Below are positions 1 through 64,000 of a DNA stretch of 64,000 nt, piece by piece. The stretch is from Salinicola corii. Its GTDB lineage: Bacteria > Pseudomonadota > Gammaproteobacteria > Pseudomonadales > Halomonadaceae. The DNA is taken from positions 1-64,000 of the forward strand of contig NZ_VTPX01000016.1 of NCBI RefSeq assembly GCF_008298015.1, in the 5' to 3' direction. Under the pieces are notes generated by a model. That model worked only from the letters and a program-made list of their open reading frames with translations, ran no database searches and was not told where the DNA came from. A program made the position numbers and the translations under genes. How positions within the stretch are numbered: the stretch's first letter is position 1; each line of letters begins with the position of its first letter.

Positions 1-60
1 TACGAGCCCGGCCACTTCTCGTTTGAACTCAGTAGAAAAGGAACGACGTTGTCTGGCCAT
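1..60 (-). CDS. IS3-family transposase OrfA, N-terminal 20 residues (cut by window edge)
   Basis: The minus strand starts ATG at 60 and reads MARQRRSFSTEFKREVAGLV before leaving the window. The RRSFSxEFKREV signature is the first helix of the OrfA helix-turn-helix protein of IS3-family elements, which binds the IS ends and is joined to OrfB by programmed frameshifting. Only the first 20 codons are visible, so whether the element is intact cannot be judged. Confidence 0.75.
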   Translation of the reverse strand, partial: MARQRRSFSTEFKREVAGLV

Positions 61-127
61 GGATCACCTCTACTTTGGTGGCGACGATACCACCTAAATG
101 GGTGTCCGGTTTTAGTGAACCACTACA
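1..127 (-). mobile_element. IS3-family insertion sequence, end fragment
   Basis: Read on the minus strand, a terminal sequence starting TGTAGTGGTTCACTAAAACC at 127 is followed by about 65 untranslated bases and then the start of an OrfA-type transposase at position 60. This is the usual layout of the left end of an IS3-family element. The rest of the element lies before position 1. The IS end directly abuts the interior of an XRE regulator gene at 128, so the element probably inserted into that gene. Confidence 0.75.
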
Positions 128-307
128 CTGGAGCGTGATCTGAAAAGCCCGACCCTCAGCAAGCTGGCCGAGTTGTGTGAGGTGATGGAGGTGCATCCGC
201 TCACATTGCTAACGTTGGCCTATGCCGGTGATAGCGCACAAGAACTCGATGAGCTTTTGGATCGGGTGCGGCGAGAAGCAGAAGGGCTCGGAATCCATTT
301 TGAATGA
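128..307 (+). pseudogene. XRE-family regulator, C-terminal fragment cut by the IS
   Basis: An open frame runs straight out of the IS end and encodes about 59 residues, LERDLKSPTLSKLAELCEVMEVHPLTLL and on, to TGA at 305-307. The LExxxKxPTLxTLxxLxxxLxVHPLTLL pattern is the recognition helix and following helices of a Cro/C1-type HTH domain. The first half of the domain and the start codon are missing. The other half may lie on the far side of the IS, beyond position 1. It sits immediately before the decayed ATPase gene and may once have regulated it. Confidence 0.7.
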
Positions 308-396
308 CTACTTATTGGTCAAAAGCAGGTGGAAGATCAGTGGTAGCCGCAATGCGAAGACGTAGTAAACGCGATCCGCATACCACGCAATTTTGC

Positions 397-1552
397 ATGA
401 TGAGCACTACCATCAATATTCCTATGGGGGGACAATGATCAGGACATCGTCATTCAAGGCTACAAAAGTTTTCACCCTACAGATTCCGCCACTATTACGC
501 TTGAAACAGCAACTCAAAAGCCGGTGTTCTTCTATGGCCTCAACGGAGCCGGAAAGACGGCGATTGGGGAAGTAATCCACGGGTGCGACATTGGCAGTGC
601 CGAGTTTCATGCATGCCGGGTAGAAACGACACAGGGCGGCCCTTTCCGCTACCTGGTTTACAACCACTACTTCGTGCAGTCGGTAATCGGTGAAGCCGAA
701 GGTATGCCCGGCATCTTCACCATCGGCGAATTGGGGACCGAGACTCAACGGCAGATCGAAGAGCACGAACACTCACTTCAGGATGTCCGGGGTTCACGCG
801 AGGCTGCACAACGGGATATCACTCGCATTAACGGCGAGCTAGCAACGGCGCTTAACGATGCCAAAGAAGCAGTTTGAGCTGTCTACAAGGCTCACGATAA
901 AGACATATTCGATAACTTCCTCACGGGATATGGTCGCGGCGCGCAGAAGTTCTTCGATGACCTGCGTAATTACGAGACACCGGACGATGAGACCCTGGAC
1001 GATCTTGACAGTTTGGCCAAACGCTTGGCTGATATTTCCGGGGAGGAGACAACAAAAGGTCCCCACCACGTTGCGTTGAGTGCATTTCTTGCCATCGAAA
1101 AAGGTAGCGTCTGGCAGGAACGCGTGGAAGTATCCGGCGAGAGCCGCCTTGCCCCCCTCGTAGGGAAACTAGGTAATGGGGACTGGCTGAGCAAAGGCCG
1201 CGTGTTCGTGCACGACGATCAATGCCCATTTTGCCAGCAAGGATTGCCCCACGACTTCCTGGATGAATTAACCAAACTACTGGACGGAGATCGTCAACAA
1301 AAAAATCGACCTCATCGATGCACACATCACCGCCTACAAATCTGCCATCCAGACCTTGGAAGCGTCAGCAGACAAAGCGCTGGCCGACCCCCTCTCCCAA
1401 GAGACTGACTTGGAGGCAACATGGGATGCGGTGCATGCCCTCTTGAAAGCAAACTTCGCTACCATGCAGCTGAAACAGGCCTCTCCCTCGGAGCCGATAG
1501 AGATTAGCTCATCCGATCATCCGGAACTCTACAGATACCTACAAAAACACTC
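397..1552 (+). pseudogene. decayed AAA_13 / RloC-like zinc-hook ATPase
   Basis: Three pieces in two frames give one protein. A start at 397 or 400 reads MSTTINIPMG and then shifts frame in a run of six G at 426-431; removing one G joins it to DNDQDIVIQGYKSF and the Walker A motif GLNGAGKTA near 541. The frame then meets an in-frame TGA at 875-877, continues unchanged to a CPFCQQ zinc-hook motif near 1223, and shifts again near 1275-1285 (LDELTKL to WTEIVNKKIDLID). The match ends near 1552, where the opposing prpD gene stops. N-terminal P-loop plus CxxC hook is the architecture of AAA_13 proteins such as the anticodon nuclease RloC, which act in phage defence. The ATPase C-terminal half and any nuclease domain are absent, so it should be non-functional. 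Confidence 0.7.
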
Positions 1553-2903
1553 ACGCCCTAATCAGAGCAAACAACTCAGCCGCATCAACATTATCATCCA
1601 TATCAATAGCATTAATAAATCCAATAACTCGACATGACTTCTCCTCCCCCCAAACTGGCACGCACATTGAAAAGAACTTCTCTTCGATCTCTGACTCGCT
1701 AAGAGGGTTTTTAGGATCACCACGCGAGATAAACGGTTCCGAGGAATGGAGTGAGCCATCAACGAGGTAAATGTCTACCGCTGCTAACCGCTCAGCCGGA
1801 AAGCGCTTGCTAAATTCAAGCTCTTCGACAATTTCTATCTTATCAAAGATATCCAGAACAACAGGATCTTTAAGGTTCTCGTCGGCCACGTCCTGAGGCA
1901 ATACCCGGCTCTTACTTAGAGCCACTGCTATAGGGAAACAGGTCGCATATTGGGCTTGATCGGAGGTTTCTGGCTTTACCTTACTTAGGCGTGAAGCCTC
2001 ATGAAAAGTTCGGACCACAACACGTTTTACGTCCTGAATGGTTATCCCATGCATTTTCTTAAGCATCAGAACCGCGTCAATAGCCGGATGTGCCCAACGG
2101 CACACGGGGTAAGGCTTGAAGTATTGTTCCAATATGTACCAATTATTGCCCAAATCCTCCCAAGTATCGGCGACACACGTATCCTTAAAGATTAGCGCCG
2201 GAGCCCCAGTAAATCCCAACCTGGCCATATAAGCAGCCGATACGCCGACCATCGCCCCCCAGCCAGATCCATCCTTAACCATGGTCGGGTGATCAACATC
2301 TCGCATCAACTGGCTACGCGGGCCGTTGTATTCTGCGATACCCAACGCATGTTCGAACTGCTCATTGTTCAAATCCAGATGATCGCTAACTAGCGCGGCA
2401 CAGGTCAAAGCGTTCCAAGCTCCAGAGGAATGATAATCAGCTGTTGTGCGATGAAGAGCAATACCAAAACGAGTACCTAGCTCATATCCAATGACCAATT
2501 TGGTCAATATTTCTTTACCAGTGTAGTTACGCTCGCCACCACTCACGATCGCTGCTAGAGCCCCGATAATTGAGCACCCCACATGGCCCTTGGTTAACGC
2601 GTGTCCATCGTGGGCATCTATGGCGTCAATTGTGGTCGCATCGACCAAAGCGGCACCAGAGATACTTAATCTATCACCATGAGCCATGGAAGGCGCCATG
2701 ACAGCGCCTGGAACCGAACCGAAACTTAACTTTGCGAAATCATTAATAATACGCGAAGTTGGGGTCAGACTGCCGGAGGCTAAGGTAGACACCAAATCTT
2801 TCAAACAACGCTTGGCGTGCAGCTTGACGGATTCCGGTAACACCTCATAGGTAGTTTCTGTGACAAATTGATAAACATTGTCGTTGTCCAACAACTGGCT
2901 CAT
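1551..2903 (-). CDS. MmgE/PrpD family protein
   Basis: The 450-residue product belongs to the MmgE/PrpD fold, which includes 2-methylcitrate dehydratase and cis-aconitate decarboxylase. Family features are visible in order: an N-terminal helical region, DAIDAHDGHALTKGHVGCSIIGALAA (histidine-rich active-site region), the YELGTRFG helix, and the C-terminal lid domain. The start at 2903 has GAGG about 9 bases upstream; a longer frame from 2960 would read through a terminator hairpin. It is the last gene of a TRAP transporter/oxidoreductase cluster, so it probably acts on the imported acid or its product. Which reaction it catalyses cannot be told from sequence; members range from dehydratases to decarboxylases and isomerases. 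Confidence 0.85.
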   Translation of the reverse strand: MSQLLDNDNVYQFVTETTYEVLPESVKLHAKRCLKDLVSTLASGSLTPTSRIINDFAKLSFGSVPGAVMAPSMAHGDRLSISGAALVDATTIDAIDAHDGHALTKGHVGCSIIGALAAIVSGGERNYTGKEILTKLVIGYELGTRFGIALHRTTADYHSSGAWNALTCAALVSDHLDLNNEQFEHALGIAEYNGPRSQLMRDVDHPTMVKDGSGWGAMVGVSAAYMARLGFTGAPALIFKDTCVADTWEDLGNNWYILEQYFKPYPVCRWAHPAIDAVLMLKKMHGITIQDVKRVVVRTFHEASRLSKVKPETSDQAQYATCFPIAVALSKSRVLPQDVADENLKDPVVLDIFDKIEIVEELEFSKRFPAERLAAVDIYLVDGSLHSSEPFISRGDPKNPLSESEIEEKFFSMCVPVWGEEKSCRVIGFINAIDMDDNVDAAELFALIRA

Positions 2904-2921
2904 TTCCCGCCTCATGATTTT

Positions 2922-2956
2922 AAAAAAGAGGCCCAGCGGATATGCCGGGCTTTTTT
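2922..2956 (-). terminator. intrinsic terminator between dctP and prpD
   Basis: A hairpin with arms GCCCAGC (2931-2937) and GCCGGGC (2944-2950), one mismatch, is flanked by six A on one side and six T on the other, so it can work in both directions. On the minus strand it follows the dctP stop at 2963 and precedes the prpD start at 2903. Expression of prpD from the upstream promoter would need read-through. Confidence 0.7.
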
Positions 2957-2962
2957 GCATAG

Positions 2963-3967
2963 TTAGATAGCTGGAGCATTTTCCATGATTGCCTGTTTCA
3001 GGCTTTTTGGATACTCTTTATCAAGAATCGGCCATACATCACTTCGCACCTCATTGGCCATGGAGCTCATCTGTTCCTCGGTGAGATCGATATACTTAAT
3101 CCCGGCATTCCCGGCTTTTTTCCGATATTCAGCATCGGTCTTCTGTGCATTTTCAAATTGTTCACGCGAGATAACTTCAGCGGCCTCGGCAACAATGCTT
3201 TTTTGATTATCGTCCAGATCTTCCCAACTTTTTTCATTCATGGAAATAGCGGCTGTCACAAAGTAATGCCGTGTATCGACATAATAATCGATCACGTCTT
3301 TGAAATATGAATATGTCCAGTAAATATTATTTCCAGCGTCACCATCCACGACACCAGTCTGGATGGAAGTATAAACCTCACCAAAAGTCATCGGAACCGG
3401 TGTATAGCCCATGGCTCCGAGAGTCGAGGGATTAGGGAAGTTAGCGGTCACTCGTACCTTTGTATTATTGGCCTCAGAGATGTTTGTTGCATATGAATCT
3501 GCCGTCGCCACACCAGCAAAGCCCTCCGGATAAGCACCGAAGAAACGCAGGCCATTGTCGGAATAGATATCCTGATAGATAGTATTCAGCCAACCTCCTG
3601 GCTTGTAAGCATCAAGAGCCTGATCCCAATCAACAAACATATAGGGTACGTTACGGACACCCATTCGGCTATCATAGGAAGTCATTGGAAAATTTATCAT
3701 CATATCAATCTCTCCAACGATATGCAGATCAAAAACTTCCTTCTGATCTCCTAGCTCACCTCCATAAAACACCTGGACGTCGATTTCGTCATCAGTGCCT
3801 TTTGTACGCGACTCAATGATTTCAGCCAACTTCTGGAGTGATTCGCCCTGCGGGGTATCAGGCGAGCCAGTGTCAGTGGCCAATTTAATGGTCATGGTAT
3901 CAGCAAATGCAGTGCCCGAAAGCAGCGAAGTGCAGATGAGAGCGGCGGCTGTCTTCTTGTTGCTCAT
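2963..3967 (-). CDS. dctP: TRAP transporter substrate-binding protein (DctP family)
   Basis: This 334-residue periplasmic binding protein starts with a clear signal peptide, MSNKKTAAALICTSLLSGTAFA, cleaved before DTMTIK. The DctP fold follows: TIKLATDTG, GESLQKLAEIIESRT, VFYGGELGDQKEVFDLHIVGEIDM and the FGEVYTSIQTGVVDG signature that positions the substrate carboxylate. TGAGG lies just upstream of the start at 3967; the frame is open further upstream to 4123 but that part looks like leader. It captures an organic acid and delivers it to DctQM. A 249-base gap separates it from dctM, unlike the tight dctQ-dctM junction. The substrate is unknown. Confidence 0.9.
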   Translation of the reverse strand: MSNKKTAAALICTSLLSGTAFADTMTIKLATDTGSPDTPQGESLQKLAEIIESRTKGTDDEIDVQVFYGGELGDQKEVFDLHIVGEIDMMINFPMTSYDSRMGVRNVPYMFVDWDQALDAYKPGGWLNTIYQDIYSDNGLRFFGAYPEGFAGVATADSYATNISEANNTKVRVTANFPNPSTLGAMGYTPVPMTFGEVYTSIQTGVVDGDAGNNIYWTYSYFKDVIDYYVDTRHYFVTAAISMNEKSWEDLDDNQKSIVAEAAEVISREQFENAQKTDAEYRKKAGNAGIKYIDLTEEQMSSMANEVRSDVWPILDKEYPKSLKQAIMENAPAI

Positions 3968-4216
3968 TAAAAATGCCTCATAGTTTATGATGTTAATTTT
4001 ATCGGCAAACTTAAGATAAGTAATCACTTCCTCACCTGCAAGCAAAAACCAGACAATTAAGGAAATGCAATACCAGCCATAAAAATTACTAATATCCCTT
4101 ATGATGGCCCTTGCGATTTTCAATGTTAACTATCCTTACTCAGAAGATAGTGTCCTGAAGTACGAACCCTAATTCCTGCCAATGATCAGAAGTCTAAAGC
4201 ATCTCCTCCAGATCAC

Positions 4217-5512
4217 TTACATTACTCCCAGAAGATGCGGTATATAAAGCGACAAACTCGGCACGAAGGTGGTCAGCAACATTACCGGCATACCCACTAG
4301 CACGATCAAATAAATCGCGGGCATAACTGCTTTATGGATAGAAACCTTACCAATACGGCAGGCCATATAGAGGATAGGTGCCACGGGAGGGCTGTTAGCT
4401 CCAATAACCACAGAACAGGCGACGATAGCCCCGAAGTGGACCGGATCCACCCCTATAGACATCATCAGGGGCATGCACAACGGCGCAATCACCACGGTGA
4501 CCGAGAGATCATCCATGACTGCCCCCGCGAATATGAGAAATGCATTGACCATCAGCAGAATCATTATTGGATTCTGGACAAGATCGGTCATGAATTCAGT
4601 CAACTCTTGGGGCACCCGCTCTGCCACCAAAATCTTACCAATCATGAAGGAGAATAATAGTACCAGAACGATGGTCCCAGTCGTCTCAGCCGCGTTTACC
4701 ACGCTCTTGCGCAGCGTAGATAAAGTCAAATCCCGGTAAATGAAAAACCCAATCAACAAAGCAACTACCACGGCTACAGCGGCTGCCTCGGTCGGAGTAA
4801 AAACCCCTCCGTAAATACCGCCCAGAATAATAAACGGCATAGACAGTGCGGGCAGCGCTGAAACCAAAACACCGGATTTCTTCGTCTCCTTATCTACCTC
4901 TGATTCCTGTAATAACAATTCCTCATTGAACAGTCGACCGACACAGAAACGATTGAATAAAATCAGCCCTAACAGCAATAACAATCCTGGCCCAATAGTC
5001 GCTGCGAACAGTGCCGTAATGGACTGGCGTGTGGCCACACCAAAGAGAATCAATGTAATTGAGGGTGGAATCAAAATGCCTAGCAACGAAGACATACCCA
5101 GCAAGGCGCTAGAATAGCCCCGCGGATATCCACGATGAGACAGCGGGTCGACCATGATAGTACCGATGGAAGCGACGGCAGCAGTCGCCGTTCCCGAAAT
5201 AGCTCCAAAAACACCAGAAGCCATTACCATTGAGGCTCCCATCCCCCCTTTCTTACGGCCAACCATTAACTCAATGAAGTTAACAAGACGTTGAGCGATA
5301 CCACCGGACTTCATCAGGTATCCTGTCAAAACAAATAGCGGCAACGCCAACAGTACAATATGGTCCAGTGAGCGAAAGCCCTGTAGTAACAAGGTTACTG
5401 TATTGACATCGAAAGCGATGATGAGATATCCGAGCACAGCAGCAAAGGCCCAGGCGACAGGAACGCCGATCCCCATGAGCAGGATCAGCAATCCTACTGC
5501 AAAAATAGCCAT
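4217..5512 (-). CDS. dctM: TRAP transporter large permease (DctM family)
   Basis: A 431-residue hydrophobic protein with about 12 membrane segments and DctM signatures: GIGVPVAWAF at the N-terminus, LPLFVLTGYLMKSGG, GVFGAISGTATAAVASIG, LLGILIPPSITLILFG and TPTEAAAVAVV. It is the ion-motive transport subunit, using a sodium or proton gradient for uptake. Its start at 5512 lies only 3 bases after the dctQ stop, so the two are translated as a pair. Confidence 0.93.
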   Translation of the reverse strand: MAIFAVGLLILLMGIGVPVAWAFAAVLGYLIIAFDVNTVTLLLQGFRSLDHIVLLALPLFVLTGYLMKSGGIAQRLVNFIELMVGRKKGGMGASMVMASGVFGAISGTATAAVASIGTIMVDPLSHRGYPRGYSSALLGMSSLLGILIPPSITLILFGVATRQSITALFAATIGPGLLLLLGLILFNRFCVGRLFNEELLLQESEVDKETKKSGVLVSALPALSMPFIILGGIYGGVFTPTEAAAVAVVVALLIGFFIYRDLTLSTLRKSVVNAAETTGTIVLVLLFSFMIGKILVAERVPQELTEFMTDLVQNPIMILLMVNAFLIFAGAVMDDLSVTVVIAPLCMPLMMSIGVDPVHFGAIVACSVVIGANSPPVAPILYMACRIGKVSIHKAVMPAIYLIVLVGMPVMLLTTFVPSLSLYIPHLLGVM

Positions 5513-5515
5513 AAT

Positions 5516-6025
5516 TCACACTTCCTCATTAATCGAGTTGTAACATGCTTTACCCGTGATTAGGTCGCGCAGCGCATAAGCAAAGCATCCTATACTGGCT
5601 ATGATGACAGCAGCCTGCGAAATGATCTGCGGAATTCTTAACCCGGCGGTCGTCTGAGGCATACGTAACGAGAACTTGAGCATATCCCAAGCCAAGTACA
5701 TGAACATAACTGTAGTCAAGAGCATGACGATAGCTACAAACCGCTGATGTAGCTTGCTTAAAAATTCGTATTTCAATGCTTTTGGCACGAAATCGACCAC
5801 AATATGCTCGGCACGCCGACTGGCGATAACCGCCCCTGTCATGTATAGCCACATAGCTGCCAAGAGGGCCAATTCGTCCAGCCCGATAACTGAGACATTA
5901 AAAACATAACGAGCAAGAACAATCATGAAGACTAGTAAAACCAAGGAAGCACTTGCCACGATAGCAACCACACCCAATATTTTACTTGTTATATAATCCA
6001 AGTTCGCAAAGAATTTTTTTAACAT
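5516..6025 (-). CDS. dctQ: TRAP transporter small permease (DctQ family)
   Basis: The 169-residue protein has four predicted membrane helices and DctQ hallmarks: RYVFNVSVIGLDELALLAAMWLYMTG and ASRRAEHIVVDFV. It is the accessory membrane subunit that stabilises DctM. The start at 6025 is preceded by AAGGAT; an upstream in-frame ATG at 6040 lacks this. It sits between the FAD oxidoreductase gene (65 bases upstream) and dctM. Confidence 0.9.
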   Translation of the reverse strand: MLKKFFANLDYITSKILGVVAIVASASLVLLVFMIVLARYVFNVSVIGLDELALLAAMWLYMTGAVIASRRAEHIVVDFVPKALKYEFLSKLHQRFVAIVMLLTTVMFMYLAWDMLKFSLRMPQTTAGLRIPQIISQAAVIIASIGCFAYALRDLITGKACYNSINEEV

Positions 6026-6090
6026 ACTTAATCCTTGCACAGTTTAGTTGGTTAATGTTATGAAAGGCATTTCACCATGCCACGTTGATT

Positions 6091-7398
6091 TCAGATTTCA
6101 GAGCGGCTTCTGAATTTTTGCATCTGCATGCGCAACGGTACGACCAGACGTAGAATCGCCTCCGGTGGCAGGCGCGACGGCTTACCGGAAACCTCGACGA
6201 TATTGTCGAGAAGCTCATGCTTGATACCGCTAGCATAATCGGCCAGCATCATACCAGAGATGGTGCCTCTCGACGCTCCCACACTTTGATCACAACCAGC
6301 TGAATAGAGGTTATCATCCAATTTACCGAAGTAAGTTTCAAAGTTACCGGAGAGGCTACTGGCACCTCCCCAGGTATGCGTGAAAGGTATATGGGCAAGC
6401 CCGGGATAACGCTCTTCATAAGCCCTGCGATGCTGCTTTTTCAGCTTAGGCAGTAACTGAGGCGGTGTATTGTAATCAAAGGCGTAGCGGTAGCCGTTAC
6501 GGATCAATATTCGCCGATCTTGCGTAACACGCAGGGTTGTACCGCCATGATCCGCTGGGGTAATTCCCCAATCAAGCTGGCCACCGAACTGCTCCATCTC
6601 GGTAGCAGTCAACGGGCGAGTCCAACTGGCAAAAGTCATCACTGGCAGGATTCTATTTTTCATGAATCCCAATTCTTTGGTAAAAGCATTTGTAGCGAGA
6701 ATCACCTTACCGCAGTGAAGTGTGCAGTAACTGGTACGGATAGTGAATCCCTCGGCCCGCTTATTAATTCCTATAACCGGTGAACGCTCCGAGACCGTCA
6801 CATTGACCGGCATATTGTCGACCAACCCTCTAACCAGAGCCGCCGGTTGCATAAGAGCACCACCGGGAGTGTAGACAGCCTCCTGATAATAAGTAGTCCC
6901 AAAAATATTTTCCAGGCAATCGCCGGTAAAATCTTCATATTCCTCGGCCACATTATTGAGAAGTGACTTATAATATGCAAGAAATTCTATACCGCGGTTT
7001 CCCACTGCCGCCTGGTACTTGCCTACGCGTGACCATTGACAATTTATATCGTAAGTATTTACCTGCGCCTCGAGGTAATCAATGGCCACGCGGTTAAGCT
7101 CCATGACCTTATTGAGATAACACTTATCACCCAGTTCCAACTCTCTCTTATGCGGCAGGTCAATTACGAAGCCTGAATTTCGCCCCGAGACTCCTTGGCC
7201 AACTTTCAGTGCCTCAATCAATAGCACACTGTGACTCGGGTTGTTCTCAGCATAGCGACGCACAGCCGCAAGTCCAGTAAACCCTCCCCCTATGACAACC
7301 ATGTCAAAGTTTGAATCTTGCTGCATGGGCGGATAATCCGTGATGGAGCCCAAGGTCTCGAACCAACCGCAGTTATCGTCATAGCTGGGAAAAATCAT
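6091..7398 (-). CDS. FAD-dependent oxidoreductase, DAO family
   Basis: The 435-residue product has a dinucleotide-binding motif VVIGGGFTGLAAVRRYAE near residues 34-51, an acidic residue ending the second strand (LLIEAL), the flavin-contact motif SGRNSGFV, and a C-terminal second FAD contact (YSAGCDQSVGASRGTISG). This is the DadA/PuuB-like amine or amino-acid oxidase group that oxidises C-N bonds. Being first in the cluster and divergent from LysR, it probably acts on the compound imported by the TRAP system, or on a nitrogenous precursor. PuuB-like N-terminal context (SYDDNCGWF) suggests an amine substrate, but this is inference. Confidence 0.8.
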   Translation of the reverse strand: MIFPSYDDNCGWFETLGSITDYPPMQQDSNFDMVVIGGGFTGLAAVRRYAENNPSHSVLLIEALKVGQGVSGRNSGFVIDLPHKRELELGDKCYLNKVMELNRVAIDYLEAQVNTYDINCQWSRVGKYQAAVGNRGIEFLAYYKSLLNNVAEEYEDFTGDCLENIFGTTYYQEAVYTPGGALMQPAALVRGLVDNMPVNVTVSERSPVIGINKRAEGFTIRTSYCTLHCGKVILATNAFTKELGFMKNRILPVMTFASWTRPLTATEMEQFGGQLDWGITPADHGGTTLRVTQDRRILIRNGYRYAFDYNTPPQLLPKLKKQHRRAYEERYPGLAHIPFTHTWGGASSLSGNFETYFGKLDDNLYSAGCDQSVGASRGTISGMMLADYASGIKHELLDNIVEVSGKPSRLPPEAILRLVVPLRMQMQKFRSRSEI

Positions 7399-7560
7399 AT
7401 ACAGATACCTATTGCGCCACTTTGCATAGTCGTCACGTTTGAAGCTGTACTTCTTTCTCTAACTACAGATATAATCGGTAACGATAAAAATATCTACTTG
7501 AAAAGCGATACTTAAGGCGAAATGATATATTATATAAATAAAACTTATACTTTGGGAGGA

Positions 7561-8538
7561 ATGACATTGCTTAACGATAGTCGTCCGCTGGAAACTTACT
7601 GGCTTAATACTTTCGTCGTACTCGCTGAGTCTGACTCTCTGCGAGACGCCGCGCTCAAGCTGAATGTCACCCAGCCAGCTATTTCTCAACACCTTAAGCA
7701 ACTGGAAAGCCGGTTCCAGGCGCAGCTGATCATTCGCCGTACTCGCCCATTGCGCCTGACGGCCCCGGGGAAGGTACTCTATCAGCACGCTGTCTCGTTA
7801 CTTGCCGAACTTCGTCGCATAGATGACTTGGTGCGTGACGCAGAGGATCAGGGGCTAATCCAATGCCGGCTGGGCCTGATCACTTCTATTTCCGAGGTTG
7901 CAGGTAGTCAGATAATCGCCAACCTGAAGGATAAATCGGAGCGCATCACCATTAGAAGCGGACTGACTAATGAGTTAAAGGATGCATTCCTCCAGCGCGA
8001 TATCGACATTCTCATTTCGAACGACTCCATGCCGGAGATAAGCGACATAGAGCGTGTTAAAATTTTTCGCGACCCCATGTTAGTAGCATATCCCAAGGTA
8101 TGGGAAAATACTTTCGACGGCTCCTTGCAAAACCTAGCTGCAACAATGCCGTTAATTCGTTATGGTAGGAATACCAGTGTAGGTGTTTTCAGTGATGTCA
8201 CACTACGCCGCATAAATCTCTCAGTAAAATTCAAGTATGAGACTGATGATACTCACAGCCTGTTGATCTTTGTTGAAGCCGGTCATGGATGGGGGTTACT
8301 CAGTTTTCTATGCGTCGCGCAGTGCATGCACCGAATGCATAACATAAAACTTATGAGTCTTGATAGTGAACGCCATGCCCGTAACATTTATCTTATTTAT
8401 CGAAAGAATGAAATGCGCACAATCCCACTAAGAATTGCCGATATTTTAAAGCAGCACTTCTTCGACAACGTCTTTCCACAACTCAAGCAACATGCTCCGT
8501 GGATCGACCAAAGCGCCTTTATAGTAGACACAGCATAG
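7561..8538 (+). CDS. LysR-type transcriptional regulator
   Basis: About 325 residues with the LysR N-terminal winged helix (NTFVVLAESDSLRDAALKLNVTQPAISQHLKQLESRF) followed by a substrate-binding domain. It is divergent from the oxidoreductase-TRAP-prpD genes and probably controls them in response to the substrate. The start is uncertain: GGGAGG at 7554-7559 is only 1 base from the ATG at 7561, but 7 bases from an in-frame TTG at 7567, which may be the true start. An ATG at 7522 with a weaker AAGG is also possible. Base composition is AT-rich like the rest of this block and unlike the core. Confidence 0.88.
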   Translation: MTLLNDSRPLETYWLNTFVVLAESDSLRDAALKLNVTQPAISQHLKQLESRFQAQLIIRRTRPLRLTAPGKVLYQHAVSLLAELRRIDDLVRDAEDQGLIQCRLGLITSISEVAGSQIIANLKDKSERITIRSGLTNELKDAFLQRDIDILISNDSMPEISDIERVKIFRDPMLVAYPKVWENTFDGSLQNLAATMPLIRYGRNTSVGVFSDVTLRRINLSVKFKYETDDTHSLLIFVEAGHGWGLLSFLCVAQCMHRMHNIKLMSLDSERHARNIYLIYRKNEMRTIPLRIADILKQHFFDNVFPQLKQHAPWIDQSAFIVDTA

Positions 8539-8600
8539 CGGAAATCGTACGCGCCCATATGGACTGGTTTCTGGGAAAGATCACAGTTACTGTGCGGTGC

Positions 8601-9425
8601 TAAGAGCTCTTTTCAAAACTGCCCTTTGAGTTGCTTGAAGCAGGTCAGCGAGCAGCCCAGCAAAGTGAATGCATAGTGAATATCGGTCCGTCGCTCGTCG
8701 CGAGTCGACGCATCTGGTCCAGCCAGGCGAATGTTCTTTCGACGACCTACCGATGTCGTCCCAGCCGTTGAGTGTCTTCGATACCACGTCTGGCGATGCG
8801 CGGCTGAATACGACGCCTCCGACAGGCTCAGCGACAACGCGGAAAATCATACGCCTTGTCGGTATGAAGCTTCTTGGGTCGATACCGGGGCCGGCCTGCG
8901 ACCGGTACCACCGCATCCAATAGGGCTGCCAAAGGCACGCTGTTGGCGCCTGATGTCCCTTGTCGATCCGTCAAGACATGTCGCTTGGTGCCTGGCCGGC
9001 CGCGGTCTGTCGGGTTGTGGCCGGTGGCTGATCCCCTTTTTCGACTTGATGGAGGCGCTATCCATGCAGACTCGGTCCCAGCCCAGCCGATCCGCGTGCT
9101 GGAGATGTTCCAGCAGCGTTTGGTGGAGTGCCTTCCAAACGCCAGCTTCATGCCAGTCACGCAGTCGCCGCCAGCAAGTGACGCCGGAACCGCAGCCATC
9201 TCCTGAGGCAGCATCTCCCAGGGGATCTCGGATTTCAGGACGAACAGGATTCCCGTCAAGGCGGCACGATTGGCCACCTGCGGCCTACCGCCATCGGGCT
9301 TGGGGCTCCGGTGGTAATAGCGGTTCAACGATCTCCCAGAGCTCGTCAGGTATGGTCTTCTTCGCCATGTTCATGAAGGTGGAAGAACTGATCAGGTCTT
9401 TCAAGGGTTTTGAAAGGCGCTCTTA
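8601..9425. mobile_element. IS5-family (IS427-like) element, degenerate
   Basis: Imperfect terminal inverted repeats are visible: TAAGAGCTCTTTTCAAAAC at 8601-8619 and, on the other strand, TAAGAGCGCCTTTCAAAAC at 9425-9407. Between them is a broken IS5-type transposase on the minus strand. Total length, about 825 bases, fits this family. No convincing target-site duplication could be read at the ends. Confidence 0.75.
8613..9368 (-). pseudogene. IS5-family transposase, several frameshifts
   Basis: The start at 9368 reads MAKKTIPDELWEIVEPLLPP, then shifts frame near 9310 to SPKPDGGRPQVANRAALTGI and IPWEMLPQEM. Further shifts lead to CMDSASIKSKKG-type sequence near 9065-9020 and finally to a C-terminal GRHRWVVERTFAWLDQ-type segment between about 8770 and 8700. 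These are consecutive pieces of an IS427-group DDE transposase in different frames. With at least three frame changes it cannot be active. Confidence 0.75.
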
Positions 9426-9541
9426 CTCACACCACCATTGTTGCGGCGGTCGAGTTCCTTGGAGAAGTGCTGACATAGGCGAAGTTCGATCAACTCTTGG
9501 CGTGTCTCGGACTGGACAACGAAATCTCGCAGGGGCCGTCA

Positions 9542-10213
9542 ATGAGTGTGACTGCAAAGAGGGCTGCACTGGCGCGCATCGTCAATCAACGTGCAACGCA
9601 GATCGTCAGCACTTTAGACGGGCCTGTGCCTCTAGCCGAAGCTACGGTACGCGAGGCAGTTGGAGGCTCTGTGCCACACCACACAAAGGCCGAGCAGGAG
9701 CGATTTCTGCGAGGACTGGCGCTCGACGGCTACATTGTCTCCTGGGATGATGACGCACGAACTCCGTTGCTGCGTGCAGCGTTACCTGACGAAGTGGATC
9801 TTCCTGCGGCCGATGACGAGGTTCATCAACTTCTGAGGCAGTTCGGGTTCATCGTGCCGTTAGGACACCTAGACCAAGCAATCGACGCTCACGCGCGCGG
9901 CGATTGGGCAGCAGCGAACAGTCAAATTCGTACATTTCTGGAAGGCTTGACTAAAGACATTGCCTTGCACATTGACCGGCAGACGTCTGCTGAACTGATT
10001 ACGGGCGAGAACTGCCGCGCCTGGTTGGCGAAGCGCGGATTCCTATCGAGATGGGCCTGTGATGGGAAGAACTATTTGAACGGCTTGTTCAAGATGCTTC
10101 ATACCGATAGCTCACATCCTGGCCTCTCGGACGAAGATCATAGCACGTTTCGTCTGCACCTTGGGCTCATCACTAGCCGGACCTTGCTTCGTCGCCTTAA
10201 CAATGGCTACTGA
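9542..10213 (+). CDS. hypothetical protein with HEPN/Abi-C-like C-terminal half
   Basis: A 223-residue protein not recognised as a named family. The N-terminal part (residues 1-75) is helical with a basic start, MSVTAKRAALARIVNQRA. From about residue 90 the pattern LLRQFGFIVPLGHLDQAIDAHARGDWAAA and IRTFLEGLTKDIALHI is followed by FKMLHTDSSHPGLSDEDHSTFRLHLGLITSRTLLRRL. This resembles the helical C-terminal domain of abortive-infection-type proteins (a HEPN-like fold), but no clear catalytic R-x4-6-H was seen. The start at 9542 has AGGGG upstream; an ATG at 9497 is less likely. It stands alone between a broken IS and AlpA in an island rich in defence remnants. Confidence 0.6.
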   Translation: MSVTAKRAALARIVNQRATQIVSTLDGPVPLAEATVREAVGGSVPHHTKAEQERFLRGLALDGYIVSWDDDARTPLLRAALPDEVDLPAADDEVHQLLRQFGFIVPLGHLDQAIDAHARGDWAAANSQIRTFLEGLTKDIALHIDRQTSAELITGENCRAWLAKRGFLSRWACDGKNYLNGLFKMLHTDSSHPGLSDEDHSTFRLHLGLITSRTLLRRLNNGY

Positions 10214-10545
10214 ACGATATCCCTCCCCTATAACACGCGGTAGGTGGTTGGTTGCAATCCATTAGGCTACACAGCTTCTCAATGGTCAGAGGTGTAGTCA
10301 GACGACCGTGCTTCGGCACGATAGCCTGACAACGGTATGCCGGGTAATGGGGCATGCCTTGGGTACCAACGTGCGCAGTCCCCAACGCCTCTATTCACTG
10401 GAATGAGCACGATTGACTACAAGTGTGAAACTATTTCCTCCGAGCTCTGCTACGACTCGCCCCAGCAGGTTGGCCCAATTGTATTCAATAGCCACCATAA
10501 CTCCATTGCCCAAAATCGCCTTGAGCACAGCATTGGAGTCAATAC
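10214..10545. other. 332-base stretch without a recognised gene
   Basis: Short open frames exist on both strands, but none has a recognisable protein signature or a good ribosome-binding site. One small inverted repeat (CGTGCTTCGGCACG near 10306-10319) is visible. It may hold the promoter of the AlpA-like gene or the remains of another island gene. Confidence 0.4.
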
Positions 10546-10893
10546 ATGGAATCCCAACCACGCCAGTCCCTGCCAATACCGGGAACACCAGAATACGGGG
10601 AATTACCTCAATACGTGGAAAATTCCCCTCTCCCCTTTCGCAGAACGATCCGCCGCCAGGAGCTGCACCAGATCGTGCCTTTGGCCGAAACAACGATCTA
10701 CGACATGGAACGCCGTGGCGAATTCCCGCGCCGCTTCAATCTGACGCCTCGCTGTGTGGTGTGGGACCTGGAGGAAGTGGAAGCCTGGGTCGAAGAGCGC
10801 AAGCGTCAATCCCGATCAGGAAAAGCCGCCCCCGCTCCGGGACCGGACGTGAAACAACGTATCGCCCGTCCGGTCCGCGATCTCAACGACTGA
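10546..10893 (+). CDS. AlpA-family DNA-binding regulator
   Basis: The 115-residue protein carries an AlpA/excisionase-type winged helix at residues 32-85: RTIRRQELHQIVPLAETTIYDMERRGEFPRRF, then CVVWDLEEVEAWVEERKR. AlpA proteins control integrase or excision genes of prophages and islands, which fits the integrase 1 kb away. The 30 residues before the domain are proline-rich and may or may not be translated. It converges with the HTH gene ending at 10902, only 8 bases away. Confidence 0.8.
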   Translation: MESQPRQSLPIPGTPEYGELPQYVENSPLPFRRTIRRQELHQIVPLAETTIYDMERRGEFPRRFNLTPRCVVWDLEEVEAWVEERKRQSRSGKAAPAPGPDVKQRIARPVRDLND

Positions 10894-10901
10894 GCGATTG
10901 G

Positions 10902-11426
10902 CTACGCGGTTAGCAGTTCTATGCTCCCGTGGTCACGCACCGGATGACGAATCGCCTCCTTGGTGATATTCACTTGTAACGCCACTTTCGCTGCTTCCAG
11001 TACACCAACATCAATTTGGTGGCCCCCTCGTGCCTTGAGCCAATCAAGCACCTCTGCGAGATGCCAGATCGAGGCGCTACCTTCGTGAACCGGCACGGGA
11101 AACGTCGCTCGATGGGCGAGCATCAATTTCCGCATTGCCTGTCGGGAAACGCCCACGATGTCCGCCACATCGGTCAAGCCAACAAGATCCGGCGAGGCCT
11201 CGATCAGGCGCGCGGAAGGAACCGCGCTTTTGACATCGGCCAGGGCAGTGCGGACCGCCTCCTCAGCGCTGTCCGCCTCGCGGGAGAATTCCAGCGCCAG
11301 ACGGCCCGGCTGCCCCACGCCCACCAGGGCGTCATCACAACCGGCAACGCCCAAGCGCTCCACCACTGCATCCAGATCACTGTTATGGTCAGCCAACTGA
11401 TATTTCAGCGTAAAAATGTATTCCAT
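10902..11426 (-). CDS. two-domain winged-helix protein, candidate antitoxin
   Basis: A 174-residue protein. Residues 1-85 look like a small alpha/beta domain (YIFTLKYQL strand, DLDAVVERLGV helix, LVGVGQPGRLALEFS strands, SAEEAVRTALADVKSAV helix, ARLIEAS strand). Residues 88-140 form an excisionase/MerR-type winged helix: LTDVADIVGVSRQAMRKLM, then IWHLAEVLDWLKARGG. It is the second gene of a pair: its start follows the stop of the HicA-like gene by 3 bases, and its GGAGGA ribosome site lies inside that gene. Position, size and DNA-binding domain fit an autoregulating antitoxin, although the N-terminal domain is not an obvious HicB. The role is inference. Confidence 0.65.
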   Translation of the reverse strand: MEYIFTLKYQLADHNSDLDAVVERLGVAGCDDALVGVGQPGRLALEFSREADSAEEAVRTALADVKSAVPSARLIEASPDLVGLTDVADIVGVSRQAMRKLMLAHRATFPVPVHEGSASIWHLAEVLDWLKARGGHQIDVGVLEAAKVALQVNITKEAIRHPVRDHGSIELLTA

Positions 11427-11429
11427 GGC

Positions 11430-11699
11430 TCAATCCTCCGGTTCCGTCTCACTCCGGCGCTTGTGGGTGGAGCATTTGTCCACCACCCTCCGAAGCGCCC
11501 GGGCGTGGCTGCCAGGACTTCTCGGCGTACTCCACACACTCGCGATACAGAACTCACCACAGCGGCATTCATCGTCATTGTAGGGGCAGTAGATCTTGCC
11601 CCAGGCATGGCCACCGCCCACCTCGACTCGCCAGCCTTCCTCTTCCGCATGCCTGATCGCGGCTTCAATCTCTTTTTTCGGGTGTGATGAACGAGTCAT
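11430..11699 (-). CDS. HicA-like small protein with a cysteine cluster, candidate toxin
   Basis: The 89-residue protein follows the HicA plan: helix HPKKEIEAAIRHAEEEG, strand WRVEVGG, a glycine-flanked histidine (GGGHAW, His31), a further strand GKIYC, strand ASVWSTP and final helix HARALRRVVDKC. HicA toxins are dsRBD-fold RNases that use this histidine to cleave mRNA. Unusual is a loop with four cysteines (C38, C45, C47, C51) after the second strand, which could bind zinc. The start at 11699 has GGAGG and AGGA upstream. First gene of a two-gene unit under a palindromic operator. Family placement is by pattern only. Confidence 0.65.
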   Translation of the reverse strand: MTRSSHPKKEIEAAIRHAEEEGWRVEVGGGHAWGKIYCPYNDDECRCGEFCIASVWSTPRSPGSHARALRRVVDKCSTHKRRSETEPED

Positions 11700-11718
11700 T
11701 CCTTACCTCCAGTATGGG

Positions 11719-11753
11719 AATGACACCCAAGGTTGTCAAGTGACAACCTTGGG
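11719..11753 (-). promoter_or_regulatory. 28-bp palindromic operator over the promoter of the TA pair
   Basis: Positions 11726-11738 (CCCAAGGTTGTCA) and 11741-11753 form perfect 13-bp arms around a 2-base centre. On the minus strand the second arm contains TTGACA, and 17 bases further lies CATACT, giving a plausible -35/-10 pair, with the toxin ribosome site immediately after. A repressor bound here would block the promoter, as expected for antitoxin autoregulation. The very short distance from CATACT to the start leaves the exact promoter uncertain. Confidence 0.7.
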
Positions 11754-11855
11754 CATAAAGTACCTCCCTCTGACCACCCTGCAGGTTCACAGAACGGCCA
11801 ATGCCAGCACACCGTACTGGCACCGGGAAACCAACGATCACCATGTTCGCGATAC

Positions 11856-13112
11856 TCATATCGATGCCTTCAATGCCGGCACCGACATGCTTTCCGGCAT
11901 CAGGGACGGAACGTAGCTGCCCCCTTCCGCCCAGGCATCGATCATATTGGCCCACTCCTGCAGCATGTGCCGACGCTGCTCGGCATACTCCGCCTTGTTG
12001 TATACCGCCCGTGAGGAGCGGCCATCTTCGTGGGCCAAGGCCTTTTCGATCCAGTCGCGATTGAAACCGATTTCATTAAGCAGTGTGGAGCCGGTACGGC
12101 GCAAATCGTGAACGGTGAAGGGTTCCAGCGGCAGTCCCTTTTTCCGCGCCTGCTCCGAAATCTTCAGAGTCACCCGGTTCAGTGTCCCCATGGACATGCA
12201 CTGGTCACCGTCATAACGAGCCGGGAGCAGGTACTTGGAACCACCGGCACAGGTCTTCAGTGCCACCAGGATGTCCAATGCCTGCCGGGACAGGTAGACA
12301 TTGTGAGGAAAGCGTCGCTTCATCCGCTCCTTGGGAATGCTCCACACACCCGCTTCGAAGTCTACTTCGTCCCAGGTCGCCTTAAGCAACTCCCCTTTCC
12401 TCACCAGAGTCAGCAGGATCATGCGCAGCGCCAGGCGAATGGTCGGCGATGTGGGGATGGTTTCCATCTCATGGACCATCAGACGGATTTCAGCGGGTGA
12501 CAGCGCACGATCCTTCGGTGCGAAGGTTGCGATGGACGAAGGGCTCACCTCGTCGGCCGGGTTCGCCACCTTCTCGCCATGCATGATGGCATGCGCGTAT
12601 ACCTGCTTGACGATATCGCGGACATGAATGGCGGTTGCCGGCGCCCCGCGCTTCTTGACCTTCAGACACAGGGCTCGAAGATCGTCGGGTGTAATTTCCA
12701 CCAACAAGCGGTTCTTGAAGACCGGCAGGATATCGCGATCGACGATGTGCTTGCGCATGGCTCTGGTGCTGTCAGCCATGCCGGAGGCTTCCATCCACAC
12801 ATCGGTGAATTCGGCGAATGTCTTCGCACGGGACAGGCGGCGCTTTTCCCGCTGCTTCTCCTGAGCGGGAGAGCGGCCCTCCGCCACCACCTTGCGAGCA
12901 TCCAACAGGCGCTCACGCGCCAAGGCCAAGGAAATACCACCCGGCCCATAGCGGCCCAAGGTGAGGGTCTCGCGGCGGCCGTTGAGGCGGTAGTCATAGC
13001 GGAAGGTGACGGTGCCGGTTTGCGACACCGTCACGTACATACCATCGCGGTCAGCAACCTTGTAGGTGGCAGCTTTGGGCTTGAATTTGCGTAGCGCTGT
13101 ATCGGTCAGCAT
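11856..13112 (-). CDS. int: tyrosine recombinase/integrase
   Basis: The 418-residue P4/DUF4102-type integrase has an N-terminal arm-binding domain (MLTDTALRKFKPKAATYKVADRDGMYVTV), a SAM-like core-binding domain, and a catalytic domain with LVRKGELLKATWDEVD (first Arg), HDLRRTGSTLL (His-x-x-Arg), ALAHEDG and the nucleophile tyrosine in SRAVYNKAEY. AGGAG precedes the start at 13112; an upstream ATG at 13151 is less likely. It lies 300 bases downstream of guaA, whose 3' end is a known integration site for islands with this kind of integrase. It probably inserts and excises the element that fills the left of the window. Confidence 0.92.
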   Translation of the reverse strand: MLTDTALRKFKPKAATYKVADRDGMYVTVSQTGTVTFRYDYRLNGRRETLTLGRYGPGGISLALARERLLDARKVVAEGRSPAQEKQREKRRLSRAKTFAEFTDVWMEASGMADSTRAMRKHIVDRDILPVFKNRLLVEITPDDLRALCLKVKKRGAPATAIHVRDIVKQVYAHAIMHGEKVANPADEVSPSSIATFAPKDRALSPAEIRLMVHEMETIPTSPTIRLALRMILLTLVRKGELLKATWDEVDFEAGVWSIPKERMKRRFPHNVYLSRQALDILVALKTCAGGSKYLLPARYDGDQCMSMGTLNRVTLKISEQARKKGLPLEPFTVHDLRRTGSTLLNEIGFNRDWIEKALAHEDGRSSRAVYNKAEYAEQRRHMLQEWANMIDAWAEGGSYVPSLMPESMSVPALKASI

Positions 13113-13211
13113 GTCAGGGGCTCTCCTGTGTTTGCGGTTGGTTACCGTCAAGGGTCAGGAGCCCTGATGATGTCCCTAACTCCTTGTTATCAAAAGAAGT
13201 CAGGGCGTAGT

Positions 13212-13246
13212 TTTACCGTCATGCTCAAAATAGCCATGACGGTAAA
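13212..13246. promoter_or_regulatory. inverted repeat upstream of the integrase
   Basis: Perfect 12-bp arms TTTACCGTCATG (13212-13223) and its complement (13235-13246) flank an 11-base spacer. Related TTACCGTCA and TTTACCGACA copies occur near 13141 and 13284. Repeated short sites between an integrase gene and the chromosomal junction suggest integrase arm sites or an excisionase/AlpA operator. Confidence 0.55.
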
Positions 13247-13411
13247 CGGGAGAGTCTTACTCCGAGGGATTTGCGATACCGTCGCTTTTACCGACAGGTG
13301 TTTCTGCTGGCCGCCGATAGCCACCGATAGGTAATGCGACGTAAATCTATAAGAATCATGATCTTACGCCGCTTTCCCGATTGCTATCGATAGTCCCTGA
13401 AAGACGTATTT

Positions 13412-13431
13412 TCACTCCCACTCGATCGTCG
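13412..13431. other. guaA 3' end, likely island attachment site
   Basis: The last guaA codons, ending GAGTGGGAGTGA on the minus strand, face the integrase. The 3' end of guaA is a recurrent integration site for P4-type integrases. The matching direct repeat that would mark the other end was not found in the window, so the island boundary is inferred. Confidence 0.45.
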
Positions 13432-14986
13432 CGGGCGGCTTGCTGCTCACATCATAGGTCACACGCGATACACCGCTGATTTCGTTGATGATGCGGTTGG
13501 AAACCTTTTCGAGCAGCTCATACGGCAGGTGCGCCCATCTTGCGGTCATGAAGTCGATGGTTTCGACGGCGCGCAGGGCAATGACCCATTCGTAGCGGCG
13601 GCCGTCGCCGACTACGCCGACTGACTTGACCGGCAGGAACACGGCAAACGCCTGGCTGGTCTTGTGGTACCAGTCGAAGTTGTGCAGCTCTTCGATGAAG
13701 ATGGCGTCAGCTTCGCGTAGGATGTCGGCGTACTCTTTTTTCACCTCACCCAGAATGCGCACGCCGAGGCCCGGCCCCGGGAAGGGGTGACGATAGACCA
13801 TGTCGTACGGCAAGCCGAGTTCGAGGCCGAGCTTGCGCACTTCGTCCTTAAACAGTTCGCGCAGCGGTTCGACCAGCTTGAGCTTCATGGTCTCCGGCAG
13901 GCCGCCGACGTTGTGGTGCGACTTGATCACGTGAGCCTTGCCGGTCTTGCTGGCGGCGGATTCGATCACGTCCGGGTAGATGGTGCCCTGGGCGAGGAAG
14001 TCGACACCGTCGATCTTGGCGGCTTCGCGGTCGAACACGTCGATGAAGGTGTTGCCGATGATCTTGCGCTTGGCTTCGGGGTCGTTCTCGCCGCCCAGGT
14101 TGCCGAGGAATTCGTCTTCGGCGTCGACCCGGATCACCTTGACGCCCATGTGGCTGGCGAAGGTTTCCATTACCTGGTCGCCTTCGTTCTTGCGCAGTAG
14201 ACCGTTGTCGACGAACACGCAGGTAAGCTGGTCACCGATCGCCTTGTGCAGGAGTGCTGCGACCACCGAGGAGTCCACGCCGCCGGAGAGGCCGAGCAGC
14301 ACGTGGCGGTCGCCGACCTGATCGCGCACGCGCTCGGTGAGGTCTTCGATGATCTGCGCCGGGGTCCAGAGTTTTTCCGCCTTGCAGATATCCAGCACGA
14401 AGCGCTCGAGGATGCGCTGGCCCTGCAGGGTGTGGGTCACTTCCGGGTGGAACTGAACGCCGTAGAAGCGCTTTTCGGGCCAGGTCATGGCGGCGATGGG
14501 ACAGCTCGGCGTGGAGGCAGTAACGGTGAACTCGGCCGGGGCGCGGGCGACCTTGTCGCCGTGGCTCATCCACACGTCCAGCAGCGCCCCGCCGTCGTGG
14601 TCGACATGATCCTTGATGCCGCCCAGCAGGTCGTCTTCCGCGGCGACGCTGATCTGGGCGTAGCCGAACTCGCGCTTGTTGGAGCCTTCGGTGGCGCCAC
14701 CCAGCTGTTCGGCCATGGTCTGCATGCCGTAGCAGATGCCGAACACCGGCAGGCCCATCTCGAACACGCATTCCGGCGCCCGCGGCGAGCCCAGCTCGGA
14801 GACCGATTCCGGCCCACCGGAGAGGATGATACCGTTGGGATTGTATTCGCGGATCTCTTCTTCGGTGATATCGAAGGCGCGGATCTCGGAGAACACGCCG
14901 ATCTCGCGCACGCGGCGCGCGATCAGCTGCGTGTACTGGGAACCGAAGTCAAGGATCAGAATCTTGTGCGAATGGATGTCGGTCAT
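13412..14986 (-). CDS. guaA: GMP synthase (glutamine-hydrolysing)
   Basis: The 524-residue enzyme converts XMP to GMP with ATP and glutamine. The N-terminal class I amidotransferase has [16 protein letters not shown] (nucleophile Cys) and FHPEVTHT; the ATP pyrophosphatase domain has [18 protein letters not shown]; the dimerisation domain ends KPPATIEWE. Length is normal. It follows guaB by about 183 bases on the same strand, the usual guaBA arrangement. Its 3' end adjoins the integrase. Confidence 0.98.
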
Positions 14987-15019
14987 CGGATGAGCCCTGG
15001 GTGTGAGTCTTAAACGAGC

Positions 15020-15042
15020 AGCGGCGCTGATTAGGCGCCGCT
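15020..15042 (-). terminator. hairpin between guaB and guaA
   Basis: Perfect 8-bp arms AGCGGCGC and GCGCCGCT enclose a 7-base loop. On the minus strand it follows guaB and is succeeded by only a short T stretch (TCGTTT), so it may attenuate or stabilise the mRNA rather than fully terminate it. Confidence 0.5.
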
Positions 15043-15169
15043 GACAAAGCCGGAAATGGCTATAAACTGGTTGATCAGCCTGCCCTTCCTGCCGGGACAG
15101 ACCATCGGCGTGTTCGGGCCGAGTGCTAGGCTAGGCGGAAACGCCTGGTGCCGGCCCGGGCACGTCCGA

Positions 15170-16639
15170 TCAAGCGCCGCGATAATTCGGCGCTTCTTTG
15201 GTGATCTGCACATCGTGTACATGCGACTCGGTAATGCCGGCGCCGGTGATCTTGACGAACTCCGGCAGCGTGCGCATCTCGTCGATGTTGTGGCAGCCGG
15301 TGTAGCCCATGGAGGCGCGCAGGCCGCCCATCATCTGGTGAACGATGGCGCTCATCTGCCCCTTGTAGGGCACGCGGCCTTCGATACCTTCCGGCACCAG
15401 CTTCTCGACGCCTTCGTCCTTGCTCTGGAAGTAGCGATCCGAGGAGCCCTGGGTCTGGGACATCGCGCCCATGGAGCCCATGCCGCGATAGGCCTTGTAG
15501 GTGCGGCCCTGGAACAGCTCGACTTCGCCCGGCGCTTCCTCGGTGCCGGCGAGCATACTGCCGAGCATCACGGTGCTGGCGCCGGCGACGATCGCCTTGG
15601 CGATATCACCGGAGTAGCGCACGCCGCCATCGGCGATCAGCGGGATATCGAACGGCTTGAGCGCTTCGGCTACGTTGGCGACGGCGGTGATCTGCAGCAC
15701 GCCGACGCCGGTGACGACGCGGGTGGTGCAGATGGAACCGGGGCCGATACCGACCTTGACCGCGTCGGCGCCGGCTTCGGCCAGGGCGACGGCGGCGTCA
15801 CCGGTGGCGATGTTGCCGCCGATCACCTGCAGTTCCGGGTAGTGCTCCTTGACCCAGCGCACCCGATCGATCACACCCTTGGAGTGGCCGTGGGCGGTAT
15901 CGACGACCAGCACGTCGACGCCGGCTTCGACCAGCGCGGCGATGCGGTCCGGGGTTTCCGGGCCGGTGCCGACGGCAGCGCCGACCAGCAGGCGGCCATC
16001 GGCGTCCTTGGCGGCCATCGGGTAGGTGCGGGCTTTCTCGATGTCACGCACGGTGACCAGGCCGCGCAGGTGGAAGTCCTTGTCGACGACCAGGATCTTC
16101 TCGATGCGGTTTTCCTGCAGCTTGGACTTGATCACGTCGAGCGAGGTGCCTTCGAGCACGGTGACCAGCTTGTCGCGCGGGGTCATGATCGCTTCGACGC
16201 TGTCGCTGTGGTCCGGCTGGAAGCGCATGTCGCGCCCGGTGACGATGCCGACCAGGGTCTCGCCCTCGACCACCGGGAAGCCGGAATAGCCGTACTCCTT
16301 GGCCATCTCCAGCAGGTCCTGCAGCTTGGCGTTGGGACCGACGGTGACCGGGTCCTTGACGATGACGCTCTCGTGCTTCTTGACCTTGCGGACCTCGGCG
16401 GCCTGCTGGGTGATCGACATGCTCTTGTGAATGATGCCGATACCGCCTTCCTGCGCCATGGCGATGGCCAGGCGCGCTTCGGTGACGGTATCCATGGCGG
16501 ACGAGAGCAGCGGGATGTTGAGGGTCAGCTTGCGGGTCAGGCGGGACTTGAGTTCGACGTCTCTGGGCAGGACATCCGAGTAGCGGGGTACGAGTAATAC
16601 GTCATCGAACGTAAGAGCTTCTTGCGCTATACGTAGCAT
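15170..16639 (-). CDS. guaB: IMP dehydrogenase
   Basis: The 489-residue enzyme oxidises IMP to XMP with NAD, the committed step to guanine nucleotides. [25 protein letters not shown] is the typical N-terminus and fixes the start at 16639; the frame is open to 16813 but that part is not family sequence. Two CBS domains occupy about residues 95-205, followed by [13 protein letters not shown] with the catalytic cysteine and the [13 protein letters not shown] phosphate site. First gene of guaBA. Confidence 0.97.
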
Positions 16640-16867
16640 GGTCGGAAACCCAATTGGCAGGTGGTGGGGAGCCTGTAACAGCCTGCGGCACCGCGATGAG
16701 GTATGCAGTGGGACCGGATCGGGGCCGCGAAAAGTTAATCGCGCATTATAGTCGTTTGGCCGGTGCCTCTCAATGGCAAGCGGCGGTTGTATGATAGGAG
16801 ATGGACGATGCAACGCCGGGTGGCGGATTCGTGTAAGGCGTGCCCATGGCGCACTTCTCCCGCCAAG

Positions 16868-17344
16868 TCATGGTTTCCCTACGACATCCTCCCGCTCGGT
16901 GGCATGTTCGGGGGAACCATGGCACGCCAGGATTTGCCGCAGACAGGAGACAATCTCTGAGCTTGTCTTCGTCTGAGAAGTCTCGTCAAGCGCCGCCTCC
17001 AGGAAGCTATCGTAGTCTTGGCTCGCCTCGGCGTGAATCTGCCGTCCACGCTTGGTAATGACGGTATAAACGCCACGCTTATCGTCTGGACAGACATCGC
17101 GAATCGTATGCCCATTACGTTCCATGCGCTCGACAAGCCGAGTCACGGAACTCTGATTCAACCCGAGCCTCTTGGCTAGTTCCTGCATTCGCAACTCAGC
17201 ATCAGGTTCGGCGGCGAGCAAGTGTAGAGCACGATATTCGGTCAAACCCAGGCCATGCTGGCGCTGAAGGCTTTTGGCAATCTGATGCTCGACTGACTCG
17301 AAAACCCCTTTCAAACTCTGCCACATTACCGACGGTGACGTCAT
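16868..17344 (-). CDS. MarR-family transcriptional regulator
   Basis: A 158-residue regulator with the MarR winged helix: LGLTEYRALHLLAAEPDAELRMQELAKRLGLNQSSVTRLVERME, wing DDKRGVYTVITKRGRQ. GAGGA lies upstream of the start at 17344. It is divergent from the FrnE/SMR/deaminase genes across a 366-base region with several palindromes, so it is likely their repressor and its own. Ligands of this family are often phenolic compounds, drugs or oxidants; none can be named here. Confidence 0.88.
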   Translation of the reverse strand: MTSPSVMWQSLKGVFESVEHQIAKSLQRQHGLGLTEYRALHLLAAEPDAELRMQELAKRLGLNQSSVTRLVERMERNGHTIRDVCPDDKRGVYTVITKRGRQIHAEASQDYDSFLEAALDETSQTKTSSEIVSCLRQILACHGSPEHATEREDVVGKP

Positions 17345-17384
17345 AACGGTCCTCAATTTGGCGGCTATCCTAGAACCAACATGG

Positions 17385-17400
17385 TTGTATATACATACAA
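17385..17400. promoter_or_regulatory. palindrome upstream of the marR-type gene
   Basis: TTGTATATACATACAA is palindromic apart from one symmetric mismatch pair and lies about 40 bases before the MarR start. It is a likely operator or part of an AT-rich promoter for autoregulation. Confidence 0.5.
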
Positions 17401-17579
17401 TATTCAATAGATCGCTTCATGACCAGCTATTTAGGGCTAGTCGTACCGCCGGCGGGGTGGCGTCTAACATCAGTCGCCAGCGGGTTAGCGCCACATGGGA
17501 AACCTATAAAATAAATTATATCAATAAGTTAATTACATCCTCTCTGAATTCATCCTGGGTAAAATCAATTTCAATATAT

Positions 17580-17647
17580 TTGCATGCGCAAGCATATTGA
17601 CAAAACCAAGACTGTCTCGTAGATTTTAAAATACTTGCACGTGCAAG
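17580..17647 (+). promoter_or_regulatory. promoter flanked by two TTGC-N4-GCAA operators
   Basis: TTGACA (17597-17602), a 17-base spacer and TAGATT (17620-17625) form a good sigma-70 promoter for the FrnE-SMR-deaminase genes. TTGCATGCGCAA (17580-17591) lies just upstream of the -35 and the perfect palindrome CTTGCACGTGCAAG (17634-17647) lies over the expected transcription start. Both share TTGC-N4-GCAA, as expected for paired binding of a dimeric repressor such as the divergent MarR protein. Confidence 0.7.
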
Positions 17648-17710
17648 CAAATTCCCGATTACTGGTGCCATTGATCGCAATCGATTACCGGGAAACGAAA
17701 GGAGATGAGC

Positions 17711-18364
17711 ATGCCCATCACGATCTATACCGACTATGTCTGCCCTTACTGCCTGCTGGCAGAGCGCGTCATTGAGGATGTCATCGAGGGGCTGGACGTC
17801 GATATCCATTGGCGGCCCTACGAACTGCGGCCGGAGCCGGTACCGACCCTTCGTATAGAGGACCCCTATCTGCCTCAGGTCTGGGAGCAATCGGTATACC
17901 CGATGGCCGAGCGTCTCGGCGTGCCGATCAAACTGCCCTCACTGTCGCCCCAGCCCCGCACTGACAAGGCGTTTGAGGTCTTCGCGATGGCCGATGAGCA
18001 AGGGCTTGGACATGAGTTCTCGATGCGAGCACTGCAAGCGTTCTTCCAGGAAGAAAAGGATATCGGCCACACAGAAATACTGGCTGACCTGGGCACAGAG
18101 GTAGGCCTCGAGCACAAGGCCGTTCTCCAGGCGTTGGCAGACGGTACCTACCGCGAGCGGCATCGTGAGGCCCTTCGCCACGCACGAGAGGAGATGGCAA
18201 TCACCTCGGTCCCTACCATTGTGGTGGGCGAGCAGATTTTTCGTGGCATTCCCTCGCCGGGTGAGCTGCGTCGGGCTGTCGACCAGATCACCAATGCCAA
18301 ACCAATACCTGCCACCGAAACAGCGGGAGTAGCCCAAGCTAACCCAGGCCAACAAGAGCACTAA
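17711..18364 (+). CDS. DsbA-family protein, FrnE-like
   Basis: A 216-residue thioredoxin-fold protein with YTDYVCPYCLLAE (Cys11, Cys14), a helical insertion, and the cis-proline loop TSVPTIVVGEQIFRGIPS. No signal peptide, so it is cytoplasmic like FrnE, a disulphide oxidoreductase linked to oxidative stress. GGAG at 17701-17704 touches the ATG at 17705 but is 6 bases from the ATG at 17711, which is therefore preferred. First gene after the operator-flanked promoter. The C-terminal 20 residues are low-complexity. Confidence 0.85.
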   Translation: MPITIYTDYVCPYCLLAERVIEDVIEGLDVDIHWRPYELRPEPVPTLRIEDPYLPQVWEQSVYPMAERLGVPIKLPSLSPQPRTDKAFEVFAMADEQGLGHEFSMRALQAFFQEEKDIGHTEILADLGTEVGLEHKAVLQALADGTYRERHREALRHAREEMAITSVPTIVVGEQIFRGIPSPGELRRAVDQITNAKPIPATETAGVAQANPGQQEH

Positions 18365-18389
18365 CCAATTCTTTTCAGGAGAATTCATC

Positions 18390-18713
18390 ATGATCAGCTG
18401 GATTTACCTCGGAATCGCCGTGCTTTTTGAAATCACTGTCGCCTTCTCGGCCGGCAATGCGCAGGGGTTCACTCGACTATGGTGGACTATCGCTACCCTC
18501 GTCAGTGGCGCCATTGCCACCTTCTTCCTCAGCCTAGCTTTGCTCGATTTCGATGTCGGTGTGGGCTATGCCATCTGGACCTCCGTTGCCGGCGTCGGAA
18601 TCGTCGTCCTGGGTGCCGTGTTCTTCCAAGAGCGCCTCAATCTGAGAAAGCTGTCCGGCATCGCCCTGGTGATTGGCGGCGTCATCGGGCTTCGTCTGAG
18701 TGGAGCCGCCTGA
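18390..18713 (+). CDS. SMR-family multidrug/cation transporter, subunit 1
   Basis: The 107-residue protein has four membrane helices and the SMR membrane glutamate in LFEITVAFSAG (Glu14), plus YAIWTSVAGVGIVVLG in helix 3. Small multidrug resistance proteins exchange cationic substrates or guanidinium for protons. AGGAG lies about 9 bases before the start. It is followed 69 bases later by a second SMR gene, so the two probably form a heterodimer like EbrAB or MdtIJ. Confidence 0.9.
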   Translation: MISWIYLGIAVLFEITVAFSAGNAQGFTRLWWTIATLVSGAIATFFLSLALLDFDVGVGYAIWTSVAGVGIVVLGAVFFQERLNLRKLSGIALVIGGVIGLRLSGAA

Positions 18714-18782
18714 GGCGGAGGTCCACTTGAATTTTCGTAATTACGATATTTTCAGGATCACTAACCATAGAAGGGAAATGTC

Positions 18783-19175
18783 ATGTCCAACACTTCTAGT
18801 AACCAAACCAGTACCGGTCGCGCCTGGGTCATGTTGCTTCTCGCTGGCGCTTTCGAGATCGCCTACGCATTGAGCGTCGCGGGTAGCCAAGCCTTCACTG
18901 TACTGAGCTGGTCGATCTCGGCGATCGTATTCTTCCTGCTCACCCTTTACGCATTGAGCGTAGCGCTGAAATCGATCGATGTCGGGATTGGCTACGCCGT
19001 ATGGGCAGGGATCGGGGCTGTGGGCTCGGCCATCTTCGGCAGTTTCCTGTTCGATCAATCCCTGACGCTGACCCAGGCATTCTGGCTGGCCGTCATCATT
19101 GCCGGGGTCATCTGGCTGAAGCTGGCCAGCAGCGAGAAAGCCCAGCCTGAGAAACCAGGCCTTGTGGCCTCCTGA
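18783..19175 (+). CDS. SMR-family transporter, subunit 2
   Basis: The 130-residue protein has four membrane helices with GAFEIAYALSVAGSQ (membrane glutamate) and VGIGYAVWAGIGAVGSAIFG. Hydrophilic extensions at both ends (about 12 and 15 residues) make it longer than subunit 1, as is common for one partner of paired SMRs. The unequal pair suggests fixed opposite orientations in the membrane. Confidence 0.9.
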   Translation: MSNTSSNQTSTGRAWVMLLLAGAFEIAYALSVAGSQAFTVLSWSISAIVFFLLTLYALSVALKSIDVGIGYAVWAGIGAVGSAIFGSFLFDQSLTLTQAFWLAVIIAGVIWLKLASSEKAQPEKPGLVAS

Positions 19176-19255
19176 AGCCTAACGCTCCCTGCGAAAAGAT
19201 CTGCAGAAACTATGCTTGCCCTTTCTCCGCGGCTATCACCTGACAGGATTCACTA

Positions 19256-19738
19256 ATGGCTACTCATCCGCCGGAGTATATCGTTCGACTTATGGAAGAT
19301 GTGGTCGCGTACTCCACGGAACATGTCCGTGGCGGCGGCATTCCCTTCACGGCCTATGTTGTCGATGCCAAAGGGAATGTGCTGGGTCGCGGGGTCAACC
19401 GCGTTCTCGAGCACCATGATCCCACCGCTCATGCAGAGGTCGAGGCCATCCGAGATGCATGTAGGAATGAGGGTGTCACTAACCTACGCGGCTCGACATT
19501 GCTGGCCTCGGGGGAACCCTGCGCCATGTGTTACCTCAACGCGCTGTTCTCAGGTGTCGGGGAGGTAATTTACGCCGTCGACCGGGACGGTGCCGCCGAA
19601 GCGGGCTTCGATTACCGCAGCTCGTATCAGGTGCTAGCCGACTTCCCCGGTCGCTGGTCCATGAAGGTTCGCAAGTACTCCACACCTCAGGCTATCGAGC
19701 CATTCAATCTCTGGAGACAAAAAAGGACCTCGCGGTGA
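19256..19738 (+). CDS. cytidine/deoxycytidylate-type deaminase (nucleobase deaminase)
   Basis: The 160-residue zinc enzyme has TAHAEVEAI (His59, Glu61) and SGEPCAMC (Cys89, Cys92), the zinc and proton-shuttle residues of the CDA fold. Spacing and the surrounding RGSTLLASGEPCAMCYLNALFSGVGEVIYA fit the guanine/nucleoside deaminase group rather than the tRNA deaminase TadA. AGGA precedes the start at 19256. Fourth and last gene of the MarR-linked cassette. The true substrate is unknown and could be a xenobiotic or modified base. Confidence 0.85.
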   Translation: MATHPPEYIVRLMEDVVAYSTEHVRGGGIPFTAYVVDAKGNVLGRGVNRVLEHHDPTAHAEVEAIRDACRNEGVTNLRGSTLLASGEPCAMCYLNALFSGVGEVIYAVDRDGAAEAGFDYRSSYQVLADFPGRWSMKVRKYSTPQAIEPFNLWRQKRTSR

Positions 19739-19901
19739 ACACTTCTCAGGACAACGCCTAGACCAACCCACTATCAGCAGAAGCACCAGATTTTCCGATG
19801 ATCGCTATTGGCCTCATGCCCGAGCACCAAAGCAATCGGCCATCACCGGAGCCCATGACAGGAGTGATAGACTGCCCCTTTGTTCGACTTGCGAGGCTTC
19901 G

Positions 19902-21296
19902 ATGGACGCCACCGGTACCCACCCCCTCTCAGTCAGCGATCTCAACCACCAGGCCCGCCAGATGCTAGAACGCGGCTTCGGCGACTGCTGGGTCGAGGGC
20001 GAGATTTCGGGGCTGGCGCGGCCCGCTTCGGGGCATATCTACTTCAGCCTGAAAGACGCCAGGGCCCAGCTCAAGTGCGCGTTCTTCCGCAACCGGGCGA
20101 GCCTGTCGCGCACGCCGCTGAAGGATGGCGACCGGATCAAGGTTCGCGGCCGCGTCTCGATCTTCGAGCCGCGCGGCGACTATCAATTGATCGTCGACGC
20201 CGTGCAGCCCAGCGGCGAAGGCGAGCTGATGGCGGCTTACGAACGGCTCAAGCGGCAGTTGAGTGCCGAGGGTGTATTCGCCAACGCGCGGCCGCTGCCC
20301 TACCCGCCCCGCCATCTGGCACTGATCACCTCCCCCACCGGCGCGGCCATTCGTGACGTGCTGGCGGTGCTGCAGGCACGCTGGCCGATGGTGCATGTCA
20401 GCGTGTTCCCGTCGCCGGTGCAAGGTCGCGAGGCACCGCCGGCGCTGATTCGCGCGCTGGCCTTGATTAATCGTCAAGTAAAAGCCAATCGTCAGGCACG
20501 TTATGAATCAGCACGACAGGATGCCGAGCGTTCGGCGACCGAGCCCTTCGATGCGATCCTGATCACCCGCGGCGGCGGCAGCCTGGAAGACCTGTGGGCG
20601 TTCAACGACGAGCATCTGGTCCGGGCGATCTTCCACTCGACGCTGCCGGTGATGGCCGCCATCGGCCACGAGGTCGACACGACGCTGGCCGAATTCGCCG
20701 CCGACGTGCGCGCGCCGACGCCCTCCGCCGCCGCCGAACGGCTGGTGCCGGATCGCCGCGATCTCGAGGCGACGCTGAGTCAGCAGCGGAGAAGGCTTCT
20801 TCAGGCGTGGCGCGGTCGCTTCAACGCCGAGTCCCAGCGGCTCGATCATCTGCGTGCACGGCTGCGCCATCCCGGTGAGCGACTCGCCCAGCAGCGCCAG
20901 CATCTGGCAGGTCTGGATCGTCGTCTGCAACTGGCGATGCAACAGCGTCTGCAGCGGGAGCGTCAGCGGCTCGAGGCCGCTACCCGGCGCTTCACGCTCC
21001 ACGACCCGAGCCGCACGTTGCGCCAATCGCGGGAGCGTGTGGACCAGCTCACGCAACGGCTGGAGAGCGCCCAGCAGCGCCAGTTGCAGCGCGAACGCCA
21101 GCGGCTGGAAGGCGTGGCCCGGGAGCTCAACGCAGTCAGCCCGCTGGCCGTGTTGGGACGGGGCTACTCGATCCTCCAGGACGACGACGGCCAGGTCGTG
21201 CGCGCTGCCAGCCAGACCCAACCCGGCCAGATGCTGACGGCCCGCCTCGGCGAAGGGCGCCTGAAGCTGGAAGTGAAGCGGCGGCTGAAGCGCTGA
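19902..21296 (+). CDS. xseA: exodeoxyribonuclease VII large subunit
   Basis: The 464-residue subunit has an N-terminal OB fold (HPLSVSDLNHQARQMLERGFGDCWVEGEISGLARPASGHIYFSLKD), the catalytic core ALITSPTGAAIRDVL and ITRGGGSLEDLWAFNDE, the IGHEVDTTLAEFAADVRAPTPSAAAE motif, and an arginine/glutamine-rich coiled-coil tail. It degrades single-stranded DNA with XseB. In many gamma-proteobacteria it lies next to guaB; here a 3.2-kb cassette intervenes. Confidence 0.97.
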   Translation: MDATGTHPLSVSDLNHQARQMLERGFGDCWVEGEISGLARPASGHIYFSLKDARAQLKCAFFRNRASLSRTPLKDGDRIKVRGRVSIFEPRGDYQLIVDAVQPSGEGELMAAYERLKRQLSAEGVFANARPLPYPPRHLALITSPTGAAIRDVLAVLQARWPMVHVSVFPSPVQGREAPPALIRALALINRQVKANRQARYESARQDAERSATEPFDAILITRGGGSLEDLWAFNDEHLVRAIFHSTLPVMAAIGHEVDTTLAEFAADVRAPTPSAAAERLVPDRRDLEATLSQQRRRLLQAWRGRFNAESQRLDHLRARLRHPGERLAQQRQHLAGLDRRLQLAMQQRLQRERQRLEAATRRFTLHDPSRTLRQSRERVDQLTQRLESAQQRQLQRERQRLEGVARELNAVSPLAVLGRGYSILQDDDGQVVRAASQTQPGQMLTARLGEGRLKLEVKRRLKR

Positions 21297-21300
21297 GTCC

Positions 21301-22107
21301 TTAAGCGAGCCGCTCTTCGGGATCCCCCGGCTGCACCAGATGGATCCGTGTGCCGCCCTCGCCTTGACCCAGCCCGGGTTTGAGCCGCTGATCGGTATCG
21401 TAGTGCCCGCCGTTCTGGCGCCGGAAAGGGATAGGCGCGTCGCTGAACAGTCCCTCGAGGCGATGCCTGAGATCGGCCACCACCCGCTGCCAACCGGCAT
21501 CATCCAGGCGGTCGCTCGAGTAGACCGGGAAAGGCGGCATGACCGCCAGCCCGGGATAGAACAGCGTGCCATGCTGGATCGGCCACAGGATCTCCTCCAG
21601 GCTGCCATTGACGCCGCGATCGCTGTAGTGCGGCGCGCGCCCGCCGATCGGCAGGATCAGCATCGCCCGGCGGCCAGCCAGTACGCCTTCGCCGTAGCGG
21701 TCGCCCCAGCGTTCGCCACCGTGCTCACCGACACCATAGGCAAATCCGAAAGCGAACACCCGGTCGACCCAGCCCTTGAGAATCGCGGGCATGCCGAACC
21801 ACCACAGCGGGAAGCTGAACAGCACTGCATCGGCCCACAGCAGCTTGCGCTGCTCGTCGGCGATATCCAGGGTCTGGGTGTCGGAGGCATAGGCGTGGCG
21901 GGATTCGGCGATGTAGCTCAGGCGCTCCGGATCGACCGTATCGATGAAATCCTCGCGGTCGGCGCTCGCCTTCCACCCCATGGCATAGAGATCCGAGACC
22001 TGTACCTCATGCCCCTGCGCCTGCAGGAACTCCACCGCCAGGTCCTTCAAGGCGCTGGTCAGCGACTGGGGCTCGGGGTGGGCGTGGACGATCAGAATAT
22101 GGCTCAT
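21301..22107 (-). CDS. NAD(P)H-dependent quinone reductase (flavodoxin_2 / MdaB-like)
   Basis: The 268-residue protein starts MSHILIVHAHPEPQSLTSALKD, the phosphate-binding loop of NQO1/MdaB flavoproteins, and has LFSFPLWWFGMPAILKGWVDRVF and MLILPIGG. These enzymes reduce quinones by two electrons in the cytoplasm. It is some 40-60 residues longer than typical MdaB, at the C-terminus. It is convergent with xseA (4 bases apart) and divergent from a broken LysR gene. A 10-base direct repeat AATGATCGGG (22129-22138 and 22141-22150) lies in its leader. Confidence 0.85.
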   Translation of the reverse strand: MSHILIVHAHPEPQSLTSALKDLAVEFLQAQGHEVQVSDLYAMGWKASADREDFIDTVDPERLSYIAESRHAYASDTQTLDIADEQRKLLWADAVLFSFPLWWFGMPAILKGWVDRVFAFGFAYGVGEHGGERWGDRYGEGVLAGRRAMLILPIGGRAPHYSDRGVNGSLEEILWPIQHGTLFYPGLAVMPPFPVYSSDRLDDAGWQRVVADLRHRLEGLFSDAPIPFRRQNGGHYDTDQRLKPGLGQGEGGTRIHLVQPGDPEERLA

Positions 22108-22221
22108 GGTCCGGTTCCTTGTTGTGGCAATGATCGGGAAAATGATCGGGTTCGGACCATGATCTTGAGACGCCGTCTGGTATTGTAGAAATCCGATATT
22201 TTATGTCTTGGTATCAACTGA

Positions 22222-23156
22222 ATGGATATCGAACGGTTGGACCTGAATCTGCTGGTGACCCTCGACGCCTTGCTGGTGGAACGCAATGTCAGTCGCGCCG
22301 CCAAGCGTCTGCATCTCAGCCAGCCGGCACTCTCTGCCCGCCTGACCCGTTTGCGTGAACTGCTGGGCGACCCGCTGTTGCTGCCCGCCCAGCGCGGCAT
22401 GATTCCCACCCAGCGCGCGCTCGAACTCCAGGCACCGCTGCACGCTGCCATCGAGAGCGTGCGCCAGGTCGTCGCCACCGGCAGCCCGTTCGACCCGGCC
22501 ACGGCCAAGGCCACGGTCGCCATCGCTGCCAGCGACTATGTGCAGTATTCGGTCCTGATGCCGCTGGTGATGGCCTGAGCCGGGAAGCGCCGGGGCTCAG
22601 GATCGCCTGGCGGACGATAGATACCGGGACTCTGGATGCGCAGATGGCGCGCGGAGAGGTCGACCTGGCCCTGACGACGCCCGGGGCGGCGCCGGACAAC
22701 CTGCGCATGCGCACGCTCTATCGCGAGGCGTACATCGCCATCGCGCGCCCCGGCCATCCGGCCTTGTCGGACCGGCTCGATCTCGACACCTTTTGCCGGC
22801 TGGATCACGTCATCGTCTCGCCGGAGGGCGGCGGCTTTCACGGCCCCGTGGACGATGCCCTGGCCGCCGTCGGCTTGTCCCGACGCGTGGCACTGTCGGC
22901 GCCGGGATTCCTGGTGGTGCCGGAGATCGTCGCGCGCAGCGACATGATCGCGCTGGTCCCCACTCGGGTCGCTGCGGACCGCGTCGGTCGGGTACGGCTG
23001 CTGGATCCTCCGTTACCCGTTCCCGGTTTCGACATGGCCATGGTCTGGCATGAGCGCACGACCACTCATCCGCTGCACCAATGGCTGCGCCAGCGGATTG
23101 GCGAACTGGTTTCAGGTGCGCGTATGGATGGCAGGGAGATGCCGACGCGGCCCTAG
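22222..23156 (+). pseudogene. LysR-family regulator, single frameshift
   Basis: The first frame (MDIERLDLNLLVTLDALLVERNVSRAAKRLHLSQPALSARL) gives a complete winged helix and ends at TGA 22576-22578 after LVMA. The next frame continues at once as LSREAPGLRIAWRTIDTGTLDAQMARGEVDLAL and runs to 23156. Restoring one base in GCCTGAGC near 22571-22576 would give an intact regulator of about 311 residues. It is either a recent loss of function or a sequencing error. It would be the expected regulator of the divergent quinone reductase. Confidence 0.85.
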
Positions 23157-23172
23157 CCCGATGAAATGAAAA

Positions 23173-23199
23173 ACCCGATTCGACAGTGCCGAATCGGGT
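23173..23199 (-). terminator. intrinsic terminator after glrR
   Basis: Perfect 10-bp arms ACCCGATTCG and CGAATCGGGT enclose a 7-base loop. On the minus strand the stem is followed by TTTTT, so it ends the glrK-lipoprotein-glrR transcript. It may also slow transcription from the LysR side. Confidence 0.8.
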
Positions 23200-23280
23200 G
23201 ATCGCCCAGCGAGAGGGTCGCGTCGTTTCAGTTGGCCGGCTACCTCGCCTTGGCGAGTTCGGAGCGCCGACCAGCGGGGA

Positions 23281-24711
<1,431 letters not shown>

Positions 24712-24865
24712 GGGATTGGCACCTCCTGCCACCGCTTCACCTTATCGCTGTCGATGAGGATGTGTCACGCTCGATGTGACGCGGTCGCGCGCGCCGAGAT
24801 ATGGCCTGGCATCGCGCGGATGGCTTGGTTTTACGTGAGTGTGGGTCGCGCGGACCTGGCGCGTC

Positions 24866-25411
24866 TCAGTCGCGGGCGTTGATCGTCCGCTCGATGTCGG
24901 TCAGCGCTTCCAGCTTGTCCGACATCTCCTTGAGCTGTTGCTTCAGCTTTTCGTTTTCCTGCTTCAGTGCCTGCGTGTCGTTGCTGCCGACATTCCCCCG
25001 GCTCCCGTTCGAGCCTCGCAGCGCGTAGAGCTGCCGGCGCTCCTCCAGCTCGTTCAACCACTGCTGCAGGAGGGGCTGCAGCCGGGGCGGTGCCGAGCCG
25101 ATCGCTGCCTTGTAGAAGTTCGAGGCCTGGGCCCATTGGCCGGGGCCGTCCCAGGAGAGCACCACGGCACGCACGGCTTTCTGATCCATGCGGCTCTGAC
25201 CAACCCGCTCCAGCACCTCGTCACGCCACTCGTCATCGCCTCGCTGCGCTTCCAGACCGAACGCGACCCAGGAATCGACCAGGCAGACATTGTCGGCGTA
25301 GGTGGGAATGTCACCACAGCCATATTGCCTGGGTTCGCCGGAAAGGGACTGGCAGCCCACTAGCGCCATCATGCCGAACAGGACGAGCGTCGTTCTTATC
25401 TGACTGACCAT
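24866..25411 (-). CDS. QseG-like lipoprotein
   Basis: The 181-residue protein has a lipoprotein signal ending LVGC (Cys20), a middle region with two further cysteines (YGCGDIP, DNVCLVDSW), and a C-terminal coiled coil (ALKQENEKLKQQLKEMSDKLEAL). By position between glrK and glrR it corresponds to QseG/YfhG, an outer-membrane protein that modulates the kinase. Its start overlaps the end of glrK by 16 bases, indicating translational coupling. Sequence similarity to QseG itself was not testable. Confidence 0.75.
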   Translation of the reverse strand: MVSQIRTTLVLFGMMALVGCQSLSGEPRQYGCGDIPTYADNVCLVDSWVAFGLEAQRGDDEWRDEVLERVGQSRMDQKAVRAVVLSWDGPGQWAQASNFYKAAIGSAPPRLQPLLQQWLNELEERRQLYALRGSNGSRGNVGSNDTQALKQENEKLKQQLKEMSDKLEALTDIERTINARD

Positions 25412-26916
25412 GTTTCTTTCCTTGCCTCACCGCCCGGAAACGTCTCGTCCGGCGCGGCCTCATTATCGTGTTGCGCTCCGCGCACCGGGGCGCTGGCCCA
25501 TGGCAGCGTGAGCCGGAAGCAGACAGGCAATTCGGTGTCATCCACCAGCGCCAGCTGTCCATCCTGCAATCGGGCGCAGTCCGCGGCGACCGAGAGCCCG
25601 ATACCGGAGCCCTTGAGCGGTCCCTTGCGACGCGCGCCGCCCTGATAGAACGCTTCGAACAGGTGCTCGCGGTCCGACTCGGCGATGGGATCCCCGCTAT
25701 TGGCAACGTCCAGCGCCAGCCAGTCGCGCTGATGGGCGACACGAATCATCAATTCGCCACCGTCGCTACCATAGGCGATAGCGTTCGAAATCAGGTTGTC
25801 CAGCACTCGTGCCGTGCGTTCACGATCGGCCTGCCAGGTCAGCGGATGGTGTGGACTCTTGACCTGCATGCCTTTGCTGTCGAGCGCCAGGCGATGCTTG
25901 GCGAGAACCTCCTGAATGACCGTCGCCACATCGAACTGGGTGACCTTCATTCGACGACTGTTCTGCAGCAGATTGTAATCCAGAAGCTGCTCGATCAATG
26001 TCTGCAACTCCTGGCCATTTTCATCGATCAATCGCACGACCTCGCTCTGCCGCTCGTTGAGCTCTCCGGCCACGCCGTCGGACAACAGTGACGTGCCCTC
26101 GCGAACGCTGGCCAGCGGTGTTTTCAGCTCATGCGACATGTGGCGCAGAAACTGCTGCTTCTGCGCTTCGAGCTCGGACAATCGGCCCGACAACCAGGTC
26201 AGCCGCTCACCCAACTGGACCAGCTCGGCAGGCCCCTGGATGCGGGTGGGCGTGTCACTATGATCGCCGCTACCGAGACCGAAGATCCGTCGCTCGAGCT
26301 GGCGGATGGGGCGCGTGATCAGCCAGGTGAAGAACAGCATCAACATCAGACTGGCGGAAACGAGGGCGGCGGTCTGCATCCACAGCCGGGCCTTCACCGC
26401 ATCGGCCTGTTCGCGGATATCGGCGATACGCGCGTCGATCAGGTCGTTGGTGGCGTCCCTCACCGCGTCGGACTCCGAGGCAAAACCCGAGAATCGCTGC
26501 AGGAACGCCCCCATATCGTCGACCGACGCCTGCGGCAGAACCCGGAGTTGCCGGAAGCGCTCGACCAGCGACTGAAAGTCGGGATTGTCGCGCATCAGAA
26601 GCTCGTGCTGTTCGAGCAGTTCACCGAACTGTTGGGCCTTCTCGTTGTAGATATCGCGCAGGCCCTCTTCTTCGATGACCGCGTATTGACGCGCGCTACG
26701 CTCCATCTGCAGCGCCAGCGAGCTCAGCATACGGGCACGGCGAGTCTCCTCGACGGCCTGCCGAGCGCTCTGGTCGGCCAGGGTCGAGAGCTGCGACAGC
26801 GCCTGTCCAGCCTGAAACATCAGCACGGCTATCGGCAACATGACGACGACGAATGCCAACAGTACCAGTTGCAAAAGCGAGCGAGGCCGCCAACGTCGGG
26901 AGAGCTCGGTGGTCAT
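25396..26916 (-). CDS. glrK: sensor histidine kinase GlrK (QseE-like)
   Basis: From 26916 the protein has about 506 residues: a membrane helix (SLLQLVLLAFVVVMLPIAVLMF), a long helical periplasmic sensor, a second helix (LVSASLMLMLFFTWLI), HAMP, the phosphorylated histidine in LRHMSHELKTPLASVREG, and an HATPase domain ending GSGIGLSVAADC. Three upstream in-frame starts exist (26943, 26952, 27015); none has a clear ribosome site, so the start is uncertain. It should phosphorylate GlrR in response to an envelope signal. Confidence 0.9.
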   Translation of the reverse strand: MTTELSRRWRPRSLLQLVLLAFVVVMLPIAVLMFQAGQALSQLSTLADQSARQAVEETRRARMLSSLALQMERSARQYAVIEEEGLRDIYNEKAQQFGELLEQHELLMRDNPDFQSLVERFRQLRVLPQASVDDMGAFLQRFSGFASESDAVRDATNDLIDARIADIREQADAVKARLWMQTAALVSASLMLMLFFTWLITRPIRQLERRIFGLGSGDHSDTPTRIQGPAELVQLGERLTWLSGRLSELEAQKQQFLRHMSHELKTPLASVREGTSLLSDGVAGELNERQSEVVRLIDENGQELQTLIEQLLDYNLLQNSRRMKVTQFDVATVIQEVLAKHRLALDSKGMQVKSPHHPLTWQADRERTARVLDNLISNAIAYGSDGGELMIRVAHQRDWLALDVANSGDPIAESDREHLFEAFYQGGARRKGPLKGSGIGLSVAADCARLQDGQLALVDDTELPVCFRLTLPWASAPVRGAQHDNEAAPDETFPGGEARKETWSVR

Positions 26917-27074
26917 GGAATTCGCTCTATGCAGGATGCCCATTGGGGTCATGGATCGTTCCGCAAGGATAACATCTTTGTTGAATGCCCATTCGGGTCG
27001 AACCGTCGAGCGCATCTCCAGATCTCAGCCCCGCCAATCGACGATTGGCTCCGATCGTTCGCTGGGAATCCACT

Positions 27075-27102
27075 CAAAAAAAGAGGGCCGGCAGAGCCGG
27101 CC
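27075..27102 (-). terminator. intrinsic terminator of the candidate small RNA
   Basis: Perfect 8-bp arms GGGCCGGC and GCCGGCCC around a 3-base loop are followed on the minus strand by TC and seven T. No protein gene ends upstream of it on this strand, which itself argues for a non-coding transcript. Confidence 0.85.
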
Positions 27103-27531
27103 CAAGGTACGCAGGGAACTGAAGGGTCGAGAACGACCTTGAAATGCTGCCTGAATCAGCTATTCGAGACCGCTCCCGTGGCCCGAAGGCCCCGAAGCCG
27201 ATATTCGACTGAGCCATTCAGGGGCTATCGAATATCGGGGCGGCGAACCGCCTGCTTCGTCTTCGGGCCGGCCGTCAGACCTGCGTTTGTCAAGCCTGAC
27301 GACCGGCCGCAATGGGTCCCCTCTCGCGAGGGGGAAGGCATCCTTGCCGGGGCATCCTTGCCCAAGTGGTGCGTTTCCTTGCCCAATGGGCCGCACCCGT
27401 CTCATCGCAACCTAAGTCACACATCGCGTGGAGCAGACGCTGACGAACCCTGACGGCCCTGCACAGGGTAGTCGAAGAACCTGACAGGATTCGGCGAGAC
27501 GATTCCGAAGACGTCGTCTCGTCGCTCTCGA
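27075..27531 (-). ncRNA. candidate structured small RNA under sigma-54 control
   Basis: Between glrK and argA there is no convincing protein gene over 764 bases. Reading the minus strand from the sigma-54 promoter, about 455 bases precede an intrinsic terminator. The stretch is rich in long inverted repeats: 27198-27208 with 27228-27238 (11-bp perfect arms), 27266-27308, CCCCTC with GAGGGG near 27319-27334, and 27493-27517. Two tandem hairpins, GGC-AAGGAU-GCC (27348-27337) and GGGC-AAGGAU-GCCC (27363-27350), expose AAGGAU loops typical of CsrA/RsmA sites. In enterics the same position holds the GlrR-activated GlmY RNA. This one is longer, so its identity is inferred from location and structure, not similarity. 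Confidence 0.55.
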
Positions 27532-27540
27532 CAAGACTGT

Positions 27541-27556
27541 TGCGATAGCCGTGCCA
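27541..27556 (-). promoter_or_regulatory. sigma-54 promoter
   Basis: On the minus strand TGGCACGGCTATCGCA matches the consensus TGGCACG-N4-TTGCA at every defined base except one. The GG and GC are separated by exactly 10 bases. The expected start is near 27531. The AT-rich stretch 27559-27597 upstream could bind IHF or hold activator sites. Confidence 0.8.
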
Positions 27557-27647
27557 GGTTTTTAAAAATCAAAAAATATCAATAACTTAAAAACACACCA
27601 TTCCACCTTGCCGGACCACTGCCCGCCGATTGCCACGAAAGAACGAA

Positions 27648-27696
27648 AAAAAGGGCCAAACATGTCGTCTTTGACAGACGTTTTTTGGCCCTTTTT
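27648..27696. terminator. bidirectional intrinsic terminator after argA
   Basis: Arms AAAAAGGGCCAAA (27648-27660) and TTTGGCCCTTTTT (27684-27696) are perfectly complementary and the loop holds a smaller CGTCT/AGACG stem. Each strand ends in a T run (seven on the minus strand). It terminates argA and insulates the sigma-54 promoter. A second hairpin without T run (27727-27746) lies nearer argA. Confidence 0.85.
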
Positions 27697-27779
27697 CATA
27701 TATTTCAATGAAATCATCAGCTTGGCGCGTCTCCATTTGGAGACGCCATGGTGGAAAACTCACCGTTTCAGGTGTCGCT

Positions 27780-29147
27780 TTACAGCGACTTCAGCAAGAC
27801 CTTGGAGCGCCGGGCCTGGTTGTAGGTCTCGCGCTTGAGGTCCGGCAGCGCTTCCGGCGTGGCGAGTGAAAAACCCCGCTCCACGAACCAGTGGGTGGTA
27901 TGGGTCGTCAGGGCGAACAGTTGGGTGAATCCCCGGCGACGTGCGCGGCGCTCTATCTCCGCAAGCAGAGTCTCCCCTCGGTTCCCCCGGCGATAGTCGG
28001 TGTGCACGGCCAGACAAGCGAGTTCGCCCATCTTCGCCTCGGAGTAGCCATGCAGCGCCGCACAACCGATCGCCATACCGTCGCGATCGATCACCACGTA
28101 ATCCTCGATCTCGTGTTCCAACCGCTCGCGGGTTCGAGCCACCAGCATGCCGCTGGCCTCGAGCGGCTTGAGCAGGGCCAGCAGGCCACCGACGTCATCC
28201 AGCATGGCCTGGCGCAGCAGCTCGTAGCGGTTCTGGGTGATCATGGTGCCGACGCCGTCGCGAGTGAACAGCTCGCCGAGCAGAGCATCGTGATCGCGCC
28301 ACGAGAGCAGATGGGTACGGCCGACGCCGTGGCGAGCCGCATCGCAGGCGGCGCTCAAATGCCGGGAGAGTTCGCTGCCAGGGCTGGCCTGTTCGCGAAG
28401 GATGTCGGCTTCGTCGGGGGATAACTGGCGCTGCAACTGGCCACAGTCGTCGTGCAGCCCGGCCGACTCGCCAAGCAGAATCAACTTGTCCGCCTTGAGC
28501 GAGATCGCCACGTGCTGGGCGATTTCCGAGGCATCGAGGTCGAAGACCTCACCAGTGCGGGAGTAGCCCAAGGGAGGCAGAATCACCAGATTGCCGCCGG
28601 CAAGCAGGCTCTCGATGGCCTGACTGCGCACCCGGCGCACTTCCCCGCTGTGATCGAAATCCACACCACCGCGCACTCCCAGCGGCTTGGCCGTGACCAG
28701 ATTGCCGGAAACCGCCGTCAGCTCCACGCCATGCAGCGGCGTGTTGGGCAGGCCCAGGGAGAGCTGAGCCTCCAGCTCGAGCCGGTGGGTCGCTGCGATC
28801 CGCTCGACATGATCCATGATTTCACGATCGGCCACCCAGCGTCCGTCGACACGAACCGGCTCGATACCGGCGGTCTCCAGTGCGGCGGCAACCTGGGGCC
28901 GAATGCCGTAGACGAGCGCCACCCGCACGCCCAGGGTGTGTACCAGCGCCAGATCCTGCAGCAATTGACCGCGTCGCGCCGACGCCATCGCCTCGCCTTC
29001 CACCAGAATGACGAAGGTCTTGCCGCGGTGGGCGTTGACGTAGGGCGATGAATGGCGAAACCAGTCGACGAAGGGAAAACGCGAGTCCAAGGGCTTGACG
29101 CTCCGGCAGTGGGCTGTGAGGCATGATCCGCGTGGGGCCTGCCTCAA
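27780..29147 (-). CDS. argA: amino-acid N-acetyltransferase (N-acetylglutamate synthase)
   Basis: The enzyme catalyses the first step of arginine synthesis, acetylating glutamate. FVDWFRHSSPYVNAHRGKTFVILVEG is the ArgA N-terminus, followed by the amino-acid-kinase-like regulatory domain (LVHTLGVRVALVYGIRPQV) that senses arginine, and the C-terminal GNAT domain (ACLAVHTDYRRGNRGETLLAEIE). No ATG or GTG fits the start: the frame opens with TTG at 29147, and a TTG at 29090 has CGGAG about 10 bases upstream and fits family length better. The end at 27780 is firm. Confidence 0.93.
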   Translation of the reverse strand: MRQAPRGSCLTAHCRSVKPLDSRFPFVDWFRHSSPYVNAHRGKTFVILVEGEAMASARRGQLLQDLALVHTLGVRVALVYGIRPQVAAALETAGIEPVRVDGRWVADREIMDHVERIAATHRLELEAQLSLGLPNTPLHGVELTAVSGNLVTAKPLGVRGGVDFDHSGEVRRVRSQAIESLLAGGNLVILPPLGYSRTGEVFDLDASEIAQHVAISLKADKLILLGESAGLHDDCGQLQRQLSPDEADILREQASPGSELSRHLSAACDAARHGVGRTHLLSWRDHDALLGELFTRDGVGTMITQNRYELLRQAMLDDVGGLLALLKPLEASGMLVARTRERLEHEIEDYVVIDRDGMAIGCAALHGYSEAKMGELACLAVHTDYRRGNRGETLLAEIERRARRRGFTQLFALTTHTTHWFVERGFSLATPEALPDLKRETYNQARRSKVLLKSL

Positions 29148-29241
29148 CTATACCAGAGCGGCTTGGGGCCGGTAGACCACGACCGGCATGCCCGGGCTGG
29201 TGGCCCGGCCTGCCGATCCCGAGCCGGCGCGGAGCGATCCG

Positions 29242-30510
29242 TCAGCCGAACATGCCCTTGAACATGAAGAAGAAGGCGATGGAGAGTAGCGCCCCCGCCG
29301 GCAGGGTGATGAGCCAGGAGAGCACGATCGAGCCGAGCACGCGCAGGTTGAGTGCTGCCATGCCGCGCGCCAGGCCGACCCCGAGCACGGCGCCGACCAG
29401 CGTGTGCGTGGTCGAGATCGGCAAACCGGTACCGGAGGCCAGCACGACGGTGGAGGCGGCGGAAAGCGTCGCCGCGAAACCGCGGCTCGGGGTCAGTTCG
29501 GTGATCCCGGTGCCGACGGTGGCGATGACCTTGTGGCCGTAGGTCACCAGGCCGACGACGATCCCGCCGCCGCCGAGCACCAGCACCCACCACGGCATGG
29601 TGGCCGAGCCGGTCACGCTGCCGCTGTTCTCGACCACGCTGATCACCGCCGCCAGCGGGCCGACCGCGTTGGCGACGTCGTTCGAGCCGTGAGCGAAGGC
29701 CATGGCGCAGGCCGTGAACATCATCAACACGCCGAAGATGCGCTCTACGCTGGAGAAGTCGTAGTTGCTGCGAGCACGCCGGTCGCCGCGGTTGATCCGG
29801 TTTTCCAGCAGCAGCCCCAACATCATGATGACGACGCCGAACGCCACCGCCAGCAGCAGGCTCTCGCCGAAGGTCAGATGTAGACCGACGTGGGACAACC
29901 CCTTGACCAAGGTCACCATCGAAACGATGAAGCCGACCAGGAAGATATATCCCGGCACGTAGCGCTTGGCCGCCGCGAACGGGTCGGGATTGTCGAAGAT
30001 CAGCACCTGCACGGAACGGAACAGCATGAAGGCGAACACCCCCGCGATCAGCGGTGAGGTGATCCAACTGAGCGCGATCGTTCCCACCGACCCCCAGTTG
30101 ACCGACTGGACACCGAGCCCGGCCACCGCGAACCCGACGATGGCCCCCACGATGGAGTGGGTGGTGGAGACCGGCCAGCCCTTCATGGAGGCAATCATCA
30201 ACCACGAGCCGGCCGCCAACAGCGACGCCAGCATGCCGTAGATCAGCATCTGGGGGTCGCTCTCCAGCAGGCCGGGGTCGATGATGCCTTTGCGGATCGT
30301 TTCGGTGACCTGCCCCCCGGCCAGCCAGGCGCCGAGGAATTCGAAGATCACCGCGATGATGATCGCCTGCTTGATGGTGATCGCCTTGGAGCCGACCGAG
30401 GTTCCCATGGCATTGGCGACATCGTTGGCACCAACCCCCCATGCCATGAAGAAACCGAAAACACAGGCGAGAATGATGAAGACATCACCGTATTGCGCAA
30501 TGATGGACAT
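29242..30510 (-). CDS. inorganic phosphate transporter, PiT family
   Basis: The 422-residue membrane protein has the two PiT signature repeats: GANDVANAMGTSVGSKAITIKQA near the N-terminus and HGSNDVANAVGPLAAV in the second half, with STTHSIVGAIVGFA and STTHTLVGAVLGVG. It imports phosphate, or metal phosphate, with sodium or protons. It follows the DUF47 gene by 55 bases in the same direction, the usual pair. Confidence 0.95.
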   Translation of the reverse strand: MSIIAQYGDVFIILACVFGFFMAWGVGANDVANAMGTSVGSKAITIKQAIIIAVIFEFLGAWLAGGQVTETIRKGIIDPGLLESDPQMLIYGMLASLLAAGSWLMIASMKGWPVSTTHSIVGAIVGFAVAGLGVQSVNWGSVGTIALSWITSPLIAGVFAFMLFRSVQVLIFDNPDPFAAAKRYVPGYIFLVGFIVSMVTLVKGLSHVGLHLTFGESLLLAVAFGVVIMMLGLLLENRINRGDRRARSNYDFSSVERIFGVLMMFTACAMAFAHGSNDVANAVGPLAAVISVVENSGSVTGSATMPWWVLVLGGGGIVVGLVTYGHKVIATVGTGITELTPSRGFAATLSAASTVVLASGTGLPISTTHTLVGAVLGVGLARGMAALNLRVLGSIVLSWLITLPAGALLSIAFFFMFKGMFG

Positions 30511-30565
30511 AGGCTTTGTTCGCTTGAGTGGCGTGACGAAGGCGTAGAATGACGAAGACCCGCTA

Positions 30566-31246
30566 TCAGCGGGCCGTCAGTATCTGCAGGCGGCTACCCA
30601 CGCGCTCGGCGCGGTCGGACAACTCGCCGATCCATTCGATGATTTTATAGAGGAAGATGACATCGACCGGCGGCAGTTCCGCTTCGAGCTGGAACAGCTG
30701 GCGGCGAATGTCGACCTGCTGATCATCGGCCTGGTGCTCGAGATCGTGCAGTTCCTTGATCAGTTCGTGCATCACGTCGGAGACATTGCGACCGAAGCCC
30801 GACTCGAGCAGGTCCTCGAGTTCTTCCAGCGCCTTGCGCGCCTGGTCGACGGTGTCCACGGCAGTCCGCAGATAATCGCGCATCGGCTCCGCCAGCGGCT
30901 CGGGAATGCTCATGTTGCGGCCGAGCATGATACCGGTGATATCCCGGGCCTTGTTGGCGATCTTGTCCTGGACGCTGATCAACTCCAGCAGGTCGGAACG
31001 CGATACCGGTAGAAACATGGTGTTGGGCAGGTTGAGGCGCAGTTGCGTCTTGAGTTCGTCCGCCTCGTGCTCGAGTCGGGTGATCGCCTCGCGATGCTTG
31101 CGCGCTTCTTCCCAGTCGCCCCCCAGCGCGGCATCGAAAAAAGGCAACAGCTGGCCGGCGCATTCGCTGGTCTTGACGATGTGAGCCAGAAGCGGCTGGA
31201 ACGGCGATCGTCCAAACAGCGCCGAGAACGGGTTGGTACTCACCAT
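30566..31246 (-). CDS. DUF47/PhoU-like phosphate transport accessory protein
   Basis: A 226-residue, almost wholly helical protein of the TIGR00153 group: NPFSALFGRSPFQPLLAHI start, EHEADELKTQLRLNLPNTMFLPVSRSDLLELISVQDKIAN core with conserved acidic residues. Members lie beside PiT transporters and are thought to regulate them. The start at 31246 (MVSTNPFSALF) matches the family; an upstream ATG at 31309 is less likely. Confidence 0.9.
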   Translation of the reverse strand: MVSTNPFSALFGRSPFQPLLAHIVKTSECAGQLLPFFDAALGGDWEEARKHREAITRLEHEADELKTQLRLNLPNTMFLPVSRSDLLELISVQDKIANKARDITGIMLGRNMSIPEPLAEPMRDYLRTAVDTVDQARKALEELEDLLESGFGRNVSDVMHELIKELHDLEHQADDQQVDIRRQLFQLEAELPPVDVIFLYKIIEWIGELSDRAERVGSRLQILTAR

Positions 31247-31424
31247 AACGTGGCCTGGATGCGTTGGAAGTGGCGGCGCCAGTATAATGATTGCGTCTGG
31301 ATGCGTCATGAAAAATTCATGTTACGCCCCGCGGCCCGGCTGTCGGGCAAATGACCTGGCCGCCGGCCCTGGAGGGGCCATTTCAGATCGGGCAACCAAC
31401 GACCGGCCAACACCAGGAAGCTGC

Positions 31425-32309
31425 ATGAGCGACGAGATCGAACTCAAACTGGCATTATCATCCGAGGGTCCTGCTCTCCTGATCGATCACCCACTGCTCC
31501 AAACGTTGACCTCCCGCATGGTCTCGCTGGGCAACCAGTATTACGACACCGCCGACTCGGCACTACGATCCCGACGCGTCGCGCTTCGTGTCAGGCGCCA
31601 GGGCGAGCAACGTCTGCAGACGCTCAAGAGCGCCGCTGAGAGCCATGGCGGCTTGTCGAGTCGCGGCGAATGGGAGTGGTCGCTGGACGGGGTCGAGTGC
31701 AATGCCGCCGGCCTCGACGTAAAGGGCCTTCGCGCACTGGAGCATCCCGCCCTTTCCGGACTAGCGCTGGAAACGCTTCACCCGGTCTTCACGACCGACT
31801 TCGAGCGTCGACTCTGGCGTTACCGGAATGACGACTGCGATATCGAGATCGCGCTGGACCAAGGCGGAATTCATGTCGGTGCGGCGACCCTACCGATCTG
31901 CGAGCTCGAACTCGAGCTCAAACGGGGCGATCCGGCATGCCTGTGGACACTGGCCGAGGCCTTGTGCGCACCAACCGGCTTCGCCGACGAGGCACTGCCG
32001 GCACGCCCGGCCAATCACAGCAAGGCCAGCAGAGCCTCCTGCCTCGCCAGCGGCTGGCCAGAGCCGGCCGCCCCCGGAGCCACGTCAGTGGATACGCTGA
32101 TCGATGCCATCGACATTTGGCAGGACAGCCAAGACCCTGCCTGGCTTGCCAATGCCGAGGCCCAATGCGAACAGTTGGTCCAGCGGTGGACGATCGACAA
32201 CGACGCCTCATGCCGAGAGGCCGGGGAGCGAATTCTGGTGAACCTGCGTCGGGGAATCGTTCCCTGGAGAAGCCGGGACTGGCTGGGCCTTCGACAACGA
32301 GCCGGATAG
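31425..32309 (+). CDS. CYTH domain protein (triphosphatase family)
   Basis: The 294-residue protein starts MSDEIELKLAL, carrying the ExExK motif of CYTH phosphatases such as inorganic triphosphatase YgiF. Further basic and acidic strands follow: LRSRRVALRVRRQGEQRLQTLKS, SRGEWEWSL, ICELELELKRGDP. The C-terminal 90 residues after the CYTH barrel look like a shortened CHAD-type helical region. AGGAAG precedes the start. It likely hydrolyses tripolyphosphate or a related polyanion, which suits the neighbouring phosphate transport genes. Confidence 0.88.
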   Translation: MSDEIELKLALSSEGPALLIDHPLLQTLTSRMVSLGNQYYDTADSALRSRRVALRVRRQGEQRLQTLKSAAESHGGLSSRGEWEWSLDGVECNAAGLDVKGLRALEHPALSGLALETLHPVFTTDFERRLWRYRNDDCDIEIALDQGGIHVGAATLPICELELELKRGDPACLWTLAEALCAPTGFADEALPARPANHSKASRASCLASGWPEPAAPGATSVDTLIDAIDIWQDSQDPAWLANAEAQCEQLVQRWTIDNDASCREAGERILVNLRRGIVPWRSRDWLGLRQRAG

Positions 32310-32630
32310 GAGCCGGACCGGTAGACGTCGGGAGGCCAGCGCCCGCCCGAACGCGATGGAATCGACGACCGCGCTGCCGTGACTGGCCTCGAGATAGTAG
32401 ATGAGGACGCGCTAAGTCACCCCGATCATGGAAAGATCACTCAAGGGTCCGTTACCGCTCCGTTCGCGGTCCGAGGAGTCGCGACAGGGAGGACGACGGG
32501 CGATGACAGCCATCATGTTCGAAGTATCATTAGCATTATCGGCGTTCGAGCCATGAAATTGATCGCCGTATAGACTAATTGTCGAGCGCACTCGATGCGC
32601 CGCCTATCACCGGGGACAGGAACTGACTTG
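32310..32630. other. 321-base intergenic region
   Basis: No protein or RNA gene is recognised. A TATAGA box near 32569 could serve the downstream channel gene, but no strong -35 was found. Short frames here have no signatures. Confidence 0.4.
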
Positions 32631-33533
32631 ATGCAATCGGGCGATTCACTACTACGCAAGCGGCTGTTTCAGATCATCTTCGAATCGGACACACCGCAAG
32701 CGAAGGCTTTCGATATCGCGCTGATCACGCTGATCCTGGTGAGCGTAGCAACCGTCTTTCTCGATAGCGTGCCGGATCTGCATGAACGCTTCGGAAGAAT
32801 ATTCTATCTGGTCGAATGGGGGTTCACGCTGATCTTCACGCTGGAGCTGGCGCTCAGGCTCTACTGTCTTGACCGTCCCCTGCGTTACCTGCGCAGTTTC
32901 TATGGTGTCCTGGACCTGCTCGCCATTCTCCCGACATGGCTCGCCCTGTTCATACCCGGTGCGCAATCGCTGCTGGTAGTACGGGTATTGCGCGTGCTGC
33001 GCGTGTTCCGGGTCCTGCGGCTCATGGAGTTCGTCGGCGAGGGCCGCATGCTGATGGAGGCACTGCAGCGTAGCCAGCGCAAGATTCTGCTTTTTCTGAC
33101 CACCATACTGCTGATCATCACGATCTTCGGTGCGCTGATCTACATGATCGAGCCACCGGAGGCCGGTTTCACCAGCATGCCTCGGGCCATGTACTGGGCG
33201 GTCGTCACCCTGACCACCGTCGGCTATGGCGATATCGCACCGGTGACGCCGCTGGGACAGTTCATCTCCGCCTTCATGATGATTCTCGGCTATTCGATCA
33301 TCGCCGTCCCCACCGGGGTCTTCTCCGCCGAGGTGATTCGATCGATCCAGCGCGAGCGCTACTCCAACGAAGCCTGCCCCGGCTGCGGTCACGAAGGGCA
33401 CGAGCGTGGTGCCAAGTACTGTCCTTTCTGCGGTACCTGGCTCGATGAGGAGACCCAGGATCCCAACGCGCCCCCACCCGAAACCTCCGAGACGGCGGCG
33501 GAATCTCCCGAGGAGCACGGCAAAGACGATTGA
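32631..33533 (+). CDS. voltage-gated-type potassium channel with C-terminal zinc ribbon
   Basis: The 300-residue protein has six membrane helices. S4 is arginine-repeated (RVLRVLRVFRVLRLMEF), the pore helix and filter read AVVTLTTVGYGDIAPVTPLG (TVGYGD at residues 196-201). After S6 comes a zinc ribbon, CPGCGHEGHERGAKYCPFC (CxxC at 249-252 and 264-267), then an acidic disordered tail. It is a Kv-like channel of the inner membrane. The zinc ribbon takes the place of the usual tetramerisation or RCK domain and could sense metal or redox state. The ATG at 32631 has AGGAA upstream; 32595 is an alternative. Confidence 0.9.
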   Translation: MQSGDSLLRKRLFQIIFESDTPQAKAFDIALITLILVSVATVFLDSVPDLHERFGRIFYLVEWGFTLIFTLELALRLYCLDRPLRYLRSFYGVLDLLAILPTWLALFIPGAQSLLVVRVLRVLRVFRVLRLMEFVGEGRMLMEALQRSQRKILLFLTTILLIITIFGALIYMIEPPEAGFTSMPRAMYWAVVTLTTVGYGDIAPVTPLGQFISAFMMILGYSIIAVPTGVFSAEVIRSIQRERYSNEACPGCGHEGHERGAKYCPFCGTWLDEETQDPNAPPPETSETAAESPEEHGKDD

Positions 33534-33639
33534 TACCGCAGGGCGGCCGTATCGTTAACTTTTGTCATGATACTGTGACACAAGAACGACAAACTCCCAC
33601 GATGCCGCGTCAGGCGGTTCGTCATCATCGGGAGTTGTC

Positions 33640-35289
33640 ATGCCATCGCTTCGTCTTACGCTCCGCAGCGGCCTCGTCGTCACACTACTGCTGTTCGCGC
33701 TGTTGATGTCGGTCATCGGCGGCGGCAGCTACCTGGCCATGAAACAGGCGAGAGATGCCTTCGACTCGATCTATGCCCTCAATATCGTGCAACTCGGGGC
33801 GGCGCGGGAAATCTATGCCGCCCTGATGCAGACCCGAGTCCTGCTGGACAGCTATCAGACCGATTACAATCGCCTGCGCGTCAAGCCCGCCAAAAAGACC
33901 TGGGCGCAAGCGCAGGCCACCTTCGCGAGCGCGAAGCAGCGCCTCGCGGAAATCCCTCCGGCAGCCCCCGAATCGCCGGGCGGCGATCTCGCCGATCACT
34001 TCCGGGCACTGATCGACGAAGGCATCGAGCCCGGCTTCGATGCGCTGAAAGCGTGGGATGTCTCGGCCTACCAGTCCAGCGTAAACAAGGCCAACGAACT
34101 GACTACCGCGCTGGATGCGAGCCTCGCCAGCTTGACCTCCGCCGCCAACACCAATGCAGTATCGGGGGCGGCTGCCATGGAGCGTAACGTGCGCCACCTG
34201 CAGATCGGGCTGGCCACGGCGGCCTTGGTCACGCTGTCATTGATTCTGCTCGCCTTCTTCATGTTCCAGCGCCATCTATTGCGCCCGCTGGGCGACGTGA
34301 GACGACACTGCGCCAATATTTCCCAAGGCGACCTCAGTCGGCGTCTGTCGACCCGGGGAGTGAGGGAGATGCGGTTTCTCAAATCCGGCGTCGACGCGAT
34401 GCAGGTCGCGCTACTGGAGCTGGTCTCGCAACTGCAACGGGAGAGTCGGGCGCTGCGTGATGACGCGCAGGAGTTGACCGAAGCCAGCCACACGCTGAAC
34501 GATCAGAGCCGGCAGCAGGCTCAGGCACTCCAGCAGACGACCGCGAGCATGGAGGAGATCACCGCCACCGTCTCGCATACGGCGGATCATGCCGATCAGG
34601 GTCACGCGCTGTCGGAGGAGAACCGGCGCCGGATCGATTCCAGCGGCGACCAGATCTCCACGGCGGTCACCGAGATCGAAGCGGCCCGAGCCCGCTCCGA
34701 ATCCTCGCTGGAAGTGATCGGGATGATCGATTCGCTAACCTTCCAAACCAATCTGCTGGCGCTCAATGCATCGGTCGAAGCGGCGCGAGCCGGGGCACAG
34801 GGCCGCGGATTCGCCGTGGTCGCCGCCGAGGTTCGCAGTCTGTCGGCGCGATCCGCCGAAGCCGCCAGAACCATCCGAGCGCAGATAGAGGGGACGCATC
34901 TCCAGGTCAAGAAGGGTGCTCAGGTACTGACCCAGGCCCAGGAGACGATGGCCACCGCCGTGCAGTCCGGCCATCAGCTCGGCGAGTTGCTGGAGGGTAT
35001 CGCCCTCTCCTGCCAGCAGCAACGTGACGGCATCCGCCAGATCGACCTGGCCATCAATGCCATCGACATCGCCACCCAGCGCAACGTCGTACTGGCGGAA
35101 CGCACGCTCAGGGCAACGCAGGATCTGGACGCCCGGGCGCAGCGCCAGCAGGAGCACTGCGGCCAGTTCAAACTGGAGACGCCAATGCCGGAACTCGATT
35201 CCGGGACGCCGGACACCACCGGGCCGGATAGCATGGCTCTGGCCGACGATCGCCCCTGCCACGAGGAGCAGAAAGCACTGCCGGTTTGA
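33640..35289 (+). CDS. methyl-accepting chemotaxis protein
   Basis: The 549-residue receptor has an N-terminal membrane helix ([23 protein letters not shown]), a Tar-type four-helix periplasmic domain with an arginine/tyrosine-rich ligand region ([16 protein letters not shown]), a second helix near residues 186-208, HAMP, and the signalling hairpin tip [39 protein letters not shown]. It reports ligand binding to CheA/CheW. Its ribosome site GGGAG lies in a hairpin: AACTCCC at 33593-33599 can pair with GGGAGTT at 33631-33637, which may limit translation. Confidence 0.95.
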
Positions 35290-35472
35290 AAGCGACGCCG
35301 TCTCGCTCTAGGTTAGGTTCCGTCGGAAAAATCGGCGAAAACACGAATTGCATCGGAGCCACCGCGTGCTTCGAGCCGGTTTGTGACGCCCAATGGATGG
35401 GCGCAGCCACTTTTCGGACACGACCTGCAATGCTTCCCGGCCACCGTGCCGCCATTTCAGAAGGACACTTCA

Positions 35473-36270
35473 ATGAACGAGACCAACAACGCGACCAACG
35501 CCACGACCAGGGCCAAGGGCCGACTCGCATGGATGGTGACGGCCGGTTTGATGTTGGGTATCGCTTCGACCTCTCAGGCCGCCGCCGATGAACCCTGTGC
35601 CCCCGAGGCCTACGCGATGGCCCTTCGCTATCAACAGCAGTCGGCCGAGATCGATGCACTGCAGCGACAAAGCTACGCCCTGGCTACGGCGAGATTGCAA
35701 CAAAAGATCGCTGCCCATCCCGATGCGGACGACCTGGCGATCATGACCGACCTGGACGAGACAGTGATCGACAACTCGGCGCTACTCGTTCGCGACATGC
35801 AGGCCTGCCACGACTTTACCGGCTGGGATACCTGGAAGGATTGGGAGCGCGAAGGACACCCACGGCTGATTCCCGGCGCACGCAAGTTCCTGAATTACGC
35901 CGATTCCCGGGGAGTAACGATTTTCTACGTTTCCGACCGCTACGAAGAAAACAAGGCGTCAACGCTCGCGACACTCCGCTCGCTGCATCTGCCCCAGGTC
36001 AACGACGCCCAGGTCCGGCTGCTGGGTCCCTCGAAGGGAGAGCGCCGCGCCGCCATCGAGCGCGATCACGAGCTGGTCCTGCAACTGGGTGACTCGCTGG
36101 CGGACTTCTCCAGCGATTTCCATCACGCCAGCCTGAAGGACCAGCATCGGCTGGTGGCCGAGGACGATGCCCATTTCGGCGATGACTGGATCATGTTCCC
36201 CAACGCCAGCTACGGCAGTTGGAGCGACGCCGATCTCGAAGCGTGGGCGGCGCCACTGAAGAGTCGCTAG
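35473..36270 (+). CDS. class C (HAD) acid phosphatase, periplasmic or lipoprotein-like
   Basis: The 265-residue protein begins with a signal peptide (RLAWMVTAGLMLGIASTSQAAA) and has the HAD nucleophile motif MTDLDETVIDNS, the second motif FYVSDRYEENK, the motif-III lysine in LLGPSKGERR and final aspartates LQLGDSLADFS. This is the e(P4)/OlpA class of nonspecific acid phosphatases that release phosphate from nucleotides outside the cytoplasm. No lipobox cysteine was seen, so it is probably soluble in the periplasm. The start at 35473 has AAGGA upstream. Confidence 0.9.
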   Translation: MNETNNATNATTRAKGRLAWMVTAGLMLGIASTSQAAADEPCAPEAYAMALRYQQQSAEIDALQRQSYALATARLQQKIAAHPDADDLAIMTDLDETVIDNSALLVRDMQACHDFTGWDTWKDWEREGHPRLIPGARKFLNYADSRGVTIFYVSDRYEENKASTLATLRSLHLPQVNDAQVRLLGPSKGERRAAIERDHELVLQLGDSLADFSSDFHHASLKDQHRLVAEDDAHFGDDWIMFPNASYGSWSDADLEAWAAPLKSR

Positions 36271-36340
36271 CGCGGGAGGCGGGACGCCACACGTCCCGCC
36301 CCGCCTCGATGGCGACCCGACCGCCGGCCGGGGGATCCGC

Positions 36341-36961
36341 TCAGCGGAAGGGGTCCGGGTCGCCGCGCCCTTCCCGCACGACCACGGGGGGAATCTCGCG
36401 CAGGTCGACCACCGTGGTCGGCTCCAGCTGGCAGGCGCCACCGTCGATGATCAGGTCCAGGTGGGCGCCGAGCCGCTCGCGAATCTCTTCCGGGTCGGTC
36501 ATCGGCCAGGTCTCTCCCACCGGAATCAAGGTCACGCTCATCAGCGGTTCGCCCAGGGCATCGAGCAGCGCATGGGTGATCTTGTGATCCGGCACGCGCA
36601 CGCCGATCGAACGGCGCTTGGGGTGCAGCAGCAGCCTCGGTACTTCGCTGGTCGCGCTGAGGATGAACGTATAGGCGCCGGGGGTGTGCGACTTGAGCAA
36701 GCGGAAGACGCTGTTGTCGACCTTGGCGTAGGTGCCGATCTCCGAGAGATCGGAGCAGACCAGCGTGAAGTTGTGACGATCGTCGAGCTGGCGTAACCAC
36801 TTGATCTTCTCGATCGCCTTCTTCTCGCCCAAGCGACAGCCGAGGGCGTAGCCGGAGTCGGTGGGATAGGCGATCACACCGCCCTGACGCAGGATCTCGA
36901 TGGCCTGGCCGATCAGACGCTTCTGCGGGTTCTGCGAATGAATCTGGAAGAATTGGGTCAT
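36341..36961 (-). CDS. yciO: YciO/Sua5/YrdC family protein
   Basis: The 206-residue protein reads [42 protein letters not shown], the YciO N-terminus with the KxR-SxN-type nucleotide-binding groove of the YrdC fold. YciO is related to the tRNA threonylcarbamoyl-AMP synthase TsaC but its cellular role is less clear. The start at 36961 matches E. coli YciO in layout. It is divergent-side neighbour of the PHP gene, as in enterics. Confidence 0.92.
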
Positions 36962-37076
36962 CTCACGCTCTCCTGGAACCGCTATCGAAATCTGCCCAGC
37001 CCCCATGACCGCGGTCGATCACGGGGCGTCGTTGCTTTCGGGGTCGTTACTGCTTCACAGGGTAACAGACGCGGCG

Positions 37077-38006
37077 CTACTCGCCGCCGGCGAAGCGTCG
37101 CAGTGCCGGATGACACCAGACCGGCCTGACGTGGGAGCGCGGCGGCGGACTGATCGTTCCCGGAGACAGCGGGCCACCCGGATAATGGAAGTCGCTGCCG
37201 ACGGATCCGTACAGCCCGTGGAAATCGAGCTGACGAGCCAGGTCGTGGGTCGTGTCGGGATTCTGATAGCCGCTGACCAGTTCCGCCGCTTCGCCGCCGG
37301 CATCGATGAAGGCCGAAAACATCAGGTCGCGCTTGCGCCGGGTCATGCCGTAACGCAGCGGGTGCGCGACGACGGCAACCCCCCCGGCATCACGAATCCA
37401 CCCGACGACCGTGGCCAGCTCGGGCCAGTGCATCTTGACGTCGCCCCGCTTGCCGGCGCCCAGATAACGCTTGAACGCCGTTTTGACATCCGGAACCACG
37501 CCGGCGGCAACCAGCGCCGCCGCGAAATCCGGCCGCCCCAGTGGGCGCTCACTTCCCGCTTCCTGCCGTGCCCTGGCGAGACCATCGGCAAGGCCGACCT
37601 TCTCCAGGCGATGGGCGATCTCGCGGGCTCGCCTGTCGCGGGCGAGCCCCAGCGTCTTCAATCCCTCCTCCAGCGCCGGGGAAACCCCCTCGGGCAGAAG
37701 CGCCACGACATGCAGGGCGATACCGCGCCATTGGCAGGAGAGTTCGGCCGCCGCCAGCAGGGAAAGACCGTGATACCGGCATCGCTCATCCGCTTCCTCG
37801 ACGCCATCGATCGTGTCGTGGTCGGTCAGGGCGACATGCGTCAATCCACGCGCGTGGCACAGATCCGCCAGCGAGGCGGGCGAGAGCTTGCCGTCGGAAG
37901 CTGTGGAATGGAGGTGCAGATCGATCCCTCGAATACCTTCCAGCGTATCGGACAGCACGGTCGAGCTGGCCTCGGGATCATCGGTGGGAAAAACGCTCAT
38001 GGGCAT
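37077..38006 (-). CDS. rnm: PHP-domain 3',5'-nucleoside bisphosphate phosphatase (RNase AM / YciV type)
   Basis: About 309 residues with PHP motifs: [32 protein letters not shown] and [10 protein letters not shown], which hold a three-metal site. YciV removes the 3' phosphate of pAp-type bisphosphates and matures rRNA 5' ends. Location next to yciO agrees with this assignment. Starts at 38006 and 38000 (MPMSV) are both possible; the frame extends to 38138 without family sequence, overlapping the start of yciB on the other strand. Confidence 0.88.
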
Positions 38007-38109
38007 GACGCCAGCCAGCGTCTTTGTCAGAATAGACTGACTATGGTGAGGGGCGCGGCGAACCGGGTCAATCGTCTCGCCGCCACCACCCGCCAGAGGC
38101 CCAGCCCGT

Positions 38110-38661
38110 ATGAAACTGCTGTTCGACTTTCTGCCCATCGCGATCTTCTTCGCCGTCTATCATGTCAGCGGCGATATCATCACCGCCACGATGGTGCTCA
38201 TTCCCGCCACCGTCGCGCAGTTGGGCATCGTCTGGTGGCGTCAGCGCCGCATCGAAAAGATGCTGCTGATCACCTCGATCATCGTGATCGCCTCGGCCAC
38301 CGCGACCGTCGCGTTTCACAACCCGGCCTTCATTCAGTGGAAACCCACCGTCATCAATGCGCTGTTCGGCATCGCCTTTCTGCTCTCGCCTCTGTTCGGG
38401 GGCCAGACGCTGGCCCAACGGATGATGGGCAAGGCGGTATCGCTGCCGGCCGCGATCTGGCGGCGCCTCAACCTGGCGTGGGTGCTGTTCTTCTTCGCCA
38501 TGGCCGCGCTCAACGTCTATGTCTTCAGCTACTACGACGAGGCGACCTGGGTCGACTTCAAACTGTTCGGCATGCTGGGACTGACCCTGCTGTTCGTGGT
38601 CGGCCAGGCCCTGTTCCTGGCCCGTCACCTCTCGCAATCACAATCGAAGGAAGGCTCCTGA
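38110..38661 (+). CDS. yciB: inner membrane-spanning protein YciB (septation protein A)
   Basis: The 183-residue protein has five membrane helices and the family start [33 protein letters not shown], with FWKPT-type loop ([13 protein letters not shown]) and [11 protein letters not shown]. YciB contributes to envelope synthesis and division. Its TGA overlaps the ATG of yciI, so the two are cotranslated. Confidence 0.95.
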
Positions 38662-38960
38662 TGCTCTATGCCATTATCAGTGAAGATATCGACGACAGTC
38701 TGGAAAAGCGTCTCGCGGCCCGCCCCGAGCATCTGAAACGTCTGGAAGTGCTGAAAGACGAAGGCCGACTCGTGCTCGCCGGCCCCCATCCGGCCATCGA
38801 CAGCGACGATCCGGGCAGCGCCGGCTTCAGCGGCAGCCTGATCGTGGCCGAGTTCGATTCGCTCGAGTCCGCCCGGCGCTGGGCGGACACCGACCCGTAC
38901 GTCGCCGCCGGCGTCTACTCCCAGGTTCGGGTCAAGCCGTTCAAGCGGGTACTTCCGTAA
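38661..38960 (+). CDS. yciI: YciI family protein
   Basis: The 99-residue protein [37 protein letters not shown] has the YCII fold with the conserved His of RPEHLKRL and the Asp of the WADTDPY segment. Members are small dimeric proteins of unsettled, possibly hydrolase, function. Start at 38661 overlaps the yciB stop by one base, with AAGGA upstream. Confidence 0.95.
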
Positions 38961-38982
38961 CCCGGTCTCTCCGATGGTGTGG

Positions 38983-39030
38983 TTATCCACAGCCTTTGGC
39001 GTGGCGGTTTTGCACACTTGCTGTGGATAA
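38983..39030. promoter_or_regulatory. two inverted perfect DnaA boxes
   Basis: TTATCCACA at 38983-38991 and its reverse complement TGTGGATAA at 39022-39030 face each other across 30 bases, between yciI and mnmC. Both match the strong consensus at all nine positions and even share the following G. DnaA may regulate mnmC from here, or the pair may act as a titration site. Confidence 0.7.
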
Positions 39031-39164
39031 CGCTGTTAAGATCCCGCGGACGTCTTCCTCCGTTCCCGATAAGCCGCTGCTTGGCGAAAAGTGTTCAATT
39101 TTCATACAACGCGCCTCCGGCGTCTCGTCACGGAGTCGCTCGATGGCACCCGAGCGTGGAAACC

Positions 39165-41198
39165 ATGAACGACAAGTCGGTCCCTTCTCATCGCCAGGCC
39201 ATACGACACGCCGAGCTCGACTGGCGAGCCGACGACGGCGACGTCGAGGCGCCGTTCTCGACCGCTTACGATGACGTCTATTTCTCTCGCCAGGATGGCC
39301 GAGAGGAGACGCGTTTCGTCTTTATCGACAACAACGATCTACCGCAGCGGTTGGCCACCTGGGGCGAGCCACGTCCGTTCACGATCGGCGAGACGGGCTT
39401 CGGCACCGGACTCAACATGTTATGTGCCTGGGCTTGTTTCGACGAGAACGCCCCCGCTGAGGCAAGACTGCACCTGATCTCGACCGAAAAACACCCGCTC
39501 ACCCGCGATGCGCTGGAGCGCGCCTGGCGCAGTTGGCCGCAGCTAGCACGTCAGGCCGCTGCCCTGCTTGCCCAGTGGCCACCGGCGGTGGCGGGTGTCC
39601 ATCGCCTGCAGTTGGACGACCGCGTCATCCTCGATCTGCACTTCGGCGATGCCGCCGATTGTCTCTCCCGCCTGGACGGCCGGGTCGACGCCTGGTTTCT
39701 CGACGGTTTCGCGCCGTCAAAAAATCCCGACATGTGGCGACCCGAACTGTTCACGGCCATGGCGACCGCCAGTCGGCCGGGAGCCACGTTCGCCACCTTC
39801 ACCTGCGCCGGCTTCGTGCGTCGCGGCCTGGCCGAGGCAGGATTTCGCTGGCGCAAGGTGCCGGGGTTCGGTCGCAAGCGCGAGATGCTGCGAGGCGAGC
39901 ACGCCCCCACCGCCCCGACCGCCGTCTCGCCTACGTCCCGGGCCCCCTCGGCCACAGCGGCCACGCCCTGGTTCCAACCGCCGCCGCCCAGGCCAGTCGA
40001 CCATGTGGCGGTGATCGGCGCCGGTATCGCTGGTACCAGCGTGGCAGCGGCACTGGCGCGCCGGGGCAGTCGGGTGACCCTGATCGATCGCGGGGGCATC
40101 GCGGCGGGTGCGTCCGGCAATCCCCAGGCCGCGCTCTACGTCAAGATGGCCATCGAGCCCAACCTCCAGAGCCGGTTCTATCTCGCCGCGCTGCTCTACA
40201 CCCAGCGCTGGCTGGCGCGCCTCGATCCCGAGCGTCGCTGGTGGTCGGACTGCGGGTTGCTGCAGCTGGCCGGGAAAGCCGGCGACGTCGAGCGCCAGCG
40301 ACGTTTCCTGGCTCATTACGACCTGCCGCCATCCGTCGTGGCCGCCAGCGCCCCCTCTATGGTTACGGCGCTCGCTGGCGTGGAACTGCCCCGGCATGCA
40401 CTGCACTATCCACTGGCGGGCTGGGTCGACCCTGTGGCGCTTTGCCACCATCTCGCAGCGACATCCGGCGTCGAGATTCGTCGGGCCGAGCTCAAGTCGC
40501 TGCGGGAAACGGAAGCCGGCTGGCAGCTAGCATTGGGACAGGACTCGCTTAACGTCGATCAGGTCGTGTTCGCCACCGGTCACGCCAGCCGCCACTGGCT
40601 CGACGGACTGCCGATACAGCCGGTCCGTGGCCAGATATCCACAATGTCGTTGGCACGAGGTTCCGGATCCGGGACAGTCCCCTCGCTGGATCGCATTCTC
40701 TGCGCCGAGGGCTATGTCATGCCGCCTCGCGATGGACGGCTGATCTTCGGCGCGACCTTCTCACCCAACGACGATGACGACACCGTGCGAAGCTCGGATC
40801 ATCGGCGCAATCTCGAGGAACTGGCGCGCATGGTACCCACGCTGACCGAGTCGCTCGCGGACCGCTCCCCCGCAGCGTGCGGCGGCCGTGCCAGCGTCCG
40901 CGCCGCCAGTCCGGACAAGACGCCTTACGCCGGACCGCTGCCCGAATTCGATCGCTGGCGCCAGGACTATGCCGCCCTGAGCAAAGACGCCAAGCGTTCG
41001 TTCAGCCAACCGGGCAGCCACTATCCGGGGCTATGGATGAGCACGGCACACGGCTCCCGAGGCATGGTCAGCGCCCCGCTGTGCGCCGAACTGATCGCCT
41101 CCAGGCTCCACGACGAACCGATGCCTCTGGAGCGCGAACTGGTCGATCATCTGCATCCCGGACGGCGGATCATCGCCGATCTGATTCGAGGCCGCTGA
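39165..41198 (+). CDS. mnmC: bifunctional tRNA mnm5s2U methyltransferase/FAD oxidoreductase MnmC
   Basis: The 677-residue protein joins an N-terminal SAM methyltransferase (GETGFGTGLNML; WFLDGFAPSKNPDMW) to a C-terminal FAD domain (VAVIGAGIAGTSVAAALARRG from about residue 281; KTPYAGPLPE near the end). It finishes mnm5 modification at the wobble uridine of tRNAs. A proline/threonine-rich linker separates the domains. The ATG at 39165 follows GTGGAAACC; the open frame back to 38979 has no family sequence and would cover the DnaA boxes. Confidence 0.95.
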   Translation: MNDKSVPSHRQAIRHAELDWRADDGDVEAPFSTAYDDVYFSRQDGREETRFVFIDNNDLPQRLATWGEPRPFTIGETGFGTGLNMLCAWACFDENAPAEARLHLISTEKHPLTRDALERAWRSWPQLARQAAALLAQWPPAVAGVHRLQLDDRVILDLHFGDAADCLSRLDGRVDAWFLDGFAPSKNPDMWRPELFTAMATASRPGATFATFTCAGFVRRGLAEAGFRWRKVPGFGRKREMLRGEHAPTAPTAVSPTSRAPSATAATPWFQPPPPRPVDHVAVIGAGIAGTSVAAALARRGSRVTLIDRGGIAAGASGNPQAALYVKMAIEPNLQSRFYLAALLYTQRWLARLDPERRWWSDCGLLQLAGKAGDVERQRRFLAHYDLPPSVVAASAPSMVTALAGVELPRHALHYPLAGWVDPVALCHHLAATSGVEIRRAELKSLRETEAGWQLALGQDSLNVDQVVFATGHASRHWLDGLPIQPVRGQISTMSLARGSGSGTVPSLDRILCAEGYVMPPRDGRLIFGATFSPNDDDDTVRSSDHRRNLEELARMVPTLTESLADRSPAACGGRASVRAASPDKTPYAGPLPEFDRWRQDYAALSKDAKRSFSQPGSHYPGLWMSTAHGSRGMVSAPLCAELIASRLHDEPMPLERELVDHLHPGRRIIADLIRGR

Positions 41199-41246
41199 TC
41201 CGAGCGGCGGGCAGTTGAACTCGAGGCCTGAACGGTGGGCATGGAC

Positions 41247-41978
41247 TCAGGGAGTTGGAGCGCCGGTTTCCCCCAGGTTGGCCAGCGTATCGCCATCGAG
41301 GCAGCGATAGGTGAAGGAGGGGCGACCGATCTGGCCGTAGTGAAAAGACTCCTCGAGCACGCCACGATCCACCAGGTGCTTGAGGTATTTCCGCACCGAT
41401 ACCCGTGACATGCCAGTATTCTCGCTCAACGTCTCGGTGGTGAAAGGTGCCCCCGCCCGCTCGGCGACGGCCCTGGCGACCTGGGACAGGGAGTTGGCGG
41501 TCAGACCCTTGGGCAGATCACCGGGGCGCGCCGGTTGCGCCGCGGTCGCCTCTCGACGAAACAGCGCGTCGAGATCCCGCTGGTGCGCGCGCGCGGGTAG
41601 CCGGGACAGCCGCTGATGCGTGTCCAGGCAGCGAGTCAGGGCTTCCTTGAAGCGCTCGAACTCGAACGGCTTGACCAGATAGTCGCTGACGCCCAGGTGC
41701 TTGGCCTCCCTCACGGTTTCCATTTCCGAGGCTGCCGTGATCAGCACGATCTGGATATCGCGGGCCTGGCGACGCAGATCTCGCACCAGCGACAGGCCAT
41801 TGTGCTCGCGGAGATAGACATCGAGCAGCAGCAGGTCCACATTCTCCCGCGCCAGAATCTCTCTCGCCGCCGGCAGGTCCTCGCACTGGGCGGCCAGGTC
41901 GATGCCTTCGATGCGGTTGAGAAACTCGACATTGAGCCGCATTACCATCGGATCGTCTTCCACGACCAACACGCGCAT
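41247..41978 (-). CDS. CitB/DcuR-type response regulator
   Basis: The 243-residue protein has a receiver domain (VLVVEDDPMVMRLNVEFL, phosphoacceptor in LLLLDVYLREHNG, LVKPFEF) and a C-terminal winged helix (LSENTGMSRVSVRKYLKHLVDRGVLEESFHYGQIGRPSFTYR) typical of the CitB/DpiA/DcuR group. It follows the kinase gene by 3 bases. With the divergent 2-hydroxycarboxylate transporter as likely target, it should respond to citrate or malate. Confidence 0.93.
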   Translation of the reverse strand: MRVLVVEDDPMVMRLNVEFLNRIEGIDLAAQCEDLPAAREILARENVDLLLLDVYLREHNGLSLVRDLRRQARDIQIVLITAASEMETVREAKHLGVSDYLVKPFEFERFKEALTRCLDTHQRLSRLPARAHQRDLDALFRREATAAQPARPGDLPKGLTANSLSQVARAVAERAGAPFTTETLSENTGMSRVSVRKYLKHLVDRGVLEESFHYGQIGRPSFTYRCLDGDTLANLGETGAPTP

Positions 41979-41981
41979 GGA

Positions 41982-43583
41982 TCAAGTCACTCCGTCGGTT
42001 ACCTGCATTACGTCCATCGCATAAGGCACGGTCACTTCGACGAGCGTGCCGCGCCCTAGCGTCGAATAGAGTGCCAGCGTACCACCTAGCGATTCCACAT
42101 GGGCCTTGACCATGGCCAGCCCATAGCCGCGCCCCGCCCCCTTGGAAGAGACGCCCTGCTCCACGGCAAGCTGCTGCTGGTTGTCACTCATCCCTTTGCC
42201 GTTGTCCGATACATGCAAGGAGAGCGCGCCAGCGTCGACGCCCAACGTCAGGCTAACCTGGCGCGTCTCGCGACCGGCGACCGCCTCGAAGGCGTTTTCC
42301 AGCAGATTGCCGATGATGGAGACCAGCAGATGAACGGCCTCGCTTTCGTCGGGCGTCGGAATTTCGCTCTGCAGATCAATATCGAGTTCGACCCGTCGCT
42401 CTCTCGCCTCGCTCCCCTTGGCCAGGAGAAAGCCCGCCAGCACGGGATCCCGGACCCCGGCGACCCGCGCCGCGGCCGGCGCGATCAAGGTGTCGTCGAG
42501 CTCCCGCAGATAACGCTCCAGACGACCCAGATCGCGCAGCTGTACCAGTCCGAGGATGACGTGAAGCCGGTTCTTGAACTCGTGGGTGGACGCGCGCAGT
42601 GCTTGAGCGTATCGACTGACACCGGTCAACTCCTCGGCCAGCCGGTTCACTTCGCTACGGTCCCGTAACGTCACCACGCTGCCCCCCGCGCCCCGGTCGC
42701 CCCGGATAGGCACACGGTTGACGATCAAGGCGCGTCCGTTCAGCGTCAAGCGCCGATTGAGTGCAGGCGTGCCCCTGTCGAACAGTTCTCTGAGCGTGGA
42801 TGCCGGTATTCCCGAGCCATCGCCAGCGCCCGCCGGATCCAGCAACTCGCCAGCGGCCGGGTTGACCATGGTGATCGCCGAATCGCCATCGATCGCCAGC
42901 ACCCCCTCGTGCAGCGAAGCCAGCATGGCCTGACGCTGCTGCACCCATTGGGATATCTGGTGGGGCTCGAAGCCCAGCAGGATGCGTTTGATATATCGCG
43001 CCAGACACCAGGCGCCCGAGGCACCGACCAGCATCAGCAACACGATGCCCAGCAGCAGCACTTGACGCCGCTCGGCCAGCAGTAGCCCGACCCGCGTCAG
43101 AGTGACTCCGGTGGCAACCGCACCGATCACCGCCCCCTGCGCATCGAGCACGGGCGAAAACCCTCGGATGCTGACGCCCAAGGTGCCTTCGGAGCGGGAG
43201 ACATAGGATTGACCCTTCAGCGCGGGCCCCTCGTCGCCACCGCGGAAATGACGTCCGACCTCGTCGGGATCGGGATGCGTCAGGCGCAGATGGTCCCGAT
43301 CCATGACGGTGATGAAATCGACGCCCAGCCGATCGCGCAGCTTCTCGATCTGCTGACGCAGTTCGGAGTCGGGGTTACGGACGATGGGCGTGGCCATGAG
43401 CGCGGCCCGCACGTCGTCACGATCGGCCAGCACCGCCGCTAGCCCCATCACACGCTCCCCCTGGGCCTCCTCCAGATTGGCGCGAAGCTGGTAGTTGAAC
43501 AGCAACAGGGCAACGCCAAGTGTCAGCACAATCATGCTGGCGACCAGGACGGATATCTGGGCACTCAGACGCAGCCGCTTCAC
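41982..43583 (-). CDS. CitA/DcuS-type sensor histidine kinase
   Basis: The 533-residue kinase has a first membrane helix (ISVLVASMIVLTLGVALLLF), a periplasmic PAS/PDC ligand domain with carboxylate-binding style residues (VMDRDHLRLTHPDPDEVGRHFRGGDEGPALKG), a second helix, a cytoplasmic PAS, and the characteristic phosphorylation motif STHEFKNRLHVILG. The ATPase has LLENAFEAV and VSDNGKGM. It senses an external di- or tricarboxylate and phosphorylates the adjacent regulator. Confidence 0.93.
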   Translation of the reverse strand: MKRLRLSAQISVLVASMIVLTLGVALLLFNYQLRANLEEAQGERVMGLAAVLADRDDVRAALMATPIVRNPDSELRQQIEKLRDRLGVDFITVMDRDHLRLTHPDPDEVGRHFRGGDEGPALKGQSYVSRSEGTLGVSIRGFSPVLDAQGAVIGAVATGVTLTRVGLLLAERRQVLLLGIVLLMLVGASGAWCLARYIKRILLGFEPHQISQWVQQRQAMLASLHEGVLAIDGDSAITMVNPAAGELLDPAGAGDGSGIPASTLRELFDRGTPALNRRLTLNGRALIVNRVPIRGDRGAGGSVVTLRDRSEVNRLAEELTGVSRYAQALRASTHEFKNRLHVILGLVQLRDLGRLERYLRELDDTLIAPAAARVAGVRDPVLAGFLLAKGSEARERRVELDIDLQSEIPTPDESEAVHLLVSIIGNLLENAFEAVAGRETRQVSLTLGVDAGALSLHVSDNGKGMSDNQQQLAVEQGVSSKGAGRGYGLAMVKAHVESLGGTLALYSTLGRGTLVEVTVPYAMDVMQVTDGVT

Positions 43584-43927
43584 GCTTCATCCTCGGCCGA
43601 CAGGCGCGGTATGGAGACATCGCCAGCGTGCCCGTCGCATCGGGCCAATCCGGAATTCATCCCTCACTCCTTGCTGTAGGCACCGGCAGGAAGAACTCCC
43701 TCCGGGATATCGACCATGGTCGAGCGCCGATTAGACCATGGTGGTATACCTTCTGACCTGGGGGTGTGCCGTGCATGGCCCCATGTCTTTCAATAGTTTC
43801 TAAAGGCTTTAATAATTTCATAAAACTTGGTCGACACCTCGAGGCCTCTATCCTCGGCAGCGTACCGCCCATCGGGGCAAGAATACCGCCTACCGCCCTT
43901 TGGGCGGCAATCCTTGGGGAGCCAACC
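43584..43927. promoter_or_regulatory. divergent control region of the CitAB-type system and transporter
   Basis: Two direct copies of GACCATGGT occur at 43712-43720 and 43734-43742, 22 bases apart, i.e. two helical turns. An AT-rich segment with CTAAAGGCTTTAATAATTTC lies at 43800-43819, close to the type of site bound by CitB/DpiA proteins. These are candidate operators for the response regulator. Confidence 0.5.
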
Positions 43928-45241
43928 ATGACTTCAACCGTGACGCAAACCGCGACGTCCGTTTCCGGGCGTCGCGACAGCTGGCTGTCGACGCCGATCT
44001 TCGGCATTCCCTTTCCACTCTTCGCCATCGCGACCGGGGTTCTCGTCATCTCCATGGCGACGGATACCATCCCGACCGGCATGATCGGTGCCCTGCTGGT
44101 GATGATGATTCTGGGCGAACTGATGGGGTTCATCGGCGATCGCCTGCCGATCATCAAAAGCTATCTGGGTGGCGGCGCCATCCTGGCCATCTTCGGTGCC
44201 GCGGCGCTGGTCTACGTGCAGTGGCTGCCGACCGGTGTCGTTGACAACGTGACCCAGTTCATGAAGAGCGGTGGCTTCCTCAACTTCTACATCGCCGCGC
44301 TGATCACCGGGAGCATCCTGGGCATGGACTCCCGCGTTCTGGTCAAGGTCGGCTCGCGCTACGCCCTGCCGCTGATCTGCGCCGTACTGTTCGCAGCGCT
44401 TTTCGCGATCGCCGTCGGCTGGATCATGGGCTTCTCGCCCCAGGACGCGGTCGTGGTCATCGCTCTGCCGATCATGGGCGGCGGCATGGGCGCCGGTGCG
44501 GTACCGATGAGCCAGATCTACGAGCAACTGTTGGGCCAGCCGGCCAGCTACTACATCTCCATTCTGGTACCGGCACTGGCGCTGGGTAACGTCTTCGCCA
44601 TCATCATCGCCGGCCTGCTCAACGGCCTGGCAAATCGCATGCCGAGCCTCACCGGCAACGGCCAGATGATGCCGGGCGTCGAGATCGAAGAGCGCGAAAG
44701 CAAGCCGGATCTCTCCAAACTGGGCATCGGCGTCGTCGCCGCACTTACCTTCTTCGTCGCCGGCGAAATCCTGGGCGGATTCATTCCGCTCCACCCGTAC
44801 GCGCTGATGATCATCCTGGTCGCCGTGCTCAAGATCGCCAACGTGGTGCCGGAATCGATCAACGATGCCGCGGCGCAGTGGTTCCAGTTCGTCGCCAAGA
44901 ACTGGACCTTCGCCCTGCTGTTCGGTATTGGCATCGCCTACACCGATCTGGGCCAGGTGATCGACGCAATCTCCATCACCTACGTGATGATCGTGTTCGC
45001 GGTCGTCGCCGGCGCGGCCTTTGGTGCCGGCCTAGTCGGCAAGCTGGTCGGCTTCTACCCGATCGAATCCGCGATCACCGCCGGGCTGTGCATGGCCAAC
45101 ATGGGTGGCACGGGCGATGTCGCCGTGCTCTCCGCCGCCAAGCGCATGCAACTGATGCCGTTCGCGCAGATCTCGTCGCGCCTCGGCGGGGCGCTGATCC
45201 TGCTGATCTCCAGCATCGTGGTACCGCTGTTCTTTACCTGA
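43928..45241 (+). CDS. 2-hydroxycarboxylate transporter family protein (CitS/MaeN-like)
   Basis: The 437-residue membrane protein has the 2HCT reentrant-loop signatures PIMGGGMGAGAVPMSQIY in the first half and CMANMGGTGDVAVLSAAKRM in the second, each with the GG motif. These are sodium symporters or exchangers for citrate, malate or lactate. The start at 43928 (MTSTVTQTA) is preceded by GGGGAG. It is divergent from the kinase/regulator pair that likely controls it. Confidence 0.95.
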   Translation: MTSTVTQTATSVSGRRDSWLSTPIFGIPFPLFAIATGVLVISMATDTIPTGMIGALLVMMILGELMGFIGDRLPIIKSYLGGGAILAIFGAAALVYVQWLPTGVVDNVTQFMKSGGFLNFYIAALITGSILGMDSRVLVKVGSRYALPLICAVLFAALFAIAVGWIMGFSPQDAVVVIALPIMGGGMGAGAVPMSQIYEQLLGQPASYYISILVPALALGNVFAIIIAGLLNGLANRMPSLTGNGQMMPGVEIEERESKPDLSKLGIGVVAALTFFVAGEILGGFIPLHPYALMIILVAVLKIANVVPESINDAAAQWFQFVAKNWTFALLFGIGIAYTDLGQVIDAISITYVMIVFAVVAGAAFGAGLVGKLVGFYPIESAITAGLCMANMGGTGDVAVLSAAKRMQLMPFAQISSRLGGALILLISSIVVPLFFT

Positions 45242-45284
45242 TCTCTAGCGATGGCCAGCCAAGTGACGGCATGGCCATGTAAAC

Positions 45285-45316
45285 CGGCGCCCCCGTTGTG
45301 AACGGGGGCGCCGTTT
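45285..45316 (+). terminator. intrinsic terminator after the 2HCT transporter
   Basis: Perfect 13-bp arms CGGCGCCCCCGTT and its complement surround a GTG loop, followed by TTT. It lies between convergent genes and can serve both. Confidence 0.8.
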
Positions 45317-45347
45317 CGATTCATGCCGAGTTCTCCTCGACGGACGC

Positions 45348-47671
<2,324 letters not shown>

Positions 47672-47806
47672 TCAAAAAGTGACACGCATTGTAGCGGAAG
47701 CCCGCCGCGGCTGCCGCAGCGCCGGAGATATGCGAAAGCCGGAAACGGCGACGGGGCCCTAAGGCCCCGTCGTCTCACGTCAAGCTCGGCTCAAGCCGTT
47801 GCCAAC

Positions 47807-49060
47807 TCAATTGGCTTGATAGCGATGCAGTCGATGGCGGCGCTCGAACTCCTGCACGCGCTGGCGCGCGAACTCAATGGTCTGAGCGGTCATCACGCTG
47901 TGATTCTCGTCCTTCAGTTCACCGCCCAGATTGCGCACCAACACCATGGCGGTTTCCAGCATCGCCTCGAAGGCCGCCGCGGTATCGTTGGCCCCCGGAA
48001 GTGGCATCAGGAATGTCACGCCAGGTGTCACGATCTCCTGCATGCTGTCGAGATCGAAGACGCCGGGCTTGACCACGTTGACCATCGAGAACTGCAGCTC
48101 ACTGTCGTCTGACTCGGTCTCGTAGCGATGGAAAATCCCCATCTCGCTGAAGCGCAAACCGCAGGCCAGCATCAGATTGAGCAGATCGGCACCATCGAAG
48201 CCCGCTTCCGTTCTCGCCAACACACTGATGACGATAATCTCCTCGGAATGCGCCAGGGTTTCCCTGGCCCGTGCCGCACTCACATGATGGCGCTTGGCAC
48301 GTTCGACGGCGGGATGTTGAGTCACCACATCGCTGCGTGGTGCATCTTCGGCCTCTTCCATCGATGCAGAAGAATGGGAGGCCAATTCGGACTCGGCACG
48401 CAACGTCGTCCGAGAACGATCCTGCCCCTGGCTTCCATCCTTTTCGTCAGCCATCCGAGCACCGGCAACGGTAACATGGCTATCGTCAGGCGGTACCAGC
48501 GTCGTGATCTGCAAACGGTCAGGCGCCTCGGCATCGGCGACTTCCCGAGTGCCCAAATGAGGCTCTTCGTGTCGCTCCGGCGTTCTCGCGCGACTCTCTT
48601 CGGCTTCACGCCTGGCGTCTTCGCGCCTGTGACTCAGACGCTGAGCCGATTCACTGACACGCTTGGCACCGGCACGAACGGCACTCTTGACGTTGTGCTG
48701 CATATCGGCGAACGACGATCGCGCGCTCCGATCGAGTATGCTGCTCTGCAGCTTCTCTTCCGGAATCCGCTCCTGGCGCTTGGGCTCGGTGGGCCTGATC
48801 GGCTCCGAACCGTTGCCGCTGCGTTCGAACGTAGCCGGACGCAGGACACGAGCCCCTCCATTGGGCAATTCCCAGTTGACCTCGGCCTCGCGGGCCGCCT
48901 GTTCCGGATCCATCTCGGATCCATCGTCGGTTCCATTATCTCCAATCGCCCGATCTAGGCGTGGAACTCGACGTTGGCGCTGTAGGCGACGGAAGCCATC
49001 GATCACGATGGTCGCCACCAAAACCAGCCCCAGGATGATCAGCCACTCTCTTAGTTCCAT
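47807..49060 (-). CDS. zipA: cell division protein ZipA
   Basis: The 417-residue protein has an N-terminal membrane anchor (MELREWLIILGLVLVATIVIDGFRR), a long charged linker, and the FtsZ-binding domain from about residue 275 (IIVISVLARTEAGFDGADLLNLMLACGLRFSEMGIFHRYE). It tethers FtsZ to the membrane. It lies between smc and ligA, the conserved order in Pseudomonas and Halomonas. The linker is longer than in E. coli ZipA (328 residues in total). Confidence 0.95.
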   Translation of the reverse strand: MELREWLIILGLVLVATIVIDGFRRLQRQRRVPRLDRAIGDNGTDDGSEMDPEQAAREAEVNWELPNGGARVLRPATFERSGNGSEPIRPTEPKRQERIPEEKLQSSILDRSARSSFADMQHNVKSAVRAGAKRVSESAQRLSHRREDARREAEESRARTPERHEEPHLGTREVADAEAPDRLQITTLVPPDDSHVTVAGARMADEKDGSQGQDRSRTTLRAESELASHSSASMEEAEDAPRSDVVTQHPAVERAKRHHVSAARARETLAHSEEIIVISVLARTEAGFDGADLLNLMLACGLRFSEMGIFHRYETESDDSELQFSMVNVVKPGVFDLDSMQEIVTPGVTFLMPLPGANDTAAAFEAMLETAMVLVRNLGGELKDENHSVMTAQTIEFARQRVQEFERRHRLHRYQAN

Positions 49061-49269
49061 GGGTCGTCTTGCCTGTTCGCGGTGCCACTATGCTGGAAGA
49101 GGACAACATGCATTAGGCATGTCGGCACTAGCATAGCGTGATTTGTCAAAAATGGGCTACTTTTTTTCTTTGTCAAGCAAAGTTTTGCCCATCAGCAATC
49201 ACCCTTCAATTCCATCCGATGTCTAACATCCTATTACGTCGTTAGCCGGTTTGGCTATTTTTGCCAACT

Positions 49270-52200
49270 TCAGGACGCCTCTGCCATCGACGCTGCCTCA
49301 TCCACACCCACGGATACCAGACGCGAGACGCCGGGTTCCTGCATCGTGACACCCATCAATCTCTCGGCAGCTTCCATCGCAATTTTGTTATGGGTGATGA
49401 AGATGAACTGTACGCTCTCGGACATTTCCTTGACCAGTTTCGCGTAACGCCCCACGTTCGCATCGTCGAGCGGCGCATCGACCTCGTCGAGCATGCAAAA
49501 AGGCGCCGGATTGAGCTGGAAGATGGCAAACACCAACGACAGCGCCGTCAGTGCTTTTTCTCCCCCGGACAGCAAATGAATGGTGCTGTTTTTCTTGCCC
49601 GGTGGGCGCGCCATGATCGCCACCCCCGTCTCCAGCAAATCCTCCCCCGTGAGGGTCAACCATGCGGCCCCGCCACCGAAGACTCTGGGAAAAAGTGCCA
49701 TCAGGCCACGATTCACTTCCTCGAAAGTCTGCTTGAAACGGGTCCTTGTCTCCTGGTCGATACGCTTGATCGCGCGCTCCAGCGTCTCGATCGCCTCACT
49801 CAACTCGGCGTGTTGGGCCTCGAGATAGTCGCGCCGCTCGGCCTGCTGCTCGTACTCCTCGATCGCCGCCAGATTGATGGCACCGAGACGCCGGATGCGC
49901 TCGCCGGTCTCTTCCAGGCGGTTCTGCCAGGCCGATTCCGTGGCATTGGAATCGAGATTCTCCTGCAGTTCCTGCTCATCCTGCTGCTGCTCCGCTAGCG
50001 TCTCTCGCTGGGCATCCGCCTTGAGCGTCAGGGCCTGGACCTGCATCCGCGCTTCCTGCAGCCGCTGGCGGAGCCCTTCGAGATTGCGCTCGTGCTGCTG
50101 ACGATCGATCTCGGTCTGGCGTAGCGCCTCGCCAATCTGGCTGGCCCGCTCCCGACATCGGTCGAGGGTGGCCTCCTGCTGCGATCGCGTTTCGAGCAAC
50201 CGTTCCAGGCGTTCACGCTGATCCTCGCCGGGTTCATGGAGCGTCTCCTGCTGCTCGCGCAGCAACTCGCAGCGTTCGTCGAGGCGGGCAAGCTGACCGC
50301 GGCTGCGCTCGATCTGCTGCTGAAGCTCGCCGCGCTGCGCCTCGAGGCGCTGGCGTTCGAGCGCCAGCTGCTGCTGGGTCTGACGCGTCTGCTGCTGTTG
50401 CTGACGAAGCTCCCCCAGACGCGCCTGGCTCTGCTCGCGGGCCGTCTGCAGCGTTTCGCGCTCGGCGCCGTTGGCTTCGACCCGGTCGAGCGCCTGCTGC
50501 CAACGCTCCCGCGCGGCTTCGAGCTCCAGCCGCTGTGTCGCGTGGCGGTCCTGGCTCTGCGCCTGCTCGGCGTCGAACTCCCGCAGCCGTGAAGCGACAT
50601 GCTCGAGCCGGCTTTCGAGCGCTGCCAGCCGGGTCGACCGGGATTGACGCTGACCGGCGAGTTCCCGCTCTTCGTGGCGCAGCGCCTCCAGCGCCGCCTC
50701 GCAGCTATCGATCTCGGACTGCCAATGGAGGATCTGCGAATCCCGCTCGACCAGCGTGGCGTCGAGCGCGGCGAGCTCTTCGACCAGCGCGTCGCGGCGT
50801 TGCCGCTGCAGCAACACGCTATCCGCGTTGGCGTCGTCACGACCGAGCCGCCGCGCCCAGCCGCGCCCCAGCCACAGACCGTCCCGGGTGATCACGCTGT
50901 GACCCGCGGGAAGATCGGCCGCCATCTGCCACGCGGCCGTCGCGTCGTCGGCGCAGTGAATCGCCGCCAGCAGCGTCGACAGCGCGCCGGCCCCCTTGAC
51001 CCGGGCTCCCAGCGATTCGGCAGGCGCGCTCTCCGCGGCCTGGAGCGACACCACCGGCAGCTCCCCGCTCGTCAACGAGGCCATCGGCTCGCGGGCCAGT
51101 TCCGGCTCGGCCAGGCGCGCCTTCAGCCAGGGCCCGAGCACCCAGGCGACGGTACGCTCCCAACCGGACGTGACTTCCAGGCTCTCGGCGACGCGTGGCG
51201 CACTGCCCAGCGGATGATCGGCGAGGTGTTCGGCCAGGCTGGCGTCGTCATCGTTGAGTGCCGCCTCGATCAGCGCCTCGAGCGACGCCACTTCGCCCTG
51301 GCAGCGATGCTGGCGCTCGCGCTCTCCATCCCTGGCTACCAGCGCTTCGGCCTGGGCTTCGCGAGCGCGTTCGCGGGATCGCTGGCGCTCCTCGCGGCGA
51401 ATCTCCAGCGTCTGCTGCCGCTCGTCCAGTACGGCCAGGGCTTCCTGCAGCGAGGCTTTCTCCTCGTCGAGATCGCCGATGTCCGGCAGTTCCGATCGCT
51501 GCTGTCGGCGGCGCTCCAGCTCGCGGGTCAGCTCCTCGAGCTGACGTTCGAGTCGCTGAATCGTCTCCTGTTCGCGCTCGGCCCGGTGACGGGCGTCACG
51601 ATCCTGCTCGCTGAACGCCTCCCACCGCTGCTGACACTCCTGTGCCGAAGCCTCGGCCTCCTCGAGCTGCGCCTCCAGCGTCAGCAACGCCTCATCGGCC
51701 ATCTCGATCTCGGGGAGCAGCGTTTCGAGTCGGGTATCCCACTCGCCGCGACGCTCCTCGTCCTGTTCGATCAGTTGCGCCATGGCGTCCCGCTCCCGCT
51801 GCGCACTCTCCAGATCACCGGAGAGCTGCTGCTGCCGCTGCCGGGCGTGCTCGAGAGACTGCTCCAGCCGGGCGATGTCGGCGCCGGTCTGGTAGAACGC
51901 GGCCTGGTGCGATTCCAGCTCGGCGGCCACGGCGTCGTGGGTCTCCCGGCCCTCCGCCAGCCGCGTCTCGCACTGGCGCTGCCCGAGAATCTCGCGCTCG
52001 ACCTGGATCTCGTAGTCGCGAACGCGAGCTTCTTCCTCGCGCTGTTGGCTGCGCAATGCACGCTCGCGCAGCACCGCCAGCTCGCCGCGAAGACGATGCT
52101 CTTCCTCCTTGAGCGAACGATAGCGCTTGGCCGCTTCAGCCTGACGCTTGAGCCGTTCGAGCTGCTTGTCGAGCTCCTCGCGAATGTCGTCGAGCCGTTC

Positions 52201-52773
52201 GAGGTTTTCCTGGGTGCGCCGTAGCCGATTTTCGGTCTCCCGTCGGCGTTCCTTGTACTTCGAGATTCCCGCCGCCTCTTCCAGCGTGTTGCGCAGCTCT
52301 TCTGGACGGGCTTCGACAAGCCGGGAGATCATGCCTTGGCCGATGATCGCGTAGGAGCGCGGCCCGAGGCCGGTCCCCAGGAAGATGTCGGCGATATCGC
52401 GGCGGCGACATTTCTGACCATTGAGGAAGTAGCTGGACTGCGCCTCGCGGGTCACCAGGCGCTTGACCGCGATCTCGTTGTATCCGGCGTAGGCGCCGCC
52501 AAGTTCGCCATCGCGATTGTCGAAGATCAGTTCGATGGAGGCCTGACCGATGGGGGAACGGCCGGTGGATCCATTGAAGATGACATCGGTCATCGATTCA
52601 CCGCGCAGGGTCTTGGCGGAGGATTCGCCCATCACCCAGCGCACGGCATCGATAACGTTGGATTTACCGCAGCCGTTGGGTCCGACGATGGCGGTCATGT
52701 TGCTGTCGAACGGCACGGTGACCGGATCGACGAACGACTTGAAGCCGGCCAGCTTGATGGACTTGAGGCGCAT
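49270..52773 (-). CDS. smc: chromosome segregation protein SMC
   Basis: The 1167-residue ATPase starts MRLKSIKLAGFKSFVDPVTVPF, with Walker A VGPNGCGKSNVIDAVRWVMGE, two long glutamine/arginine-rich coiled coils, a hinge near residues 510-680, and the C-terminal head with signature LLSGGEKALTALSLVFAIF and Walker B FCMLDEVDAPLDD. It forms the condensin-like complex with ScpAB. The frame is open to 52968, but family sequence begins at 52773. Confidence 0.97.
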   Translation of the reverse strand: MRLKSIKLAGFKSFVDPVTVPFDSNMTAIVGPNGCGKSNVIDAVRWVMGESSAKTLRGESMTDVIFNGSTGRSPIGQASIELIFDNRDGELGGAYAGYNEIAVKRLVTREAQSSYFLNGQKCRRRDIADIFLGTGLGPRSYAIIGQGMISRLVEARPEELRNTLEEAAGISKYKERRRETENRLRRTQENLERLDDIREELDKQLERLKRQAEAAKRYRSLKEEEHRLRGELAVLRERALRSQQREEEARVRDYEIQVEREILGQRQCETRLAEGRETHDAVAAELESHQAAFYQTGADIARLEQSLEHARQRQQQLSGDLESAQRERDAMAQLIEQDEERRGEWDTRLETLLPEIEMADEALLTLEAQLEEAEASAQECQQRWEAFSEQDRDARHRAEREQETIQRLERQLEELTRELERRRQQRSELPDIGDLDEEKASLQEALAVLDERQQTLEIRREERQRSRERAREAQAEALVARDGERERQHRCQGEVASLEALIEAALNDDDASLAEHLADHPLGSAPRVAESLEVTSGWERTVAWVLGPWLKARLAEPELAREPMASLTSGELPVVSLQAAESAPAESLGARVKGAGALSTLLAAIHCADDATAAWQMAADLPAGHSVITRDGLWLGRGWARRLGRDDANADSVLLQRQRRDALVEELAALDATLVERDSQILHWQSEIDSCEAALEALRHEERELAGQRQSRSTRLAALESRLEHVASRLREFDAEQAQSQDRHATQRLELEAARERWQQALDRVEANGAERETLQTAREQSQARLGELRQQQQQTRQTQQQLALERQRLEAQRGELQQQIERSRGQLARLDERCELLREQQETLHEPGEDQRERLERLLETRSQQEATLDRCRERASQIGEALRQTEIDRQQHERNLEGLRQRLQEARMQVQALTLKADAQRETLAEQQQDEQELQENLDSNATESAWQNRLEETGERIRRLGAINLAAIEEYEQQAERRDYLEAQHAELSEAIETLERAIKRIDQETRTRFKQTFEEVNRGLMALFPRVFGGGAAWLTLTGEDLLETGVAIMARPPGKKNSTIHLLSGGEKALTALSLVFAIFQLNPAPFCMLDEVDAPLDDANVGRYAKLVKEMSESVQFIFITHNKIAMEAAERLMGVTMQEPGVSRLVSVGVDEAASMAEAS

Positions 52774-52900
52774 GCAGGGAAGAAAGCTCCGGAAACCGAG
52801 ATGGCAGCAGCGGATCGTCGCGGATGGCGACCCGACACCGGTTTCGGCAGAGCCTAAGGCACCGCGTGATCGATATCCAGCCTCAATGTCGCCGAATCGG

Positions 52901-53788
52901 CTACCTCGACGTCGAGGTCGACCCCGTTGTCTCTCGTGTCGCGGCCAGCCGCTGCTGGGCGACGGCAATCACCTTGCGCAGTGCCTGGCCGGACTGGGCA
53001 TCCTGATAACCGGCCATGGCGCGTCGCCAGTAGTCGATCGCCTGCTGGTAACGAGCGTGATCGAAGGCATCGATTCCCAGCATGCCGAGCACCGTCGGCT
53101 GGCGCGGATCGAGCTTCAGCGTCTCGTCGACCAGCGCCTGGACCTCATCGGTCAGCGTGCGGTGGGCGGCGAAGAACTTCATCTGCGCCAACTGGGCGAG
53201 CAGCGACGGCTGGCGCCCCTGCAGTTCGATCAGCCGCTCCAGCGTACCGATCGCCTTGTCGAACCGACCGCTGTCGCGGTAGAGCGGGAACAGCTCGGCC
53301 CACGCCTTTGGATTGTCGGCCTGGCGCCGGGCCTCGGCTTCCAGTCCGGCGAGGCGCGTTTCCGGCGGCGCGTGGGTCAGCGATTGAATGACCTGATAGA
53401 GCGCTAGGTCGCGGCGACCGCCGGTCTGATCGTAGAACACGAGCGTGCCGACGATCACCAGAACGGCCACTATCGGCAGCAGCCAGCGACCGGCCTGAAC
53501 GCGGCACAGTGGCCGCCGACCGGCGCTGCCGGCATCTTCCAGCAGCCGCCGGTCGAGTTCCAGACGGTCCTCGGCGAAGCGCTCCCTATCGATCTCGCCC
53601 TCCGCCAGCGCCGCTTCCAGCGCAGCCAACCGTTGACGATAGATCGCCACGTTCTCGGCATTGTTACGGTCGTCGGCCTCGAACGTCATCATCGCATCCC
53701 GCACGCCGGCGGCGCGACGTAGCGGCAACCACAGCAGCCACATGCTCAGCAGCAGCAACGCGACTATACCTATCCATAGGGGGATCAT
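52901..53788 (-). CDS. ccmI: cytochrome c maturation protein CcmI
   Basis: The 295-residue protein has an N-terminal membrane helix (LWIGIVALLLLSMWLLWLPL), a cytoplasmic leucine-zipper-like loop (IYRQRLAALEAALAEGEIDRERFAEDRLELDRRLLED), a second helix (WLLPIVAVLVIVGTLVFY) and periplasmic TPR repeats. It presents apocytochromes to CcmFH. Shorter than many CcmI proteins (about 400), lacking part of the C-terminal region. Start overlaps the ccmH stop (ATGA). Confidence 0.9.
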   Translation of the reverse strand: MIPLWIGIVALLLLSMWLLWLPLRRAAGVRDAMMTFEADDRNNAENVAIYRQRLAALEAALAEGEIDRERFAEDRLELDRRLLEDAGSAGRRPLCRVQAGRWLLPIVAVLVIVGTLVFYDQTGGRRDLALYQVIQSLTHAPPETRLAGLEAEARRQADNPKAWAELFPLYRDSGRFDKAIGTLERLIELQGRQPSLLAQLAQMKFFAAHRTLTDEVQALVDETLKLDPRQPTVLGMLGIDAFDHARYQQAIDYWRRAMAGYQDAQSGQALRKVIAVAQQRLAATRETTGSTSTSR

Positions 53789-54306
53789 GGGGCCTCCCCG
53801 TCATTGCGGCGGGCTTGTGAGCCGGCGTCATGACGCGACGTCAGTGCCTCGAGCCGGCGTCTCTCGTGTTCATCCAAGCCGTCAATGCCCGATTCGCGAT
53901 CCTCCAGACGGCGCCGGCGCAAGACGAAGGCGGCCACCACGCAGGCGCCGATCACCACCAAACCGAAGGGCAAGCCCCACAGCAGCCAGGTGCGCGTATC
54001 CAGCCGGGGATCGTAGAGCGCATAATCGCCGAAGCGACTGACCATGGCGTTCTCGATCTGTCGATCGCTCTGACCATCGCGCAGCAGCGCGGCAACGCGC
54101 GCTCGCATGTCCGCGGCGATCGGCGAGTTCGAGGCGCCGATCGATTCGTTCTGACACTTGGGGCAACGCAACCGCGAGGTCAGATCCTCGTAGCGCTGTA
54201 TCAAGGCGGGGTCGTCGAAATCCTGTACTTCGATGGCCGCGAGAGCCGCGGCGCCCGACAGGACAACGATCGGCAGCAGGCAGATCAGCATCAGCCAGCG
54301 TGTCAT
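53785..54306 (-). CDS. ccmH: cytochrome c maturation protein CcmH
   Basis: The 173-residue protein has a signal peptide, then LTSRLRCPKCQNESIGASNSPIAADMR with the redox pair Cys48/Cys51 that reduces the apocytochrome CxxCH, and one C-terminal membrane helix (LLWGLPFGLVVIGACVVAAFVL). The ATG at 54306 overlaps the ccmG stop by four bases, favouring it over 54315. Confidence 0.95.
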   Translation of the reverse strand: MTRWLMLICLLPIVVLSGAAALAAIEVQDFDDPALIQRYEDLTSRLRCPKCQNESIGASNSPIAADMRARVAALLRDGQSDRQIENAMVSRFGDYALYDPRLDTRTWLLWGLPFGLVVIGACVVAAFVLRRRRLEDRESGIDGLDEHERRRLEALTSRHDAGSQARRNDGEAP

Positions 54307-54833
54307 TGCTGCCATTTCTTCACCTCGGGAAGGATCACGTCGTCGACATCCTGCGGTGTGATATAGCCGGTGTGGTGATAGCGGATGACGCCGTCGGCGT
54401 CGACCAGGAAGCTCTCCGGCGCGCCGTAGACCCCAAGATCGAAGCCGAGCGTACCGTCCGGATCGAACAACGAGACTTCGAACGGGTTACCGAACTCATC
54501 GAGAAACCGTCGCCCGTTTTCGCGCGTATCCTTGTAGTCGACACCGACCAGACGCACGCCGTGATCGGCCAACGCCAGCAGTTGCGGCATCTCCTGCTTG
54601 CAGGTCGGGCACCACTCGCCCCAGACGTTGACCAGGGTCACCTGGCCTTCGAGCAGGGAACGGTCCAGCATGCGGCTCGGATCCCCCAGCGTGGTCAAAC
54701 TGAAGGCCGGGAAGTCCCGGGCCAGCAGCGCCGAGTCCCGCGCGGCGGGATCCTTTGCCAGTCCACGATAGAGAAACACCACTAGCACGGCGAACAGCAG
54801 CAATGGGATCAACAGCAGCAGACGACGCTTCAC
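54303..54833 (-). CDS. ccmG: thiol:disulphide interchange protein CcmG/DsbE
   Basis: The 176-residue membrane-anchored thioredoxin has an N-terminal helix, the active site VNVWGEWCPTCKQEMP (Cys75, Cys78) and the cis-proline loop GAPESFLVDADGVI with the acidic residues that make it reducing. It keeps CcmH or apocytochrome cysteines reduced in the periplasm. Overlaps ccmF (ATGA-type junction). Confidence 0.95.
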   Translation of the reverse strand: MKRRLLLLIPLLLFAVLVVFLYRGLAKDPAARDSALLARDFPAFSLTTLGDPSRMLDRSLLEGQVTLVNVWGEWCPTCKQEMPQLLALADHGVRLVGVDYKDTRENGRRFLDEFGNPFEVSLFDPDGTLGFDLGVYGAPESFLVDADGVIRYHHTGYITPQDVDDVILPEVKKWQQ

Positions 54834-56878
54834 GAGGTGACCTCCGTCGGACTCGGCGGTACCAGGCGGGACGGCATCGGCTCATGCGTCTGCAACGCCG
54901 CGGAGCGCCTGGGTGCTCGGCGATAACGGCGGTCGATGACGGCGAGAATACCGCCAGCCGCCATCATCAACGCACCCAGCCACAGCCAGCGCACGAAGGG
55001 TTTGAGCTGGATGCGCAGCGACCAGTCGCCATTGTCGAGCTTCTCGCCCAGCGCCACGTAGAGGTCGCCGAACAGCCCCGGACGCAGCGCGACATCGCTC
55101 AGCGGCATGCCGCTGGCGACGTAGAAGCGCTTCTCGGGCTGCATCGTGAAACTCGACCGTCCGGGCCGAGTCACCTCGATGGTGGCGGTATCCGCGGTGT
55201 AGTTGGGGCCGCGTCGCTCCCGCAAGCCGGTCATCGCGAACTGATAGCCTCCCACATCGACACTTCCCCCTGGCGCCAGGCGCACGTTCCGCTCGACGTT
55301 GTAGTGCGACACCATCGCCACGCCGACAATGGTCACCGCCAGCCCCAGATGCCCCAGCACCATGCCCCAGTAGGCGAGCGTCAGCTTCCTAAAGCCTGCC
55401 AAGCGAGTACGCCCTTTTCGGGCCTTGTCGGATCGTCCGTGGCGGGTTTTATCAAAAACATCGCGGACCAATGACAACACCAGCCACAGCGCCAGCAGCC
55501 ATCCCAGCGTGACGCCAAGACTGAAGCTGCCGCCATAGAAGAGCGGCAAGACCGCAGCGGTAACCACAGCGACGATGGCCGAAACCGCTAGGCGTCGGGC
55601 GAGCTCCCTGCCCGGCATGCGCTTCCAGCGTGCCAGCGGCCCCAGCCCCATGAACAGGCACAGCAGCGCCGTCAACGGCACGAACAGCGCATTGAAATAC
55701 GGCGGCCCCACGCTGATCTTGCCCAGCCCCAGTCCATCCAGCAGCAGCGGATAGATCGTGCCGAGCAGCACGGTGACGGTCATCACCACCAGCAGAATGT
55801 TGTTGATCAGCAGAAGCGAATCCCGCGACAGCCAGCCGAAGCCCGCAAGCGACTGCACCTTGGGCGCGCGCAACGCGAAGATCGCCAGCGAGAGGCCCAC
55901 GGTGACGCCGAGCAGAACCAGGATGAAAGTGCCACGAGACGGGTCGTTGGCGAAAGCGTGGACCGACGTCAACACGCCCGAACGCACCAGGAAGGTGCCC
56001 AGCAGCGACAGCGAGAAGGTGAAGATCGCCAGCAGCACCGTCCAATTCTTGAACGTGCCGCGCTTTTCGGTCACCGCCAGTGAGTGGATCAACGCCGTGC
56101 CGGCCAGCCACGGCAGCAGCGAAGCGTTCTCCACCGGGTCCCAGAACCACCAGCCACCCCAGCCCAGCTCGTAATAGGCCCACCAACTGCCCAGCGCGAT
56201 CCCCACGGTGAGAAAGGCCCAGGCCACGTTGGTCCACGGCCGTGCCCAGCGCGTCCAGGCCGAGTCGAGTCTACCGCCCAGCAACGCCGCCATGGCGAAA
56301 GCAAATACCACCGAGAAACCGACATAGCCCATGTAGAGCATCGGCGGATGCACGATCAGACCGAAATCCTGCAGCAGCGGATTGAGATCGGCGCCGTCTG
56401 CCGGCACATCGGGCAACAGGCGCTCGAACGGGTTGGAGGTCAGCAGAATGAACAGCAGAAAGCCGCTGCTGATCCAGCCCATCACCCCGAGCACGCGGGC
56501 CAGCATGTCTCGCGGCAAATGCCGGGAGAAGACGCTGACGGCGAAGCTCCAGCCGCTCAAGATCAGCACCCACAGCAGCACCGAGCCCTCGTGACTGCCC
56601 CATACCGCGCTCAGCTTGTAGTACCACGGCAGCAGCGAGTTGGAGTTGTTGGCGACGTAGGCGACACTGAAATCATCCAGCGCGAAGCTCGCGGTCAGGC
56701 TGAGATACGAGAGGATCAGAAAGGTGAACTGCCCCCATGCCATGGGCTGGGCGAACGCCATCCACAGCGGGCGCCGGGTGGCAGCCCCCCACAGCGGGAC
56801 AACCGCCTGCAGCACGGCCATGGCAAACGCCAGGATCAGCGCGAAATGTCCCAGTTCGGGAAAAATTCGAATCAACAT
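54830..56878 (-). CDS. ccmF: heme lyase CcmF
   Basis: The 682-residue protein has about 15 membrane helices, the tryptophan-rich heme-handling motif WAYYELGWGGWWFWDPVENASLLPWL, and flanking conserved histidines (PPMLYMGYVGFSV; LIHSLAVTEKRG). It attaches heme to apocytochrome c together with CcmH and CcmI. Normal length. Confidence 0.97.
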   Translation of the reverse strand: MLIRIFPELGHFALILAFAMAVLQAVVPLWGAATRRPLWMAFAQPMAWGQFTFLILSYLSLTASFALDDFSVAYVANNSNSLLPWYYKLSAVWGSHEGSVLLWVLILSGWSFAVSVFSRHLPRDMLARVLGVMGWISSGFLLFILLTSNPFERLLPDVPADGADLNPLLQDFGLIVHPPMLYMGYVGFSVVFAFAMAALLGGRLDSAWTRWARPWTNVAWAFLTVGIALGSWWAYYELGWGGWWFWDPVENASLLPWLAGTALIHSLAVTEKRGTFKNWTVLLAIFTFSLSLLGTFLVRSGVLTSVHAFANDPSRGTFILVLLGVTVGLSLAIFALRAPKVQSLAGFGWLSRDSLLLINNILLVVMTVTVLLGTIYPLLLDGLGLGKISVGPPYFNALFVPLTALLCLFMGLGPLARWKRMPGRELARRLAVSAIVAVVTAAVLPLFYGGSFSLGVTLGWLLALWLVLSLVRDVFDKTRHGRSDKARKGRTRLAGFRKLTLAYWGMVLGHLGLAVTIVGVAMVSHYNVERNVRLAPGGSVDVGGYQFAMTGLRERRGPNYTADTATIEVTRPGRSSFTMQPEKRFYVASGMPLSDVALRPGLFGDLYVALGEKLDNGDWSLRIQLKPFVRWLWLGALMMAAGGILAVIDRRYRRAPRRSAALQTHEPMPSRLVPPSPTEVTS

Positions 56879-56912
56879 GGTGTCACTCGCAACGTTCGAC
56901 GAGGCAGCCTCT

Positions 56913-57368
56913 TCAAGAAGATGGCACGCTGCCGTCGGGCAGATTGCCGGTAGCTTTCAGCGCCTCGGCGACCTCGGGCGGCATGTAGGTTTCATCGTGC
57001 TTGGCAAGCACCTGCTGGGCGATGAACTCACCGTCTTCGTCGAGCTGGCCGATCACCACTACACCCTGTCCTTCGCGGAACAGGTCGGGAAGGATGTCGT
57101 CGTAGCGGACCTCGACGTCCTTGGCGAAGTCGGTGACCACGAACGTGACCTCGAGCGAGTCGCTGTTGCGGTCGACGCTGTCTTTCTTGACCACCCCGCC
57201 GATGCGCATCGTGCGCCCGTGCGGCGCTTCTCCCGCGGCGATCTGCGACGGCGTGAAGAACAGGTTGATGTTGGCGCGCAGCGCGTAGAGCGTCAGTCCG
57301 ACGGCAACCGCGACCAGCGCCACCAGGCCAATCACGATGATCAGGCGGCGTTTGCGTTTGGCTCTCAT
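56913..57368 (-). CDS. ccmE: heme chaperone CcmE
   Basis: The 151-residue protein has an N-terminal anchor (RLIIVIGLVALVAVAVGLTLYAL), an OB-fold domain and the heme-binding motif VLAKHDETYMPPEV with the covalent-attachment His124 and Tyr128. It carries heme from CcmC to CcmF. Start overlaps the ccmD stop by four bases. Confidence 0.97.
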   Translation of the reverse strand: MRAKRKRRLIIVIGLVALVAVAVGLTLYALRANINLFFTPSQIAAGEAPHGRTMRIGGVVKKDSVDRNSDSLEVTFVVTDFAKDVEVRYDDILPDLFREGQGVVVIGQLDEDGEFIAQQVLAKHDETYMPPEVAEALKATGNLPDGSVPSS

Positions 57369-57544
57369 GAGGTGCGAGTCTCACGCCGCTGGCGCCGCTT
57401 CAGCCGTTGCAGTAGCTGGCGCCGCTCGAATCGCGCCCATAGCGTAAAGCCGGCAATGATCAGCACCGCCAACCCCCAGGCCGGCCAAACGTATTTAGCA
57501 TAACCGCCCATGGTCAGGAAGGCGGCAAGTGAATCGAAAGCCAT
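57365..57544 (-). CDS. ccmD: heme exporter protein CcmD
   Basis: The 59-residue protein MAFDSLAAFLTMGGYAKYVWPAW has one membrane helix and the MGGYxxYVW(P/A) motif of CcmD, with a basic cytoplasmic tail. It releases holo-CcmE from the CcmABC complex. The start at 57544 is chosen by family match; a frame back to 57607 exists. A 155-base gap separates it from ccmC. Confidence 0.93.
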   Translation of the reverse strand: MAFDSLAAFLTMGGYAKYVWPAWGLAVLIIAGFTLWARFERRQLLQRLKRRQRRETRTS

Positions 57545-57699
57545 GTCACGGTTCCGTTTATTGCTGTCAGCCGATCTGTTACAGGACCTGTCATCAGGCG
57601 TTGTCACCGACTCTTGTTACCGGTCTTTTTCTACGAACGACCTTTGCCGGTTTTTAATCTGTCGATTGATCGGATTTCCTCCATCGGCCGCTTTGACGA

Positions 57700-58431
57700 T
57701 CAACCGGCCAGTTCCTGCACCCAGCGAGCACGCGATTCACGGCGGATCAGCTCGTTGCGTAGCCGGAAAAGTGTCAGTGCGATAAAGAAGCAGTAGAATC
57801 CCAGTACCATCAGCAGCAGCGGCATCCACATGCTGGCAGGCATGGCGGGCCGCTCGGTCAGGTTGAAGGTGGCCGGTTGGTGCAGCGTGTTCCACCACAC
57901 CACCGAATACTTGATGATCGGAATGTTGACCACACCGACCAGTGTCAATACCGCTACCGCCTTGGCGCCCTGGTCGCTGCCGCCGAAAGCGCCGCGCAAG
58001 GCGATCACGCCGATGTAGAGAAACAACTGGATCAGCATCGAGGTCAGCCGCGCATCCCAGGTCCACCAGGTGCCCCAGGTCGGCACGCCCCATAGCGAGC
58101 CGCTGAACAACCCCAGCAATGTCATCGCCGCGCCGAACGGCGCCATCACGCTCGCCGCCATGTCGGCCACTTTGATTTTCCATATCAGGAAAACCGCCGA
58201 TGCCAGGGCCATCGCGACGAAGACGCTCTGGGCGAGAATCGCCGCGGGCACATGAACGTAGATAATGCGGTAGCTGTCGCCCATCTGATAGTCGGGAGGC
58301 GAGATCGCCAGCGACCAGAACGACCCGATGGGCAGCAGGAGTAGCGCCGCTATCCAGAATATCGGCTGCAACCGACCGCAGATCGCATAGCTCCATTTCG
58401 GGGAGCCAAGTTTGTGCCAGAAAGTCCACAT
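57700..58431 (-). CDS. ccmC: heme transporter CcmC
   Basis: The 243-residue protein has six membrane helices and the WWD-type motif WGVPTWGTWWTWDARLTS with conserved histidines in YVHVPAAI and NTLHQP. It loads heme onto CcmE. It follows ccmB by 54 bases. Confidence 0.97.
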   Translation of the reverse strand: MWTFWHKLGSPKWSYAICGRLQPIFWIAALLLLPIGSFWSLAISPPDYQMGDSYRIIYVHVPAAILAQSVFVAMALASAVFLIWKIKVADMAASVMAPFGAAMTLLGLFSGSLWGVPTWGTWWTWDARLTSMLIQLFLYIGVIALRGAFGGSDQGAKAVAVLTLVGVVNIPIIKYSVVWWNTLHQPATFNLTERPAMPASMWMPLLLMVLGFYCFFIALTLFRLRNELIRRESRARWVQELAG

Positions 58432-58485
58432 GCCGTTATCTCGCCACTCCTTATCTAAGGGATCGCTGTGGTCCGGGCGATGTCG

Positions 58486-59208
58486 TCAACCGTTCAGGCT
58501 GATTCGCAAGGCTGCCGCGACCGCGAACGGGGCCGCCGCCAGGGCGATCGCCGCCAACGCACCCGACAGCGCCAGCGCCGGCCCTGCAATACCGCCTTCG
58601 ATCGCCGCCTGAACGGCACCGGCACCGAAGATCAGCACTGGAATGTAAAGCGGCAGCACCAGTAGCGAGAGCAGAACGCCGCCGCGCGGCAAGCCCACCG
58701 TCAACGCGGCGCCGATCGCGCCGATCAGGCTCAGGGTCGCCGTGCCCAGCGCCAGTGACAGCATCAGCACCAGATACCCCGTGGCCGGCAGCGACAGCAT
58801 CACACCCAGTAGCGGCACGCACAGTGCGAGAGGCACGCCTGTCAGCAGCCAGTGGGCGGTTATCTTGGCCAGGCACAGCAGCGGCAACGGTCGGGGCGAC
58901 AGCGACATCTGCTCGAGACTGCCATCGGCAAAATCGCTTCGAAACAGTGTATCCAGAGACAGCAGCATCGCCAGCAGCGCGGCGACCCAAAGTAATCCTG
59001 GCGCGATATCCGCCAGCAGGTCGGGGCGAGGCGAAATTCCCAGCGGGAACAGCATCACCACTAGGGCCAGGAACATCAGCGGGTTGAGCAGATCGCTCCC
59101 GCGCCGTCGCGCTATTGCCAACTCACGCCGAAACTGGGCAAGAAAACCATTCCAGAGTCCGGCGTCTCGTGCCGGAGATTCGGCCGACGCCAAGCGCACT
59201 CGATTCAT
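58486..59208 (-). CDS. ccmB: heme exporter subunit CcmB
   Basis: The 240-residue membrane protein with six helices contains FRRELAIARRRGSDLLNPLMFLALVVMLFPLGI and the conserved LFRSDFADGSLEQMSLSP. It is the permease partner of the ATPase CcmA. The start at 59208 overlaps the ccmA stop. Confidence 0.95.
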   Translation of the reverse strand: MNRVRLASAESPARDAGLWNGFLAQFRRELAIARRRGSDLLNPLMFLALVVMLFPLGISPRPDLLADIAPGLLWVAALLAMLLSLDTLFRSDFADGSLEQMSLSPRPLPLLCLAKITAHWLLTGVPLALCVPLLGVMLSLPATGYLVLMLSLALGTATLSLIGAIGAALTVGLPRGGVLLSLLVLPLYIPVLIFGAGAVQAAIEGGIAGPALALSGALAAIALAAAPFAVAAALRISLNG

Positions 59209-59840
59209 GGCATCTCTCCCAGCACCAGCGAGTCTACACGATCGTTAGCCTGAAAAGCATGATGCGTCGTCATCACGACGGTGCCTCCCCCCCAGGCATG
59301 ATCAAGGAGCCGACATTCCAGCCAGGCCACGCCATCCCGGTCGATGGCGGTGAACGGTTCGTCGAGAATCCACAGCGGTCTGGGGATCAGCTCGAGCCGC
59401 GCCAGGGCAATACGGCGTTGCTGGCCAGCAGAGAGCTGGCGTGCCGGAAGATCCTCGAACCCTGCCAGCCCGACGGCATCGAGCGCTGCCTCGATGGCAT
59501 CGGGTCTCGCCTTGACGCCCGCCATGGCGGCAGACCAGGCCAGATTTTCCTGGGCGGAAAGTGCCCCGGACACGCCCGGCCTGTGGCCGAGATAGAGCAG
59601 CCGATCCAGAAAATGCTCGCGCACCGAGGCCAGTGACCGCCCATGCCATTCGACGCGCCCCTCGGAAGCTTGCAACTGGCCGGTCAGGAGCTTCAGCAGC
59701 GTTGTCTTGCCGCTGCCGTTGCCCCCCTCGATACGCAGGATGTCGCCATCCTCGACCCGCAGCTCCAGCGACCGGAACAGCCATCGATCGTCTCGCTCGC
59801 TGGCGAGCTGGCTGGCTTGTAACGAGACATCGACTCCCAT
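59205..59840 (-). CDS. ccmA: heme exporter ATP-binding protein CcmA
   Basis: The 211-residue ABC ATPase has Walker A EGGNGSGKTTLLKLLTG, signature LSAGQQRRIALARL, Walker B LWILDEPFTAID and a switch histidine (TTHHAF). It powers release of holo-CcmE. First gene of the nine-gene ccm operon. The start at 59840 (MGVDVSLQASQL) is chosen by family length. Confidence 0.95.
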   Translation of the reverse strand: MGVDVSLQASQLASERDDRWLFRSLELRVEDGDILRIEGGNGSGKTTLLKLLTGQLQASEGRVEWHGRSLASVREHFLDRLLYLGHRPGVSGALSAQENLAWSAAMAGVKARPDAIEAALDAVGLAGFEDLPARQLSAGQQRRIALARLELIPRPLWILDEPFTAIDRDGVAWLECRLLDHAWGGGTVVMTTHHAFQANDRVDSLVLGEMP

Positions 59841-60028
59841 GCGGTCCTCAAGAACGGGCAGATGACGCCGGCGACGCCGGCCCAGAGCTGGCGCCACTCT
59901 ACACCCAAGATCCAAGCCGTCGCCACACCGCGACGCCGTGTGATACCCGGGAGGTGACCAAGTGGAAGTATCGACTTGCCGCTGCCGCTTGCCTTGCTAT
60001 GATGGCGATACCACCTCGGGAGAAGACG

Positions 60029-60502
60029 ATGACAAACGCCGCACCGAGTTATCTCCAGCGCCAGCCGAATCTGCCGCTGATCGACGGCAACTGGGAACCC
60101 ATCGACGCGACCGACCTGGTCGAGATACCGCTACTTGGCCAGGTCGCCGCCGGGCTGCCAATGGAAGCCTGCCTCGACAACGCCACCGTTCACGTTCCGG
60201 CCAGACTGGTCCGTCGCAACACCTACGCGCTGCGCGTGCGTGGCGACTCGATGATCGACAGCAACATCTTCGATGGCGACGTCATCATCATCGAGCGCTA
60301 CGAGTCGGCGGAAAACGGCGAGACCGCCGTGGTGTTGATCAACAACCACGAAGTGACGCTGAAGAAGCTGTTCATCGAGAAATCCGGCGTTCGCCTGCAA
60401 CCTGCCAACGACAGCATGCCGCCGATCTATCTGAAGAACGAGGACGTACAGGTACTGGGGCTGGTCATGGGCGTGATGCGCAATCCCCCCCAGGCGGCTT
60501 GA
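60029..60502 (+). CDS. LexA/UmuD-like S24 peptidase lacking a DNA-binding domain
   Basis: The 157-residue protein carries a complete S24 domain: self-cleavage pair Ala41-Gly42 in GQVAAGLPME, nucleophile Ser74 in RVRGDSMIDSNIFDGDVI, and lysine Lys112 in NHEVTLKKLF. Only about 40 residues precede the cleavage site, with no winged helix, so it cannot be an ordinary LexA. UmuD has this form, but no umuC follows. GGGAG lies 6 bases before the start. The stop overlaps the start of yigZ by one base. It might be a UmuD-type polymerase regulator or an anti-repressor-like relic. Confidence 0.85.
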   Translation: MTNAAPSYLQRQPNLPLIDGNWEPIDATDLVEIPLLGQVAAGLPMEACLDNATVHVPARLVRRNTYALRVRGDSMIDSNIFDGDVIIIERYESAENGETAVVLINNHEVTLKKLFIEKSGVRLQPANDSMPPIYLKNEDVQVLGLVMGVMRNPPQAA

Positions 60503-61113
60503 TGCACTACCCCATTCCCGACCTCCCCCCCGATGGACGGCATGTCAAAACGTTCGAGATCGAAAAGAGCCGATTTATCTGCTGGCTCTGCCACGCCCCC
60601 GACAACGCCGCCTTCGACGCGCTGCTGCAGGAAGCACGCCTCACCTACCCGGATGCCAGCCACCACTGCTCCGCGTTCATCGCCGGCGCACCTGGCGAAC
60701 AGGTCGCGATCGGCTTCTCCGACGACGGCGAACCGGGGGGCACCGCCGGCCGGCCCATGTTCCAGGCGCTGGAAGGCAGTGGCATGGGACAGATCGGCGC
60801 CGTGGTGACACGCTACTTCGGCGGCACCAAGCTGGGCACCGGCGGTCTGGTTCGCGCCTACACCCAGTCCGTCCTCAAAGCGCTCGACACGCTGCCCAGG
60901 CGCCCTTTCACCGAACGCCGTGCGGTAGCGATCCAGGTCGCTTTTAGCAACGAGGCGGAAACCCGCCGCTGGCTGGCCGACCACGATATTCCCATTGCCA
61001 GCGCCGACTACGACAGCCAGGGCGCACGTCTGGTGGCGCAGTGGCCCGACGATGGCAGCGTCTCGCTGACGGCACTGGAGCAGCGCCTCAAGGGCGCGCT
61101 CGTGCGCCTCTGA
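60502..61113 (+). CDS. yigZ: YigZ/IMPACT family protein
   Basis: The 203-residue protein has the IMPACT N-terminal domain (EIEKSRFICWLCHAPDN; FSDDGEPGGTAGRPMFQALEGSGMGQIGAVVTRYFGGTKLGTGGLVRAY) and a ferredoxin-like C-terminal domain with the DUF1949 pattern. The family is related to eukaryotic IMPACT, a translation-control protein; the bacterial role is unclear. Translationally coupled to the LexA-like gene. Confidence 0.93.
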   Translation: MHYPIPDLPPDGRHVKTFEIEKSRFICWLCHAPDNAAFDALLQEARLTYPDASHHCSAFIAGAPGEQVAIGFSDDGEPGGTAGRPMFQALEGSGMGQIGAVVTRYFGGTKLGTGGLVRAYTQSVLKALDTLPRRPFTERRAVAIQVAFSNEAETRRWLADHDIPIASADYDSQGARLVAQWPDDGSVSLTALEQRLKGALVRL

Positions 61114-61151
61114 GACGAACGGCCTTTGCCCTCGCCCAGTATTCCCTGCGT

Positions 61152-61838
61152 CTAGTCTCTCTCTTCCACGCTCGTTCGATCCTCCTGGCAGGCCCCCCGC
61201 GCCACCTCGTGAGAGAGGCGGATATGCTCCTCGAGTAACGCCCGAGCCGCCGGGACATCGCGAGCCATGGCCAGATCCACCAGTTGGCCGTGTTGGACGT
61301 TGAGCCTCGCCCGGATCGTATCGTTGGCTGGCGCCATACGGCGATAGCGGTCGAACTGGTCGTGCAACTGCTCGATGAAGCGCAGCAGCCACGCCGAACC
61401 GCAGGGTTCGAGCAAGTGGCGATGGAACTGGAGGTGCATCTGCTCCCAGTGCTCCAGCTTCCCGGGAGTCTCGTCAGCCCGCTTGAGGCGGTGGAACGCC
61501 GCCAGCAGGCCGGCTTCCCATTCGTCGCCGCCCTCCTGGAGCGCCTGCGCCAACGCCAATCCTTCGAGACGCCGTCGCAGATCGGCGATGTCGTCGAGTT
61601 CGGCACGCTTCAGCGCGGGGACCCGAAAGCCACGTTGATTCTCCTGCTCCAGCAGACCATAGGCCGCCAGACGATTCAGTGCCTCTCGCAGTGGACTCAA
61701 GCCCACCCTGTAACGCTGCCTGAGCGCGGTGATCGCCAGCTTCTGCCCCGCGGCAAAACGACCGTCGATCAAATCGCGCTTCAGCGCTGCGTACAGCTGG
61801 CTCGCCGTCATGTTGGCGGTGGCGACTTCAGCTTCCAT
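61152..61838 (-). CDS. GntR-family regulator, FCD (FadR) subfamily
   Basis: The 228-residue regulator has an N-terminal winged helix (ASQLYAALKRDLIDGRFAAGQKLAITALRQRYRVGLSPLREALNRLAAYGLL) and an all-helical FCD ligand domain with metal-type histidines (MHLQFHRHLL; LLEEHIRLSHEVA). It is divergent from the gamma-glutamyltransferase gene across a perfect palindrome, so it probably controls that gene and itself. The start at 61838 is preferred over 61922, which would place the palindrome too near the coding start. Confidence 0.9.
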   Translation of the reverse strand: MEAEVATANMTASQLYAALKRDLIDGRFAAGQKLAITALRQRYRVGLSPLREALNRLAAYGLLEQENQRGFRVPALKRAELDDIADLRRRLEGLALAQALQEGGDEWEAGLLAAFHRLKRADETPGKLEHWEQMHLQFHRHLLEPCGSAWLLRFIEQLHDQFDRYRRMAPANDTIRARLNVQHGQLVDLAMARDVPAARALLEEHIRLSHEVARGACQEDRTSVEERD

Positions 61839-61939
61839 AAAGACTGACCTTCTGATCCAGTGGCGGAATCTCACTATCGCACCGACTCCGAGCATATCGC
61901 CAATGGGGGGCTTGACCTGCACGAGAATACGACGCCATA

Positions 61940-61959
61940 GTAAAAAATCGATTTTTTAC
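61940..61959. promoter_or_regulatory. perfect 20-bp palindrome between gntR-type gene and ggt
   Basis: GTAAAAAATCGATTTTTTAC is a perfect palindrome 78 bases before the ggt start and 102 bases before the GntR start. Its symmetry and place make it the likely operator of the FCD regulator. Confidence 0.75.
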
Positions 61960-62036
61960 ATCATAAACGATTAACATCCATTTACCGTAGACCTTCGGCA
62001 TCCAACGAACCGCCTTACAATAATCCGAGTATCGCC

Positions 62037-63668
62037 ATGTCTCTCGCGTTCGACCACAACAACCCCTTCCCTTCCCGCCGCAGCGCCACCTACGCCAACC
62101 GCGGCATGGTGGCGGCCTCGCAACCCCAGGCCAGTCAGGCCGGGCGGGACATTCTCGCCCAGGGCGGCAACGCGGTCGACGCCGCTATCGCGACGGCAGC
62201 CGTGTTGACCGTGGTCGAGCCCAGTGGCAACGGCATCGGCGGCGACGCCTTTGCGCTGGTGTGGCTGGCCGAGGGCCGCGACGGTGGCGGCAAGCTCCAT
62301 GGCCTCAATGCCAGCGGGCATGCCCCCCAGCGGCTGACCCCCGAGGCGGTCAAGGCGGCAGGCCATGGCGAGATGCCCCTGCACGGCTGGACGCCGGTCA
62401 CGGTTCCCGGCATCCCCGCCGCCTGGGCGGAACTGTCGAGACAGCACGGCAAACTGGATTTCGCCACCCTGCTGGCACCGGCAATCCGTATCGCCCGGGA
62501 AGGCTTTCCCATCTCTCCGGTCATCAGCCAACTCTGGCAGCGTGCCGAGATCGAGTTTCGCGCCAAGGCGGACGATCCCGTCATCGCCCCATGGCTCGAC
62601 GCCTTCGCGCCCAACGGGCATGCGCCCCGCCCGGGCGAACTCCATCGTAACGAGGCCCAGGCAAGAACCCTGGAAGCGCTGGCGGAGAGTCGCTGCGAGA
62701 GCTTCTACCGCGGCGAACTGGCACAGAAGATCGATGCCTTCTCTCAGGCGACGGGCGGCTATCTGCGCGCCGACGACCTGGCCGACTATGCGCCGGAGTG
62801 GGTCGACCCGATCTCGGTCAACTATCGCGGCTTCGATGTCTGGGAGATCCCGCCCAACGGCCAGGGCATGGTAGCGCTGATGGCGCTGCGGATGATGGAA
62901 GGGTTCGACGTCACGGTGCGCGACGATCCGCAACTGCTTCATCGCCAGTTGGAAGCGATGAAACTCGCCTACACCGACGGTCATCATCACATCACCCAGG
63001 CCGAGCACATGCGCACCAGCGTCGCCTCGCTGTTGAGCGACGAGTACGCCGACACCCGTCGCCACCTGATCGGCGAACGGGCCATCGACCCCGAACCCGG
63101 CCAGCCGCAGGCCGGCGGCACGGTCTACCTGGCCACGGCCGACAACGACGGCAACATGGTCTCCTACATCCAGAGCAACTATCACGGCTTCGGTTCCGGC
63201 GTGGTGGTGCCGGACACCGGTATCTCGCTGCAGAATCGTGGCCACGGCTTCAGCCTGGATGCCGATCACGTCAACGTGCTGGCGCCCGGCAAGCGAACCT
63301 TCCACACCATCATCCCCGGTTTCCTGACCCGGGGCGCCATCGGGCTCGGTCCGTTTGGCGTGATGGGTGGCTTCATGCAGCCCCAGGGACACATGCAGGT
63401 GGTGATGAACCTGGTCGATTTCGGCCTCAACCCGCAGGCGGCGCTGGACGCGCCGCGCTGGCAGTGGATGGGCGGACGCCGGATCGGCATCGAGCCCGGC
63501 TATCCGATGCACCTGATCCGCGCGATGTCCGAGCGCGGTCACCAGATGACGGTTGCCGTGGACACCACGGCCTACGGTCGCGGCCAGGTCATCCTCCGCG
63601 ATCCCGTCAGCGGCATCTACTGCGGAGGCACCGAACCGCGGACCGACTCCAGCATCGCGGTGCTCTGA
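62037..63668 (+). CDS. gamma-glutamyltransferase family protein
   Basis: The 543-residue Ntn hydrolase precursor shows MVAASQPQASQAGRDILAQGGNAVDAAIATAAVLTVVEPSGNGIGGDAF, the catalytic Thr362 at GGTVYLATAD that becomes the N-terminus of the small subunit after self-cleavage, and SGVVVPDTGISLQNRG. No signal peptide is visible, so it is probably cytoplasmic, unlike periplasmic Ggt. The regulator next door and this location suggest a catabolic role on a gamma-glutamyl or related amide; CapD-like or cephalosporin acylase-like activity is also possible. Confidence 0.92.
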   Translation: MSLAFDHNNPFPSRRSATYANRGMVAASQPQASQAGRDILAQGGNAVDAAIATAAVLTVVEPSGNGIGGDAFALVWLAEGRDGGGKLHGLNASGHAPQRLTPEAVKAAGHGEMPLHGWTPVTVPGIPAAWAELSRQHGKLDFATLLAPAIRIAREGFPISPVISQLWQRAEIEFRAKADDPVIAPWLDAFAPNGHAPRPGELHRNEAQARTLEALAESRCESFYRGELAQKIDAFSQATGGYLRADDLADYAPEWVDPISVNYRGFDVWEIPPNGQGMVALMALRMMEGFDVTVRDDPQLLHRQLEAMKLAYTDGHHHITQAEHMRTSVASLLSDEYADTRRHLIGERAIDPEPGQPQAGGTVYLATADNDGNMVSYIQSNYHGFGSGVVVPDTGISLQNRGHGFSLDADHVNVLAPGKRTFHTIIPGFLTRGAIGLGPFGVMGGFMQPQGHMQVVMNLVDFGLNPQAALDAPRWQWMGGRRIGIEPGYPMHLIRAMSERGHQMTVAVDTTAYGRGQVILRDPVSGIYCGGTEPRTDSSIAVL

Positions 63669-63671
63669 GCC

Positions 63672-64000
63672 ATGCCCTCATCTTTGACGACTCAGCGTCG
63701 CCTGTTCATGGCTTTTCTGCGTATCGGTCTGCTCGGCTTCGGCGGCGGCCCCTCGATGATTCCGCTGGTTCGTGCCGAAGCGGTCACGCGCTATCAGTGG
63801 ATGAACGATGAGGAGTTCGGCGACGTGCTGGCCATCGGCAATACGCTGCCCGGCCCCATCGCCACCAAGATGGCCGGTACCATCGGCTACCGGGTCGGCG
63901 GCGTACTGGGCTGTATCAATGCCGTCGTCGCCGTCATCGTGCCGTGTATCGTGGCGATGATGGTGCTCCTGGGGCTGTTTACCCGCTATCGCGACCAGCG
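63672..64000 (+). CDS. chromate transporter (CHR family), N-terminal part
   Basis: About 109 residues are visible before the window ends: MPSSLTTQRRLFMAFLRIGLLGFGGGPSMIPLVRAE, then MNDEEFGDVLAIGNTLPGPIATKMAGTIGYRVGG. The FxxFGGG and PGP motifs are the CHR-domain signature. The start is 4 bases after the ggt stop, so the two are probably cotranscribed and under the same GntR control. Short-chain CHR proteins of this type usually come in pairs; the partner would lie beyond the window. Confidence 0.9.
   Translation, partial: MPSSLTTQRRLFMAFLRIGLLGFGGGPSMIPLVRAEAVTRYQWMNDEEFGDVLAIGNTLPGPIATKMAGTIGYRVGGVLGCINAVVAVIVPCIVAMMVLLGLFTRYRDQ

Follow-up and report, generated by a model that had tools for sequence, protein, structure and literature searches.

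The closest described counterpart of the RNA gene reported here is GlmY of the Enterobacterales, which it resembles in its position in the locus, its sigma-54 promoter and the type of its upstream activating sites (TGTN12ACA or TGTCN10GACA). It differs from GlmY in having no Rfam match, a length of 455 nt, a conserved triple of ANGGA sites and a putative seed to the flhD Shine-Dalgarno region. In Escherichia coli, QseF activates glmY from three TGTN12ACA sites together with IHF, according to the part of the report available to us (PMC6075780), and the QseF consensus is also written TGTCN10GACA in the accessible portion of a second paper (PMC8745638). The same portion describes glmY-qseEGF of Proteus mirabilis as one operon, reports lower flhDC expression in qseF and glmY mutants, and states that a GlmY site was looked for but not found at the flhDC ribosome-binding site (PMC8745638). 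The sign in Proteus is thus opposite to the direct repression of flhDC that we predict for the RNA described here.

Two other groups of RNAs are relevant for comparison. The CsrA-titrating RNAs CsrB/CsrC and RsmX/Y/Z share with this RNA the ANGGA sites with a free N, two of three of which lie in hairpin loops here, whereas this RNA has three sites only (CsrB has far more), a sigma-54/GlrR-type promoter, an additional pairing block and no Rfam match. Vibrio Qrr RNAs are several sigma-54-driven sister small RNAs with a common pairing region, and McaS of E. coli is a single RNA that both base-pairs and titrates CsrA; the likeness to both is in design only, as they depend on other activators and no sequence relation is shown. 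ArcZ, OmrA/B and OxyS have promoters, sequences and a lineage unlike those of this RNA. What they share with the proposed RNA is the repression of flhDC by a small RNA, described for E. coli in the sections available of two papers (PMC3937308, PMC4606813). As far as the accessible texts go, CsrA binds ANGGA in hairpins (PMC12889724) and stabilises flhDC mRNA in E. coli (PMC3937308). A search of the open literature, with subscription journals largely outside it, did not bring up a paper about this RNA, which is weak evidence of novelty.

The window is a stretch of 64,000 nucleotides from Salinicola corii (contig NZ_VTPX01000016.1, positions 1 to 64,000). On its minus strand, the open reading frames and Pfam matches give the order argA-like gene, RNA, glrK, qseG (PF13942) and glrR, so that the RNA lies immediately upstream of qseE-qseG-qseF, which is the location of GlmY. 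The features are as follows.

23281..24732, minus strand: glrR/qseF, sigma-54 activator (Pfam)
24866..25411, minus strand: qseG-like lipoprotein, YfhG/QseG (PF13942, E 8e-9)
25396..26916, minus strand: glrK/qseE histidine kinase (Pfam HisKA, HATPase_c)
27076..27530, minus strand: RNA gene, 455 nt; the predicted start, about 12 nt past the -12 GC, is approximate
27076..27103, minus strand: intrinsic terminator, conserved hairpin followed by a T run
27104..27127, minus strand: conserved 3' block ACCCUUCAGUUCCCUGCGUACCUU, 24 nt; TTCCCTGCGTA exact in 80/80 glrK-upstream regions
27108..27119, minus strand: putative seed GUUCCCUGCGUA within the 3' block, complementary to the flhD Shine-Dalgarno region
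27266..27308, minus strand: long hairpin, helix 10, with the strongest compensatory changes
27318..27333, minus strand: hairpin CCCCUC-GCGA-GAGGGG, helix 7, with two-sided changes in 4/5 pairs
27336..27349, minus strand: hairpin GGCAAGGAUGCC with AAGGAU loop; ANGGA site 3 at 27345..27341
27350..27363, minus strand: hairpin GGGCAAGGAUGCCC with AAGGAU loop; ANGGA site 2 at 27359..27355
27368..27397, minus strand: stem with bulged ANGGA site 1 at 27380..27376
27398..27439, minus strand: conserved core CGUCUGCUCCACGCGAUGUGUGACUUAGGUUGCGAUGAGACG, about 40 nt, two stacked helices with near-invariant loops
27521..27532, minus strand: 5' arm of a possible long-range closing helix in the minimum free energy fold, partner 27137..27126
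27541..27556, minus strand: sigma-54 promoter TGGCACGGCTATCGCA, TGGCACG-N4-TCGCA, 11/12 specified consensus bases
27577..27589, minus strand: IHF-like candidate site, plus-strand TATCAATAACTTA
27663..27680, no strand assigned: GlrR/QseF-type site CGTCTGTCAAAGACGACA, one mismatch to TGTCN10GACA, 124 bp before the promoter
27728..27745, no strand assigned: second, weaker GlrR-type site CGTCTCCAAATGGAGACG, two mismatches, 189 bp before the promoter
27780..29147, minus strand: argA-like gene (ORF), upstream of the RNA

The gene at 27780..29147 is presumably argA, judging from its sequence, and among the 80 glrK loci that were fetched, 73 have a homologue on the same strand. Adjoining it are genes that, from sequence alone, we take to encode a Pit-like phosphate transporter and a PhoU-like protein (window 29242-31309), an ordinary neighbourhood. 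The closest glrK loci in the scan of genome contigs are those of Salinicola.

The original prediction of a sigma-54 promoter one base from consensus, followed by about 455 bases of strong structure with no protein gene and a terminator, is borne out. No credible protein gene lies in the 455 nt that run from about 27530 through the last base of the U-rich terminator, and the RNA folds with a minimum free energy of -227.9 (z -6.96; 0/100 shuffles as stable). Mechanically listed open reading frames overlap the most conserved block, but single-base indels between genera (CTTAGG / CTTCAGG / CTTTAGG) lie inside this block and disfavour a protein reading, and a protein-coding role for the conserved core was rejected on the same grounds. 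Pairing between matched 5' and 3' ends is slightly stronger than after permutation (mean -16.3 vs -15.3; 4/2000 permutations reach this value, in a test that leaves relatedness in).

The scan of genome contigs gave 158 glrK relatives, of which we kept the best 80 loci (81 including the window); from their titles we take the genera to be Halomonadaceae, one being labelled only Gammaproteobacteria. A sigma-54 site lies upstream of glrK in 80/81 of these loci, the sole exception being an incomplete locus (L053). In the 80 loci the TGGC...GC site scores at least 10/12 and lies 436 to 711 nt before the matched glrK start, and TTCCCTGCGTA is exact in all of them, with a run of at least five T within 64 nt after it. 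An alignment of 69 of the 80 promoter-bearing loci conserves the core (27439..27398), the three CANGGA sites and the 3' block. For the structure written from the window, 85.4% of cells pair in this alignment, and two-sided base-pair changes, sought in Halomonadaceae as the original prediction had proposed, occur in 355 cells, compared with 160.7 for shuffles and no more than 199 for slid partners. These controls remove relatedness only in part, and a structure taken from one alignment row is favoured. Two elements covary most clearly, the hairpin at 27308..27266 and the stem that holds ANGGA site 1; helix 13 is poorly supported (40.5% of cells pair). When RNAalifold is applied to the complete alignment, it finds few pairs in the 5' third, which is variable. 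Because promoter, spaced triple, 3' block and terminator recur in relatives, we accept the observation: judged by comparative sequence analysis, the RNA gene is real and conserved in Halomonadaceae.

Its distribution was followed with shorter words from the 3' block. The 18-mer (at most one mismatch) is detected in 9/293 genomes of the order, comprising 8/12 of the window's family and one genome of another family (G076), where the place (L082, one mismatch) reads as coding DNA and was taken as chance. An exact 16-mer is detected in 2/369 genomes of the class, both from the window's family, of which three were sampled, and the 12-mer, a length at which chance matches are common, in 143/201 family genomes. 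Four genomes of genus g3 have neither the 18-mer nor a glrK match at E<=1e-40, a joint absence that speaks for control by GlrR. In four other family genomes (G293, G303, G304 and G305) a glrK homologue is present, and the sigma-54 site and 3' block were not found before it. The glrK homologue of G305 (L106) has one in-frame TGA in the match, and its GlrK system may be decaying. In two outgroup glrK loci (G037 and G023) no such RNA was seen; G037 has a sigma-54-like site shortly before glrK.

GlrR/QseF-type sites, overlooked in the original prediction, are strongly enriched ahead of the promoter. TGTCN10GACA occurs within 250 nt before it exactly in 15/80 loci and with at most one mismatch in 63/80 (shuffles 0.24 and 6.5). 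Near -234, a match that recurs in Salinicola runs into the end of argA, and so we give also the counts within 200 nt, which exclude this end (exact 15/80, at most one mismatch 56/80; shuffles 0.2 and 4.1). Across the 80 loci the sites recur at offsets near -222, -191 and -125, and the offset of the window's site at 27663..27680 is among those that recur. The candidate TATCAATAACTTA is taken as IHF-like as it fits the consensus WATCAANNNNTTR. The pairing of a sigma-54 promoter with QseF-type upstream sites, as at glmY, is thus found here in sequence, although the window's own sites have one and two mismatches. A GacA/UvrY box as the alternative route of transcription was rejected: the two GacA-box near-matches in the genome (at most one mismatch) are both on other contigs, and the promoter here is of sigma-54 type. 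The enrichment indicates that the RNA occupies the place of GlmY before QseEGF, in agreement with the original prediction of a positional equivalent, and the RNA gene is probably under the control of the envelope-stress sensor GlrKR. An RNA that has no detectable similarity to GlmY is here joined to the regulator and promoter design of glmY, so that GlrR control seems to have been kept while the RNA was exchanged.

A candidate target is suggested by the 3' block (27127..27104), which, like the core, the original prediction had passed over. The 12-mer GUUCCCUGCGUA occurs twice in the window's genome, once in the RNA and once on the complementary strand at G000:C27:175512-175523. The second place is the Shine-Dalgarno region of flhD, which reads CCATACGCAGGGAACCTAGCA-ATG and is a perfect 12-nt complement of GUUCCCUGCGUA; the genes that follow are flhD (PF05247, E 2e-32) and flhC (PF05280, E 4e-84). 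Nine places in the genome match a 10-mer of the block, one of them the RNA and one flhD; the other seven, read for 50-60 nt on each side, lack the family terminator and were discarded. Among 39 CGCAGGGAA places in the genome, only that of flhD has an ATG-started reading frame of at least 60 aa at Shine-Dalgarno distance, and four others have only GTG or TTG starts.

The match tracks the presence of the RNA. We identified flhD in 54/71 family genomes and read 50 leaders. YGYRGGG, a motif with which the block can pair if G-U pairs are counted, is present in the 28 nt ahead of flhD in 34/42 genomes with the RNA and 0/8 without it (11/15 vs 0/3 by genus), the status being assigned by the 12-mer scan, in which chance matches are common. 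The genera with the RNA that lack the motif are g2, g122, g123 and g128, and the motif is detected at none of 310 starts of glrK, qseG, glrR and argA. The mean predicted duplex energy is -20.05 kcal/mol in genomes with the RNA and -12.0 in those without it, although two RNA-less leaders score -19.4 and -17.1 and the seed is rich in G+C: in several genomes, numerous control windows from the same locus pair equally well (for example, 61/125 in G102 and 80/124 in G302). Accessibility of the seed is only moderately above that of the rest of the RNA (0.44 vs 0.34; higher in 63/78). As expected of a base-pairing small RNA, a conserved seed complements the ribosome-binding site of a target, with the motif in 11 of the 15 genera. 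Of the features that would go with action through Hfq or ProQ, a U-rich terminator was observed. Pairing with flhD is therefore supported by comparison, and repression would be its consequence.

Pairing with flhD involves only half of the conserved block, so that further targets are likely. The other half, CCCUUCA, is complemented by TGAAGGG, which lies within 220 nt before flhD in 6/42 genomes with the RNA and 0/8 without it (0.7 expected over all 50); five of these are at -63 to -73 (g5, g7 and g133) and one at -112 (g4). A search for targets of this half with CAGGGAACTGAAGG (at most one mismatch, seven genomes) returned the RNAs and scattered places, and no recurrent ribosome-binding site was found among the 12 places read (50-75 nt around). 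The core at 27398-27439 of the long form has a conserved loop GUGUGACUUAG and may bind a protein or a second target.

Genomes with several 12-mer matches were examined for sibling RNAs. Of the 20 stretches, four are long forms, nine are other RNAs whose sigma-54 site scores 9/12 or better, and seven lack such a site. Adding L089 and the second RNA of each of L102 and L103 to the nine gives twelve sigma-54 siblings, which are 101 to about 290 nt in length. A GlrR-type site with at most one mismatch is found in 10/12 of them (1.15 expected). ANGGA sites number five or six in four siblings (L089, L123, L125 and L127, where several lie in hairpins with other stems), one in four, and none in four, and the conserved core was not found in any of the ten siblings checked. 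The siblings were found by the block, so that sharing it is no independent evidence; with the core absent, the ANGGA count variable and the promoter design common, what seems to define the family is the block together with the promoter, and not the AAGGAU hairpins. L102 and L103 have tandem sigma-54 RNAs before glrK, a long one followed by one of about 210 nt, each with the 3' block, and this arrangement is a likely birthplace of siblings. L089, in which no GlrR-type site within one mismatch was detected, sits between two genes that, from their sequence, we take to encode membrane proteins, one of them YqaE/Pmp3-like. In L112, L114, L116 and L118 a palindrome ACCCGG...CCGGGTA stands ahead of the 12-mer GTTCCCTGCGTA, the genes nearby are unrelated (presumably OsmC-like in three genomes and acetyltransferase-like in one), and no family-type sigma-54 site was detected. 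The 12-mer of L119 looked like chance.

The 18-mer is also detected in five predicted viral contigs of IMG/VR (L208-L212), each time followed by a G+C-rich hairpin and T run. In these five, and in L092, L124, L126 and L186, block and terminator are present but no sigma-54 promoter was recognised. Two repressor-like genes lie at most about 2 kb from the copy in L210, and L212 has an integrase-like reading frame, named from sequence, about 1.4 kb away. L208 and L212 contain all of L092 and L124, which come from G277 and G403 and likewise lack the sigma-54 site. The promoterless copies are possibly prophage mimics of the host RNA.

The original prediction proposed a CsrA-sequestering RNA from two AAGGAU hairpins. 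Besides these, there is a third CAAGGA at 27381..27376. The number of ANGGA sites is unremarkable (3 in the window's RNA, 1.8 expected, 266/1000 shuffles reach 3), while the spaced triple is rare (1/3000 shuffles). In the alignment (n=69), site 1 has A 69, N = A38 T21 G4 C6, G 69, G 68 and A 67, and site 3 has A 69, N = A42 T24 C3 and GGA 69; at site 2, between 65 and 68 sequences retain the A and the GGA, and A prevails at N (64). A free N with A and GGA fixed around it is thus evident at sites 1 and 3 and not at site 2. This pattern is what CsrA binding predicts and lends it support. Two sites lie in hairpin loops, as in Csr/Rsm RNAs, one is bulged, and the genome encodes one canonical CsrA. 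The genome has no RsmZ above cut-off (best 21.7 bits vs 44) and no ANGGA cluster beside the two GacA-box near-matches, a pattern whose control gave equally many matches; CsrB, CsrC and RsmY models were searched against the window only, where neither these nor the RsmZ model matched. An RNA that acts mainly by titrating CsrA/RsmA under GlrKR rather than GacSA, its 3' block being a processing or Hfq-loading element, could claim all of this as well as the four ANGGA-rich siblings, but we consider it unlikely: the block's match to the flhD Shine-Dalgarno region tracks the RNA, 8/12 sigma-54 siblings have at most one ANGGA, and three sites are far below the number in CsrB. The original proposal is strengthened by the substitution pattern, the encoded CsrA and the four siblings; what it missed is the flhD-complementary block. 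Since this block complements the flhD ribosome-binding site and most siblings are poor in ANGGA, the long form probably titrates CsrA as a second arm and not as its whole function.

A functional replacement of GlmY, with RapZ binding, control of glmS and an incidental flhD match, is less probable still. The glmY-like place before qseEGF with sigma-54 and QseF-type sites (as in the accessible part of PMC6075780) and the conserved core stem with its internal loop would fit such a role. Against it stand the length of 455 nt, the absence of the core from the ten siblings examined for it, and the covariance search that the original prediction had called for (Rfam GlmY, GlmZ and CsrB), which gave no match: nothing in the window reaches the Rfam gathering cut-off, and GlmY and GlmZ are absent among the 10 matches at E<=10 in region 26900-27800. 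Identity with suhB/mmgR (best score 25 bits vs cut-off 41) or SorY (weak, E<=10) was rejected, both matches lying at the terminator end. A long structured cis-acting leader of glrK with no independent RNA is the least credible reading, for while the element precedes glrK in all 80 promoter-bearing loci and Proteus glmY-qseEGF is one operon (PMC8745638, in the part available), the terminator hairpin and T run are conserved and free-standing siblings occur elsewhere, some on predicted viral contigs.

We thus favour, with a probability of about 0.7, a family of GlrKR/sigma-54 small RNAs that represses flhDC by base pairing and whose long form probably has CsrA titration as its second arm. Phosphorylated GlrR would bind the TGTCN10GACA-type sites, probably with IHF, and activate transcription; GUUCCCUGCGUA would pair with the flhD Shine-Dalgarno region, blocking FlhDC translation and lowering flagellar gene expression; in the long form, the three conserved CANGGA sites would bind and titrate CsrA. 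As CsrA stabilises flhDC mRNA in E. coli, both arms would reduce motility, and an active sensor would lower it through both. More tentatively, a single envelope-sensor/sigma-54 RNA may join flhD silencing to CsrA withdrawal, its pairing module having spread to sister RNAs and been taken up by prophages, perhaps against host swimming.

The QseEGF/GlrKR locus is known in enterobacteria for GlmY, and its apparent new output here is the flagellar master regulator, through a conserved RNA family without a match in Rfam 15. If this is true, base pairing and CsrA titration would be joined under sigma-54, and halophiles would have a direct switch from envelope to motility.
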